NCBI GenBank assembly: GCA_022818135.1
Contig: JAFMSR010000018.1
Span: 408,051-472,050, forward strand
DNA from: Saxidomus purpurata
Lineage: Eukaryota; Mollusca; Bivalvia; Venerida; Veneridae
DNA length: 64,000 nucleotides
Direction: 5' to 3'
Below, piece by piece: positions 1 to 64,000 of this stretch; positions within the stretch are counted from its first letter, which is position 1; each line of letters starts with the position of its first letter. The position numbers were made by a program, and so were the translations under genes. The notes below the pieces were generated by a model. The model saw only the letters and a list, made by a program, of their open reading frames with translations, had not been told where the DNA came from and searched no databases.

Positions 1-734
1 GAGACCACTTTGCTATATTTGGCAAAGTTTCTGTGGAAAAGACAAACTGTATATTAGTGCTATGTCACATGTTCTTGTGACTATAGAGAGATCAGACTCT
101 TATAAAGTGATATAAAGTGATATAAAGTATTTGCGGATCAGAAGAGAAAAGGACTCTTTTATTATAGAAGTTGTAAAATGCATTATTTATAAAGATAGAT
201 TAAGTAAAGTATGTTGTATTTACAATTTCAGAGCCTTTCTTGTACGAGGCGTCACAGTTGTCACAGTCACTAGTTGCCAGTGTATTATATTATTATGCAC
301 AGAATAAATGGACATATTGAACCTGTAATGTAGTCTTACTCGTCTGTAGATAATAGGGATATCTCCAGAACTCCGGGTATAACATGGAGAAAACATAAAA
401 GCTCATTTACAAAACCGCAAAAAACACGTTCCAAATTTAAGGGCTGCAGCTTTAGAAAAAAGTAGGTCAAACAGTCATAGTCAATGTCATCCCAGTGAAA
501 CATTGTAATTTGCTTGCAAAACTGTACACATAGTCCTACCTTCGTTGCTGTAGCTTCAAATGCTATAAAGTTGATCAACAGGCAAATGTTTTCCCAAGTA
601 ACTTATTTCCTGAAAGAAAGTGTACTGAATTATATTTTGTGAACTAGAACTATCACTGAAGGTGATGAATAACTGACACTGTATATACAATTTATGTACT
701 ATTTGATGCTTTAATTATTAGACCTGCACACCTT
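1..734. other. AT-rich non-coding stretch, nothing recognised
   Basis: No convincing coding frame, RNA gene or repeat family is visible. There is a short imperfect local repeat of the word tataaagtga near 100-130. The frame at 336-578 on the minus strand shows no family-like motif. Confidence 0.5.
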
Positions 735-2152
735 AAGGCTTCTGTGAAGTCAAATTAAATTCTGACTAGCGGTTTTGGAGATTAAAAACGCACAAGATTT
801 TAGTATCTCATGCCCCTGTGACTTTTGATCTAGTGACCTGAAACATGGACTTTGCACAACTAGGCATGGTGCTTGTAAGTTATGTGAAGTATCATTAAAT
901 TCTGACCAGGGGTTTGGAGATATAGCATCCACAAAATTTTACTATCTCGAGCTCCTGTGACCTTGACCTTTGATCTAGTGACCTTAATCATCTACCATGC
1001 ACAAAAATGCATTGTACTTATCACTAGTGTGAAGTATAATTAAATTCTGACCAGGGATTTTGGAGATTAAGTGTCCACAAGATTTAACTATCACGAGCTC
1101 CTGTGACCTTGTCCTTTGACTTAGAGACCCGAAACATGGATCATGCACAACTAGGCACTGTACTTATCACTTGTGTGAAGTATCATTATATTCTGAACAG
1201 GAGTTTTTGAGAATTAGTGTCCACAAGATTTTACTTTCACGAGCCCCTGTGACCATAGACCATGCACAACTGGGCATAGCAACTATCACTTGTGTGAAGT
1301 ATCATGGAATTCTGACCTGGGGTTTTGGAGATTTAGCGTCCACAAGATTTTATTATCTCGAACACCTGTGACCTTGACCTTTGACTTAGAGACCCGAAAC
1401 ATAGATCATGCACAACTAGGCATTGTACTTATCACTTGTGTGAAGTATCATTATATTCTGAACAGGAGTTTTTGAGATTTAGTGTCAACAAGATTTTACT
1501 TTCACGAGCCCCTGTGACCTTGACCTTTGACCTAGTGACCAAAAACATAGACCAAGCACATCTTGGCATAGCAACTATCACTTGTGTGAAGTATCATTTA
1601 ATTCTGACCAGGGGTTTTGGAGTTTTAGCGTCCACAAGATTTTATTATCTCGAGCCCCTGTGACCTTGACCTTTAACCTACTGACCCGAAACATGGACGA
1701 CGTACAACTAAGTATTGTACTAATTGATTGTGTGAAGTATCATTTAAATCTGATCAGGGGTTTTGGAAATTAAGCGTCCACAAGATTTTACTATCACAAG
1801 CCCCAGTGACCTTGACCTTTGACCTCGTGACCCGAAACATAGACCATGCAAAACTAAGCACTGTGCTCATTACTTGTGTGAAGTTTCATTAAATTCTGAC
1901 CATGATTTTTTTAGATTTAGCGTCCACAAGATTTTACTATCCCGAGCCCTTGTGACTTTGACCTTTGACCTAGTGACCCGAAACATAGACCATGCACAAC
2001 TAGGCATTGCACTTATCATTTGTGTGAAATTCTGAACAGGGGTATAAGAGATTTATTGTCCACAAGATTATGTCTACAGACGGACGAACAGACGGACAGA
2101 CAAGCTGAATCTAGTATACCCCACCCCTTACACTATGTGTTCGGGGGATATA
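735..2152 (-). repeat. Minisatellite element A: 146-bp units, pearl-like
   Basis: About nine to ten tandem units start at roughly 746, 884, 1030, 1175, 1294, 1440, 1586, 1732, 1879 and 2023. Most are spaced 144-147 bp; one is short (119 bp). Each unit carries a block whose reverse complement contains AGGTCAAAGGTCAAGGTCA. The right end has an ACGG-rich microsatellite (2078-2105) and an imperfect terminal hairpin (2114-2152) built from gtatacccc and ggggatata. In orientation, the hairpin end is at the right, so the element is reversed relative to the other copies in this window. Known: bivalve pearl-type elements have tandem cores with a microsatellite. Inference: this is a non-autonomous member of that style. 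The short frames seen here are by-products of the repeat. Confidence 0.8.
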
Positions 2153-3413
2153 AAAAGGTTACGTTTATACATGTTTTTATGCTATGATAATGAATTTTAC
2201 ATTCTTAATCTTTAAATAAATTAGTTTTACCTCCCGAAAACGTTTTACAAAGTGCAGATTCAATAGTTTTACGTACAATCATATCTAATCAACAATTTAT
2301 TATGTTAAATTTCATATGAAGCTTTGTTATCTCCATATTTCATCGATATAAAACTGATGAAAACATATAATGCCTTCTTAATACATACATGATATACTGT
2401 CATAAATCTAGATATGTTAGTGATATTTCGACATACATTTCGTATACACTGGGTTAAGGGGCGGGGCGGGGAAGAGAGGGATATATAACTTTCGAAAGGA
2501 ATGTTTTGCAGACTACCAATTTAATCCTTATGTCGCACACATGTAAACATGTCCCGTATTCAAAATGGACAAATGATTAAACCAACGGAACATAGAGTTG
2601 CATAAACGGCGTGCTTTCCTCACAGGAAGCAATAAATATGTGACAAATGTGTACAAAATACGTTTCGTTACAAATTTCGTTGTTGCGAGAATGCTAGATA
2701 TATTGATACTTTTTGTACTTATTACTTGACTGTAATTGTTAAATCAATCAAAGATCTGACCTATTTTATTGCTATTCTATCAGTAATGACACAAATTAAT
2801 CTAAATTCAAAACAGAATACTTACCACTGAGTGATTCACTTTAAAAAAGGTGAAGCAATGAACACATTTCACGTTTGTTTAAAAGCCCTTCATAAATATG
2901 TCTAATAAGATTAGTAATATATATTTTGCCAGTGTATAAGGGTATGTGCGCAAGTGTGTTTGACTGTCGATCGGCCGCTCCACATTTTATTAACTCATTG
3001 AAGGGTTTTCACGAAACCTTCGAAAAGCAATTTCGATATCAGCAATAAGACATGCAAGAACTGTCATGATAAACGTAACATTAATGTGTTCATTCAGTTT
3101 CAGGAAATAAAAGACAACTACATATACTAACTAAAGGGCTTAATCTATCGTGTTTTATTGGGCTGCTGAACGTGTGTAAATTGAATATTTTAGAAAATGA
3201 GAGAGAACCTTCTCGAAAATACATGTATAAAGAGTATCTAAAAAGAATGTCTTTGTAAGGAATTTTGATGCGGCTCCATACACATTTGTTGCCAACAAAG
3301 CACAACTGCAATTGTTTGCTTTCCAGTTTCAAATATGTAAAAATGATGTTTTCATCGGCGGTAAATATTTTGATAATTTACTTTTTACGGATAAAATGTC
3401 TTTATATTTACAG
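2153..3413. other. Unassigned stretch upstream of the sulfatase exon
   Basis: I see no exon encoding the sulfatase catalytic Cys-X-Pro-X-Arg region, which should precede the exon at 3414. A G-rich patch lies at 2455-2480. Otherwise the sequence is AT-rich and unremarkable. Confidence 0.4.
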
Positions 3414-3599
3414 ATCCACACAGGCGTACAGCGGGCTTTTCTTCCTGGGCAACCAATAGGAATGCCCTTAGATAATCCCACCTTAGCCGAAAAACTTAGA
3501 GAAGCAGGATATTCAACGCATATGGTGGGAAAATATGGCATCTTGGCTTCCATACAAGAAGGTTTCTTTCTACTAATCGATGATTCGGCAGCTTTTTCG
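3414..3599 (+). pseudogene. Arylsulfatase B-like exon, frameshifted and with a stop
   Basis: The frame after the acceptor (tttatatttacag) reads [14 protein letters not shown], then [20 protein letters not shown] and VGK. This is the family's stretch that runs to VGKWHLGF. Two extra bases at 3534-3535 shift the frame; skipping them gives WHLGF, STNR, a TGA at 3581-3583 where the family has Gly of NRGFD, then FGSFFG. The exon ends in a split codon before a GT donor at 3600. Sulfatases of this group hydrolyse sulfate esters of glycosaminoglycans in lysosomes. The catalytic formylglycine exon is not seen. The donor phase fits the acceptor at 6114 exactly, so this was a genuine spliced gene. Inference: it is a pseudogene, unless the indel is an assembly error; the stop argues against that alone. 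Confidence 0.8.
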
Positions 3600-4380
3600 G
3601 TTTGTAGCAGTGTCCCATGTTTTCACAAGAAATCAAAGTATGAAGAGTACATTAACACCACAACCTAAAGGCAGAATATGTTAAGACAATATAAAGTATG
3701 AGCTCGTAATTTTATGATTCTTGTAACAGTAGTGCCAATATTCTAATTTGAAACGAAAACTTTCCAAAAGAGGTCAAGGTTTCGGAAAACATCCAAGCTA
3801 TAAAAGCCTAAGTAAAATTAAAGAAACCTTAAGCGTGGTCAGGTTTCACTCAAACGGCTTGATTTGATCACAATTACTCCAAACCATAACACTTAAATTC
3901 CGGGACTTGAGGATGTAATACAAATATATATATATTTAGGTTTGGAAACATTGACAACCTGGGCGTTGCACTTGGGGTTTGAACAAGATGTTTTAACAGT
4001 TTTCCTTCTATAAGTCTCTGTTTCTAATTAGACTATCTGGGCGGGGCCACGTTTTACCTCGATCGCATGGTTGAATTATAAACCATGAATATTCTAAAAA
4101 TGTACTAGTCTCATTTGACTTCTTATTCAACAAGACTGAGGTCCTGAGGCCACATACAGTTTATTCAGGTTTGGTATAGAAATAAATGTAAATCATTAAT
4201 GACGTTTCCACAGGGCTGCTTACTCCTACTTTTTATGGACCTGATAGCTTCAAAAGCAAAGATACGTTTGGTTGAGTTGTTCGAACAGAAGTCATTGTAC
4301 CTTAGGTGGTGTATTCTACCACAAGACGCTTAGAAGTTTAATTGCCTATATCCATTTACCTGTATATAGAGACTAGTAGT
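3600..4380. other. Intron-like sequence between sulfatase exons
   Basis: This lies between the donor at 3600 and the acceptor at 6112-6113. It is AT-rich and no other exon is visible. A short tata run occurs at 3925-3938. Confidence 0.4.
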
Positions 4381-4576
4381 CATTAGGATTAGTAGAACTC
4401 AATTTTCTCTCTCCCTCTCTCCCGTTCTTTCCCTCCTTATTGTCGTTGGGTAACCGTAAAACAATTAAAATATATGAATTAATACTGATTGTTGTTTTTA
4501 CGGTTACCCTACGACAATAAGGAGGGAGAGAACGGGAGAGAGGGAGAGAGAAAATTTAGTTCTACTACTCCTAATG
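4381..4576. mobile_element. Foldback (hairpin) MITE
   Basis: Left arm 4381-4461 and right arm 4495-4576 are inverted copies of about 81 bp with only a handful of mismatches. The loop is about 33 bp of AT-rich DNA. The arms carry a CT-rich tract (left) and a matching GA-rich tract (right), then the taaccgtaaaa end. I find no clear target duplication. The short frame at 4489-4752 merely crosses this palindrome. Confidence 0.8.
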
Positions 4577-5038
4577 AATACCCTATGACATTATCTCTAT
4601 CCATCTTGCTCTCTTATATGCCAGTTGAAATCGTGGACAAGGCATGTTCAGTCAGCAAAATGACTATTTATAAGCTGAGATGGTTTCAGTTTCTCGAGTT
4701 ACCTTACGAAACACCTATTCCCTGTCTATCTATTACTGGTAAGTGCACGTAACATATGCACATTGTATTTTTGTTGAATGTAGACCATTTTGTTGTCATA
4801 GTTCACATAGTTAACTGCTCCACTATTTATTTCACATATTTAGTAGCAGCTTAAAAAGGGTATCTGAAAGAAAGGTCAAATCCCAATAAAAACGCATTGA
4901 CCCAACATGAACTCAAACCTCTTAGAGAATATAATGGAACATAAAAATAGTGTTTGTGTTTTTAAGCTGTAGTATTAGTATCTTTGATTTAGTTTTGATT
5001 TAATTTTGTTATATATATATTTTTCTATATTCTATTGT
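4577..5038. other. Unassigned intronic stretch
   Basis: No coding frame or repeat family is recognised. It is AT-rich, with an alternating TA run near 5010. Confidence 0.4.
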
Positions 5039-5760
5039 TAACCGGGTTTTCCGAAGAAAAAAATCCTGGTTATTAGATTAAGGTATATCGGCGGGCGGGC
5101 GGGTGGGCGAGTGGGCGTAAACAATTTCTTCTGTGCGCAACTCCTCCTACATTTCTCAACGGATTACAACCAAACTTTCACAGAAGTATTGTCATGAAGT
5201 GCCCTGGCGCATATTGTCGCGGTTTTGTGATTTAGTCATTTTTGACAGAATTATGACCCTTTGTTGTTTTTTTCACATATGTAATTCTTCTGTGCGCAAC
5301 TCCTCCTACATTTCTCAACGGATTTCAACCAAACTTTCACAGAAGTATTGTCATGAAGTGCCCTGGCGCATATTGTCCGGGTTTTGTGATTTGGTCATTT
5401 TTGACAGAATTATGGCCCTTTGTGTTTTTTCACATATGTAATTCTTCTGTGCGCAACTCCTTCTACACTTCTCAACGGATTTCAACCAAACTTTCACAGA
5501 ATTATTGTCACCAAGTGCCCTGGCGCATATTGTCGGGGTTTTGTGATTTGATCAGATTGTGATTTTTGACAGAATTATGGGCCTTTGTTTTTTCCACATA
5601 ATGTAATATATATAGAGAAATACTCTTCTGTGTGCAACTCCTACATTTCTCAAGGGATTTCAACCAAACTTTCACAGAACTATAATTGTGAACTAAAGAA
5701 TTTTGAATATATAATGTTCTGCCCCTGGTCGTCCGTCTCTCCGTCCGTTAGCAATTTTGT
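5039..5760 (+). repeat. Minisatellite element B: ~159-bp units, pearl-like
   Basis: It begins with an imperfect hairpin (5039-5072, aaccgggttttcc pairing with ggattttt-type sequence and ccggtt-like ends). A GGGC microsatellite follows (5090-5117). Then come four tandem units starting near 5126, 5285, 5443 and 5623, each opening with cttctgtgcgcaactcc. Units one to three are about 90 per cent identical by eye and the fourth is degraded. The frames at 5133-5809 are repeats of the same satellite and not genes. Confidence 0.8.
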
Positions 5761-5780
5761 GTCTCCTTATTTAAGTATAT

Positions 5781-5831
5781 ATAAAAGGGAGAATACTCTG
5801 TTATTATAAAAGGGAGAATACTCTGTTATTA
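5781..5831. repeat. 25-bp direct duplication
   Basis: The word ataaaagggagaatactctg with its tail occurs twice back to back, at 5781 and 5806. This is a small tandem duplication at the 3' side of element B. Confidence 0.75.
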
Positions 5832-5894
5832 CTGTCTATTTTTAGAATAGATTACCAGTCCTGTATACTTTGGAGTATTCTGTTACAGTAAGAT

Positions 5895-5973
5895 GACAAA
5901 ATTTCTCATGAGACCAGCGGTTCAAACCCCACACAGAGCAAGTTTTTTTTTTCTTTTTTTTCTTTTTTTTTTA
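5895..5973 (+). repeat. tRNA-like B-box followed by T/C tract (SINE remnant)
   Basis: The sequence gcggttcaaaccccac resembles a Pol III B box. It is followed within 20 bp by a long tract of T runs broken by single C. The same arrangement occurs at 33215-33309. The upstream A-box part is degenerate, so this is a remnant at best. Confidence 0.4.
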
Positions 5974-6113
5974 TAATTGTTTCTTTTTCACATTATGTAT
6001 ATCTACTGACTTTAAAAACACATTTGCGCTCGGCCAGCAGACTGGAAAATGAAAACCTGGTTTTGTGACAATTTCCTGTCACTTGTTTTTCTTGTTTTCT
6101 TTTTGCATGTAAG

Positions 6114-6295
6114 GGTTATATAACGGATTCTCCGACCACTTTACCCACACCACAAAGCATCGTTATGGTATGGAAGGCTACGACCGAGTGGAAAACGATC
6201 ACCCTGTTAACTGGACTTCGTACGAAGGCTATTATTCAACATACTTATTCGCGGATAAAACCATTGACATTATACGAAAACATAGGTTAGACAAG
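6114..6295 (+). pseudogene. Arylsulfatase B-like exon (downstream of 3414-3599)
   Basis: This is an open exon between an AG acceptor (6112-6113) and a GT donor (6296). After the split codon it reads LYNGFSDHFTHTT, then GMEGYDRVENDHPVNW, YEGYYSTYLFADKTIDIIRK. This is the family's region with a GYD-ENDN type stretch and a YST-F segment. The first two bases complete the Gly codon left by the exon ending at 3599. The length is 182 bp. No stop or frameshift is present in this exon. Following exons (the LYIAYQAVHSPLQ region) are not visible downstream, so the gene is either broken here or the next intron is long. Known: the family acts in glycosaminoglycan turnover. Inference: part of the same damaged gene. 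Confidence 0.8.
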
Positions 6296-6362
6296 GTATA
6301 CAATTTTACATTGGTAGAAACTTGTCGGTGCAACAACATCGTATAAACGATGCGTTATGTTC

Positions 6363-6496
6363 GAAACATGAATGTTACACGTATATTACGTAGCGTGTTA
6401 GTCACATAATTAATGGGTACTAAGCACTTGAAACATGAATGTTACACGTATATTACGTAGCGTGTTAGTCACATAATTAATGGGTACTAAGCACTT
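6363..6496. repeat. Perfect 67-bp tandem duplication
   Basis: The block starting gaaacatgaatgttacacg at 6363 is repeated exactly from 6430. Both copies appear identical over 67 bp, so the duplication is recent (or an assembly artefact). Confidence 0.85.
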
Positions 6497-8091
6497 GGAA
6501 AATTTTGCTCATTACAGGTTTAAATTTAACAATATTTATCAATACTAAACATTTGGTAGGTGTACATCACTTGGCAATGTGCACTCCCTTTCATCAAAGG
6601 CAGTTACGAATATTAACTTATTTATTCAAATGTTTTGTCCAAACTAGCCTTTTTTAATGATTCACATATTGTTTATCTATCACTCACTGTGAGCTCATTA
6701 TTGTATCCAAGCAAAACTATCCAACGTGTTTGTTTCACATCTATATTTGAGATGAATATCCTCTGATTTTCTGTTCCTGTAAATAGTACATGTATCCCAT
6801 ATGTATACACGTGGAACAAATTGCTAAACATGCAAATAACTAAATTTTACCCCAGCTTACTGATAAGCAGAGTAGTAATTGCCCTAAAAGTACTTTAAAG
6901 GATTTAGAAAAAGTCTGACCAAATGTTTAAAACATTAATTATTCAAAAACCATTACCACCTGATTCTTTGGCAGCTGTATTTCCGCATACTTACAAACGG
7001 AAAGGTCATTCGAAAACAAGATATTTTGAAATTTCTTTAATAGGACTCGTCGACCAATTTTTAAATGATTTAAATTTTTAGATTTTATTTTTTTTATCAC
7101 GTGTGATCGGGTCGAAATGGTTGGCCGGGAAAAATGATACATATAGCAATACATTACCAGCAAAACTTCAAAATATTACAGATGCATTAATAGAATTAAT
7201 CGGTAGTTGATAATCTACAGTAAAACGCAAGACATCTGATTCGCTTACAAATATTATAAAATACGATTTATTATCATCGACAATGAAAACTATTGCAGTG
7301 TAAAGTTATTTTATTCTGATAAATACAATAATTTCGTTGTTGGCGGGCAGTTTGACATGAGAAAGATGAGAGGCGTACATAAGGGAATGCATCATTTTCT
7401 AATTAGATCATACAGCTCATAACACCAACTATCTCACATAATTATCTTAAATGAAGTTAAATCTTTAATAATCGGTATGAACAAACGTTCAATTCAGAAT
7501 GTAGTTTTGACTTTTTCTAGAAGAAATTGTTGTTAGAGAAGGGATGTATTTGAATAGAGATCAATTTGTGGCGAGTAAGCCCTTTACATAGTAAAATGAC
7601 GGGTGAAATTTAGTACAGTGTAACCTATACAAAATAACGCGGCTCCGATCTTTTGAACTTATAAGAAATACAGGTAAATCCAGAGTTATTTATTATTCTT
7701 ATGAACAAAATAACAGCAAGTATCCTTATTTTCATTGATCCCAATCAAACTTTAATGTTGACAACGTTTAGTATGTCAGAAAATTAGGTTCTACGGTGGA
7801 AACATGTGCATTCGTACTCAGGCTATTTCGACCCAGAAGGATTGTCGGAATTATGTTCATTATAGGCTTGATCAAGCTGTTACACGAATGGAAAGCAATA
7901 TAGAATTGTGTTATTTAATGAGTTTATTTATTCACAATTCATCTTTTACAATCATATGTAAGACAAAACCATAAAATAGGCGCAACTAAAGTCATTGGTC
8001 TAGATACTTGGACGCTTAATTAACACTGAGTCAATAGGTGCTTATTAATGTATACAAATGGTTCCTAGTATAGTTCCCTACTTGACAGACG
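6497..8091. other. Unassigned AT-rich stretch
   Basis: There is no recognisable exon of the sulfatase or of any other family. The minus-strand frame at 6939-7163 is low in information. Confidence 0.4.
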
Positions 8092-8333
8092 TATATAAAA
8101 GGACGGAATGTGCCGTTTAAGCTCAGAATTCGTCTGGCTCCAAGACTGTTCACATCGGTGAATAATAATTAATTAATTAAATAATACAGAATGTCCTTCA
8201 GGTTCTTGACCCTCTGTCCGCGTCGGTACCTTTGCATCAGGCAGTGTTTGGTGTAATTGCTACGGCGACAGAGACTTGATACCTGAAAGTGTTCTGATAC
8301 TCTGTTCGTGGAGTGCTTGCCTCAAACATTTTT
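8092..8333 (+). promoter_or_regulatory. Candidate TATA promoter with non-coding first exon
   Basis: A strong TATA box (tatataaaagg, from 8092) is followed about 30 bp later by ctcagaatt, which fits an initiator with the start near 8125. A splice-donor-like gtgagtaag begins at 8334. The stretch between (8125-8333) has only a 21-codon ATG frame at 8189, so it would be a 5' untranslated exon. An alternative is the LTR of a decayed retrotransposon; I found no matching second LTR. This is inference from motif spacing only. Confidence 0.35.
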
Positions 8334-8340
8334 GTGAGTA

Positions 8341-9429
8341 AGTTACAAAGCAACAGGGCCTATGGACTAATAAAGTAGTAGACGGAACTAAGTGAATATT
8401 TGACTGGGGTTAAAACTTAGATATATGATCAACCTATTTGATTGACTCTTGTTTTTGGTTAATATAAGATAAATTAGTGTTAATTATATCATTGGTCTTA
8501 AATCATTTATCTAATCATTTGTACTCAAATCAATAGGCTAAGAAGCCCATAGAAAAATTGATATATCTCTCCGTCTAGCCGGTGCACGTGACAAATTATT
8601 AGCCAACCATCAGCCAAATGTTAGACACGAAGAGAAGACCAAAGGGTATTGGAAGACGACGAGTGATTGATAAAGACTGTATTAATATTTGTACAATGTT
8701 TGCTCACTATGTTTTACTTCATACTTAGTGAAAAATCGTAAAACTATCGAAATTTATTCAACACATTTTAATTGTGTTTAATTGCAGGCTCGGTGACATC
8801 TGCTTTGAGTAGGGTCTATTAACATTAATATACGAAAAAGTAGACATTAAAATATTGTTATTCGAAACTCTTTTGATCTCAAGACACCAAGTAAGAAGTA
8901 CAAATTTCACAACGTAACGTTAAGCTGTTATGTCAAGGCAGAAATAGCAAATACTGACACGGGGGATATTAATGTAATGCAATATTTTGACTGTTTTCTA
9001 ACACATAGCATCTTAAAAATGCGAAATATTTCATAATTTTCTGTCGAAAAGGGAATGCTGATAGAATTTGTCTCATTAACGAGGACCTGTTGAGGATCAT
9101 AGTTTTCGATTCAAAAGTGTAAGATGTTAGGGTCATCACAAACAAAGTCATAACTAAAATGGATGACCAATGTTAATCCGTTTTTGTTCAAAATAAAGAA
9201 ACAATTTTGAAATTTTTATCAGAAATTATTCAAATGTGTATGAAGGTATTATTGTTGAACATATCAAAATGATGCTTCCAGTTTATATCATTATCATAAC
9301 GTCGATAAATATTTTCCTACACTCTTCAAGAATTCACTATAAGTGTTTTGGGTTACTAGATGAGAGCAAGTAGTCGTGTTCTAATTGTCGGTATGTAACT
9401 ACTTACTAACATACTTAACGGGAAGGTAT
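8341..9429. other. Unassigned stretch
   Basis: No gene, repeat family or RNA feature is visible. It would be intron if the promoter at 8092 is real. Confidence 0.4.
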
Positions 9430-9850
9430 GTTTCACTACCTTACTATCCGCGCAAGTATGGGTCCCAATATATATTCAAGGTCAAGGTCACTGTGGCTAA
9501 AATAGAAAATAGGTTTCCGACCAATACCTCCATTCGGATAGTAGTATGGTAATGACAATCGGAGACATACCTTGCAATTGCATTTGAGGCCCCTGTGGCC
9601 AAGGTCAGAACCAGAATAATGGTTACGGTTAAAAACTTCACTTTGAATAGTGTTATAGAAATGAAAATTGGTCTATAGGTTGCTTTTATGGAGATCTACC
9701 TAGGAATTCCATTTTGGGTACATTTGGTTAAGGGCAAGGTTACTGTGACTGTGTGCTTTTGGTACAAATGAAGTCATTTCCGTCGGTAAGCAAACTTTCT
9801 TGGTAAAATTTGAGCTACTTGTTATTGTGCTCCTGAGACTTTAATCTTAC
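9430..9850 (+). repeat. Degenerate minisatellite-type repeat with AGGTCA core
   Basis: It carries caaggtcaaggtcactgtgg (around 9477-9497) and weaker echoes near 9600 and 9735 (aagg-caaggtta-tgtgac). The layout matches the other minisatellite elements but is much older. The microsatellite and hairpin are not preserved. Confidence 0.5.
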
Positions 9851-9939
9851 AATGTAAATAAAAAAGCATGAAAATCCTGACCATAAACGGTAAAACCATT
9901 GATATGTACCATCAGTTTTAAAAGAATATATGCATGCAA

Positions 9940-10740
9940 AAGTGTTGGTACAGTTTTTAAGTAAACTACGGGCTTTCGTTCATCAATATTTCCGTTTTTT
10001 CATGTATACTGACTTCCGTCTTTTAGTAATATACGTGCTTGCATGAAAAGCTCCGTAGTTTAGTAGAATACGGGCTTTGGTATTTCAAGATTGCCGTATT
10101 GGTTAGTATACCAAATACCGTATATTAGAAATACACGGGATTGAATCATATACTTGGTATCATCTAATTTGGTATAATAATTTGGTATAATTTGGTATAA
10201 TAAAAATTTGATATAATATACAACACCTTGCACCTCCGTATTCTAATATTTCCGTGTATTTTCCCGTATATTGATAACATATTGAGTCCCGAAAACTCCC
10301 GTATATTAACCCATTTTACGCAGTGTTAGAATTAATGAAAATTTCAGTCATTTACGGGGTTGTATATCTAGTTTCCCGTATTTGTTAGTATACACAATGC
10401 CGTTTTTAAGCTGTAGACGGATTCTCGTATTTCCAATTATACGTGGTAGTATATTTAGATTCCTGTATTGTTAAGTGTACTTCTGAATTTTTAAATAGTC
10501 GGACTTATCTGCACTCTCCCGTATTGCAGTTATTAGAAGAGTGTCAGTCATTAGAAGAAATTCTTATTTTAGAAGAATACCGGCTTTCGAATATCAAGAT
10601 TCCCGAATTCTTAGGTATACTGAGTACCGTATATATGTATAAGGAAAATACAGGCTTGCAGCTTGTACGATCCCGTATTATAGATGATTTTATGTTCCCT
10701 GCTCGATTGAGGATATGCAAATTCCAGCTCTTTAGACAAA
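9940..10740. repeat. CCGTATA-rich dispersed repeat family (MITE-like)
   Basis: Many copies of ccgtat/cgtata words appear in two related blocks: 9940-10327 and 10340-10740. They share a homologous segment (about 10070-10135 and 10565-10635). The first block ends with cccgtatattaacccatttt followed by acgcagtg, which is the same end as at 32945-32983 and, inverted, 12683-12780. This looks like the terminal repeat of a DNA element. The frame at 10443-10748 falls inside this repeat and shows no known motif. Confidence 0.55.
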
Positions 10741-11255
10741 AAAGCTAAGTACCCCGAAGTCGAAGAAGCGCTTCTACGCATTTTCACAAGTGCTATAAGT
10801 CAGAATGCGGCTAGTGGTGAAATAATGCGGGAGAAAGCTCGCTAGTTTGCTACAGACTTGTGTGTGTCTCAGTCAGATTTGGATTGTTCCTCGGGATGGC
10901 TAGAACAGTTTAAGTTACATCATGGGACTATGTTTGTGGTGAATCAAATAGTGTGTATCATTCAACAGAAGGTATAGAAGACTGGAAATCACGTCTCTCT
11001 TCCCTATTAAAGGGTCGCAATATAAGCGATGTCTTTAACGCGGATGAAACCGGACTATTTTATCGTCTTCAGCCAGATAAAACTGTGAAATTCAAAGCTA
11101 AGGATTGTCAAGGGGGTAAACAAAGTAAAGAACGATTGACTGCTATGGTATGTGTTAAGATGTCATGAACTAAAAAACTGCCGTTACTTGTGATTGGGAA
11201 ATCCGTGCAACCACGATGTTTCAAAAAAGTCAAATCACTTCCAAGAGATGCAGAA
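10741..11255 (+). pseudogene. pogo/Tigger-type transposase, broken
   Basis: The conceptual pieces match the CENP-B/Tigger layout in order. KYPEVEEALLRIF and later GWLEQFKLHHG come from the CENP-B helix-turn-helix region (about 10746-10925), with a stop near 10842. Then NADETGLFYRLQPDKT (about 11037-11083) carries the first Asp of the DDE domain. GGKQSKERLTAMV follows, then an in-frame TGA at 11165-11167, then KKLPLLVIGKS and KKVKSLP. The frame is cut at 11255 by a SINE. The family cuts and pastes its own DNA in the nucleus and targets TA. At least two stops and one frame change make it inactive. The C-terminal half is not found after the SINE. Confidence 0.8.
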
Positions 11256-11508
11256 AGACAGATGCAGATACAAGAGAATCCGGGTACCAGACCATCGCTA
11301 ATATACGAATAGACCCCTTGGTTCTTTAACATGCTCTACGTGTAGCACCGATACACGTGAGACTACCTCTGGGTTTTTAACCAGTTCATCTCTAGATGGT
11401 TGGGAAACACTGAAAAGCGTTTCTGAAATTCCAAATGCCCTGGCCGGGATTCGAACCGGGTACCTCCGGATCGGTTCTCCAAAGCGTTAACCACTCGACC
11501 ACGGCACA
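11256..11508 (-). mobile_element. tRNA-derived SINE, copy 1
   Basis: On the minus strand it starts with a tRNA-like head: an A box in tggtcgagtggttaacg and a B box in cggttcgaatcccgg. A body follows, containing cagaaacgcttttcagtgtt, and the copy ends near gcagatacaagagaatcc in plus orientation. Four related copies occur in this window, all on the minus strand. It interrupts the Tigger transposase, so it is younger than that element's death or caused it. The head resembles a Leu/Ser-type tRNA, but it does not fold as a complete gene by eye. Confidence 0.8.
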
Positions 11509-11512
11509 AATT

Positions 11513-12682
11513 TTTCGGCTGGTATTTATAAGCAATCATAAAATATATATTTATGACCGCGTCGTAAGGTGAACTAAAAGGAATGTATATGCAATTACTC
11601 AATACCTCTTTAATTTTACTTTCCATATCAGAACTTCTGCCTGAAGTTAAAAACATAAATTGTGAGGCAATTATTTCAACAATGTATTTATTTTGTGCCG
11701 TTTTATAACAGAGCTACAAACAGATTTATTTGAGTGTTGGTGGATAAAAGAAACTTAGGTGCTTAAGGTTAGGAATTGTAATATTGTTGCTGTCCTTGGC
11801 TATCCGGACTGTATGATTGTAATATGGATATATGGTTAAGAAGCTAATGACTGAAGTGTAATATCATCCACATTTAGGAAACATGTAACATATAATAGAA
11901 ATCCCGATAATTTACACTTGTAAATCACAACCCTACAGTCGGACCACTCCTGTAAGTAGTGTCGTAAAATGCATTTTTTTCTATCTGAAGTGTCCTTAAT
12001 GACAACGCCAATGGCGTCATTCTCTTTTCTGCTCCATATATTCTGAACATGAAACGGACACCTTACACTTTAATACTTAAGTGTTAATTTATGAGATGTA
12101 GTATTTCTCTATGTCTAAAAAACCTCATCACGAGTTTCTCTAGAATATGCCATACGCAATAATATATAAGATATATCATGTCATAGAGGAAATAAATAAC
12201 ACAGTAAAGTATTGATAAATAGACAGTGATATATTTGGTAAAATTACCTTTTGTTAGACAATGTGTACATTTTTATATTCTTGAAGCTAGAATGACTCGA
12301 AGCCGTACAATATATACTCTGAAATTCTGTCCTGCTCCCGAGGGTAACTAATAAAAGATCCATGATTTTTTTATGATTCTGTTTTTTACTCGAAATATAG
12401 CAGCGTTTTAATTCCATTAGATATCAATTCACTATACGCCCATCGTAAACGAATCTCGATTGCTGTTCGATTAAATCAGGAAACCCAATAGAGTGACTCT
12501 AAACGTTTAATTGCATTTGGGATTCCGGAAACTAGCAGCAAATCAAAATAGTGGATGAACCGGTTTAATCTACCTACTTTGTGCGGTCTAATAAAATATA
12601 GCTAAAATCGCCTGCTTATGTTTTTTAGAAAATTGAAAGGTTTTAGATCAATAAACAACGATGTTCATTTCTTTTCAGTCGT
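11513..12682. other. Unassigned stretch after the SINE
   Basis: No transposase C-terminus is detected here. The frame at 11363-11656 on the minus strand is driven by the SINE. The rest is AT-rich without recognisable features. Confidence 0.4.
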
Positions 12683-12930
12683 TATACGGCGTAAAATGGG
12701 ATGATATACGGGAGTGTACGGGACTACGTATATTATCAATGTACGGGAAAATATACGGAACAAATTAGGTAAACGGATGTGTACAGAGCCGTATATGCTG
12801 CTGGTCCGTATATTTTTGATATACAGTATTTAGCATATTTAAGAAAACGGGAATCCTGATATACAATACAAAAGCCCATATTCTACTTAAATACGGGACT
12901 GTTCATGCCAGTCCGTATATTTTCTTTATC
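12683..12930. repeat. CCGTATA-rich repeat, inverted copy
   Basis: The first ~80 bp (cgtaaaatgggatgatatac, then cgggagtgtacgggact) is the inverse of the block ending at 10327. The CCGTATA word density stays high to about 12930. No coding sequence is visible. Confidence 0.6.
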
Positions 12931-14541
12931 AAATTCGATTCTTTATAGCCAATGTTTGCTCGTTACGAACAATTTGTTTTCTTTTGCAAATATCTCGACT
13001 TGTCAAAACTATTATAACCCTAACAGTAACAATATGTAAAATATACTAACTGCTTAATAATTTGCAAATACATGTACAATTTTTATCGAACAGTGTCATT
13101 CCTGAATTGCGAACACTTTATAATCAGACTGTTATAATGTTTATAGACTGTGTATAGTGAATTGTTTGCCATCTTCCTTTGAAGGTCACTGTAGACAATA
13201 TCTTCTGTAAATAACGCTTGCTCTGCTAAACTTCCAAAATGGACTTACTATACAGTTTGATCAGTACATTCAACTTTTAAAAAGTGTGTGCACGGAATAT
13301 TTACTATTTGAAAGCAATAGTTACGACAGTAACAGACACAGTGTTAATGGACCGGGTATTTTCTATGCATTTTACTAATTCTTATTTGGGTTCCATTATT
13401 GCATAATTAATCAATTGTAACTTCTCCTTTAAAACTCAAAACAAATGTGTCTATTTTTGACGTATAGATGTGCCAGTGTTTACACACTTAAAACAGCATT
13501 TTCAAGTTTTCTGAAATTATAAAAGAATTGTATATACAATGTACATATGAGCATTCTATGTCCATTATATTCTTAGAACGGCAGTTTATCCATTCTCTAG
13601 ATAAGACAATTTAATTGAAAATTTCAATATTTGCTTTTTGTTTTTATTTTATAAATGAAACATTTTTGTGTTGGGTGTATATTTATGTGATAAATATATA
13701 GATCTTATAGTTAACATTTTATTATTGCCTAAATGTTTTGTACATGTTAACCTGTTTGATAGAATGTAATTAATGTGACAGTTGTATTTAATACTATGTT
13801 AATGGTGAAAATTCTAAGTGGTAAGTCTGTCCACAATAATCAATATCGAGAACTTAGGTTTTCGAGATTTAATGATAAAATTAGTGCAGACTCAATAACT
13901 AACATGTACCATTCTTGACAAAGAACATTTAATAATGTATATTAATAATCATGCCTAACATAAACTTTTTAATTGACAAGGTATAAATCTGAACGAAAAA
14001 GTCATTTATATGTAATTCCGTTCGCAACTGACTTGTTATAAGTCAGGGTCATCATTTTGAAGACAGTATTTTCGGTCACTTTTAAGATGTAAGAAAAGTC
14101 TTAAAGAGCAAATTACAAAGATGACTTATTGACAGTACTAATTAATGTTTTCTTTTCTTGTATCTTACTGAATAATATTCACAACATGTAAGGAAAACTT
14201 CATTTTGATTTATAGTAAGATACAACTTTCTTATATACGGTCCTTTTTACATAGAATTATCTGTATTATATGCCAACTTATAAATATGATTATTATTATT
14301 TCTTTTTATTGTTGTTGTTTACAATTTATTAATTATCATTGGCAATATTGAAATTCATCTGATCAATATGTAATGGAAGATAAGAGGACTCCGACTTAAT
14401 TTTATATTTGCAACATTTGATGCACTTGATGAAGATACGTAGCCCTGTCGCTGAATATCGTTTTGTTTTCATCTGTGATAAATATATGTCAACCGGTAGA
14501 ATGATACAGGATGCAGTCCATAAAAGCGTTGACAATTATTA
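12931..14541. other. Unassigned AT-rich stretch
   Basis: I see no coding frame above background, no tandem array and no RNA gene. Confidence 0.4.
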
Positions 14542-14677
14542 GTTATACGGGTTTTTGCCGTGTACATCTGGATATGTACCCTTTTTGTATTGTATGTCGC
14601 CCGAGCCGTAAGGCGAGGGTGACATACAATACAAACAGGGTACATGTCCAGATGTACACGGCAAAAACCCGTATAAC
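14542..14677. mobile_element. 136-bp perfect-type hairpin (foldback element)
   Basis: Arms 14542-14598 and 14621-14677 are inverted repeats of 57 bp with about two mismatches. The 22-base loop (cccgagccgtaaggcgaggg) itself contains a small gcc/ggc stem. The loop resembles the centre of the hairpin at 47463-47632 (cgggcttcgccctcg), suggesting the same class of foldback element. Confidence 0.8.
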
Positions 14678-14869
14678 GATTATATAATACCGCAATTTAA
14701 AATTATTGCGCTAGAATATGTTCACAAGAATATGTATTTTCAATAATCTTAAAATGGAGCCGTATCGATCAAATATGTACACGGATCGATTAACCAATCG
14801 GAAAGCGAGCATTTTGGTAGCGGTATTATATACATGCTTCTTGTGGGCAATTGCAAAATCAGTACCCGA

Positions 14870-15159
14870 ATATTCTTTCTTATGTAGAAGGGCGGTACAA
14901 CTACTTACATGTAGTTGTCTGATGTCCAGGTCGTATGTTAAAATGTAATAAATGTGGTTTATGTATAGAAAATACAATTGATCACGGTTTGTGGTTTTGC
15001 AGAAATACCGAGAATATGAGAAAATATCTGGTAAGTGCAATGTTTGATGTTATGGGTATAGATAGATTTGTTAAGTTTTCAAGTCTGTCAAGTAAGAAGC
15101 AAAACACTACAGCAGTGTTGTCAGCTGTTGAGACAGATGACGGTAGTTCCATCATTTAA
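14870..15159 (+). pseudogene. LINE C-terminal zinc-finger fragment
   Basis: Two adjacent frames give RRAVQLLTCSCLMSRSYVK and then CNKCGLCIENTIDHGLWFC. The second is a CCHC-type arrangement (Cys-X2-Cys, His, Cys) typical of the end of LINE ORF2. The preceding AVQLLTG-like string is usual just upstream of that finger. A frame change separates them near 14935. The reverse transcriptase domain is absent, so this is a small fragment. Confidence 0.55.
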
Positions 15160-15164
15160 TGATC

Positions 15165-15188
15165 TATCGATCTATCTATCGATATATA

Positions 15189-15222
<34 letters not shown>
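15165..15222. repeat. TCTA/TCTG microsatellite
   Basis: A run of gatctatctatcgat-type words is followed by about eight tandem copies of tctg. It directly follows the LINE fragment, where such tails are common. Confidence 0.85.
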
Positions 15223-15223
<1 letters not shown>

Positions 15224-15382
15224 TTAAATCTTTAACGCTTCACCATCTCTAAATTGCAGATGCATTTAGTTATGTATTTTATTCTCTCTATTTTTGGAAC
15301 TCATGCAAATTAGCATCGTACTTAGAAAAATGATGTGCTCCTTTTACATAGGTATACACATCTACTAACCAAAACAAATTGA

Positions 15383-15613
15383 GGAGACAGATGCAGATAC
15401 AAGGGAATCCTGGTAGCAGAACTTAGGTCTTTAAGATAACATTCCTTTATTCGTTAATGTGTTCGGTGTATAGAACGTCGGTTTACAACCAGTTCATCTC
15501 TAGATGGGTTGGAAACACGGAAAAGCTCCCTTAAATTTCCATTGCCCCAGTCGGAATTCATACCAGAGACATCTGCATTTGTAGTCCAGAGCATTAACCA
15601 ACTTCCACCACTT
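15383..15613 (-). mobile_element. tRNA-derived SINE, copy 2 (degraded)
   Basis: It shares the gacagatgcagatacaag end and the ccagttcatctctagatggg segment with the other copies. The tRNA-like head (near 15550-15613) has lost a clear B box. Minus orientation. Confidence 0.7.
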
Positions 15614-17360
15614 CATCCATTTTAGAACAATGGAACTGATTTCTAATGATTTTTATTTTGCTGAATTTGCTAAATATGAAACATGTATGTTATTTTTTCT
15701 GCTAAAAAACACAGTTGTTTGGGTATACACTCACGAGAAAAGTACATATCGTTCTTAATAATTTATAACTGGCTTAGTTACTAAGTGTTCCAACTCAGAA
15801 ACGAGTGTGTCTTTAGGCGATGCATGTTATCCTGATAATTGTTTATACAATATGATTTGCATGCGTTCACCATTTATTTTTCTGTTATTCAATCAACTGT
15901 TTTCGTCGTTTCATGCGGAAAATAGCTAAACAATTTGACTTTTTGTTTACTATGTTACGAGGAAGTTATATGAAATCTGTGGTACAATGAGTTTTTGTTC
16001 CGTTGCTAATTAGCTGTTGTAACTGGCTGAATTTGTCAATGATATTATGAACTTTCATTCTGCTTGTAGCAAATAATTTTGCTGTTTCGACTAGTGTAGT
16101 TCCAGTTTAGCCATTATGCAACCTGGTCACAATCTGCACATTTTACTTTATTGTCAATATACCTCCAGTAAACCTTTGAAGAAATATTTTTTCCCATCTT
16201 AATTGAATTATTATAGATATAAATATGCTAATATTATTTTATCATAACTCGTATTGGGTGATGATGGATTTACAAAAACACCAAGATATGAAAACTGCAG
16301 AAAAAAAACGTCAAACCCTACAGTGTGCAAAAAGATATATTTTGTGAAGATTCTATAACCTGTAATAAGTTTGAAGATGCAAGTTTTGTTTGGATTCACA
16401 TTTTACAAAGGATTTTTTTATTTCAATAAATAATTCGGAGAAGCAAACTTTTGTGTACAGACAAAGACACAAGAAGATATTGATAGTGTAACACAAACAA
16501 GAGCATATATACTCTGTTGCAAAAGAAAGTGTACACTAAGGTTCTTGTTAGTTTCATGTATCATTTTTAACAGAAATACTTAAATGTTTGGTATCAAAAT
16601 CTAGAGCAATTTGTGCTTAGTTTTATTTGCATTGATAGCACCTTCATTTGATAGCAATGTAGTATAAAGGTAGTGTTGGATATTTTGAGACCGAAATGTT
16701 TTATCAAAAAAGAGATATTCAAAATAAAAACTTAGACAATTTCTTTTGCAACTGAGTATAAAACAAAAAAGAGAAAATCTCAAGTAGAAATCAAGGATAA
16801 GGATAAAAGCGAGAACACGTAATAAACAGAAACACAAAAAACAATTAGGTCAGTTTCGTGTCTGTGGATATTGTGCTGATTCAGTTAGGGATATATATTG
16901 GAATGATTAATTAACTCGGTGACATGCATCTGAGATTGTCAGAATAACGTTTGGAAAATTAAATGTAAAGAAGAACATACAATAACAACTGCATCGTATA
17001 ACCTTTTATCACATACCTATAAATATTATGTCGAAAATTAAGCCTTTATGCAACCATCAAAAACAGTCTGACAGAAAACAAAAACATGTAAGTGCAACTC
17101 GCTTTGCATAACTTGACCCAATTCTATATATAGCGCAGACAAAAACCCACTAGCTGCTTTTGTAAGACAAATGATAAAAAGTAGAATTCATTTTTAATTT
17201 TACAAAACATACAAAATTGCTCCATTTATGTAGTAGCATATAACAATAACTGTTGCTGTAATTAAGAATGATAAATAACATTTATCAACTGCAATTTTGT
17301 TGTTTGTTTTATAATAATTGTATAATTGGTTTGCTGGTTGTTAACTAATATTCTATTTCT
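15614..17360. other. Mostly unassigned; old dispersed repeat at 16262-16410
   Basis: The block 16275-16400 (caagatatgaaaac, later gtttgaagatgcaag) is recognisably related to 52824-52920, including order and spacing of several words. The family is unknown and non-coding. The rest shows nothing I can name. Confidence 0.4.
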
Positions 17361-17569
17361 GTCAAAATCCGTAGTACAAACTCCAAATACAACAGATTTG
17401 TTAGCAGTTTATTTAAACAAGGTTCTTTGATCATCCGAACAAAGAACTCATGAACAACAGGATGTTCTGTCAGAAATTGAAAATAAAAACCACCTCAAAC
17501 AGTATGATCAAGTGAATTTTGCAACTACAAATCAGCAAAATACTAGCAGCCGTGTCTCGAAGCAGCCAA

Positions 17570-17720
17570 CATTTTATTTGAACGACTTTGCCAGCGAAAA
17601 TTTGTGAACAGGATGAAAAATTCCAATACAGTCATTGAAACTGAATTTGCATTTAAGTATTTCTATTCATAATTCTCAAAAATACATATCAACCATGCTG
17701 AGAGAAATTACCCTTATTAT
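17570..17720 (+). pseudogene. Possible N-terminal piece of the Crypton-like gene
   Basis: One frame reads RKFVNRMKNSNTVIETEFAF, which resembles the segment in Crypton/DUF3504 proteins where a K-N-T-x-x-T-E pattern precedes the core-binding domain. It lies about 0.9 kb before the clear recombinase remnant, in the same direction. The match is short, so the call is tentative. Confidence 0.35.
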
Positions 17721-18045
17721 AAATCAAAATACTCATATCTGTAATAAAGAGTATACAGATAGAAAATTGATAAAACTCTTCACATTTCTTACATGATTTC
17801 GTGGCTTCTTTACAAAATTAAATGTGTGTATTGGGTCTTAACAAAAATAACTAACCTAATTTAGGGCGGTTGGTGTTATTTATGTATTGTTTTTCTTTCA
17901 AAACACTTGACGATTGATTTTTTTGGTCATTTTCTTATGAAAAATATTTCAGGTCGGCAGAAATAAAAGTTCATTTAGGTCAAGAGACAGGAATCACACT
18001 ATTAGCCTTGTTAGAAAGTGTTGCTCATTATTTGCAACATCAACA

Positions 18046-18433
18046 ATTAAGGGTGTTTCTCTTGGTGCTCTGCCTTCTGCAAATGCATTGAGTACATACG
18101 TTTTTTGGTTCTCAAGGTTTGCTTTTTATATATTTATACACGAGCATTTTTGTGTTTTACATACCATGCCTTTTGTTTCCATTGCGTGTGTTAGAGATTC
18201 ACCTAGCAGGGATTACTTTTATTTACACTGTCCTGTGACTTTGGAACATGGTGGGGGTAAGAGTGAGGTTGGGTGCGCACCATAAACCGGTTTAAGCTCC
18301 CCAGTGGTGTTTTTGCCACTGACCGTTCCAAGGCGGTGCCCCACTGTGTTCCGTTAATTGTTCGTTTTGTCCTCGTGTGTTTGCTTTGTATGCTTGTGTG
18401 TGTTGGTAGTGTATGTTTGTGTGTGTACATGGT

Positions 18434-18477
<44 letters not shown>

Positions 18478-18593
18478 TGTGTGTGTGTGTGTTGGTGGTG
18501 TGCACTTCTGGGTGCTGTGGGGCTCGTTTTGGGGAGGCTGCGTTTTTGGTACGTGGCATTCCCTGTTTGATATTATTTTTGTTTTTAACTATT
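18046..18593 (+). mobile_element. 5'-truncated 3' end of an RT retroelement (copy B)
   Basis: From taagggtgtttctcttgg onward this is almost identical to 49717-50206, which lies directly downstream of the RT fragment at 48850-49620. The 65-codon frame at 18088-18285 is identical in both copies, but so is the DNA, so this shows recency and not selection. A TG/CG microsatellite sits at 18420-18493. The 3' end extends beyond the 49.7-kb copy, through attccctgtttgatattatt, and matches the minus-strand fragment at 55676-55736. Sharing a 3' end with different 5' ends points to target-primed reverse transcription. It sits inside the Crypton-like gene. Confidence 0.7.
18420..18493. repeat. TG / TGCG microsatellite
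   Basis: Alternating gt with a central block of gcgt units. It occupies the same place in the retroelement 3' region as the pure TG run at 50087-50146. Confidence 0.9.
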
Positions 18594-18599
18594 GGCACT

Positions 18600-19440
18600 C
18601 CATCTCCATATCCAAGCCTGACACACTCACTAGCTACTCTTCCACCGTGAAATTGATCAGTATCAGCCAGATAAGCAATGTCCCTATAGTATGGTTAAAG
18701 AATGTCATTGCATCCAAACGCAGGCAATTGCAAATGATTCGCAAAGGAAGCCGCCCGAATGCAGCTCAACCACTTACACCTGATGACGAAGCCTTGTCAA
18801 AGGAAAGAAATTGAATTATCCTCAGTAGCTTCTTTACAAAACATGGTTTGATAACAGAATGCTATTTGGAATCAGCGGTGGTGCAAAATCTATAATCTCC
18901 GCTGCGATGATGTAACTCTGAACGTAGATGTTCAAGGAATGGAATAGTTTTTAGTTTAATGAACGCTGCCTTAAAACAAGAACTGGCGCACAAAATTATT
19001 CTAATCAACATGCATTATAACTGAAGCATTATGCTCATGATATGCAAAGTAAAGAGTGTTCTGTACATGCTGACGAATAGTTTATGAGACGACGCTCGAA
19101 AGATACATACACTCCCGAGTCTTCATTCTATCTTGACAACCACAACAGAAGGCCAGAATCAGACAAATGGTATAAAAAGCAACCGTTTGGTGAAAACACT
19201 GTGTGAGGTTTGACGAAGAAAATGGCTAAGAAAGCAAACTTATCTGGTAAAAAAACAAACCACTCCGCACGTAAATCAACCTGCACAAATAAGTACTTGC
19301 GGCTACAACAATTCAGTAGCTAACCGGTCACAGAAACTTTCAGTCTGTCAATAACTATGCTGTTGCCTCAGATCAAACACAAAAAAATAAAATGTTGTAT
19401 CTTGTAGATGTTTCAAACTGCTAACATCCAAAACTGCCAT
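18600..19440 (+). pseudogene. Crypton-type tyrosine recombinase (DUF3504-like), decayed
   Basis: Pieces in three frames follow the order of the family. First comes KPDTLTSYSSTVK (18617), then ASKRRQLQMIRKGSRPNAAQ and PLTPDDEAL (to about 18800). After a frameshift come DDVTLNVDVQGMEY, NERCLKTRTGAQNYSN, PESSFYLDNHNRRPESDKWY and KKQPFGE. A TGA near 19210 precedes KKMAKKANLSGKKTNHSARK (catalytic Arg region, about 19220-19275). Then GHRNFQSVNNYAVASDQTQK follows (about 19328-19390) with the His and the nucleophile-type Tyr. Such recombinases integrate circular DNA through a phosphotyrosine intermediate; relatives have been domesticated in animals. Several stops and frameshifts mean no product. The retroelement 3' end at 18046-18593 sits just before the first recognisable piece. 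Confidence 0.8.
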
Positions 19441-20485
19441 ATTTGTCTTTAACAAAAACTACAAGAGTTCCAGTCACTCAAAACCCAAATGAAAAGGAGT
19501 CATGGTGATTGACAGTAGAGACAGCGAATAAACCGTATAGACACTGTAATTTACCGTTTGACAACACTTTCCAATCAGTTCATACAAAATTTCATTTGAG
19601 CTTTTTCATGTTTGTGTTAAATTGGCATCATCTCTATTGATGTTCTATAACTTTAACAATGCGCACTACATTATTTTTCTTGTTTCTTTAGGTACAAATT
19701 GTTTTTGTTGTGTTATACATAATGAACACACTGCTAATATAATTTGTATTAATGTGCAAATACACTACATTGTATATTTCATATGAATAAAGTAGTTCTT
19801 CAGTTCGTGATAATTTATAGTCTCTTTTGTTTGAAATAAACACAAAATAAGTGGAGGTATATAACTAAAGGGCGCGCCTCGTGTGATTCAGGCCCAGTAA
19901 ATCAACTTGAGTCGAATATAAAATTACCGATCAAGCTACTGTGGTAATTACTATATTGTATTAAACTGCTAAACACGTATTTTGAAAAATATATTGAATT
20001 AGTGAATACAACAGAAATGTATAAAACTTGATAGGTCACTAAAAGCATCTGGCGGGCAATATTCCCCTAGAAATAAGATCAATTTCCAAGTATTAGCAAC
20101 TAAAATGGTGATCAAATGCTGACGGCTGAGAAAATCTTGTGTCTTTTGAGTGTCTTTTTTTTAAACGTTCGTTTTGTTTAGCATAATTTAAAAAGGATGT
20201 GTATAGATAGTCAGAGACGTAGTTACATTTGCATTTAGCAAGAACAAGTATAATTCATAAAAAAAACAATAAAGACATTTTAGTACAAAAAAGAATAGTG
20301 AAATGAAACTAAAATAGTGCAATTCCGAAACAGTACTCCTGTTCTAACAAACAAAAGAGTAGAAAGACCACTGCCAAAAATTTAATGCTTAACAGTAATT
20401 TGTAAACGATCGCTTTCGTATCGTTTAGTAGGATTTAATCGTTGGTACCGATTTCCCTCATAACCAACGCCCCGATCTTAGGTTT
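19441..20485. other. Unassigned stretch after the Crypton-like remnant
   Basis: Possibly 3' flank of the Crypton element. No terminal repeats or coding frames are recognised. Confidence 0.4.
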
Positions 20486-20684
20486 CGGAGGAAAGTTCAA
20501 GTTGCAGAAAGTGTCCAAATTCAAGAGACACGCCTGGTTCTTTTAAAATGCCGGATGTATAGCACCCATATAAGGGACCTCGGTTTTTGTCCAATCCGAA
20601 AGAATGTTAATAATTGTAGTTGGTCAACCCCGGGAATCGAGATTATAAGTCTAGTGCTCTACCGATTGAGCTAACCGGGCTGAC
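20486..20684 (-). mobile_element. tRNA-derived SINE with a different head
   Basis: On the minus strand the head starts gcccggttagctcaatcgg and continues tagagcac, a good A box of Lys/Ile type. The B box is weak. The tail segment (ggtgctatacatccgg, then aaaagaacca) matches the body of the SINE copies at 11256, 21991 and 62729, whose head is of a different tRNA type. So one body is joined to two heads. Confidence 0.7.
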
Positions 20685-21049
20685 TAGACGATTCTTGGTT
20701 ATACATGTACATTGACTTTTTGTTTAATGTTTAATTAAGTTGACAAACAATTACTTTTGTTAATAAATCATAAAAAAGAGTATCTTAAGTAGTTATAGCG
20801 CTGTAAATATCTTATACATATATCTATAGCAAAATAATCAGTATGTCGCAAAGATTGACTTTTAAACCCTGTTAAATGCTTTCAGAATGATGCATTTTTA
20901 TTACATATTGTTTGTAAGTATTTTACTACACACAATTTGTCCGGTTAAAATTTCAACTGAGCTATCTGTATTACGTTTTTGACGTTATACACATTGCCTC
21001 TTTCCACTACTAACCTTCCACTCCCGAGATAAAAAGCTCAATTTTTGTG
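20685..21049. other. Unassigned stretch
   Basis: AT-rich, with no feature seen. Confidence 0.4.
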
Positions 21050-21470
21050 TCGCCCTTTTCGGAGAAAAGGCGATACATTGGGATCGCTTTGTCCGTCCGC
21101 CGGTCCGTCCGTCAGTCTCACAAACTTAATAATTTTGCAATTTCTTAAAATTTCTTTATCAAACTTTCAAATTGTATTGTTTATGACAAAGGGTCATGAT
21201 GCCGCCAAACTTTGTAGGTCAAAGTCATATTTGACAGAGTTATGCCCCTAACCCTAACCCTAACCCTTTTTGTACTTAGATTTTGTCACAAAAACGTAAA
21301 GTTGGCTATCACGTTGCCATTTCTTAAGATTTCTTCACCAAACTTTCAAATTGCATTGTTTATGACGTAAGGGTTATGATGTCGCCAATTCTGTTGGTTA
21401 GTGTCATATTTGACAGAGTTATGCCACTTTTTATACTTAGATTTTGTCAAAAAATTATTTTGACTTATCA
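21050..21470 (+). repeat. Minisatellite element C (two units)
   Basis: It opens with a clean hairpin, cgcccttttcggagaaaagg plus cg (21050-21073). A TCCG microsatellite follows (21088-21112). Then two ~165-bp units, each with ctttcaaattg, catgatg- or gttatgatg-type words, and a segment ending tgacagagttatgcc. The first unit contains three telomere-type repeats that the second lacks. Confidence 0.75.
21246..21267. repeat. Interstitial telomere-type repeats (CCCTAA)3.7
   Basis: Three full CCCTAA units plus CCCT lie inside the first unit of element C. In the second unit (near 21420) the same place reads gttatgccactttttatac, without them. TTAGGG is the telomere repeat of most animals, including molluscs. 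Confidence 0.85.
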
Positions 21471-21990
21471 GGTATTACCCTAACAACAATCGATATGAGG
21501 GAAACTTTCTAACAACAAATTCATAATTTCAATCTTTGCAGTTTAGACTAACAACACATGTTATCATAATACTGTAGACGAAAACACATTTCTCAACAGT
21601 TTGGGCATATAAGTAAGAAAGACAAGCAATCATCGTTCTTCAATCTACATCTTAGCTAGTTCATGCTGTTTTTGAGGCAAAACTTCTGTTTTACAGATAA
21701 ACGCATAAATTCTCATTCAGGTTGTTGACATGACGCATTATGATGGCTTATTTGTCTAGATACGAATTTCTATGTTTTAAAGAATGATGTAATTGTACTA
21801 GTTTTTAATCGCAAGAATGAATTTGATACTTATTTAGGACGATATGTGGGAGAAATATAGTACATGCAAAAGGGCTTGCGGTAAATGAGTTATATATTGA
21901 TTTTTTTTTTATTGTTTTATGTATGTATTTTTCAGTACCAAGTACCAAGGATTGCAAGCTCTATTTTCCATCGAGGTCTTTCATTTCACT
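21471..21990. other. Unassigned stretch
   Basis: No feature is recognised. There is a short T run at 21901-21910. Confidence 0.4.
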
Positions 21991-22238
21991 TCAGATACAA
22001 GGGAATACGGGTACCGTCCCTAGCTCTTTTACGAATAGACCCCTTTGTTCTTTTATACGTGCCCGGTGTATAGCACCGATACACGCGAAACTACCTCTGG
22101 GTTTCTAACCAGTTCATCTCAGATAGGTGGGAAACACTGAAAAGCGTTTCTGAAATATCCAGTGCCCCGGCCGAGAATCGAACCGGGGACCTCCGGATTG
22201 GTAGTCCAGAGCGTTAACCACTCGGCCACCACTCCACC
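21991..22238 (-). mobile_element. tRNA-derived SINE, copy 3 (well preserved)
   Basis: The head on the minus strand reads gtggccgagtggttaacg (A box) and ccccggttcgattctcgg (B box). The body and the cagatacaaggg end match the copies at 11256 and 62729. The short plus frames 21885-22108 are shadows of this element. Confidence 0.85.
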
Positions 22239-22684
22239 ATAAAGCATTAATTTTGAACTTATAAATAATAAAGAATAAATAAAGAACAAAACTCTCAGAC
22301 TGGTTTTAAAAATAAATATTTATTTGCAATACAGAAGCAAAATTGGTACAAAAAATAGGCTTTGGTGAATTTCCAGTCCGGACACTCGCTTTCAGATACA
22401 AAAGCACATTGAAGGGTAACCTGACATATCAATACAAATACTTAAAGCAATGAAAACATTGTTGGCGGGGTCAGAGGAATTGATCTTTTATTGACCGGAA
22501 CATGCTATTGATGGAAGATTCCTCTAAGTACTTCTGGAGTGTTTGATTATGCTTGTTTACTTTTCATATTGATTATTTTGATTCCGGAAGATGGGTGCAA
22601 TTTGGTAGTTCGGAACTAAAAGTTATTTCCTAGCGTTCGAATAACCATTTTACAACTTTCAATTAATTCCTTAATTTTATGCTT
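22239..22684. other. Unassigned stretch before the LINE fragment
   Basis: No coding frame is recognised. It may hold older LINE sequence, but I cannot support this. Confidence 0.35.
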
Positions 22685-23930
22685 TCTAACAGATGATTCC
22701 GGGATTCTTGTTTCGGGGAAAAGTAAATCTCATATAGATTTTAGTTTGTCTTCTGAGTTGGAACTGGTTAGTTAGTGGCTTGTTGATAACATGCTTTCAC
22801 TGCACCTTAGAAGGACAGAGTATATTCTGTTTGGGTCTAAACCTAAGCTCAGGTCACAGAGTAAATTGAATAAAGCCTGTAATGGTTCTAGTATTCAGTC
22901 AAGTTTCAGGTGTTATTTTGGACCAGCATCTTTCCTGTGATGACGTTGTCAAAAATGTCCGTTTGAAGTATTTGTATCACAAAAGTCAATTTCTGAATCT
23001 ACATACAAGAAAGTTATTGGTCATTTCATTAATCCAGTGCCATTTCGACTCTGTTTTTTTTTCTTATTTTTTTACCCTAGTTTATCTCAGTACTGGAGGA
23101 AAAGGCTTCAGACAACCCAGAATAAATTGGCTCGCTTTATCTTGAATCTGGATAGTAGATCACATGCCAGTGAGGTTCCGGTCCTTAAACTGGTTACCGG
23201 TCTCAAAGAGAATGTACCAGATCACTCTCTGTCATGTTCATAAAATTAAGACATGTTCGGCTCCAGATTGTCTTCAGGGTCATTTTCTATACATTATGTC
23301 TACACATGATCGCTGTGACTGTGCACTCCCATCCTGATTCTTAATAAACGTTTAGTGGAACAAGGCTTTACAGCTTACCAAAAGTTGGCAGTAATGGTAA
23401 AAAGTCATTTGTATATAAATGGAGCTGTCCTTTGGAATAGTCTCCCACAGGCGCTTAGGGATATACAATCTTCCCAAAAGTTAAAACAATCAATGAAAGT
23501 CCATTTAATGACCTGCTAACTTTTTTAGAAACATTAAATTTTAATTAATGTAAAATGACAGTTCATATTTAACTGGTGTTATTGTAAGGATTGGTATTTT
23601 AATGATTGGCTGACGATAACCTACTGTGATGCTACTTTTCAGTGTGATATGAGTACCTTTGACTGTGGTATATTTGATCTAAATGTGATATAGATACGCT
23701 CCAAATAAGTTCAAAATAATTAAATTAGTTAAATCACACGACTTTCGGCCTCATGCCTCCAATATTAGGGACCGCAATAGAAATAAAACTAAGCTTTTCC
23801 CCTTTTTTGTGTTATCCCTAGTATTGTTGTGTATTTCATGGCTCATATATATGCATCGTCATGTTATTGCCATGTTATATGTGCATTTTTACCGAACAAA
23901 CGTACTTACTTACTAACTTACTCACTTACT
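22685..23930 (+). pseudogene. LINE reverse transcriptase 3' half (CR1/jockey-like), decayed
   Basis: Starting near 22690 the frame reads ADDSGILVSGKSKSHIDF, the catalytic ADD box followed by the thumb. Then come LSLHLRRTEYILFGSKPKL, GVILDQHLSCDDVVKNV, LYHKSQFLNLHTRKLL, then LQTTQNKLARFILNL, and at about 23420 GAVLWNSLPQALRDIQ. These are the usual landmarks downstream of the active site in this LINE group. Several frame changes and stops interrupt them. After the coding part there is an AATAAA-like word (23781) and a TTAC-type microsatellite (23905-23931), which fits a LINE tail. The endonuclease and the upstream RT are missing, so it is 5'-truncated. Confidence 0.75.
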
Positions 23931-25437
23931 TTATTTCCTCCTTAATGAACATATGTTATTTTAAGTGATCCTCAAGTAACATTTACATACGCTGCATTTT
24001 GAGGCCGGGGTCGTTGACACGGCCCATTTTTGTTAACTTTTGCTGATGCTATTTTACGTAATTTTGCTGTGGTAGCCGGGATGTCAAACAAAACAAATAA
24101 ACCAGTTACGTCAAATAACACTGACAAACATATGACACTCTTGCTTCAAAGTGATTCATTAAATCTGGATATATAACAAAGTTTGTATTTCTGTAATACG
24201 CTAAATTCAAATTGTTACTTTTAGTCAGGCACTTTCACTTATATATAATTGTACATTTCTAATAAGCATTCAATCATAATCTTAAACAAATGTATGTATA
24301 GCCAAACGAACTGTCGTTTCTTTTCTTACTGAAAAGGAGACATTTCTTGCAAATATGAAATAACAACAACGATTGGAATGATTTGATTAACAGACGATAT
24401 AAGATGACTTGAGTCGGAAATTTTTATTTTTTTGGTTCATCCACATATTTGTGCAGTCGTTGTTTTCGCACTTGTAGACACAAACAATCGAGATGATACA
24501 TGTACTTTAATCAACTCAACATACAGAAAGTAAGTACTTATTTATTACGCTAAAAAACTTGAAGTGATCTGAAAGAATATATTTATACTGAGTAAAAATA
24601 ATGTTAAGATATTGAGCGAGTAAATCAGCACACACACTTATATCTGTTTTAGGGCAAAATGTATTTACAAAAGCAATATTAAAGAAATGTAACTTAACCG
24701 GACTAAACTGAATTATACTGTACAATGGTGCGCATATAACGCGCATACTGCGTGTCAGATAGAGTGTCTTTGTGCCGCAAATCAGTGAGTGCATGTCCTT
24801 TTTCAAACTGAATAAAGCCGTACAAATTAGATTTTTTTTCTTTCATTTCGAAAATGTTTTATAATGTTCTGAGTTAAAAGCCGCAAAATCACTGTCTTGG
24901 TAGGGAGAATTTGGTAAGCGTGATTATCAGATACCAAGGTATCATTCATGCAGAGGGACGCTGTTTAATCTCTCTTTTTAGTAGTGTTGTAGTACCGTAA
25001 ACCTTGAAATTTTGCTGTTCGTAGTTTACTTAGGAATATTTCATTTATTTTTTTAATTTTCTATTTAATAAGAGTTTTCAAGAACATTAAGAAGGATATA
25101 CAATGTTACAATACTTTGAAACAATTTGAAAACATTTTCAGTCTAGTCAAGCTAAAATAAGTTTCATTTCGATGTCAGCTGAAAACCGTGACGTCATATG
25201 ATGTACGGTATGATATTTACGTCAAGACCAACATGCACTATTATACTGGGTATATTTTCAAAGCTCTGATTCTTTCCACATGCTGAAAGAAATTTTAATT
25301 CTGTGATTTTATTTATGCTCTTATCAGAGAGAACTAATTCTGTAATTATTTACAGGGTTACAATAGTGAGGAAGAAGTGAATTTCTTTTCTTTTCTTCTA
25401 CTTCTATATATTAGCAACCGAACACAACTGAATCACA
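23931..25437. other. Unassigned stretch before the Penelope-like gene
   Basis: No recognisable coding or repeat. The minus frame at 24516-24806 has no family-like motif. A promoter for the gene at 25438 is not obvious. The word gttgtagtaccgta at 24986 recurs at 30403, beyond the downstream frame. Confidence 0.4.
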
Positions 25438-27626
25438 ATGCTTTCTAATAAAGGAAACATTATTGATAAATTACACAGCCTTAGTGTCAGTAAAAAATAT
25501 TGTTTTCATATGTTCTTACTGGAAGCAAAACAAACCTCTGATTCTTATACTTTTTCACAAGGGAATTTACATATGGATGATCAATTTTCAAACGAGTTGT
25601 TTCGATTGATAGACATATATAACCGAAAGAAGTCTGAGATGTTAGAAATTAAACAGACTTTACAGCTTCAAGCAAAAAATGCTGCCAGATTAATATATAC
25701 TTTAGAAAAAACAGATAGTTATGATAAATTCAATACACTTGATACTGCCATGGAATTATTAAATCACCGGGTAACTAAATGCAGCTTAGAATTTCATACA
25801 GAAAAGTACTCGAAAGATAATATTGTACACAATTTCACAGAAATTAATTTGAGTGACCCTTTAAAAACAATATTGGGAAAAGGTCCTAACTTCATTCCCA
25901 CTTATGCAAAACCAGACCATATAATTAAAAAAGAAATAAAAACAGAAATTTTGCAAGGTATGGGACGCCTTACGCGTCATAAATACAACAAAGGTACCAA
26001 TAACATTGTACTAGATTTGGGACTTCATAAACCAGATATCCCACACAAACAATACAATTATTGTATCGACCTTTTAGACAATTTTAATATAATTAACCAG
26101 CAAGTTAATTATAACTTACCAGGGAAAAGAAACTCCCTACCTGTTGAACTTCAACAATTGAAACAACTAGCGAATAGTAATAACGTTATAGCAAACATAG
26201 CAGACAAAAATATGGGAATTTGCATTAATAACACAGAATGGTACCAACACGAATATAAAAGGCAATTAAGTAATACAGATGTATACATGCAAATTAATGC
26301 AAATGATGTCCCTAATTTATTAAACTCCGGATATACAGACCTTAGAAATATATATGAAAGGTATGTTTTCACCATAGTTAATGAACTATTTCATACAGAA
26401 ATACTACTGTATCGCAAAAAAACTAACATAACTATACCAACATTAAATATAGTTCCAAAAGTACATAAACTGAATGAGCTACCAAGTGTTACAAATGAAA
26501 AAACTTTGAAAGGCAGACCAATAGTAAATGGGTTTGCAACTCTCAATACTGAACCATCCAAATTACTGGGCTCAATGTACAGGTGTTATTTACCTGACAT
26601 TTTAAACATATTTAAGACACATGGAATAAAACCTACAATTGTGTATAGCACAAATGATGTTATTTCACGGGTAAAAGAAATAACACTAAATACTGAACAA
26701 CTGGACAAACTCTTTTTTATTACTTTTGATGTAGCATCACTATACACATCTTTAAGTAATAAAACAATGAAGAATACTATAGATAAACTATCTAATATCT
26801 TTAAATTAGATGACAGCTGTCGGCATATGATGCACGATCTGTATACTTACATTAAGCAGTACGCTATTTTTAATACAAAAGACAATGAATTCTTTTTACA
26901 GAAGTCCGGTCTGGCTATGGGTAGCTATGACTCTTTCGATGGGGCCAATCTTGCTTTGCTACTGAGTGAATTGAAGTTGATTGACACTCCGTATAAACAC
27001 ACCATTTTAGATTTTTTCAGATACGTAGATGATGGTTTCATATTACTGAAATGTGATTTACATGAATTAGTAGATTGCATTAAATGGATCGCAGATATGT
27101 ATCCAACAGAATTAGAAATCGAATTTAAGATTAGTAAAGTAACAGCAAATTTCCTTGACTTAACCATAGGAATTGAATTTAGCACAATTCTAGACGGTAA
27201 AATTTACTACCGTACTTACCAGAAACCGTACAATAAATATGCTTATATACACATTACAGCAGTAATCACCCACCTGGTGTTAAAAAAGGAATCATAAATA
27301 CTGAATGCCATAGATATGCAAGAAACTCAATTAATCAGTTAGAATATGCCCACATGATTAGATTATTTTATCATAGATTATTGAAATGTGGTTACCCATC
27401 ACAATACATCAGGAAAAACTTACTGACATACAACTACATCAAGAATAAACCACAGCAACAAAGAAACAGAGGCATGCATAATAATGTACAAAATAGAAAT
27501 ACATATAAGTATTGCCCTATTACATACAACAAATTAAATCATAAGCACATTATTGCTAAAAAAGTGTTGAATAAAGCAAAAGACAAATATTTAAAACCAT
27601 GTTACAAAGTGGAAACAAAGATTTAA
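25438..27626 (+). CDS. Penelope-like reverse transcriptase, one frameshift
   Basis: An ATG frame of 619 codons ends at 27297. The homologous reading continues in another frame from 27255 to 27626 after a 2-nt gain (or 1-nt loss) at about 27253, within cacattacagc. Domains in order: an N-terminal region with a LNKGPNFIPT-like string (LGKGPNFIPT, about residue 150), VPKVHK (about 338), GRPIVNG, motif A FDVASLYTS (430), GLAMGS (491), catalytic YVDD (529) and FLDLTI (572). After the shift come HYSSNHPPGVKKG and a basic tail. This order and the YRKP/HYSS-HP ending are diagnostic of Penelope-like elements, which copy RNA into DNA. The usual C-terminal GIY-YIG nuclease is not seen; the protein stops about 125 residues after the shift. 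Odd: GLAMGS is followed by YDSFDGANL instead of PLSP-IANL. Codon use is very AT-rich, and there are no introns. Apart from one frameshift it is well preserved. Confidence 0.85.
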
Positions 27627-27689
27627 AAAATACTATTAACAAACAAACGACTTCACAAAAAACTCTCCAAATATAAACAAAAGAATTAG

Positions 27690-29060
27690 ACATTATGGTT
27701 TGAATACCCTGGCAGAATAAGGATGGTTTTTCAGAAGATATGTTTTTAAGAACAAAAGAAACTAAATAAAATAGATAGAAATTTAATTATTTTGTCAGAA
27801 TATAAGATCTATAATATGATGATGATGGCTTTCCATAGATATTGAATTTTGAACATAACTTAACAAAAACTAAATAGAATAGATAAAATAAGGTAATTTT
27901 GTCGGAATATAAGATTTATAACAGGGTGGTGTTAACCTTCCACAGATCTTACATATTTGAACATTACTTAAACACAACTAAATAAAATAGATAGAAATTT
28001 AGGTATTTTGTTAGATTATAAGAATTATAATACAGAGGTGTTGGCTGTCCATAGATCTTACAGATTTGAACATAACTTAACAAGAACTAAATAAAATAGA
28101 TAGCAACTTAGGTATTTTGTCAGAATATAATATCCATAACATGGTGATGATGGCTTTCCATCGATCTTACAGTTTTGAACATAATTTCACAAGACTAAAA
28201 TAGATAGAAATTTGTGTTGGTTGTCCATAAATCTTACAGACTTGAACATAATAACTTGACAAGAACTAAATTAAATAGATAAAAATTTAGGTATTTTTGC
28301 CAGAATATAAGATTTATAACATGGTGGTGTAGGCTTTCCATAAATCTTACAGTTTTTAACAAAAACTAAATAAAATAGATAGAAATTTAGGTATTTCTGT
28401 CAAAATATAAGATCTATAACATGGTGGTGTTGGCTTTCCATAGATCTTAAAATTTAAACATAACTGAACAAGAACTAAATAAAATAGATAGAAATTTAGG
28501 TATTATTGCCAGAATATAAGATCTATATCATGGTTGTTGGCTTTCCATAGATCTTTAGGGTTAAAAACATAACTCAACAAGAACTAAATAAAATAGATAG
28601 AAATTTAGGTAATTTTGGCAGAACATAAGATCTATAATAAGGTGGTGTTGACTTTCCATAGATCTATAGCATGGTAGTGATGGCTATCCATAGATCTTGC
28701 AGTTTTGAGCATTACTTAACAAGAACCAAATAAAATAGATAGAAATTTAGGTATTTTTGCCAGAATATTAAATATATAACTTTATGGTGGTAATTTTTAG
28801 TAGATCTATAACTTGGTGGTGTTAATTTTCCATATTTCTAACAGGTGTAAAACATAACTTAAACAGAACTAAATAGAATAGAAATAAACTTAGTTTTTTT
28901 GCCAGAGTATAAGATCTGTAACATGGAGATGTCGGCTTCCCATAAATCTTACAGATTTAAACATAACTTAAAAGAACTAAATTAAATAGATAGAAATTTA
29001 AGTTTGTGTTAGATTATAATACTAACATGGATTTCCATAGTTTAATCATATTTTGATAAA
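27690..29060. repeat. 108-bp tandem array downstream of the Penelope-like gene
   Basis: About twelve diverged units. A marker word, actaaataaaatagatagaa, recurs near 27760, 27871, 27978, 28087, 28194, 28266, 28366, 28475, 28585, 28727, 28867 and 28975. Most spacings are 100-111 bp, two are about 140 and one is 72. A second conserved block is tggctttccatagatctta. The array starts about 70 bp after the RT stop and is not found elsewhere in this window. It is not related to the AGGTCA minisatellites. Confidence 0.85.
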
Positions 29061-29694
29061 GAACTAAAGTGCCAACTTATTATTTACAAAGGAAGTACAA
29101 ATAAACAAATTAAATAAATAGGTAAGTATCAGTATTTAAGATCACAAAATTTATTTCTATTTACAAGAGAGTTGGTATTTAAACAATCATGAGAGTTGTA
29201 GTAATGTAAAACCGAATTAATAATATATAGAAACACACAATCATACATAAAATTGGTAATGTGAGAACTTAAATAAGATGTAGTACCGGAAAACCAAGTG
29301 AATATATCATAGGGCTCTTGTAAGGAATTAAATTTTATAATCAACAAATCTAACATGAATTTTATTATCAACAAATCAAATAAACAAAATGAAAGTAAGC
29401 ATATACAGCATAGAATATAAAGTAAAATAAGAGAAATATGATAACCATACATAAAACAACTTCAGATATAATACATGTACACTATGAATATCTATAAAAG
29501 AACGTTGTAATACCGTAAACCATATGACATAGCAATATTGATACATAAAATTGAAATATCGCAAAAACAATGTTGTAGTGTCTTTAAACCAAAAGAAGTA
29601 TATCGAACCAACTTTATTGTAAGAATTCCTGTCAGTTAAACTTTAAGTAAATCTGAGAAGATATTTACTAAATTACAATTTAAAGCTTTATTAA
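29061..29694. other. AT-rich spacer between array and downstream frame
   Basis: There is no coding support. The minus frames at 29129-29570 are low-complexity AT translation. Words like gtagtaccg or gtaataccg-taaacc occur at about 29278 and 29503. Confidence 0.4.
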
Positions 29695-30132
29695 AATGGA
29701 CTGGGTAAAAAACAAAAGAAAAAAGTAAAAGAAATTACAAGAGAACTTTTATTTGATCCTAATATAGGGCATCATTATAACCATGATGATATTATCAAAG
29801 CTTATCTGTTTCGATAGAACGAAGAACTATGCTGGACAACATACACCACTCTTTATGATATGAAAAAAATGCCAGTATCTTCTGATAAATATATGATATT
29901 TATCGGCACTGAAAAAGTTAGCTTGGGTGATTTCAAGTACAATAACTATTTCTGTATGATTTTATACAATGCAGAATTTGATAGTACAGTCAAACTTCGT
30001 GGGTGCTTCACCAAAGCAATTGCTAGGTTCGTTCATAAGATGAACAATGATCTTAAACAAATTGTATACAGCAATATCAACAAGCATTTCTTCATGGAAG
30101 ATGTAGACTTTGAAGAGGACTTCGACGTCTGA
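29695..30132 (+). CDS. Unrecognised 145-codon frame with one internal TAG
   Basis: The frame is open from 29695 to a TGA at 30130, apart from a TAG at 29815-29817. The longest ATG piece is 29860-30132 (90 residues). Visible traits: a lysine-rich start (GKKQKKKVKEI), an aromatic and Asn-rich middle with FKYNNYFCMILYN, CFTKAIARFVHKMNNDLK, and an acidic end (EDVDFEEDFDV). I do not recognise a family. It lies in the same direction as the Penelope-like gene and shares its AT-rich codon use. That makes a second product of the same element possible but unproven. An alternative is a chance frame in AT-rich DNA; the low hydrophobic noise and charged tail argue mildly against this. Confidence 0.4.
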
Positions 30133-32456
30133 ATTCATAATTGGTATGGTATGTAATGTGAGGTCTGGGTCGGCGTGACTGCTCGGTATGCAGTGAGCGT
30201 TGCACGTGCGCTAAAGGATCCTTTTAAACTGCCATTAATTCCTCGCAAGGGAATTTGCCGGGTAGCCTTGCTGATGTGGGCTTTGCATTGCATAGTATAC
30301 ACAATTTTGATCACTCTACAAACAGAAAAGTAGGTTAGTTATAGTTTAGCTGTAGTTGTAGATACAGTATGTTAGTTTATAGTAGTTTTATAGTGTAGTT
30401 AGGTTGTAGTACCGTATATTTAGGTTTAGAACGGTATAATTCAAGGTATTTTTAGCATTTAGTTACGGTGTCATAGTAGATTTTTAAACATTTTTTTGCC
30501 TAGACAGGTTGTTGGGATATCTGAATACCGCTTATCCGTGTGGTTGTCATTCATCTCATACAGTACTACTTGATGTCACACTGCCATGGATACAGCGGCT
30601 AAAGGTACTTAAACTTTTTAAGTACTGCTGATTATATCGTGCCGAATAGCACTTGAAACAAACAAGATATAAATATAACTGAAAAAAAACAAACACTTCA
30701 GTAGAGCAGAGGATAAAATTTATTGGCCATGCTTTGCACTGTATAACCTTTCAATCCATTTATTCAAAATTGTTTCTACATAATGAAATGTTTTTGTTTT
30801 TTTAAAAGGACTGGTATTTTGTATGTCATTTCTGGATTTCTTTTATAGCTAACAATGTTTTCAGATGTAACGTCCCTATTTATGTTTCCATTCCAGTCTA
30901 GTAATGCTAAATCAATCCTTACTTTGTAAATGGAATCTCTTGTCTACAAACTGTATAAAAGCACTGTTGAAAGACGTAATGAGTGTCCATACAATATTTA
31001 TACTTTACTGATTCTTATAAACTGGCAGTCCTTTTTAAAAATCAGTCAGAATTTCAACAGCTCTGTCACTTTTCAACTGGAATTTGTGGAGGCTAACTGT
31101 TGTCACTATCCATGACTATTTTAATATCATGATATTTTCTTAAATCCGAAAGACAATGTAAGACTGATGTCAAACACAGTGAGAAGGAACAAAATGAAAA
31201 AAGTTCTGGAATGGTGCAGGCCTTTTTCTATTACCAAATCAATTAATTTCAATTATCAACAGGGTTGAGATAATATAGGCAATTAGGAAGGACTGTCAAA
31301 ACAATACACATTCATGGCATCAATTTCACTGATAAACTTTGGGCACTTTATAACTGGCATTTATTGTGTTGCCTTGAAAAATTAGCATCAGAAAATAATG
31401 CATGTGGTGAGAAAAAGAAGTATGAAATTATCATGACAAATTAACAAAGGATTGTGTAGTATACTGGTTAGGTGTCAGATAAAAAGTTTTTCACTAACTT
31501 GATGAATAATCATTATTATTATTATAAATCAGTTTCATAACAAAAAGGTTGTTTCAACTAAATTACTTACTATAGGTAGTGATTGTGAATCTGTGATACA
31601 GTGAATTCCCGTCTGCTACAGAATGCCTTGTGGATGATAAACAAAACCACGTGCTAGTAATGTTTGCATTCCTCTCTATCTAAGGTTATGACCTCTAAGC
31701 TCCTCCCGGGAAATTCAATGTTTTGACAGTTGGGTTTAAACTTTTTTGGGAAGTATACTTCTTTGACTTTTATTGAAAAAACTAAATGCACCAATAGAAA
31801 TAGAATATTACAAAATACACTTGTGCAAATTTTGATTTTTTTGTAACTTCTGTAGTTCTTTCAGGGTTTTAAAAAAGGGTTCTCTGATGTTAACCATGTA
31901 CATTTTATATAGAAACCTGCCCCAGCGCCATCTTCCGGCTTTTATATCCCAGTTGGGGGTTTAAATAAGTAACGTACTTAACGGCATTTGATGAAATCTG
32001 TACATATCTGGTAGATTAACCATCAAAATTTAGGTTAAAACTACATTTTAAAATGTGTTTTATGTTTGCAGCCATAAAAATATTAAGGATTACTGTAATA
32101 TATATACCTCTGATCCTAAGATTTCATTAGTAAATAAAAAGGAATTAATGTCAAATTATGTCAGTGGGACAATTTAATAAGGGCATAATATTCGTCTGCA
32201 CTTGCATTCCAAGTTAAGTAACTGTTAATTTCATGCGAAATGCTTGGGATATCTACGTTGTAAACTTATATATTTGCTTTGATTCGGAGGCCGAAACAGC
32301 TGCCGGCAATATTTCAATAATTGAACTACACGTTTATTTTTATCAGACATTGTAGACTTTAGTTGTTGATATAACAAACCTTGACTCATTTAAAATCAAG
32401 AACATATGAATTATGTATTCATTTTGCTATTTACATATCAACCCTGCTTGACAAAC
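30133..32456. other. Unassigned stretch
   Basis: No gene is recognised. A moderately GC-rich patch at 30160-30290 (including cacgtgcgctaaaggatcc) looks like part of an unknown repeat. Only one copy is seen here. Confidence 0.35.
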
Positions 32457-32983
32457 TCACGATATTAGCAACGATGATATACGTTGCATATACTAGTCCG
32501 TATTCCTGGTCCGTACATCTCTGCTATTTGTCCGTATTGTTTGAAATACCGTTCCCGTACACGTCGTATATTGTTCATATTTAAGTCCGTAATTCTGTCC
32601 CGTATGCAAGGAAAATACGATCTCCATATATTGGCGAAATACAGGCAAGATACTGGATATGGATTATTACACAAATCATACTAGCTTAGATATGAAACAA
32701 CGTTCAAACATTTAAAAAAACAACAACGTTATAAAAGACGACCTAAGAAAATTCCCGTAAACTTGAAATGTACAAGAAGTATACATATGTGTACATTTGT
32801 ATATTCGAAGAATACGGATGTTTGTGCATATGTGTCGAAACTATATGGGATTCCCGTATACTAGATGTTCCATATACGGATACGTGTACGAGGTTCGAAT
32901 ATTGTGCAAATATGTCTCGTACACTTTCGTTTATTCGAAAACTACTTGCCGTACACTCCCGTATATTACCCTATTTTTAGCAG
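32457..32983. mobile_element. CCGTATA-rich MITE-like element (~525 bp)
   Basis: The right end is cccgtatattaccctatttt followed by tagcagtg. The left end, cacgatattagcaacgatga plus tatacg, is an imperfect inverse of it. Internal CCGTATA words are frequent. The ends match those at 10327 and 12683. No transposase is present, so it is non-autonomous. The overlapping short frames on both strands are repeat shadows. Confidence 0.55.
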
Positions 32984-33214
32984 TGTGTTATAATTGAGTT
33001 TACAATGACAATGGCAAAGTTTATTTGCTATTAGGCCCCCGGCCCATACAAAATATATACATATAAATAGAATTCGCTATTTTGGACCGTAACATTATTG
33101 AATTGATATAAAACCATAAACCGTGACAATAATAACCTTCGGTATGTTGATATAAGCCAAACGGTGGTCTTTATAATTAAAGTTTTAACAAAACCAGCAG
33201 AAATGATTACTGGC

Positions 33215-33309
33215 GTAGTGGTATGAAAGGTGAAGTCAAGATCTGTGGGTTTCGAGTTCGAATCCCAGTCTGAGTATTTTTTTTTTCTTTTTTTTTTTTT
33301 TTTTTTTTA
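33215..33309 (+). repeat. tRNA-like head with T/C tail
   Basis: It contains ggcgtagtggtatgaaagg (A-box-like) and gagttcgaatcccag (B-box-like) in the right order and spacing for a tRNA. It then runs straight into nine Ts, a C and more than 20 Ts (33277-33309). It lacks a matched acceptor stem by eye, so it is not a functional tRNA gene. The same head-plus-tail design is seen at 5895-5973. Confidence 0.5.
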
Positions 33310-33599
33310 TGAAAATAAATCGTAAAAATCTTTCAAAATCTTAACATGATTTCAAGTGAGTTGAAGTTATTAAAAAGCCTTTAAACATTTGTCTTATGTC
33401 ATGAACATATGCAATACATTTTTTGTACGTATATTTAAAGCTATGGCAGAACAGCTTACTGACCTTGATCACAAAAGCGTTAAAATCGTCGAAAAGGTTT
33501 GTTGAATTGCTAGTTTGCCTTTGATTTATTACCGTACAAATCAATGATGTTATGGTACTAGATCTACTTAGTTTAAAACGAAAATGATATTGACTCGAA

Positions 33600-33690
33600 A
33601 AGAAGACTCGAACTCATATCCCCTTTGGTGACCATAAAATACTGGTCTTCCAACGCCAAGCCCCAGACCCCTGAGCTATTGCTCGTTTAC
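33600..33690 (-). repeat. Second tRNA-like sequence, opposite strand
   Basis: On the minus strand: gcaatagctcaggggtctgg (A-box-like), then gagttcgagtcttc (B-box-like) about 50 bp later. It faces the tRNA-like head at 33215. No body shared with the other SINEs is seen. Confidence 0.45.
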
Positions 33691-34064
33691 TACTGGTGCA
33701 GCCACTTTTAGCTCTCATTTACATTAAATAGTACTGATAAAAATACATGTTTTACCTGATATACAGTTACATTATCGTGCCATATAAAGAAATGTTAAAA
33801 TCAATTTACTGAAGTTCTGTTTTTGTAGACATTAAAATGCGGAATTTATTTTGAGAAAGGCACATAAAAAATTTCTGGTTAAATACACTACTCTTAAATC
33901 CGAATAAAATTCACACTAAAAATGGTAGTGCATTTTTATTATATGCCTTACATAACCTGTTTTGTCTTGAAATATTCCGATGCCGACCTGTCTCAATTTC
34001 TAGTTCAAGCGAACATACCCTAACATTTACAAAAGCAAACTTAAATTTCTTGATATCTAACTTA
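33691..34064. other. Unassigned stretch
   Basis: No feature is recognised between the tRNA-like sequence and the LINE 3' coding end. Confidence 0.4.
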
Positions 34065-37010
34065 TCAAGATATTATTCGTATGTAAATTTCTTTTTTAAA
34101 AAGTATGTTATTTGAAAGTTTTCTGTTTGAATTAACTGCTTCATGCCAGTCCTGTAAAAACATATCTTTTATTCTTTGTACAAAATGTTTTAAAAACAGT
34201 TGTTCTGATTTAATAGACTGGTTTGCCCGTACATTTTCAAAATCATGTATCTGGAGACATTGTCTCAAAGATGAAACCCAGTTTATATGACCATTAAAAT
34301 CATCATTATACATCATTAAATAACATTTTTAACGAATCTAGTATTTGGCATTTTGAGTAATTTAACCAGTATTTGACACACCTTCTACAAGATATACATC
34401 GGAAATCGATCACAGTCACTAAGTAAGGCGAGTAGGTCTGACTATTACAGCCAAATTCACTATCACGATAGTTATCGATAGTTAAAAGTTCTATCAATAG
34501 TTGGCTTCACTATCGCGATACTATCACGATAGTTTCGATAGTTTACGAACTATATATTTTTACTAAGTTGATTCAATTTATTTGTATCAATACCTGTAAT
34601 AAACAAATAAATTATGAAATTGTTACTTTTTTTTTACTTTAATGGACATACTTTTACCATCCTGCCTTCACAATAAACAAAAGCTAAATTACAATACCCT
34701 AAGCTTCAATGACTTACAAATAATTTGAAATAAAAGAACGTGCTTAACACTTAATGTATATGTTACGATACTATAGAACTGAAACAGAGAACGAAATTTG
34801 AAGTGTCAAGTCAGTTGAAGTCACATGATCAGAAGTCTACTTAGTTCATAGTCTAGGGACTACAGCAGGTCAGCAGCACACACTGACAACACTATCTCGG
34901 TCTAGTCTAAACGCCGTTTGCCGGTATGTCCGGATTTTAAAAGAAGCTCGGTCGCAGAGTACATAGGCATATGCATTTCTAGGAATGGTTTGCCTGTTAG
35001 AATCATAAATTTAAATTACACAGATTGTGTATTATTGTCTATGCAGGAAAGAAATAGAAGTGAATTTTTGAATAAACATTTAATTAACAGTCAACCAGGG
35101 TCACTGAAAATAGAATTGTAAGAAACTGAGTCACGTGATCGCGTAATTTGCTTGAAGAATTTGAATTCAGTATATATATATAATCGCTATTATTTTAATT
35201 TAAAATGCTAAACGTTTTTTTAACATATTCGCGTCATTAAAACTTTTCACAACGCGAAGACATGGATTCATAGACGACGTGTTAGGAACGGAGACGTCTT
35301 CGTATATAACTTAAGCAACCCCGTAATGTAAACATCTGTTTTATGGCAAAGGAAAATCAACTATATTTTATGTAATAAACGCATTCAAAAATGAAAATAA
35401 AACTATCGAGAAAAGTCGATAGCTGTCCAGACTACCGGCGATAGTATCGATAGTGTGAAATTGCTATCGAGTATTGACTAACGGGCTTGATACAATCACG
35501 ATAAGTCGATATTGCCCACATAAAACGCTTACATGCGTAGTACTGAATGCGTTCGAGCTCATCAAGTTGATCAAGACCTCAAATTTCGGAACCATACAGC
35601 AATTGAAGACATATCTTTATATCAAACAATTAAAAAAAACTGTTTTATTTAACCGTCCAAAGTTATATAATTACTTAAGCATTGATATTACCACCATTAT
35701 ACCTTTAATACATAGTTCTTTGACCATAATGTTCATGGACAATCCCGTTCGTGTTAAACAAACAAAGCAAAATATATTTACAACCTCTAACTGAGTATTT
35801 TTGAACATCCATTTCGCATTCTTAGCTAAGGTGCCACTATTTTTAAGTACAACAGTTTTTGTTTTATTTTCATTCACTTTCAGTTTGTATGTATCACAAA
35901 AATTAGATAAAATATTTAACTCCCTTTGAAGACCAAATATTGTATCTGACATAAAAGCTATACCACTTGCAAACATTAATGAAATAAGTTGAGCAGTTTC
36001 TGGATGTAACCGATTTCCTGTAACACCATGTTCTTCTATTGTACTTTCTAAATGAAAATAAGATTGGACTTGCCAAACAACCTTGTTTTAGACCGTTCGA
36101 ACTTGTTAGATATTTACTTCATGTATCATTGCAGCGCGGATATGACTTAACTGTATTGCAAATGCTCTGCAACGATCAAAACATGTTGCCTTTACATTGT
36201 AACACCACATTCCCTAAGTATTTTCCAAAGTAGTTGTCTATTTACAGTGTCAAAACACCTCTCGAAATCGATAAAAGCTACATACAATTTATGTCGTTTC
36301 TTTCTCAGTGTTCTTTCTATAATTAACTTAAGTGCAAAGGCATTATCTACGTCTATATTGTCTTAATAATTTATATTTCAAACGTTTAAGTGTTCAGCAT
36401 TCTAAAGCAAACCAGTTTGGTGCACTTGTATTTACGTATTCACTTTACTTTGACCATAATTTTCAATATCCGTCAAACAGGCTACAAAATTTGCAACACT
36501 ATTATCAATATCAGATCGATTGATATCTATTGCCAAACCTATTCTGTTTATTACTTCTAATGTAAATGTTCTACTACTTCTGTTTTGAAAAGTAACCTTA
36601 TCTTTACTTGAAATATGATATTCGATCTTTTTAAATGGAGTAATGTTTTCGGGACTCTCCGTTATATTGTATGAAAAATTCAGTGAGACATGTAAAGGAA
36701 AATGTTTCTATTCGCCCCTTTCATCTACTTTAAAGTCAGTGATATAGTCTATTACATTTTCCGAGCATAAGTAATCGATAACGCTATAAGCCAAAATAGA
36801 AGTGTAAGTAAAAACACTATATTTATATCTTGACCTGGCATTCAGGTCACCCATCAGTACAATTATTCATTCTATGTGATTTGCATAAATATAGCTTAAT
36901 ACATCATCTAATAAATGTATATCTTTGAATGTTTTGTTTACATAAAATGGTGAGTCAATAGGAGGTAGATATATAAATAATATAAGTGTGTCTTTAGTTA
37001 ACTTAGTAAG
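34065..37010 (-). pseudogene. Decayed LINE (endonuclease + RT), split by a DNA element
   Basis: Read on the minus strand, the pieces fall in family order. The APE-type endonuclease remnant (about 37000-36690) shows FIYLPPIDSPFYV, VLMGDLNARS and ENVIDYITDFKVD. The RT start (about 36345-36190) shows KKRHKLYVAFIDFERCFDTV and NRQLLWKILR. Then the ADD-box region follows (35976-35671): SDTIFGLQRELNILSNFC and KLKVNENKTKTVVLKN. Next LLYGSEIWGLDQLDELERIQ and YYACKRFMW (about 35640-35520). After the insertion at 34445-35474 it resumes with VKYWLNY. It ends NWVSSLRQCLQIHDFENV and LQDWHEAVNSNRKLSNN (34316-34065). Multiple stops and frameshifts are present. The ADD itself is altered in this copy (SGIAFMSD where FADDIALMSD is usual). 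It is an old, near full-length element. Confidence 0.8.
34445..35474. mobile_element. ~1.03-kb DNA element inserted in the LINE, 6-bp duplication
   Basis: Both ends carry inverted arrays of actatcgatagt-like words: left tcactatcacgatagttatc, right the inverse of caatttcacactatcgatac. The hexamer TGACTA occurs directly outside each end (34439-34444 and 35475-35480). Removing the element and one hexamer joins the LINE reading frame without a stop (RDCIKPVS to QTYSPYLV). The only internal frame (34918-35121) is not recognisable as a transposase. So this is a non-autonomous element; the superfamily is undetermined, since a 6-bp duplication is unusual for hAT. Confidence 0.75.
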
Positions 37011-37965
37011 CGACTTCTAAAGTCTCAGGAGTATACCTATATCTTGTTCAATAGCAATATATGATATAAAACTTTGTAATTGACTTATTCATTTCAATTG
37101 ACCACACACAGAGAATAAAGAATCTATTTTACATTCGCAGTTCTCGTCAAATGTGTTTTTTGTATTTGTTAGAATAGACAATCATTTGTTTACTTTAACG
37201 TTGTTTGCACATATTCTTTTGAGAGACATAATAATCAAACAATAAAAGTGATTATACCTAAGTTGCACTACATAAGTATTATTTCATTTATTTCTGAGAT
37301 ATTTGTATCTTCTATATATAAGCATTTTATATACCATTCCAAACACCAATACAAAATAACAAGCAAACAGACATATTTTTCACACAATAACAGTTTCATT
37401 TTTGTTTTTCAAGACACTGCGCCAATTGAGTCAGTACTCCATGAAAGATAAAACTATAATCCTCTTAGAAAACATAAGACATTTAATCATCATTATATCA
37501 TTATTCTTCCTTCAAAATACACTACCAAAACCAAAGACTCGATGCACTGCGAGTTCAAGCCCATTCACTGTTTACAAATGCCAACCAGTATTTTTGGAAT
37601 TATGTCGTGGGCAACACAATAAACAAATAGGGCAATATAGTGCGATGGTACTTTAAATCTACACTTGCCATAAAAGCAAGTAAAGGAAACAATTAAACAA
37701 AAAGACAATATAGAGTAATGGTTCTTAATAACTGTACTTTCCCTGGGTGTTCTCTCTCACGAGTCGGCTTCTATATGTCTCGGGGGGACTATCTATATTT
37801 ATTTATTGTTCTTGGTCTCTTGTCATTGACATTACCTTATATAGCAGTGAATATTCATCTGTGGCAGTGGATATACTTGTAAATAAAATCATGTGGCGTT
37901 AGCCGCGAGATACTATTAAGTTTACGTTACCAAATTGGACGCAAGAATTACATCTGTTTCTGTCG
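37011..37965. other. Unassigned stretch
   Basis: No reliable gene. The frames at 37248-37656 follow an acceptor-like tttttgtttttcaag at about 37410, but show no family motif. Confidence 0.35.
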
Positions 37966-38015
37966 GAACTCCGTATATTATCAATATCAATATACGGGAA
38001 AATATACGGAAAACT
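37966..38015. repeat. Fragment of the CCGTATA repeat family
   Basis: The words tcggaactccgtatattatc and tatacgggaaaatatacgga match 12700-12765 in the same orientation. Only about 50 bp remain. Confidence 0.6.
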
Positions 38016-38752
38016 TAGAATTCAGAGATGTTAGCGGTCGTGTAGCGTATGACACATTGTCAAATGATCACTGCCTATTTACTTAAATATAATTATTACT
38101 TGTTGGAAAACTAGATATTATCCAAATATAATAACTTTACACTATTCTTACTTAGTTCATGAAATGAAAACAAAATATATGCTTTCCTCCGTACGTTAAA
38201 TTCCAAACAAAAGGGAATGAAAAACTCCTCCATAAGTGACCAAGTAGAACCCAAGCGCTCTTATGCATTAATTGTCGTATTATCTCCTATCAAATAAGAC
38301 ATTGGAATTGGACGTCGTTGGACTACACAATAAATCCTAACATTATTAGATTATAATCTTTGATTGATCTTTAGAGATAACCAGTTCATGCGTATCCTAC
38401 TTTTTTGCCTAAGGAATAACAATGTAGCTTATTATCAAGTTTTGAATGTTACAAATAGCGCATGTATTTCAGTATTGTACATTTGATATCACAGGTGTAT
38501 TGAGAAACATTTTGATGTATGAAGCAAATCGTTTTGCAACTAAATGAGCCTCACATTAGAAAATATTACGTCAAAAATTATTGTCCTTTAAGTTTTTTAT
38601 TCTGATGCCACTCTCTGTAAACAGTTTTTTGTCAATATGTTTGATCAGTTGGGTTAGGTTTGCATTCTTTCATTACATTTATTTGCAGAAGAGAAAATGA
38701 AATTTGTGCAATTTATTCAGACTGTAAAAAGAGTAACTTGACTCAACACTTT
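38016..38752. other. Unassigned stretch
   Basis: No feature is recognised. Confidence 0.4.
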
Positions 38753-39010
38753 ACAGTGGCGCTCACGTTTTTGTTCTGTTTACCTCATGGTTGTGACCGC
38801 ATTGAAAACGCCAGATAAACGCGGTCAATTTCACACGTTTACCGCGTTTTACCGCGAAAAAACGACTCATTTCCAAATATGGAATGAATAGCCGGTAAAG
38901 AAAACGGGTCAATCCAAATATGGAAGCAGTACCCGGTAAAGAGGCGTGTCCAAACAAGGAGCCAATCAGAAGATTCCCAACGCGTTTTTTTCACAGCTGT
39001 TGCCGTTTCA
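38753..39010. mobile_element. CpG-rich element, CAGTGGCGCTCACG end
   Basis: It begins cagtggcgctcacgtttttg, which is the exact inverse of the right end of the element at 56570-56872. The interior is rich in accgcg and aaacg words and stands out against the AT-rich flanks. The right border is unclear (about 39010). No coding frame. Confidence 0.55.
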
Positions 39011-39754
39011 CTAATGAAGCGTGTCTTTGTCTGAATATTTTGATTTTGTTTACATTGAAATGTAAACGTCGATGTTATTGCTGAACTGTTTTATCAATAT
39101 AAAATCTACAGTTTAATCAAAGTTGACACGGACATTGATATAATAAACATACTGTACATTAATAATTTCTCTAGATTTTACTGTAGATCTATCCCGGCCC
39201 TGGATATTTTAATTTTGATATTTGTCCCGTTCAAGTTTTCGTTTACTAATAGTCAGAGACTATGTCGATCTCTGCTATTGAGTAGTATTTCTTTTAGGCT
39301 ACAAGAATCTCCAGAGTGAAGAAGCGTAGATGATTACAACATAACAAAGTCATTAATTCGGAGCGGCACTTTACTGTACCTGGCCTCGACACAAACAACA
39401 ACAACAAGTTGTTGAACAAGAAGAAATCTAAATAAAATGGTTTAGAAATAACTTTGCAAGTTTACAGCCCCTTAACATGGGGTCTGCGGTCTTTTCAGGT
39501 AAGGGATATCACCTACATATCCACACTTATTATCAGACCATCAGATGTATGGTAAAATGTCAGGTTTAAGACTTTTAGTTAACAGATCATAAACAATTGT
39601 ATCCCTGTACAGTACTGGTACTGTGGTTTGTTGCTTTAACGTCGTGCGTAGTCCTAAAGTCGTGCATGTACGATTTCCCGTATCTTTCATAAAAGAATTC
39701 TCGGCTTCGCACATCCGGGTACTGATGATTTATTGATTATTTATTTTTTTTATC
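39011..39754. other. Unassigned stretch
   Basis: It contains a short aac repeat near 39395. Nothing else is recognised. Confidence 0.4.
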
Positions 39755-39960
39755 GGATTTTTATAAAACACCTCGGACCGACAATCAATTATAATACTGA
39801 TCAACTATAAAGCATATATAATACATATACTTGATAGTCGGTCCGGGATAAATTTGATTATGTCGCGAAGAGTCATTTTTATAAAACACCCCTGACAGAC
39901 TATCAAATATATAATACCTTGTATTATATATACTTGGTTGTCGGTCGGGGTGTTTAATAA
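39755..39960. mobile_element. Double-hairpin MITE (~205 bp)
   Basis: The outer ends are inverted: ttttataaaacacctcgg with the right-hand tcggtcggggtgttt. The inner pair is also inverted (ttgatagtcggtccggg at 39830-39846 against cggaccgacaatcaa at 39775), so two hairpins stand side by side inside one larger palindrome. The minus frame across it is a shadow. Confidence 0.7.
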
Positions 39961-40699
39961 ACACATGATAAAAAACATGGCGAATGACATATAAAATTTG
40001 GACAAAAATGTATTCGACTAAATTTAATATTCAAATTGTGATCGTTACAGCCCTACCAAACATAATAAATGCCTGAAACCATGTGACAATGACTTCTTTA
40101 AAATGACGTCATGTATGCAATGCTTTTTGGTGACGTTTCCCGCGATCTTTGACATTTTATTGAAATAAACTCACTTTTGGTGCCCACTCGGTGAAATTAT
40201 AACGTGGTCTTACACCAGAAACAGCAACTATCCTTTATATTATCTGAGAATGACATTTTATAAAACCTCTATGTTGTCAAAAGCTTTTTCTTTCCTTTAG
40301 ATTAAACACTTGCATATTATGATATATAAGTCTACAGTATAGACTGAGTTTTTATCTTTTACCAAAATGAAGAAATGAATGCACTCTTATAATCTGATTG
40401 GTTAACTGGCAAGTATGACGGAAAGGCATAGCCTAGAATATAGTGTCATATTCACCACAGTGGTCAGTACTGATGGAAATTCAGATTTAATTATACATAA
40501 GCCACTTGACCACTTTGTCAACCACTTAGTCTTCGAACATTTACTAAAGTCCCCTTAAGGTATATAGTATCCATTGCTAACAGATATATTAAAGTATAGA
40601 CAACCAAATCTACTTGTACATGTATTGTAAATTGTGCACTACAGTTATTCAGAAAAGCTGTAATTGAATTACAGGCCTGTAAATTTATAGGCAACTCCT
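39961..40699. other. Unassigned stretch
   Basis: No feature is recognised. Confidence 0.4.
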
Positions 40700-41000
40700 T
40701 GATTCAGAGTCTTCTCCGAAAGCTAAAGGCGAGAAAGACTGTATACCCAATAACTTTGCTTCGTGGAGTGTTAACTTTCTCGGAAATAGGGAGCAAATAG
40801 TGGTTATAATTCAAACAGGATAAACATTAAATTTGGTGAATTCCAGGGTAATGTTTTGGGACCACTGCTCTTTCTTTTGTATATAATTTTGTCACGCAGA
40901 TAGCCTTATATACGGTATTTACTAATAATGATTTACCATAGGCAGTGCAAGTAAAGAATTGTAGGCGTTTCAGTGATGATATAAAACTACAGAAAAAAAT
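40700..41000 (+). pseudogene. LINE reverse transcriptase fragment
   Basis: Frames in series give NFLGNREQIVVI (near 40768), then FGEFQGNVLGPLLFLLYI (near 40836-40890), the counterpart of GVPQGSVLGPLLFLLYIND. About 70 bp later comes RRFSDDIKLQK (near 40965), the counterpart of LFADDIKLY with the first Ala changed. Several shifts and stops show an old copy. Neither end of the LINE can be placed. Confidence 0.6.
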
Positions 41001-41169
41001 ATATGAGCATTAATATCTCTACTAAGACACCATTTTCATTTTATTGATTTACTTCATAACTATTTTATTAAATATTTCAATTTGTGTGTTTATGCCAAAA
41101 TGTTACTGACGTGGTGTCACTGTCCAAGAAGGCCGCAACCATAGAGCCAATATGGGGCATGAACTCAGA

Positions 41170-41912
41170 TTAAAGGGGCATACCCCTTAACTGATGTCAA
41201 ACTATTAATAACCTCCAAAACATAAATAATAGAATCTTTGGAAGTATTATAACTTAACTTAAAAGTTTTAGCTACATGCATTCCCAGTCATATTGATAAA
41301 ATCAGCGGTTCAAAATATACTGCAATACCGAAAACCATTCAATAATCTATGTAGAGTTGTTGTTGTACAATTAATGGATGGATCCAATTTATTACAGAAA
41401 GCCTACTTGTGGTAAAACGATGCAGTTTTCGCCTTAAGTTCTTCTTTGATATTGTATTTATTTATCAATTTACGTTCATTAAACAAACAATCTATGTTTC
41501 GAGAATATAATCTGCTAGGTGTAGGGAGTGCCCCTTTAAAGAGACATACCCTATATCTGATGACAAACTGAAAACCTTCAAAACATAAATAATAGAATTT
41601 TAAGAAGTATTACAACTCAACCTAAAAAACTCAACTATGCATTTCCAGTTATTATCGATAAAATCATCGGTTTAAAATATACTGCAGTACAGTTAACAAT
41701 TCAATAATCTATGTAGAGTTGTTTTTGTACAATTAATGGGTGGATGCGATTTATTACAGAACACCTCTTTATTGATTAATTGCGGTAAAATGAGGCATTT
41801 TTCGCCATAGGTTCTTCTTTGAAATTGTATTTATTTATCATTTATCGTTCATTGAACACATAATCTTTGTTTTGAGAATATAATCTGCCAGATGTAGGGA
41901 GTGCCTCTTTAA
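41170..41912. mobile_element. Tandem dimer of a TTAA-flanked MITE (~370-bp units)
   Basis: Two diverged direct copies, 41170-41539 and 41536-41912. Each starts ttaaaggggcataccc (second copy: ttaaagagacataccc) and ends tgtagggagtgcccctttaa (second: gtgcctctttaa). Start and end are inverted repeats of each other. The two copies share one TTAA at 41536-41539. Internal words match throughout, e.g. ccaaaacataaataatagaa against tcaaaacataaataatagaa. No coding content. Known: TTAA target sites are used by piggyBac- and Kolobok-type transposases. Confidence 0.8.
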
Positions 41913-42284
41913 GCGACATAAGTAATTACATGACATTATTATTATAAAGCTTTCATCAACAAAACTGCAACATGTTTATACAACATTAAGGATGTCATAA
42001 AAAAATTGACCGTCACTGCCAGGCTTTTCTTTCTGGGTGCTCAAACTGGCATGTTGATTACTGAGGAAGAGAAACAGCAGTACATTGCAGTATTTAACAA
42101 GTTTATGCACTAATGCAAATTTATGGCATTTTTGTTGGTATATATTGACAATGAAATAACCATGTGATTTTGACACAAGGACTTTATGGTTAATAAAACA
42201 TGTAAATTATTCCTCTGTTAACCAACAAGCGCCTTTTTCTAAGAAGCAATTTAAATCAATTTTTTTTTCGAGCTGCTTGCTTGC
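41913..42284. other. Unassigned stretch
   Basis: No feature is recognised; the minus frame 41976-42176 has no family motif. Confidence 0.4.
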
Positions 42285-42955
42285 ATGCGTCAGTTCGTCG
42301 TGCGTGCGTCCGTCCATCCGTCCGTCCAATTTAGATTTTCCGGGCTGTAACTTCTCAATGGATAAAGGGATTCTTAAATAACTTGGTACACCCACCATGA
42401 GACGGAGTGACATGCGCAAGAACCAGGTCCCTAAGTCCAAGGTCAAGGTCACACTTAGAGGCCAAAGGTCAGATACAAGAATAATTCAAGAATGACTTTG
42501 TCCGTACCATTTCTTCTTCATGCATAGAGGGATTTTGATGTTATTTGGCACAAATGTTCACCACCATGAGAAAGAGTGTCATGCGCAAGAACCAGGTCCC
42601 TAGGTCTAAGGTCAAGGTCACACCTAGAGGTGAAAGGTCAAATTCAAGAATATCTTTGTCTGCAGCATTTCTTCTTCATGCATGGTTCCATGGATTTTGA
42701 AGTTACTTGGCACAAATATTCACCTCCATGAGCTACCCTTGTTTTTAGAATTACTTTCCCTTGTTGTTACTATAAATAGCTTATACCGTAACTTTTATTT
42801 CTGGCCGTAGAGAAAAATCGAGACCACTTTTCTGTGGTACAACATGCATGTTACATCCAATATTTAGGTGTATTTTGATCTATCTCTACTTGGTACGTAG
42901 TTAGTCCTTTTGACAGCTGGCGGCTCGACATGTTGCACGTGGGCATTTAGTTTAA
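42285..42955 (+). repeat. Minisatellite element D, paralogue of element G
   Basis: It has a CCGT microsatellite (42300-42327). Then two to three ~160-bp units follow, with gggctgtaacttctcaatgg, catgcgcaagaaccaggtcc and aaggtcaaggtcacactt. It ends at about 42745 with gagctacccttgtttttaga. The next ~210 bp (to gttgcacgtgggcat) also match element G downstream of its end (52440-52610), so the homologous segment exceeds the tandem core. Confidence 0.75.
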
Positions 42956-43293
42956 ATATGACGGCAGATTACTTTACCATAGCAGGTTTTCTATGCGGAC
43001 CTTGGATAAACAATGAAATAGCTATACATGGGTGAAAAGTTTCTGATAGATTTTCACTTGCAATTTCAATAGCCCCCACATGTTAGAATGAAAGGATCTG
43101 GTTCTCTAACTCGCCCCTCCATGCCGACTTTGCCAATGCATACGTTCTGTCATTTTGTACTTGTACCTATGTACATGTAAATAAACATGTACTGAAATTT
43201 GTTTTCGAAACGATGGAGGGAAGTCATTTATAGAAGGATTGCATGGCGACATGTACATTTTACCCCTCTCTCCCTGACCGGCCAGACAGGATA
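42956..43293. other. Unassigned stretch
   Basis: Single-copy-looking DNA next to the L1 3' end. No feature is seen. Confidence 0.4.
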
Positions 43294-43457
43294 TTTTTTT
43301 TTGTCATTTATTTCCATTGTATAACCTTATACATCAATTTAAAGGTACATACACATAAAGTACTTTCATATTGCATTATGCATTTCATAGATTATTTTTA
43401 CTCTTGCTAACAAATCACTAGGTATACAATGGTTAAGTCATTTGAAAATGGTAGAAG

Positions 43458-43462
<5 letters not shown>

Positions 43463-43528
<66 letters not shown>
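43463..43528. repeat. GA microsatellite, ~33 units
   Basis: An uninterrupted ga run in the 3' untranslated part of the L1-like copy (tc on the element's sense strand). Confidence 0.95.
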
Positions 43529-43531
<3 letters not shown>

Positions 43532-43596
43532 AAAAAGAAAGAGCGAGAAGCGATTTGTGGATACATGGATAGATTCTACATACTGTCTTTACTGTA

Positions 43597-44390
43597 TTAA
43601 AAGTTCAGAAGTGACCATTTTAATACATGTTGGTTAACTTTGTTTTTCATAAGTGCTACCTGGTATTCAATGTCTTTTCTAACCTTTAGGAAGTAACTGA
43701 AATTTACCCAATTGGGGATAGATTTTTCTAATTTACACTTGTATATGTAATATTTACACACTATAATTAAAAAGTTAAAAGCATTATTTTTTACGTTGTT
43801 GTTAGTTAACCCTAAGGATATTACTCTAAAAGACAAAGTTATGTCGATATTATTTCTTTGAAAGAACTTGTTTACTTCTGACCAGAAATGTTGAATAACA
43901 TTACATTCCCAGAAAAGATGGATGACCGATTCATTACACCTACAACAAAAATCACATAATGCTGATGTTTGAATGTTACATGTATATAAATACTTATTTG
44001 TTGCAATTATGTTCATTAAATATTTATACTGAAATATTCTTAATTTTGAGTCTATTGCACAAATAAAGGGTATTTTATATATTGCTTCCCAACCAAGCTC
44101 GGTAAACTGGTTATTCCACTTTTGTTGTGCTTTGTTTTCAGGTTGCTGCCCATTGTTGTAATAGTTTTCTATATACTTCTTATACAAAGTTTTGTTATTT
44201 TTCCTTAGTTCCAATAGTTTATTTATAAAACACTTTTTATCTTCTACTTCATTTACGTTTATATTTCTTAACCTTCTTTTCCATATTTCGGGAATACTGG
44301 TGATTAAACTGCTATAGCTTAAAAAGCAATAGTTGGATATATCAAATAGTTGTTTTAATTCAAAAAAAAATATAAAAACGTTTATGTCGA
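43597..44390 (-). pseudogene. L1-like ORF2: C-terminal domain with zinc finger
   Basis: This continues the ORF above after the TAA and a frameshift at a nine-T run (44362-44370). It reads FFELKQLFDISNYC, IPEIWKRRLRNINVNE, then WEAIYKIPFICAIDSKLRIF and NIIATNKYLYTCNI. The zinc-finger-like CDFCCRCNESVIHLFWEC follows (zf-RVT type, about 43905-43960), then a C-terminal tail ending at 43597. The rest is open for 205 residues, so decay is light: one stop and one homopolymer shift. Confidence 0.8.
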
Positions 44391-44413
44391 AAGTTATAAA
44401 TATGTTCTACAAA

Positions 44414-45430
44414 TTAAATACCTCTCATATATAGCTCTCTATTAAATATTGTTTTATTGCTCAATTTAATATTAGAGTTAATCCAAAGTATTTCTTTTGG
44501 TATGTTATCTATTTTTGTGCTAAAATTAATTCTTGTCCAGCTGGTAACTATGTCATTAAGAAATTTATTTTTGAACATTTTATCGACGTTTTTTTCTTGA
44601 AGATTAGACTCAAATACCAGTTTACCACCCCATTTTTCAAGTTCATGTCTATAACAGTTTTTCCAGTAACCTTTGTTAGTTTCATCAAATATTCTGTACA
44701 CCCATTTTATTGTATTTAATTTTGCTTTAAAATCAATCATATTTAACCCCCTTTTATCAATTTCCAGTCTAATTATTTTCCGTGATATTTTATCTGGTTT
44801 ATTATCCCACAGAAATTGATAAAATAGTCTATTTATTTCATTTATAGTATTTTCAGGAGGGTCATGAAGAACGGTCAGTGGATACAGCAATTTTGGAAAA
44901 ATAAAAGATTTTGAAACTGTTATTTTTCCAAGTAATGATAAATTATGTTTTTGCCAGCTTTTCAGAGCTGATGTAGCTTCTGATATTCTTGAATTTAAAT
45001 TTGAAGTAAGAACTTTCTTTTTATCATTTTCGAAGACAATACCAAGCGTTGAAGCTTTTTCTGATGTCCAGTTAAACTTTTTGTCTTTACAATAAACTAT
45101 GTTGTCCTTTTGAAGAGACCCGACTCGTAGTACCTCTGATTTGTTTACATTCAATTTGAGACCTGAAATGCTTCCATACTTTTCAATTGTATTAATAAGA
45201 TTTTCAAAAGAAGATTTTGTACCATTTAATACGAATGTGGCATCATCAGCAAATAGTGATTTTTTTACTTCTGTATTATAAAAGTTGACACCAACTATTT
45301 CTTTATTTCGGTCTATAGCTATTGATAAAACTTCAATCGCAATAATGAACAGATAAGGCGAAAGTGGACATCCTTGACGTACACCCTTTTCAACTTGAAA
45401 GACAGGATATTTTGGGGATGACTGTTTCTT
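44414..45430 (-). pseudogene. L1-like ORF2: RT palm to thumb
   Basis: An open frame on the minus strand begins after a TGA at 45431. It reads VEKGVRQGCPLSPYLFII, then about 35 residues on SLFADDATFVLNG, the catalytic ADD box (about 45240). Then GLKLNVNKSEVLRVGS, LLGKITVSKSFIFPKLLYPL and FLWDNKPDKISRK follow, all standard L1 ORF2 landmarks. It stops at a TAA (44414-44416) where the family continues. The start shown by simple frame finding is a TTG and is not a real start. The protein would have had RT activity when whole. In this copy, the 5' truncation removes motifs before GVRQG. Confidence 0.85.
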
Positions 45431-46454
45431 TCAATGTAAAATAGCATTAATTAACACCATTCTTAAAGAGCATACCGGTACACAGAAATCAGTGCTAAAT
45501 GTTTTTCTTAAAACTGTTTATTACATTTTGTGTATTCCCGGTTTTTATGATATTTTATTAAAGAAATGATATTTGATTTATAGTAAAATTTGTTTGTGAT
45601 ACTGTGGATATAGCGAACGTCCGGATATAAGGAATATATCTTATTCTCTGCCCGAGATTCTTCCTTTATTTTATTTTTCTTATGAAAATGTTATATGGAT
45701 ATAACAAACTCCGGATAATGATTAAAGGGCCAAATGAGTTCGTTATAAACAAAGTAACATGTATGTCCTTTACTTTTCTATTGATTCAGTGTCCAGGTGC
45801 CAGTGATATTAGGTTAATGTACCAAAAATATACTTGATATTTTCTGAAACAGTCTTTATTTAAGTGACGGTCTTATTGCATATTGCTTTAGGTTTCGTTA
45901 ACTGTGTGTGTTGTCCGCAGCTTTTAAACCCCTAAATTCAATATACATGCAGTCACCCAGTACATTTTGGACTTGATTTTATGTTGATTGTTAAACAAGA
46001 CTTATTTGCCATTAAATAGTGTGCACTGTTGAATAAGATAACAATTAAGTGACATATTTTTATCATAGTCTGTATTTGAATCAGAAAGGCAGAAATTAAT
46101 GTCTGGTATTATTAAAGAACTTGGGATTTTCAACAAAATGCTGCAGTTCTGATAGCTGTCATTTTCATTAAAAAAATAGTAGAAAAAAGTGGAGTATGGA
46201 CATGGTGGAAAGTCACCTATCTTGATTACATATTACTTCTTGCTTTTCGAAGGGAACATTACTGCCATTATACAAATGTGTGGCTTTGACCTACATTTTT
46301 TTTCTAATTGTCTGAGCACTGATCTCACAAAAAGAGATCAGGTTCAAGACCTGACTTTTAATATCTGAATGTACACTCATCATTTACATGTTTCTCTATT
46401 AAGGAAAAACACATATGAGTTACTGAATTTACTCTAAACTTTTTTAACATGGCA
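45431..46454. other. Mostly unassigned; possible Tigger end at 45597-45760
   Basis: The block 45597-45760 has atatagcgaacgtccggata, then cggatataaggaa and gagttcgttata, words also found in the terminal repeat at 60770-60872. No transposase lies beside it. The rest is featureless. Confidence 0.35.
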
Positions 46455-48020
46455 GGTAATTATACCCCCACAAAAAAAAGTTGGGGGGGGGGGTATATAG
46501 GAGTGAGCTTGTCGGTTTGTTTGTCGGTTTGTCGGTTCGTTTGTCGGTCGGTCTGTTGGTTTTCATGGTTTCCGGATGATAACTCATGAACGACTTTACC
46601 CTTTTGAATAATTTTTGGTACACACGTGCAACTTCATGAAATACAGGTCAAGTTCAACTTTGGGGTCAGTAGGTCAAAGGTCAAGGTCACAGTGACTCTG
46701 AACTGTAAAACAGTTTCCGGATGATAACTCATGAAAGGCTTGACCGATTTAAATAATTTTCGGTACACAGCTGTAACATCATCAATTCTAATGCATACGG
46801 TATATTTCTATAGTTAATTTGAGTGCTTTATATATGATTAAAGCACTCGGAAAAGTAGGCGGAGTTTCGGACATGGAAATAGCTCCTTCCGACTTTTCTA
46901 ATTTACTACGGCGCACTAAATTAAATATAGAAATAGAAATAATATCAGTATAAATACATCAGTCGCATGAAAATGTTTTGTTTAAGAACCTAAATATTAT
47001 CTTTGATTAATTCAAGTAAGCCTTAGAATACATTCACCTTGCTTTCCTTTAAAAAGGCCAAGAAATTCAGCATTAACAGTCATACAATGTTTTGATTCCG
47101 GGAGACAAAACAATGAATGAAAACGCTTACGTCATCACACTGACGTCATTACTCCACGTTAAAACGTTGTACAGTTCAAATTAACGGTACGCTTTTAATC
47201 GATTGTCTGCTAGGTTAGGTTCTGAATCTGACGTCTTCTGCATAATGTCACAGTCAGGTAGTTTTTTTATATTTTATGCATTCGATGATTAAACTTAAAT
47301 AAGTTTGTATAATATATAGTTATGTATGATATCTTGAATGGTTGTCCGAATAGGGGAGTGAATTCCAACAGCCACTATTTATGCTATTTTACACATTACC
47401 GCCTAACTGAAAAAAGGTCCGTAGTAGTCCATAGTCTGAAAAAAAATCGGCTTATAAGAATCGAAATAATCTATGTCTTGGAGTGCTTTATCGAAATTGA
47501 AGCATTTCCCGTCGGTAATGTGCCTGCGTAATAATTCACTCGGGCTTCGCCCTCGTGAATTATTCCGCCAGGCACATCGCCTCCGGGGAATGCTTCAATT
47601 TCGATAAAGCACTCCAAGCAATAGATTATTTCTTAAATAACAGGTCAAGTTCGACTTTTGGGTCAGTAGATCAAAGGTCAAGGTCACAGTGACTCTGAAC
47701 TGTAATGTAAAACAGTTTCCGGATGATAACTCATGAAAAACTTGACCGATTGAAATAATTTTCGGTACACAGCTGTAATATCATCAAATACAGGTCAGGT
47801 TCGACTTTGGGGTCAGTAGGTCAAAGGTCAAGGTCACAGTGACTCTGAACTGTAAAACAGTTTCCGGATGATAACTCATGAAAGGCTTGACCGATTTAAA
47901 TAATTTTCGGTACACAGCTGTAACATTATTAAATACAGGTCAAGTTCGACTTTGGGGTCAGTAGGTCAAAGGTCAAGGTCACAGTGACTCTGAACTGTAA
48001 TGTAAAACATTTTCCGGATG
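46455..48020 (+). repeat. Minisatellite element E: ~140-bp units, interrupted
   Basis: It starts with a hairpin (46461-46497, tataccccc and gggggtata around an A-run). A gtcggttt-type microsatellite follows (46507-46560). Then about five units, each with gggtcagtaggtcaaagg, tcaaggtcacagtgactctg and ccggatgataactcatgaaa. The array is broken by a foreign element at 46795-47634 and resumes in register. The units are highly similar (often above 95 per cent by eye), so the array is young. Confidence 0.8.
46795..47634. mobile_element. 840-bp element with two foldback ends, inside element E
   Basis: It splits a satellite unit after cagctgtaacatcatcaa. The left end holds a hairpin (about 46802-46932) whose arms read tatttctatagttaattt and the inverse of aaattaaatatagaaata. 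The right end holds a larger one (47463-47632), with about 46-bp near-perfect arms and an inner stem around cactcgggcttcgccctcgt. Both ends contain gagtgctttat close to the border in inverted orientation. The plus frame 47322-47531 overlaps the right hairpin and shows no family motif. Confidence 0.7.
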
Positions 48021-48846
48021 ATAATAAACCTATTAAATTGAACAATAATTTATAATTTATAACTTTACACATTTTGTATACTATTAAAACAATACATTTA
48101 CACAAGTTAGTGTATAATAACTCAACTCTATGTCCTTGTGGCCATTCCTTTCTTATGGTTGCCATACTTCTGTGACAAAGCTGTATTGTGGGGGTATAAT
48201 TCGTCACTCTTGTGACAGTTCTAGTTAGCATGGCTGTTATTCTTATTTTTATTACTCTCTATTTATCCTAAACAAGAAACCTGGTAAAGTGCTTTCAAAG
48301 TCAAATGAGAACTGTAACAGTTGTAGATATGGGTCTGTTTTAGGACACCAAGTGTATCCATAATTCATTGGAACAATTAATCTTATCCTCTTGTTTTAAG
48401 AAATGAAGCTGGTCCCTCATTAATCTACAGCTTATTCATGTTGTTTTATTGCCTTAGGCACTTACTTAAGCCTTTGCATCACTTTCCCCCTTATCAGTAT
48501 ATTATGTAAGATTACATAACAAAGATATGACTGAGTGACCATCAAGTACACTATAGTCCAATTTTGAGCACTGAACCATGAATTTACTAAGATCTTACTG
48601 TAATTAGTTTAGTTTATACTTACTGTAATTCAATATTCAATGGCAAAATTCAGGCTATACTGAAGAACTATTGGTCAGCGGGACGCTTTTTCATTTTATA
48701 TTCGTACCATTTGTTCAGTTTTATTAAAATGCATTTTAACAGCTGTATTTCATAATCAGTTGATTGAACTGTAGTTGGAACTGAAGAACTATTTTTGGAA
48801 GTTTCTGATTGAAAATCATTTTTGGAAGTTTAAAAACTAAACTGAA
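48021..48846. other. Unassigned stretch
   Basis: No recognised feature. A direct near-repeat of tttttggaagttt at 48793 and 48820 lies next to the RT fragment. Confidence 0.4.
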
Positions 48847-48849
48847 TAA

Positions 48850-49620
48850 GTGGGAACAAATTCTGCAACCCTTGTCGCAGATTTGTTTTTATATTTTATG
48901 TTGAGTCTTTCTCCGGATACGCAGGCAGACATTATCACTGCTTTTAATAATACATCACGCTATCTGGATGATATTCTTAATATGGATAACCCGTTTTTTG
49001 GTCAATTGGTGGACACTATTTATCCCCGGGAACTCCAGTTAATTAAAACTAACAATTTGGATACTGGTGCTTCATTTTTAGATTTACATCTCTCTATTTA
49101 TAACAATATTATACATACCAAAATTTATGACAAGAGGGATGATTTTAATTTTAGTATTGTAAATTTCCCCCATTTGGATGGGGATGTACCTCATGCTACA
49201 TCTTATGGGGTATACATTTCTCAGTTAATTCGGTTTGCCAGAGCGTGTAGTCATGTTGAGGATTTCAATGAACGTAATCAATATATTACAAATAAACTTC
49301 TTCAACAGGGCTACCGTTATTACAAATTGCGTAAATATTTTGCCAAATTTTACTATCGTAATTCTGATTTGGTTTTGAAATTCAATAGTAATCTAAAGAC
49401 TCTTCTGCGAGAAGGTATTTCAAAACCCGATTTTTATGGGGATGTGGTTTACAAACTTCGTAAGATTTTGGGTCATGGCAATTTTCCAACTGAATTTGCT
49501 AAAATTATAAAACGTTTTGTTAAAAGAGGTTACGACCCAACTGTTTTGAGACACACCGCATGTTTGGTGCTCAACCCGTTTACAGTTGGACGCTATGCTT
49601 CCCTCTTTGATTGTGTCTGA
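48850..49620 (+). pseudogene. RT fragment of a YLDD-type retroelement (copy A)
   Basis: The frame opens after a TAA (48847-48849), so the GTG at 48850 is just the first sense codon. It reads GTNSATLVADLFLYF, then SRYLDDILNMDN with the catalytic YLDD at residue 38. FLDLHLS is at about 75, and DKRDDFNFSIVNFPHLDGDV and YGVYISQLIRFARAC follow, with a long basic C-terminus ending in a TGA at 49618. The upstream RT motifs are lost. A few residues usual between LFLY and ML are missing by comparison with remembered relatives. This RT group is widespread in marine invertebrates. It is single-frame for 256 codons, so decay is slight. Its 3' flank is shared with 18046-18593. Confidence 0.8.
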
Positions 49621-50084
49621 CGGAAGAGGGGGAGGACTCTGTGATGGGCAGTTTTTAAATCCCACTGGGACGAAACTGTTTTGATTTCTGTCCTCTGGCC
49701 TGTTTCGTCGGGCCCTTAAGGGTGTTTCTCTTGGTGCTCTGCCTTCTGCAAAGGCATTGAGTACATACGTTTTTTGGTTCTCAAGGTTTGCTTTTTATAT
49801 ATTTATACACGAGCATTTTTGTGTTTTACATACCATGCCTTTTGTTTCCATTGCGTGTGTTAGAGATTCACCTAGCAGGGATTACTTTTATTTACACTGT
49901 CCTGTGACTTTGGAACATGGTGGGGGTAAGAGTGAGGTTGGGTGCGCACCATAAACCGGTTTAAGCTCCCCAGTGGTGTTTTTGCCACTGACCGTTCCAA
50001 GGCGGTGCCCCACGGTGTTCCTTTAATTGTTCGTTTTGTCCTCGTGTGTTTGCTTTGTATTCTAGTGTGTGTCGGTAGTATATA

Positions 50085-50147
<63 letters not shown>

Positions 50148-50206
50148 TGTGCACTTCTGGGTGCTGTGGGGCTCGTTTTGGGGAGGCTGCGTTTTTGGTA
50201 CGTGGC
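49621..50206 (+). mobile_element. 3' region of the YLDD-type retroelement (copy A)
   Basis: It follows the RT stop directly. From 49717 it is nearly identical to 18046-18560, including a 65-codon frame (49757-49954). It ends at tttttggtacgtggca (50206), about 30 bp short of the 3' end shared by the other two copies. A TG microsatellite of about 30 units lies at 50087-50146. Confidence 0.75.
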
Positions 50207-50678
50207 AAGTTAGACATATGTAAAAATATGACAATCTTTTATTTTATTTAAATAACAGTTCAGTCATTCATACAATGTAAGTCCAGATATGTGTAAGAGT
50301 CTCAAAGAATTAGAATTGTCTAGGATTTCACTAAGTACACAAAGTTTAAACATAGAGTAAGTATTTTGATTTGAATCTATAAAATGCTGCTCAAAGTTTA
50401 TAAACCTGTGATATTACATCTGTTACTTAAGGGAGTTTAATAATATTAAAAATAAAATTTAACAATAAATCACACAAAATTACTTCCTGTAAAAGCCAGT
50501 ACTGGTGTAATATGAGAAGGTACGGTCGTACACCACCGCTCCCCTCAAAAAGTCATTGTTTGAGAATAGTAACATAAATAAAAAATCAGTGATATACTAG
50601 TTATTAAAAAATGTTTGATACCGGTAATTAAAGATTGCCCTGTTAAAACTATGAGAACAGTTCAAGTACAGATGTTTT
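50207..50678. other. Unassigned stretch
   Basis: No feature is recognised. Confidence 0.4.
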
Positions 50679-51418
50679 TATGCCCCCGAAGGGTGGCATA
50701 TTAAAATCGCACCGTCTATCCGTCCGTCCGTCTATCCGTCTGTCTGTCCGTCTGTCTGTCCGTCCGTCTGTGCGTCCCCACTTACAAATTCGTGTCCGGA
50801 TTGTAACTCTGTCATGCATTGAAGGATTTTAAAATAACTTGGCACACATGTCTAGCACATCAAGACGACGTGTCGCGTGCAAGACCCACATCCCTATCTC
50901 AAAGGTGAAGGTCACACTTGGAGTATGAAGGTTATGGAATCCTCTATATATGCACACATTCGTGTCCGGACTGTAACTCTGTCATGCATTGAAGGATTTT
51001 AAAATAATTTGGCACACATGTCTAGCACATCAAGACGACGTGTCGCGTGCAAGACCCACATCCATACCTCAAAGGTCAAGGTCACACTTAGAGTTTATAG
51101 GTAATGGAATCCTGTATATATGCATACATTTGTGTCCGGACTATAACTTTATTATGCTTTGAAGGATTTTAAAATAACTTGGCACAAATGTCTAGCACAT
51201 CAAGCGGATGTGTCGCGTGCAAAACCCAAGTCCCTACCTCAAAGGTCAAGGTCACACTTAGTGTTTAAAGTAATGGAATACTGTATGCATGATTACTCAT
51301 GTCATGCATGGAAGGATTTTAAAATTACATAGCACATTTATTGAGCACATGGAGAGGACACAGACTGTGAGGCACCTCTTTCGGGGGCATTCGTCACTTG
51401 TGAGGGACAGCTCTTGTT
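50679..51418 (+). repeat. Minisatellite element F: ~175-bp units with inverted ends
   Basis: It opens with a 22-bp hairpin (tatgcccccgaagggtggca plus ta). A TCCG/TCTG microsatellite follows (50712-50770). Four units carry cattcgtgtccggactgtaa, gtctagcacatcaagacgac and aaaggtcaaggtcacactta. The right side has cacctctttcgggggcattc, the inverse of the opening tgcccccgaagggtgg, so the element has short inverted ends. It finishes near gacagctcttgtttt. Good preservation. Confidence 0.8.
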
Positions 51419-51749
51419 TTAATAGATGTTTAGAATGGTTGTGGTTACATATATTTAATGTCCAAGAACTATTCTTATAATGTCCTAGAAGAATTCAACT
51501 ATTCCGAAACATAAGAACACATTTTTGCAGGGGTAAACAAACTATTTCCTTAATCAGAAATTGCAAATGGCTTTGAGTTACTTGAAAATATTTGACATTT
51601 AGCAAGTTTGAATAAATTACTTTACTTGAATACTGAAATAAATTGCATTAAACAAATCCTAATACACTACGTATACAATCTACTGTAAATCCTGTACATT
51701 TTGATATCTGAGTCAACATATTTGTTAAACAGCATAACCATTTTTGGCG
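51419..51749. other. Unassigned stretch
   Basis: No feature is recognised. Confidence 0.4.
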
Positions 51750-52615
51750 AGCCGCTTATGAAAGCTCAATATAGGTGTCCAAATGATGGTTCGGTGTATG
51801 TGCGTGCGTGCCTCCTTGCGAGCGAGCGTGCGTCCGTCTGGGTTTAATTTGTCTGGGCTGTAACTTATCCATGGATCAAGGGATTCTTCAATAACTTGGC
51901 ACACATGTTAAACATCATGAGACGGACTGTCATGCGCATGAACCAGGTCCCTAAGTGTAAGGTCAAGGTCACACTTAGAGGTTAAAGGTCAAACTCAAGA
52001 ATGACTGTCTGGAGCATTTCTTCTTTATACATGAAAGGATTTTGATGTTACTTGGCACAAATGTTCACCCCACCATGAGACGGAGTGTCATGCGCAAGAA
52101 TCAGGTCCCTAGGTCTAAGGTCAAGGTCACACTTAGAGGTTATAGGTCAAACTCAAGAATGACTGTCTGGAGCATTTCTTCTTTATGCATGAAAGGATTT
52201 TGATGTTATTTGGCACAAATGTTCACCACCATGAGAAGGAGTGTCATGCGCAAGAATCAGGTCCCTAGGTCTAAGGTCAAGGTCACACTTAGAGGTGAAA
52301 GGTCAAATTCAAGAATATCTTTGTCTGCAGCATTTCTTCTTCATGCATGGCTCCAGGGATTTTGATGTTACTTGACACCACCATGAGCTACCCTTGTTTT
52401 TAGAATTACTTCCCTTTGTTTTTTATTATGATAACTTTTATTGTAACTGTTTTATTACTCGCCGTAGAGAAAAATCAAGACTACTTTTATGTGGTACAAC
52501 ATGCATGTTACATCCAATATTAATGTGTATTTTGACCTATCTCTATTTGGTAAGGAGATAGTCCTTTTGACAGCTAGCGGGGTCGACATGTTGCACGTGG
52601 GCATCTAGTTTAATT
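51750..52615 (+). repeat. Minisatellite element G, paralogue of element D
   Basis: It has a GTGC/GCGA microsatellite (51800-51838). Three to four units follow, with catgcgcaagaatcaggtcc, ctaaggtcaaggtcacactt and tttcttctttatgcatgaaa. It ends at ccatgagctacccttgtttt. The next ~200 bp, to gttgcacgtgggcat, match the flank of element D. This indicates either one larger repeat or a segmental duplication. Confidence 0.75.
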
Positions 52616-55600
52616 TTTAGCAATTTGCTTACACTTTTGCCTCTTCAAAACCATGTAGTCTGATCATAACCTGCACTGTTAACTATTCAGTCAGTAAATT
52701 TTCAGTATGTGTATCATTTATTAATTGTAAAATTTAAAACAAAATGCAATTTCTATTTTTTCTTTTTAATTTGTTGTAGAAAAACGTGTCATGTACGTAC
52801 AGTGAAGAGGGAAGTTCAATAGACCAAGATATGAAAACAACAGTCGTTAACTGAAATATTCTGTGGAGATGGCTGTATCAGTTTAGAAGATGAAGTTCTT
52901 TTTTGATTCATCAAATTACCTTAGTGATGAGACTTGACATCATATGCTTAATAGTAGAGTTTTCAGTTTCAATGGAAAAAACAAAGCAGGAGAACAAAAG
53001 CATCAAATGAAAGAATTGATAATTGAGGTGAAACAATGAGACACTTGACACTTGATGTATTGACAACATGCAGTTAACATTAAAGAAGAACTTTGCTGAG
53101 TTTACTTAAATTTAGAATTCATGTACATTGATATTTTGAAGATAAGGAAAGAACAACAGTTAAATCAGCAAATTGATAGCTAACAAGAAACATCATTTGG
53201 CCAGACTGTTGAACATTCATATTGGATAAATTCGCAAGTTGCAGCTGAAGTGATAATGCTACACTAGCTGTGAATTTTTGTTTTTATGAGAGAAGTCATT
53301 GAAACTCTAGAACAGTAGCTGATAATGAAGAATTAAGCACGCGAAATAACCTTAGTAATTTATATTTATGATTATAATCACAGCATGGTGAATGCAAGCT
53401 CAAATATCAAGGTCGCAGTTGGAAAACAAATGGACACATGAGAACTTTTTAAAATTTTTTTCAGGTTGTAACCTTTTAATACATTGAGAGATTTTGAATT
53501 GATTTGGACAATACAGAAAATTAATGCAGTACTTCAGCAATATAGAATACTATTTAGTACTGCAGTACATACAGTACTGGTTAATACAGAACTAGAGTAC
53601 TACAGTGACATTAATAAGAATGTTATTAGTTGCTCAGGTGAGCAACTTAAATGGAACTCAGTTCTCTTGAAGAATGAATCTACATTGCAGCTTTCAGTCA
53701 TAATCTTCTTGTGTATGAAAAACAAGAATAAGAAAAAGGAAAAACTGAAAGAACAGGACTGTTTATTGTAGTGGCTAATTTTTATACAGTCGCCTTCAAA
53801 ACAATTTACCAATGTCTCGGCCTGCGGAAACGTTTTCTATATCCCAGTTGCACAAAGTGTAATGGGGAATACTGGATTCAGCTTTATATATTTTCATCCA
53901 AAACCCCTTATCACAATTTAATGATATTTCACAAAGTAATAAATATCATGCCTAGTTGGACTTGGTCAATGTTTTGGGTCACTACGTCAAGGTCACAGGT
54001 GTTTAAGATAATTAGATATTGTGCACTCTGATTTTCCAAACCCTTTGGTCAAAATAATGTTACACAGAAGAAATAAGTAACATGCCTACAGTCATTGTGC
54101 ATAGTCCAATTATAAGCATCAAATGTGATATAAATTAAGAATACTGTGTCAGTATGGCGTTCAGGGATGGGGGTTTTGGGGGTATTCATCACCTTCAGTG
54201 ATAGTTCCATTTTATTATGCTACCTGGAGGTGGGGGTGTGGGGCATTGTATAATGCTTTGTCTATGGTGTGTTCATCCATTCTTTTGTCCCTCATTTGTT
54301 CCAGACCTATTTCACAGCAACTACTGGCGTGTTCCACTTGATCGATTATTTTTCACAGAGTTATACAATGTACTGTATTGAATAGATAGAACTCCGTTGG
54401 TTTCCACCCCTTTTCTCAGCAAGTTCAAATAGGAGATATGTGGAATGTCGGCAATTTCCAAAGTGATTATTTTCCATAGACTTATGGATCTTTAGTGCTT
54501 TTTTGCCTATAAATCATTGAGAAAATCTTTGTCAGCTCCATTTCTCAACAGTCAATGATTGAAATTAATCAGTATTTAGTAGGAAAGTTCAATATTTAAA
54601 GAAGATGCACATATAATCAGCATGCCACAGTATTGTTATGAATAAACTCCCTTTATTTTTTTATTTGTTTCACTGCATAAGTGAGCGAGTTATTGTAGAT
54701 AATAAGTGATGCAATCTTTTTAACAACAATGGTAGCATTTTAAGTACAAGTGTTGCCTTACAAGAAATACATTTATCTGATTTTAGTGAAACTCACATAA
54801 TTATAAAAACAAATTATGTTTTCAAGAATGACCCTGTGTAACTCCATATGAGATACAGTGCCGCTACATAGACCAATAGGGGCAATAATTGCGCTTTGCA
54901 GCAATACAAGAGTCATGGGTTTGATCACTTCAATGCCAAATTAAGGAAGAAGTATCCTTATGGCAAGTTCGGCAAGACATTTTAGATACTTCTACATGCA
55001 ACAATGCACATCTCTTTTCGGGGTTGAGTCCATGTGTAACATGTGTAATGAGTAGAGGTGTGCGATAAGACCGGTATATTGCAATTCCCTTGAGATTCGA
55101 TACATACCGGTATGGTTACAGCCTGTACTGTGGTACTTTCAAGTAAGTGAAAAGCTGAAATTTCTCTGTCATATCTTAGCCGCGTGCTTTTTCTGTGACG
55201 GCAATGACAGACAGTAAGTTATAACTGTCGGTATATAATTCAGTCGTGAGAAAAATAGACTTTAATGACCTTTGCCAAAGGAAGTGTGAATACTTCAAAG
55301 TAAATTTTATTTAAGAAGTAATAAATGTGTCCCTGTATTTGTTGTTGAATAAAACTCAGTCAGGAGTTCAAATGCGTAGTAATTTTTAGAAAATGAGTAC
55401 ATAGTACGAGTGATTTCATTTTTTGCATTTGAAAGACTATTTTATTTATGGAATAACATCCGTTCCAGAACTGTTCATCGTTTAATAAACAATGATTTGG
55501 AGCACTAATACACAGTAATAAGCCACAAAGGCCGAAAGCCTGAGTAGTTTTTAACAGCGCATCAGTACGACAGATAATTGTTTATAAGACGATTACAATG

Positions 55601-55675
55601 CTGAGAAGGATTTTATTTAAATTCTAACCTGACGGTGAATTAATGCAAAGCGTTTTCTATGCGAACACTCATTAA
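52616..55675. other. Mostly unassigned; two weak repeats
   Basis: 52824-52920 is related to 16275-16400. 53935-54010 is an old AGGTCA-type repeat (cactacgtcaaggtcacagg). The plus frame 53484-53771 has no family motif and a low-complexity lysine end. No gene is supported. Confidence 0.4.
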
Positions 55676-55736
55676 AACAAAAATAATATCAAACAGGGAA
55701 TGCCACGTACCAAAAACGCAGCCTCCTCAAAACGAA
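55676..55736 (-). mobile_element. Tail-only copy of the YLDD-type retroelement (copy C)
   Basis: The minus strand reads ggaggctgcgtttttggtac, then gtggcattccctgtttgata and tta. This matches 18530-18590 almost exactly for about 60 bp and then diverges on the 5' side. This is the expected product of very early 5' truncation. Confidence 0.7.
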
Positions 55737-56569
55737 AGTCTTGCGGTGCAATATGATGTCCTGTTTACAGCATATCGGTTCCTGCATTGTTTCTGGTTTA
55801 ATATAGCATAATTTTTCAACTCTTTTTATATAGAGACAAAACAGTGAGTCATTTTAGAATAAACAATAAAATGTTGGCACATATTTATTATTACTTTATT
55901 ATTATTTTTTCTTACACGTCTATATTCAACTTGTAGCAGTACATCATTGTAACTTGAAAACACGAAATGCAATTGGACGGCTTTTTTACATAGTAAAACT
56001 CTTGATATATTACTATACGTTTTGCAATTTATCAGGATATGAAAAGTCTAGCAACAGCGATTCCTATAGTAGTTAGTCTCGAGAACGATTATATTGTTAT
56101 CAAGAATATGGAAATTTTGTACATGCATACATTAAAGAATCTTTGTTTTTTGAACCAGAAGCATGGCCATTAATGGTCTCAACTGCCGATGTTATAGTTT
56201 TATTTTGATAACTGAAATCATGGATCGAGCAGGTTTAATTTAATTAAATGTATATCTACCGGTTATAGATTGTTCATAATAACATAATAGGGACATTGGA
56301 GGTGCTGAATTATTTCTATCTATCACAAGGCCTTCCCCTCGCTCTCCATCTTGTGGGATATGTACCCGCTTATTTTACAATGGTTATGATGAAAACGCGG
56401 AAGAAAGGATGTAACAGGCTGGTGGTAGTTATACTTTGTTTTTGAAAATAAGAAACAAACAAAAAAACAATCTTAATCTGACCACATTATAAACTTAACA
56501 TCTATAATTATACTCGCGATTTTTAAGTTTGTACGGATAGGCCTAATTTTACCAAAAAAATCAGACAGT
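55737..56569. other. Unassigned stretch
   Basis: No feature is recognised. Confidence 0.4.
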
Positions 56570-56872
56570 GGAGAATCACATGTGGCGCATGCGCATTTGC
56601 TACCCCGGAGAAAACGGCAAAAAACGGAGGGACTCGCTTTTCACGCATGCGTATTTGATACCCCGGGGAAAAAACGGAAAAAACGCAGGAACACGCTGTT
56701 AACGCATGTGCAGTGCAACCAGCCGTTTTATTTCACGAAGCGGTCAGAAAAACGCGTTTTTTAAACGGTGCGAGCCGAAAAACGTCCCGTTTCCCAAACG
56801 GGCGAAAAACGGGAGCTGCTCGCGTTTTCCTGCCGAAAGACGGAACAAAAACGTGAGCGCCACTGTACATTT
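56570..56872. mobile_element. CpG-rich element with CAGTGG ends (~300 bp)
   Basis: It runs from cagtggagaatcacatgtgg to aacgtgagcgccactg. Both ends are CAGTGG inverted. The right end is the inverse of the left end of the element at 38753. The interior is packed with aaacgg, gcatgcg and acgcg words, including a diverged internal duplication (gcatgcgcatttgctacccc and gcatgcgtatttgatacccc). High CpG in an AT-rich host suggests a young or unmethylated element. Frames across it are shadows. Confidence 0.6.
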
Positions 56873-56883
56873 TAGGTATTACA

Positions 56884-57820
56884 TTAAGGGGGGTCACTGG
56901 TGAGATTTTGGATTCGTGCACTTCCGGAAATTTACATTTGTTGTATTTCAAAAATGATGATATAATTGGAAAAATCAATTATGTAGTAGTAAACTTAGAC
57001 ACAATAGGAATATTTTAGCGTAAAAAAATTGAACATTTTTGAGAAAAAATATTTTGACCTCACATTTGGTGACTAAATTGACAAATTTTGTCATATGCCA
57101 AAAATGGGTGTAGGGGTACAAAAATAGTCATTTCTCAAAAACCATTTAAGATATTTACATAATTCAAACTGTATTATAAGAAGAATTGTTAGGATATAAA
57201 AAATCATTAATAACTAGTTTATTTTACAGTTCTTTGTTACAGACATATGTCGTCGTATCTCAAAGCTCGCCGAAATCTAAAAAACACATTTTTTGTCAGT
57301 TTTTATTGAATTTCTTTCTTATATGCACATTGACCCCCATTTTTTATTTTTGCATTCTAAAACAAAGGTTTTAATCAAACTGCAGACAAAATATCTGAAA
57401 AAGCTTGTTACTCCTTTATCATGAAATATTCATTTATCAAAAATTGAAAAAATGAATTTTAGTAAAGTGGGTGGGGTAATAATAAGGAGCGTAATATTTA
57501 TTCAGATGATGATAGAAATACCACTATCTCAAATTTTTCATCCTAAAGTATAATATACTACATAAGAAAAGATTAGAAAGTGTGTCCATTCTGAAACATA
57601 CACCACATACATAAACGTTTACAATACCAAAATTCTAGCTAATTCTGCATTAAGCACCTTGATATGATAGTGTATCACTAAATATTAATATTGCGAAAAA
57701 GTTAAGTCATTGACCCATCATTTTTTTTCCAGAAATTAACTAGCAAAATGTTAGTCTCCATAAAAAACAGGGTCAATAAAATTTCTTGTTATTTTGAATT
57801 TCAGCAGTGATCCCCCTTAA
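56884..57820. mobile_element. 937-bp element with TTAA borders and inverted ends
   Basis: The left end is ttaaggggggtcactggtga. The right end read inverted is ttaagggggatcactgctga, so 17-18 of 20 bases agree. TTAA is present at both borders. The interior is AT-rich and lacks a transposase-like frame. It begins about a dozen bases after the CpG-rich element. Piggybac/Kolobok-type TTAA targeting is plausible. Confidence 0.75.
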
Positions 57821-58188
57821 CACTTTACTCACCAAAATAAACGTTTAAACTTTGAATCAGAATCATAAGTAAAGAATATTTTTATATGGTCTTATCTTTT
57901 ATTAATGTGTATCATCTTTGTAAAACAAACAAACAGTACTCTTTACGAAAATAATAACGGTATTAATATCAACCTCTGAGTGAAAACAATCGAGCAATCA
58001 GTTCTCTAACTGATCCGTTTGATGGCCAATTTCTGTGAATATACAGGTCTGCCCCCTTTGAACTCATATCTCACATTCCATTTCAATTATCTTTAAAGAG
58101 AGAAGTGAATATATGTTGCTCTAAAAGTATACATCTGATAAAAAGAAATAATTTACTTACATTAGTACTTGAAATCTAACAAATTTAC
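57821..58188. other. Unassigned stretch, possible intron
   Basis: If the candidate exon at 58189-58305 is real, this is the start of its first intron on the minus strand. No acceptor with coding support is seen. Confidence 0.35.
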
Positions 58189-58305
58189 CTGTGATGCCGC
58201 TTGCATTTTGTATCCGATTGGCATATATATCAATGGAATGAAACAGCACACGAAAGAAATTAAAAGAAATGATTTACAGTTTAAAATATCAAAGATCTGA
58301 TTCAT
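58189..58305 (-). CDS. Candidate first exon of a membrane-anchored protein
   Basis: On the minus strand an ATG frame of exactly 39 codons (MNQIFDILNCKSFLLISFVC then CFIPLIYMPIGYKMQAASQ) ends at CAG followed by GTAAATTT, a good splice donor. The middle is a hydrophobic helix of about 20 residues with a short N-terminal side, as in a type II membrane anchor or uncleaved signal. I recognise no family, and I find no second exon in the window. It may be a chance frame, but start, helix and donor fall together. Confidence 0.35.
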
Positions 58306-58659
58306 GATTAAATTTCCAAATGGTTGTGCTATCCGCAGTTTTCCTCCGTCAAATTGGTTGTTTGTCGTGGGAAAGGCGTTTAAAAATGTCAGGTCATTTT
58401 CTTCGCGGATATTGGAATTTATTACATAACAAAGATGAAACTAGATTTTAATTGCTACGAGTGGCTTTATATTAAGTTTACCGCCAAGTAATAAGAGGAA
58501 GTTTCTTTGCTAACACTTTCAGAAAATCGGTGTTGGGAAAAATTTATTACTCGTATGATGATTACTTTTGTCATTTGAAATGATTTGTATTTTAGATTAA
58601 AATTACAGAAAAAGTTATAATTATTTATTACATTTGGCTGTAGTTATATAGCATAGATA

Positions 58660-58773
58660 TGGAGACGACAAATGTTCATAATCCAAGTATTGACATACTA
58701 ATGGAGGATGATTTCCGAATGTCAGCTTGCAAAGACGCGCTATTTAAGCAATTAAATAGCCCACACTTTTCCG
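58660..58773 (+). CDS. Candidate first exon, divergent from 58189-58305
   Basis: An ATG frame reads METTNVHNPSIDILMEDDF then RMSACKDALFKQLNSPHFSG and meets CCG/GTAAAA, a donor-like site at 58774. Without splicing it would stop at a TAG shortly after (about 49 residues in all). It starts 355 bp from the ATG of the minus-strand candidate, so the two could share a promoter region. No family is recognised and no partner exon is found. Confidence 0.3.
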
Positions 58774-60294
58774 GTAAAAATATCAAGTCGATTGCATTAA
58801 ATATTTAGGTAAAATTGATTTCAGAAATGTTTTGTCATTTTATAAACTTAATTTCAAGTTTCGTTTATTCATTGTTAATACTGAGTGTACAGGTTGCTCA
58901 CATATAATATACATCGAGGAAGCTTTACAAATAATGTTATGAAAAAAAATACTGTACTTAATCATTGGTATTTTATCTTGACCGTACATGAGATCATTGT
59001 CTAAATATACATTTTTAGAACATGACCTTCTAGCTAATTTTCCGAAAATAAGACTATAGCATCTATAATTAGCTCTCACTTTCCAAACTGATAAATACGC
59101 AAGTGCGCACAAAGGAACTTTTGTTTTAAACAATAATAATTATTGTTTATTTAACTAATTTACATTAGTTTGAAAATAAAGTGTCAAAATAAAAGTTTTA
59201 CTAAGATTCAGTAGTTGTTGTAGGGCATAATCGTATTTTGAATTACCTTCCGAACACTGTGGGGAATCACGTGATTTTGTTTTTATATACTTTACGGAAA
59301 TTTGCGGATGATAGTCTCCAGTAAGTGCCTGATTCTCGTACCTTTTCATAAATATAAGTTTCAACGCACATTTATGATATTCGGAGCATACCTTATACCC
59401 TGGCCATTTAAATTCCGCGTATTGTAGTTCCTTTCCAAATGCTTAAATATGCACAAATTGCTGGGAATGCATTCAAATGTAATTGTGGAAAAGAATTCTG
59501 CTGAGTTAAACCTCACGGAAAGATTAATATTTTACCAAAGAAATGCATAAAAACTAATCATATGACATGCTTTTTAACATGAATAGATAGAAAATATTAT
59601 TGTAACATTGTATCGGTCCTAATTTTAGGAATTATCGCAATTTTTATTAAAATGCTAGATTACATGAATAAATCGTTTCTATGATCTTTAGTTTGTCAAT
59701 TCACGGATAAGATAAAAAGAAAAATATATAATACTATCATTAAATTTTAAGAAAGACTAGATCTAGACGATAGAAAATTTTATATTTACTCAAAAGGGTT
59801 ATATTTGTACATGTAATAAGTATTTTATGTTAACAATAGTGAACGAAAATCAGTCACGGCCTTGGTCACGGTTACTAAACCTTGGGACCTAAATATGGCC
59901 AAATAAAGTTATTGCTAAGTACTGCAACGTTTGTCTATCAAAGATTAAGCCGCAGGTGTAATGAGATCAAAGAATGACGCCCCGATGCCCGGTTTGTTTG
60001 ATCTTAGTGAGCAAGTGGCATTTAAAAAGACAGTTTAAGACATTGACAATAGATTGATATTTTGGATTATGAAATAATTAGTTTGGAATAGATAAAGTAA
60101 GTTTTTAGATTGATTGTGTTGCGGGGATTGTTTTATTTGATCCTACAGTATGTTAGTTTGTTGATAGCGGCATCGTAATTAAAAACGATTAGGGCTTCTG
60201 GAAGTTTCGAAAAACATCAAATTACAATTATTTTTTCTATTTTTTTATTGATAATTAAAAGTTAATTAGTAAACAACTCAACTGTTTTACAAAT
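58774..60294. other. Unassigned stretch
   Basis: No gene or repeat family is recognised. The minus frames at 58840-59364 show no motif. Confidence 0.4.
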
Positions 60295-60470
60295 ATTCAA
60301 GTCTCGACTCGAATGTGGACACCGCGAAACACCGTGTCCAGTCACCCCGATTCGCGCCACAGGACACTCTTATTAGGGTGACAGGAGACTCAGTGGGGAA
60401 TTTGGGTGACCAAATTCGCGTGGTCACGATGGCTGGACATCGCGGTGATGGGTGACAATTTGAAAAAAAC
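60295..60470. repeat. GC-rich patch with inverted words
   Basis: It contains gtggacaccgcg, ccgtgtccagtcacc and the inverted gctggacatcgcggtg and gggtgac. The composition differs sharply from both sides. It may be a small element; borders are not clear. The minus frame 60287-60640 crosses it and the Tigger remnant and is not a gene. Confidence 0.4.
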
Positions 60471-60511
60471 ACCTTGCGTGTACTGTAGCCACTACTGTCA
60501 ATTTGTTGCAG

Positions 60512-60756
60512 TGGAGAGGACGACGACGTCAATTCTGACGACACACCTCTTGTCAGTAAAGTTGATGCTATGGATGCTGTTGTAAAACTAAGGTCGTATT
60601 TTGAGGCTAATTCCAACACCGACGACTCAGTATTCCGCAACCTCTTAATATTGAGTCAAATATTATTCACTCTCAACAATCTCTACGAGTATCCTTGATT
60701 ACTTCAAGAAGTCAGAAGCACTCGTGTACACAGACATTAAGTTAATGCCGGTGTAG
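60512..60756 (+). pseudogene. pogo/Tigger transposase C-terminal tail
   Basis: An acidic lead (EDDDVNSDDTPL) is followed by AMDAVVKLRSYFEANSNTDD and SVFRNLL, which match the dimer-like tail in which an A-x-x-x-L-R-x-[FY] helix precedes DD-x-[FV]. After a frameshift near 60685 comes TSILDYFKK, the usual short C-terminal motif, and a TAG at 60754. The DDE domain is absent. The terminal repeat follows directly, confirming identity. Confidence 0.65.
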
Positions 60757-60769
60757 ATATCATATGTAA

Positions 60770-60873
60770 ATTTGTTCGCTATACAAATTGTGTTCGTTAT
60801 ACAAACCTCGGTTACCAGGAACTAGTTCGCTATACGGATATAAGGAACCTCGTATAAGCGAGGTTTACTGTAA
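60770..60873 (-). mobile_element. Terminal repeat of a Tigger-type transposon
   Basis: Read inward on the minus strand it starts tacagtaaacctcgcttata and continues cgaggttcc, then holds gtatagcgaac and gtataacgaac words. CAGTAAACCTCG-type ends are usual for pogo/Tigger elements. The left end of this copy is not found. Confidence 0.65.
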
Positions 60874-62630
60874 TCATTAAAACGAATATAAATATTGATA
60901 CTTTTTATAATCCATTTAACTTTTTATCGGTTACAATCGGTAACCAGTGGACGTTAACTTCCTTATTTTTACAGTGTATCAATTGAATTAATTTTCTAAC
61001 TTTGCGAATCTGTAAAATGTTGGATGCATTAAATCAATTAAAACATGTAGTATAGTTATCTAACATTGTCTTTTTTTAAATTCAACTGCCTTGATTTAAT
61101 TGTATTATCTTTTGTAGTTTCATAGTAATATTGAAAATGTATTGGAAACGTTAGAAAAGTTGTTAACTGTATGTATGTTCTGACAAGAGTATTTTATGCA
61201 TTACGCACGTATTGGATTTATTATTTTCATAGGCGAAGGTTTTTTTCAATGTTATGGACACAAACAGGTCACAAACTGAAAATGAATACATGCAGCTAAG
61301 TCAAGAGCCTAACTGTAACCCCTGTTACTACATGTACCGAATGTAATAAGAATGAAGCCGCAGATGAACAACATCACATACCGGTTAAAATATACTTTTT
61401 CACCATTGTTTGTAATATACGTATTCGATGAAATAACATTTACCGTTCACATTATGTTATTTCTTTTTGCAAATCCTCGTCCACAGTATTGACTACAGAT
61501 TGAGTAGAAAGCACATTATAAATTATCAAACATGCTAACAATTGAGAAAAATACACTTGCAGCTTATTCATTTGAATAAATTATTTGAGACACAAGTAAA
61601 TACAATCATGACAAAGATAAGTTGGTAAAAAAAGGAACTTTATGTATATGTTTCTTTTTTACGTGACATTATGTATTGCTTTGAGACTAGTTAGGAATAA
61701 GATAGATAGATTGAGGTAGTCACTTCAGACACATTACGGACTCGGACATATTTTTGATATAGAGTGGTTTAATCGGGAGGGTTGTAATATCCTAAAAAGA
61801 TATTAACAATATATTTAGTGTTATGTTTGGTGTTATAAGCATTGGTGATTTACTAGTCGTTTAGTCATGGCGTGGATTCATGAAGAGCTTTAAGATAGTT
61901 GGAGTATAGATCGTCGACACAGATAATACGAAGTGTTTATTTTTGTTTTCTTTTTGTAAATAAAATTATTGCCGTGTATCGAATCGTTTTGTGTTTTGTG
62001 TTTTGTGTATATATAGAACGATTTATTTATTTTGTGTTCCGGTAATATGGGGGCTGTCATACAGCAATATTTGAAATGAAACTGCAGTAATTAACCTGTC
62101 TCGGTTAAAGAGAGTTGAGCGTTCCATTTGGTACAATGGACAGTTGATAAAATAGTGATATGTGCTTTCGCCGCACTCACATAAGAAACTATTTGCAGTA
62201 TTTTTGGAGAAGAGGTGTTCATTTAACGAGCTTCAGTGGTTTCTTAACCTGCCGTGCAGGATTAGATATTACGTTCTCAAACATAATAATGGCATGGAAT
62301 TGTATGTACTTCTGAATCAAGTCGTCTTTCGAAGATACCTATTGCTGGCGAATGTATATGTTCTAGTGGTAGTTGATTTCAGGCAGTTATTGTAGATGGT
62401 AGAACATAGTTGTTTTATAGTGGAGAGTTGCAATGAAAGTTTCTTGAATCACTGGCATTTCTGAAAAAGTACACAGATTTTTGCCCGACAGTTTCAGGAA
62501 CTACGGAGGAAAAGAACTTTGGAGTCAGTTGATGTTTCATTTGTAGAAAATAATGTGTTTGTGTTTTTCAGGGACTGTAAACCAGTTTTTTTGTAAAGAT
62601 TATCGAAAGAGACAAGTTTGGTAGCACCTG
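60874..62630. other. Unassigned stretch
   Basis: No gene is recognised. A direct gttttgtgt repeat lies at 61987-62010. The frame 62162-62395 shows no family motif. Confidence 0.4.
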
Positions 62631-62632
62631 TA

Positions 62633-62664
62633 TGCGTGCGTGCGTGCGTGCGTGCGTGCGTATA
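62633..62664. repeat. GTGC microsatellite
   Basis: About seven tandem gcgt units, just outside the SINE at 62729. Confidence 0.9.
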
Positions 62665-62728
62665 TGTATGTACCAAGGATAACACAATAAAGAGCAAGCT
62701 CTTATTTCCATTGTGGTCGTTTATTTTA

Positions 62729-62986
62729 GACACAGAAGCAGATACAAGAGAATCCGGGTACAAGACCCTAGCTCTTTTCCGAATAGACCCCTTGGTTCTT
62801 TTCTACGTGTCCGGCGTATAGCACCGATAACCGCGAGACTACCTCTGGGTTTCTAACCAGTTCATCTCAGATAGGTGGGAAACACTGAAAAGCGTTTCTG
62901 AAATATCCAGTGCCCCGGCCGAGAATCGAACAGGGGACCTCCGGATTGGTAGTCCAGAGCGTTACCCACTCGGCCACCACACCACC
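62729..62986 (-). mobile_element. tRNA-derived SINE, copy 4
   Basis: The head on the minus strand has gtggtggccgagtgggtaac (A box) and ctgttcgattctcggc (B box). The body and 3' end match the copies at 11256 and 21991. It abuts the LINE remnant at 62987 onward. Confidence 0.85.
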
Positions 62987-62989
62987 TGT

Positions 62990-64000
62990 AATGATTCTAC
63001 ATGCTTCTAGTTGTACCTTTCAAATTCATCTATCTCATACTGGGTAATGTTGTCCAACACGACATCGGAATATTCTATAAGAGACCTAATAAAAGACTGA
63101 TAGATAGTTTCGAGTGACTTCCTATCAAATTTTGATAATTTCAACATATTAATTCGCTGCCATGCTTTCTCTTAAATGCTGTCTATATGTGTGGACCAAT
63201 TTTCATCATTTTAGAATAAAACTCCAAGGTGTTTGTGTGACGTCACCTCGTTTATCTGAACACCTTGCATAGTCAGAGGTTGGTGTACAGGTTTGTTATA
63301 TTTACGTGAAGTAATAAGATATTCCGTTTTTTTAGGGTTAAAGTCGACGGACCAATTTCGTGCCCACCCAGATATTTTGTTCTGATCAGTGTTAAGTGTT
63401 TCAGCTGCAGCAGTTGGGTTGTCAACAATAATATACAGACTAGTGTCATCAGCAAATAGTTTGATAGTAGAGTTTGTATTAAGTACTATGTCATTTATAA
63501 AGACTAGAAAGAGAAGAGGACCTAGAATAGAACCTTGTGGGACACCAGCAGAAATAAGGACATTGTCAGAAGAACCTGCAGGAAGAATTACTTTCTGTTT
63601 TCTTTTAAATAGATAGAGTTCAGAAACCAATTAACTAGATTTCCAGATACACCAGTAGATTCGAGTTTGAAGAGAAGTCCTTTATGCCACACGCGGTCAA
63701 ACGCTTTTGATATGTCACAAAAGACAGCACAAACTTCTTTTCCTTCATCTAACGCTTGACAGAAAGTATTGTATATTGAAACAAGTTGAATTGTTGTTGA
63801 GTCATTAGGAATAAAACCAAATTGAAGAAATGATATGATGTTGTTTTCGGTGAAAAAATTGAAAACGTTTGTGTATATTTTTTTCTAATGCCTTGCTGGG
63901 TTATTTTTCGGATTGATATCGGTCTGTAATTTGTAACTAACTTGGGGTCATTTTTCTTAATTACAGCCCATACATGCGCTAACTTCCATTGTGATGGGAC
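62990..64000 (-). pseudogene. jockey/CR1-like LINE reverse transcriptase, truncated by window edge
   Basis: Entering from the right edge on the minus strand: QWKLAHVWAVIKKNDPK and NYRPIS, then AVFCDISKAFDRVW (about 63700). After a shift comes the open frame 63211-63630, with GVPQGSILGPLLFLVFINDI and KLFADDTSLYIIV (catalytic ADD). It continues SGWARNWSVDFNPKKTEYL and HKHLGVLF. A stop follows, then RINMLKLSKFDRKSLETIYQ, SFIRSLIEYSDVVLDN near 63100. So RT palm, thumb and part of the C-terminus are present with several shifts. The endonuclease and 5' end lie outside the window. The 3' end stops at the SINE. Confidence 0.8.

Follow-up and report, generated by a model that had tools for sequence, protein, structure and literature searches.

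How might a Penelope-like element (PLE) enter the interior of a chromosome when its reverse transcriptase (RT) carries no recognizable endonuclease (EN)? This question is raised by a locus in the window, the 64,000-nucleotide stretch of Saxidomus purpurata DNA analyzed here (G000:C18:408051-472050; assembly of 1.13 Gb, in which lengths obtained for 14 of the contigs C1-C19 are 36.6-70.6 Mb). The endonuclease-free PLEs described in parts of two reports work at chromosome ends (PMC3846280; PMC6431247), and part of the former attributes their priming to exposed ends or double-strand breaks, largely at chromosome ends (PMC3846280). We favor, with a probability of roughly 0.64, the reading that the window holds one copy of an endonuclease-deficient PLE from a clade with an altered motif B, and that breaks prime its insertion inside chromosomes. 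No such clade was named in the titles and abstract openings returned by searches of an open-access library, and an earlier description is possible.

The first-pass annotation of this locus marked only the RT coding region, and the unit proved to be larger: it also includes a tandem array, a pseudo-LTR at the 3' side, and another, small open reading frame (ORF). The features of the window copy are the following:

24963..30666, + strand: whole inserted PLE copy, 5'-truncated relative to the locus L010, with the common 3' end AAACAAACAAG
25438..27297, + strand: RT ORF, first frame, with a mostly helical N-terminal region, ADKN, PKVHK, FDVASLYTS, GLAMGSYDS, and YVDDG
27237..27626, + strand: RT ORF, second frame, with HYSSNHPPG, the thumb, and a portion of the C-terminal linker; no GIY-YIG
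27744..29031, + strand: tandem array of ~109-bp units, located after the RT ORF and before the 3' pseudo-LTR
29186..30666, + strand: 3' pseudo-LTR, matching the 1462-bp copies in L010 at 97.6% identity
29860..30132, + strand: small ORF of 90 aa inside the pseudo-LTR
30639..30666, + strand: 3' end, in which the A/C-rich run TTGAAACAAACAAG comes after a short GTGC/GCAC hairpin; putative start of reverse transcription

In the numbering of the 7508-bp whole unit E (L010:1885-9392), the window copy extends from E1824 to E7508, and the truncation has cost it the 5' pseudo-LTR. Its sibling on contig C4 (L002 and L010) is 98% identical (98.4% over 5712 bp for L010) and encodes the RT in a single open frame of 751 codons, or 749 residues from the first Met. 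Thus, a copy without the frameshift, which the first-pass annotation proposed to look for, does exist in the genome, and no GIY-YIG follows its RT. Relative to this sibling, the window RT is separated from an intact gene by two lesions and not by one frameshift as originally supposed: a small insertion that breaks the frame near 27243 and an early stop codon (27624-27626), with which the conserved ...LLTxKxLHxKL C-terminal tail is lost. The sibling RT terminates about 20 residues beyond that stop.

L010 consists of a 1462-bp direct repeat, the RT ORF, the ~109-bp tandem array (also matched in L011-L018), and a second 1462-bp repeat that is 100% identical to the first. These repeats are best described as pseudo-LTRs arising from partial tandems, because the 5' repeat of L013 is only about 402 bp long, compared with 1462 bp in L010. 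An LTR retrotransposon was considered and rejected, since neither RNase H nor integrase of that type was matched beside the RT (Pfam, 749-aa protein, E up to 5) and repeats of unequal size fit pseudo-LTRs. Upstream of the element, the window also contains an interstitial telomeric run, (CCCTAA)3, at 21246-21263; a tRNA-like sequence at 22169-22230 on the minus strand (24.5 bits, below the Rfam cut-off), possibly the head of a tRNA-derived SINE; and an ORF at 23319-23519 on the plus strand that presumably resembles a LINE reverse transcriptase at its C-terminus (LWNSLP... motif).

The identity of the RT does not emerge from standard domain models. Neither window frame matches a Pfam or NCBIfam model at the cut-off, whether of the RVT type (RVT_1 included) or GIY-YIG, and the 749-aa sibling RT has no Pfam match with E up to 5. 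The missing RVT_1 match is not evidence against an RT, because the four clade proteins scanned (P0001, P0002, P0015, and P0022) miss it as well and both homology and fold are clear. The closest homologs show about 40% identity across some 80% of the query, and hhalign against 15 proteins of the endonuclease-bearing (EN+) PLE type gives a probability of 100 (E 1.7e-45, 564 columns). The motifs already listed by the first-pass annotation are all present in the two frames, and the homologs, the profile-profile comparison, and the predicted fold identify the protein as a PLE reverse transcriptase.

The fold of this RT is predicted to be telomerase-like. The best VIA-align telomerase matches span the pre-core region, RT, and thumb at 11-14% identity over the match, whereas a PDB sequence search with the clade profile returned no telomerase match. 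The Foldseek list is headed by LINE-1 ORF2p, with telomerase entering at rank 3; TM-scores are low. PLEs and telomerase are held to derive from one most recent common ancestor (PMC5718144). Unlike telomerase RT, the enzyme of the window family belongs to a transposon that supplies its own template and occurs in tandem copies.

Motif B sets this RT apart from other PLEs, in that GLAMGSYDS takes the place of G.AMG...AP/SP. The altered context, noticed at the outset, is found in 28 of 34 proteins (P0001-P0031, P0066-P0068) versus 0 of 163 others, and it is a clade signature rather than decay. Among the six without a motif match, P0016 reads GFAMRSYDS and the other five are fragments of 348-456 residues.

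The absence of a GIY-YIG domain, also claimed early on, withstood profile searches. A profile built from 12 EN+ PLE sequences and tested on 83 proteins matches 23 of them, including 11 outside the training set, and finds nothing in P0001-P0031, P0066-P0068, or the C4 sibling. Six-frame searches of L009-L013 yield nothing above 5.3 bits, with EN+ controls at 111 (L022) and 87 (L025), and none was found upstream of the RT in a six-frame search of L010 with its upstream flank. The intact sibling RT also ends without this domain, stopping within the linker that in other PLEs leads into GIY-YIG. The 90-aa pseudo-LTR ORF had been raised as a GIY-YIG candidate by scores of 4-5 bits, and an hhalign probability of 1.1 rules it out.

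An unrecognized nuclease of another type might instead reside in the N- or C-terminal region of the RT protein or in the small ORF. Structure matches barely probe RT residues 1-130 and 677-749, and the small ORF has no Pfam match above the cut-off and evolves under purifying selection, with dN < dS in five of five comparisons and dN/dS below 0.4 in all, although it is frame-shifted in L010 itself. Nevertheless, we regard a hidden nuclease as improbable, given that the RT N-terminal region is modeled mainly as long helices and that the small ORF gives no GIY-YIG match; the structure model of this ORF is unusable (pLDDT 42).

An endonuclease-deficient PLE is also the reading favored by phylogeny. 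The window-family RT and 24 protein relatives form one clade (100/99), all motif-altered and without the nuclease, in the half of the PLE tree where 0 of 69 rows match GIY-YIG; many GIY-YIG-free rows are from short contigs and may be truncated. On this tree, which is without labeled Athena or Coprina sequences, the RT falls outside the endonuclease-bearing half, and the placement that the first-pass annotation named as a refutation did not occur. The trees exclude the fragments P0016, P0018-P0021, P0026, and P0028-P0031, and the first tree includes 17 of the 34 proteins P0032-P0065. For the 121-row tree, 70 of the 118 proteins P0080-P0197 were aligned; five fragments or very long branches (P0071, P0072, P0077, P0079, and P0086) were removed, and rows with at most 250 filled columns were likewise to be taken out.

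Has the family been active recently? At least 13 loci carry an RT match at 49% identity or more, a lower bound from 71 of 155 candidates scored, and one has an uninterrupted full-length frame; the suggestion that the window RT is one of many copies was not borne out. Further RT matches at 26-29% identity form a separate set, in which L022, L025, and L028 have full frames with a C-terminal GIY-YIG. Nine copies were entered for RT dN/dS against L010; eight gave values of 0.23-0.58 and L018 gave none, and the lineage has therefore evolved under purifying selection. Small numbers of RT loci and a single uninterrupted frame might be expected of a domesticated or nearly dead RT gene, yet the pseudo-LTRs are identical, truncations differ, the family occupies several insertion sites, and selection between copies is purifying, all of which make that explanation very hard to accept. 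Recent activity, which the first-pass annotation had proposed, is supported by the identical 1462-bp pseudo-LTRs of L010 and by selection on the RT.

Known endonuclease-free PLEs had been invoked at the outset as depending on chromosome ends or other breaks, and the two parts of that proposal fared differently. A telomere-specialized element of the Athena, Coprina, or Terminon kind would account for the missing endonuclease and for a place on the GIY-YIG-free side of the tree. Furthermore, the window copy lies 0.43 Mb from a contig end, and 11 RT copies lean toward ends (mean relative distance to the nearest contig end 0.27, KS p 0.066). However, the nearest contig end, which need not be a telomere, is over 1 Mb away at 23 of 25 tested sites, and the mean relative distance for the 25 sites is 0.37 (p 0.10). 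These sites were chosen by the authors on large contigs; those at C6:6.24 and C16, and any on small contigs, were omitted. Both L011 and L012 were kept, a pair that looks like one copied insertion event because 4 kb of flank is common to them at 97%.

Telomeric repeats adjoin no junction that was read, nor do they occur in the flanks after the 3' end; the only run in a scan of the family loci and the window is the interstitial one 3.7 kb upstream of the window copy. A hammerhead ribozyme is likewise without an Rfam match (E up to 5) in L009 and L010, where a divergent ribozyme could escape. On junctions and positions, telomere attachment was rejected as the main mode, and telomere specialization as a whole seems highly improbable, somewhat more so than a hidden nuclease. 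The dependence on other breaks is favored, indirectly, by the insertion junctions.

For the 3' side, 18 loci were taken, and 16 distinct insertions end at AAACAAACA and then continue into differing flanks; one of the 16, L048, has AAACAAGCA instead. L012 and L017 do not match the end pattern, having the same end position with changed letters. Tandem transcripts would read on into AGATATATATCTT, and ATAT or TATA occurs within the first 9 nt of 7 of the 16 flanks versus 8.1% in the background (p 1.3e-4), in a test picked after the junctions had been viewed and with a background sample that contains some loci of the family. On the 5' side, no two of 10 loci have the same start of the first unit, the start in L054 being ambiguous within the small array. 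Fifteen loci were read for junctions; L038 and L045, which lie inside arrays, were not counted, and neither were L039 and L047, whose flanks repeat those of L035 and L044.

Target duplications are either very long or at chance level. The non-autonomous C15 insertion (L053 and L036) has an exact duplication of 177 bp and the C9 insertion one of 51-52 bp, whereas the other 9 of 11 two-sided insertions show at most 6 bp, with mismatched pairs averaging 3.1 and reaching 9. The 6-bp match at the L010 junction could be a short duplication, and the L032 and L033 flanks gave no match above 8 bp by short-word BLAST. Overall, 13 insertions with both junctions include two duplications (177 and about 52 bp) and 11 values not above chance. 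At the 5' side of L033 sits an inverted 50-bp copy of the common 3' end, as would result from priming at both broken ends. In an EN+ control family, three insertions gave 4, 5, and 10 bp, too few for a contrast.

These junctions might also be explained by a GIY-YIG endonuclease supplied in trans by canonical EN+ PLEs, which are present with open frames in the same genome (L022, L025, and L028). The AT-rich junctions resemble reported PLE endonuclease targets, since such targets have also been reported for EN+ PLEs (PMC11167929), and insertions without duplication are reported for EN+ PLEs too in part of another study (PMC3846280). Even so, we consider supply in trans unlikely. The clear duplications of 177 and about 52 bp greatly exceed the 8-10 bp stated for EN+ PLEs in the cited part of that study, whose rotifer data show no sign of co-mobilization of the EN-deficient Athena (PMC3846280). 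The lack of duplication above chance in 11 of 13 insertions and the RT identity of only 26-29% to EN+ PLEs weigh against it as well.

Priming on existing broken ends inside chromosomes fits the junctions, and a mechanism can be suggested from them. The RT would bind read-through or tandem transcripts at the structured 3' region, and the cDNA would begin at the A/C-rich AAACAAACA site; an A/C-rich stem loop is the internal initiation site in a canonical PLE (PMC11167929), and the predicted RNA fold of the 3' end here is not unusually stable (z -1.14). Priming would come from a DNA 3' end left free by a nick or break already present, and this end would often pair with the AT-rich RNA that follows (AGATATATATCTT). 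The cDNA would then extend a variable distance, at times across several tandem units, and host repair would seal the 5' side. Break-primed cDNA synthesis of this type would therefore permit insertion inside chromosomes without a nuclease of the element's own. The present family would retain the break or end priming of other EN-deficient PLEs, but not their confinement to chromosome ends.

The same RT may also mobilize non-autonomous units in trans. A search with the pseudo-LTR, for which 40 of 446 first-look candidates were scored so that unit numbers are lower bounds, reveals head-to-tail arrays containing E824-2187, which comprises the 3' half of the pseudo-LTR and the 5' leader. In the C270 array (L029; G000:C270:19300-25700), the unit is 2739 bp long and the units read are 99.9% identical; other non-autonomous loci have spacings of about 2.5-2.76 kb. 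The 2739-bp unit has its own 61-bp array, and a ~40-nt core is common to this and the ~109-bp array. Mobilization in trans is inferred because these units have their 3' end and 5' leader in common with the RT element, and the L029 array is apparently a young satellite-like array built by retrotransposition.

How does the family compare with known PLEs? It has in common with canonical EN+ PLEs (Penelope/Poseidon, Neptune, and Perere, among others) a PLE-type RT and an ADKN/ADKG-like motif, and, as far as the cited parts of the sources describe them, partial tandems with pseudo-LTRs, varied 5' truncation, a 5'-side inverted fragment (here in one insertion), and an A/C-rich internal start (PMC3846280; PMC11167929). 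It differs from them in lacking GIY-YIG, in the G.AMGSYDS motif B, in duplications at chance level or very long, and in the absence of a detected hammerhead. L024, an EN+ PLE of canonical type from this genome, is likewise arranged as a partial tandem, and an ORF of 302 aa upstream overlaps its RT frame. Naiad and Chlamys PLEs have an N-terminal GIY-YIG and pseudo-LTRs and are not known to carry hammerheads; the window family has the PLE RT in common with them and differs in having no GIY-YIG upstream of the RT. An RT ORF without an endonuclease links the family to Athena, Terminons, and EN-deficient fungal and protist PLEs, and two ORFs and head-to-tail arrays have been described for EN-deficient telomere-associated PLEs in part of one report (PMC6431247). 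Unlike Athena and Terminons, the family lies inside chromosomes, has pseudo-LTR anatomy, and forms neither telomeric caps nor 3'-junction repeats.

A broader proposal, which we offer tentatively and hold to be somewhat less probable than its negation, is that the clade, with members in many assemblies, gave up both endonuclease and telomere attachment, extends pre-existing broken 3' ends, and seeds satellite DNA through its non-autonomous arrays. If a nuclease-free clade does insert inside chromosomes, a telomerase-like RT can live off accidental breaks, and the origin of telomerase from such an enzyme would become testable with an intact gene. It would also reveal a retrotransposition route to tandem satellite arrays.
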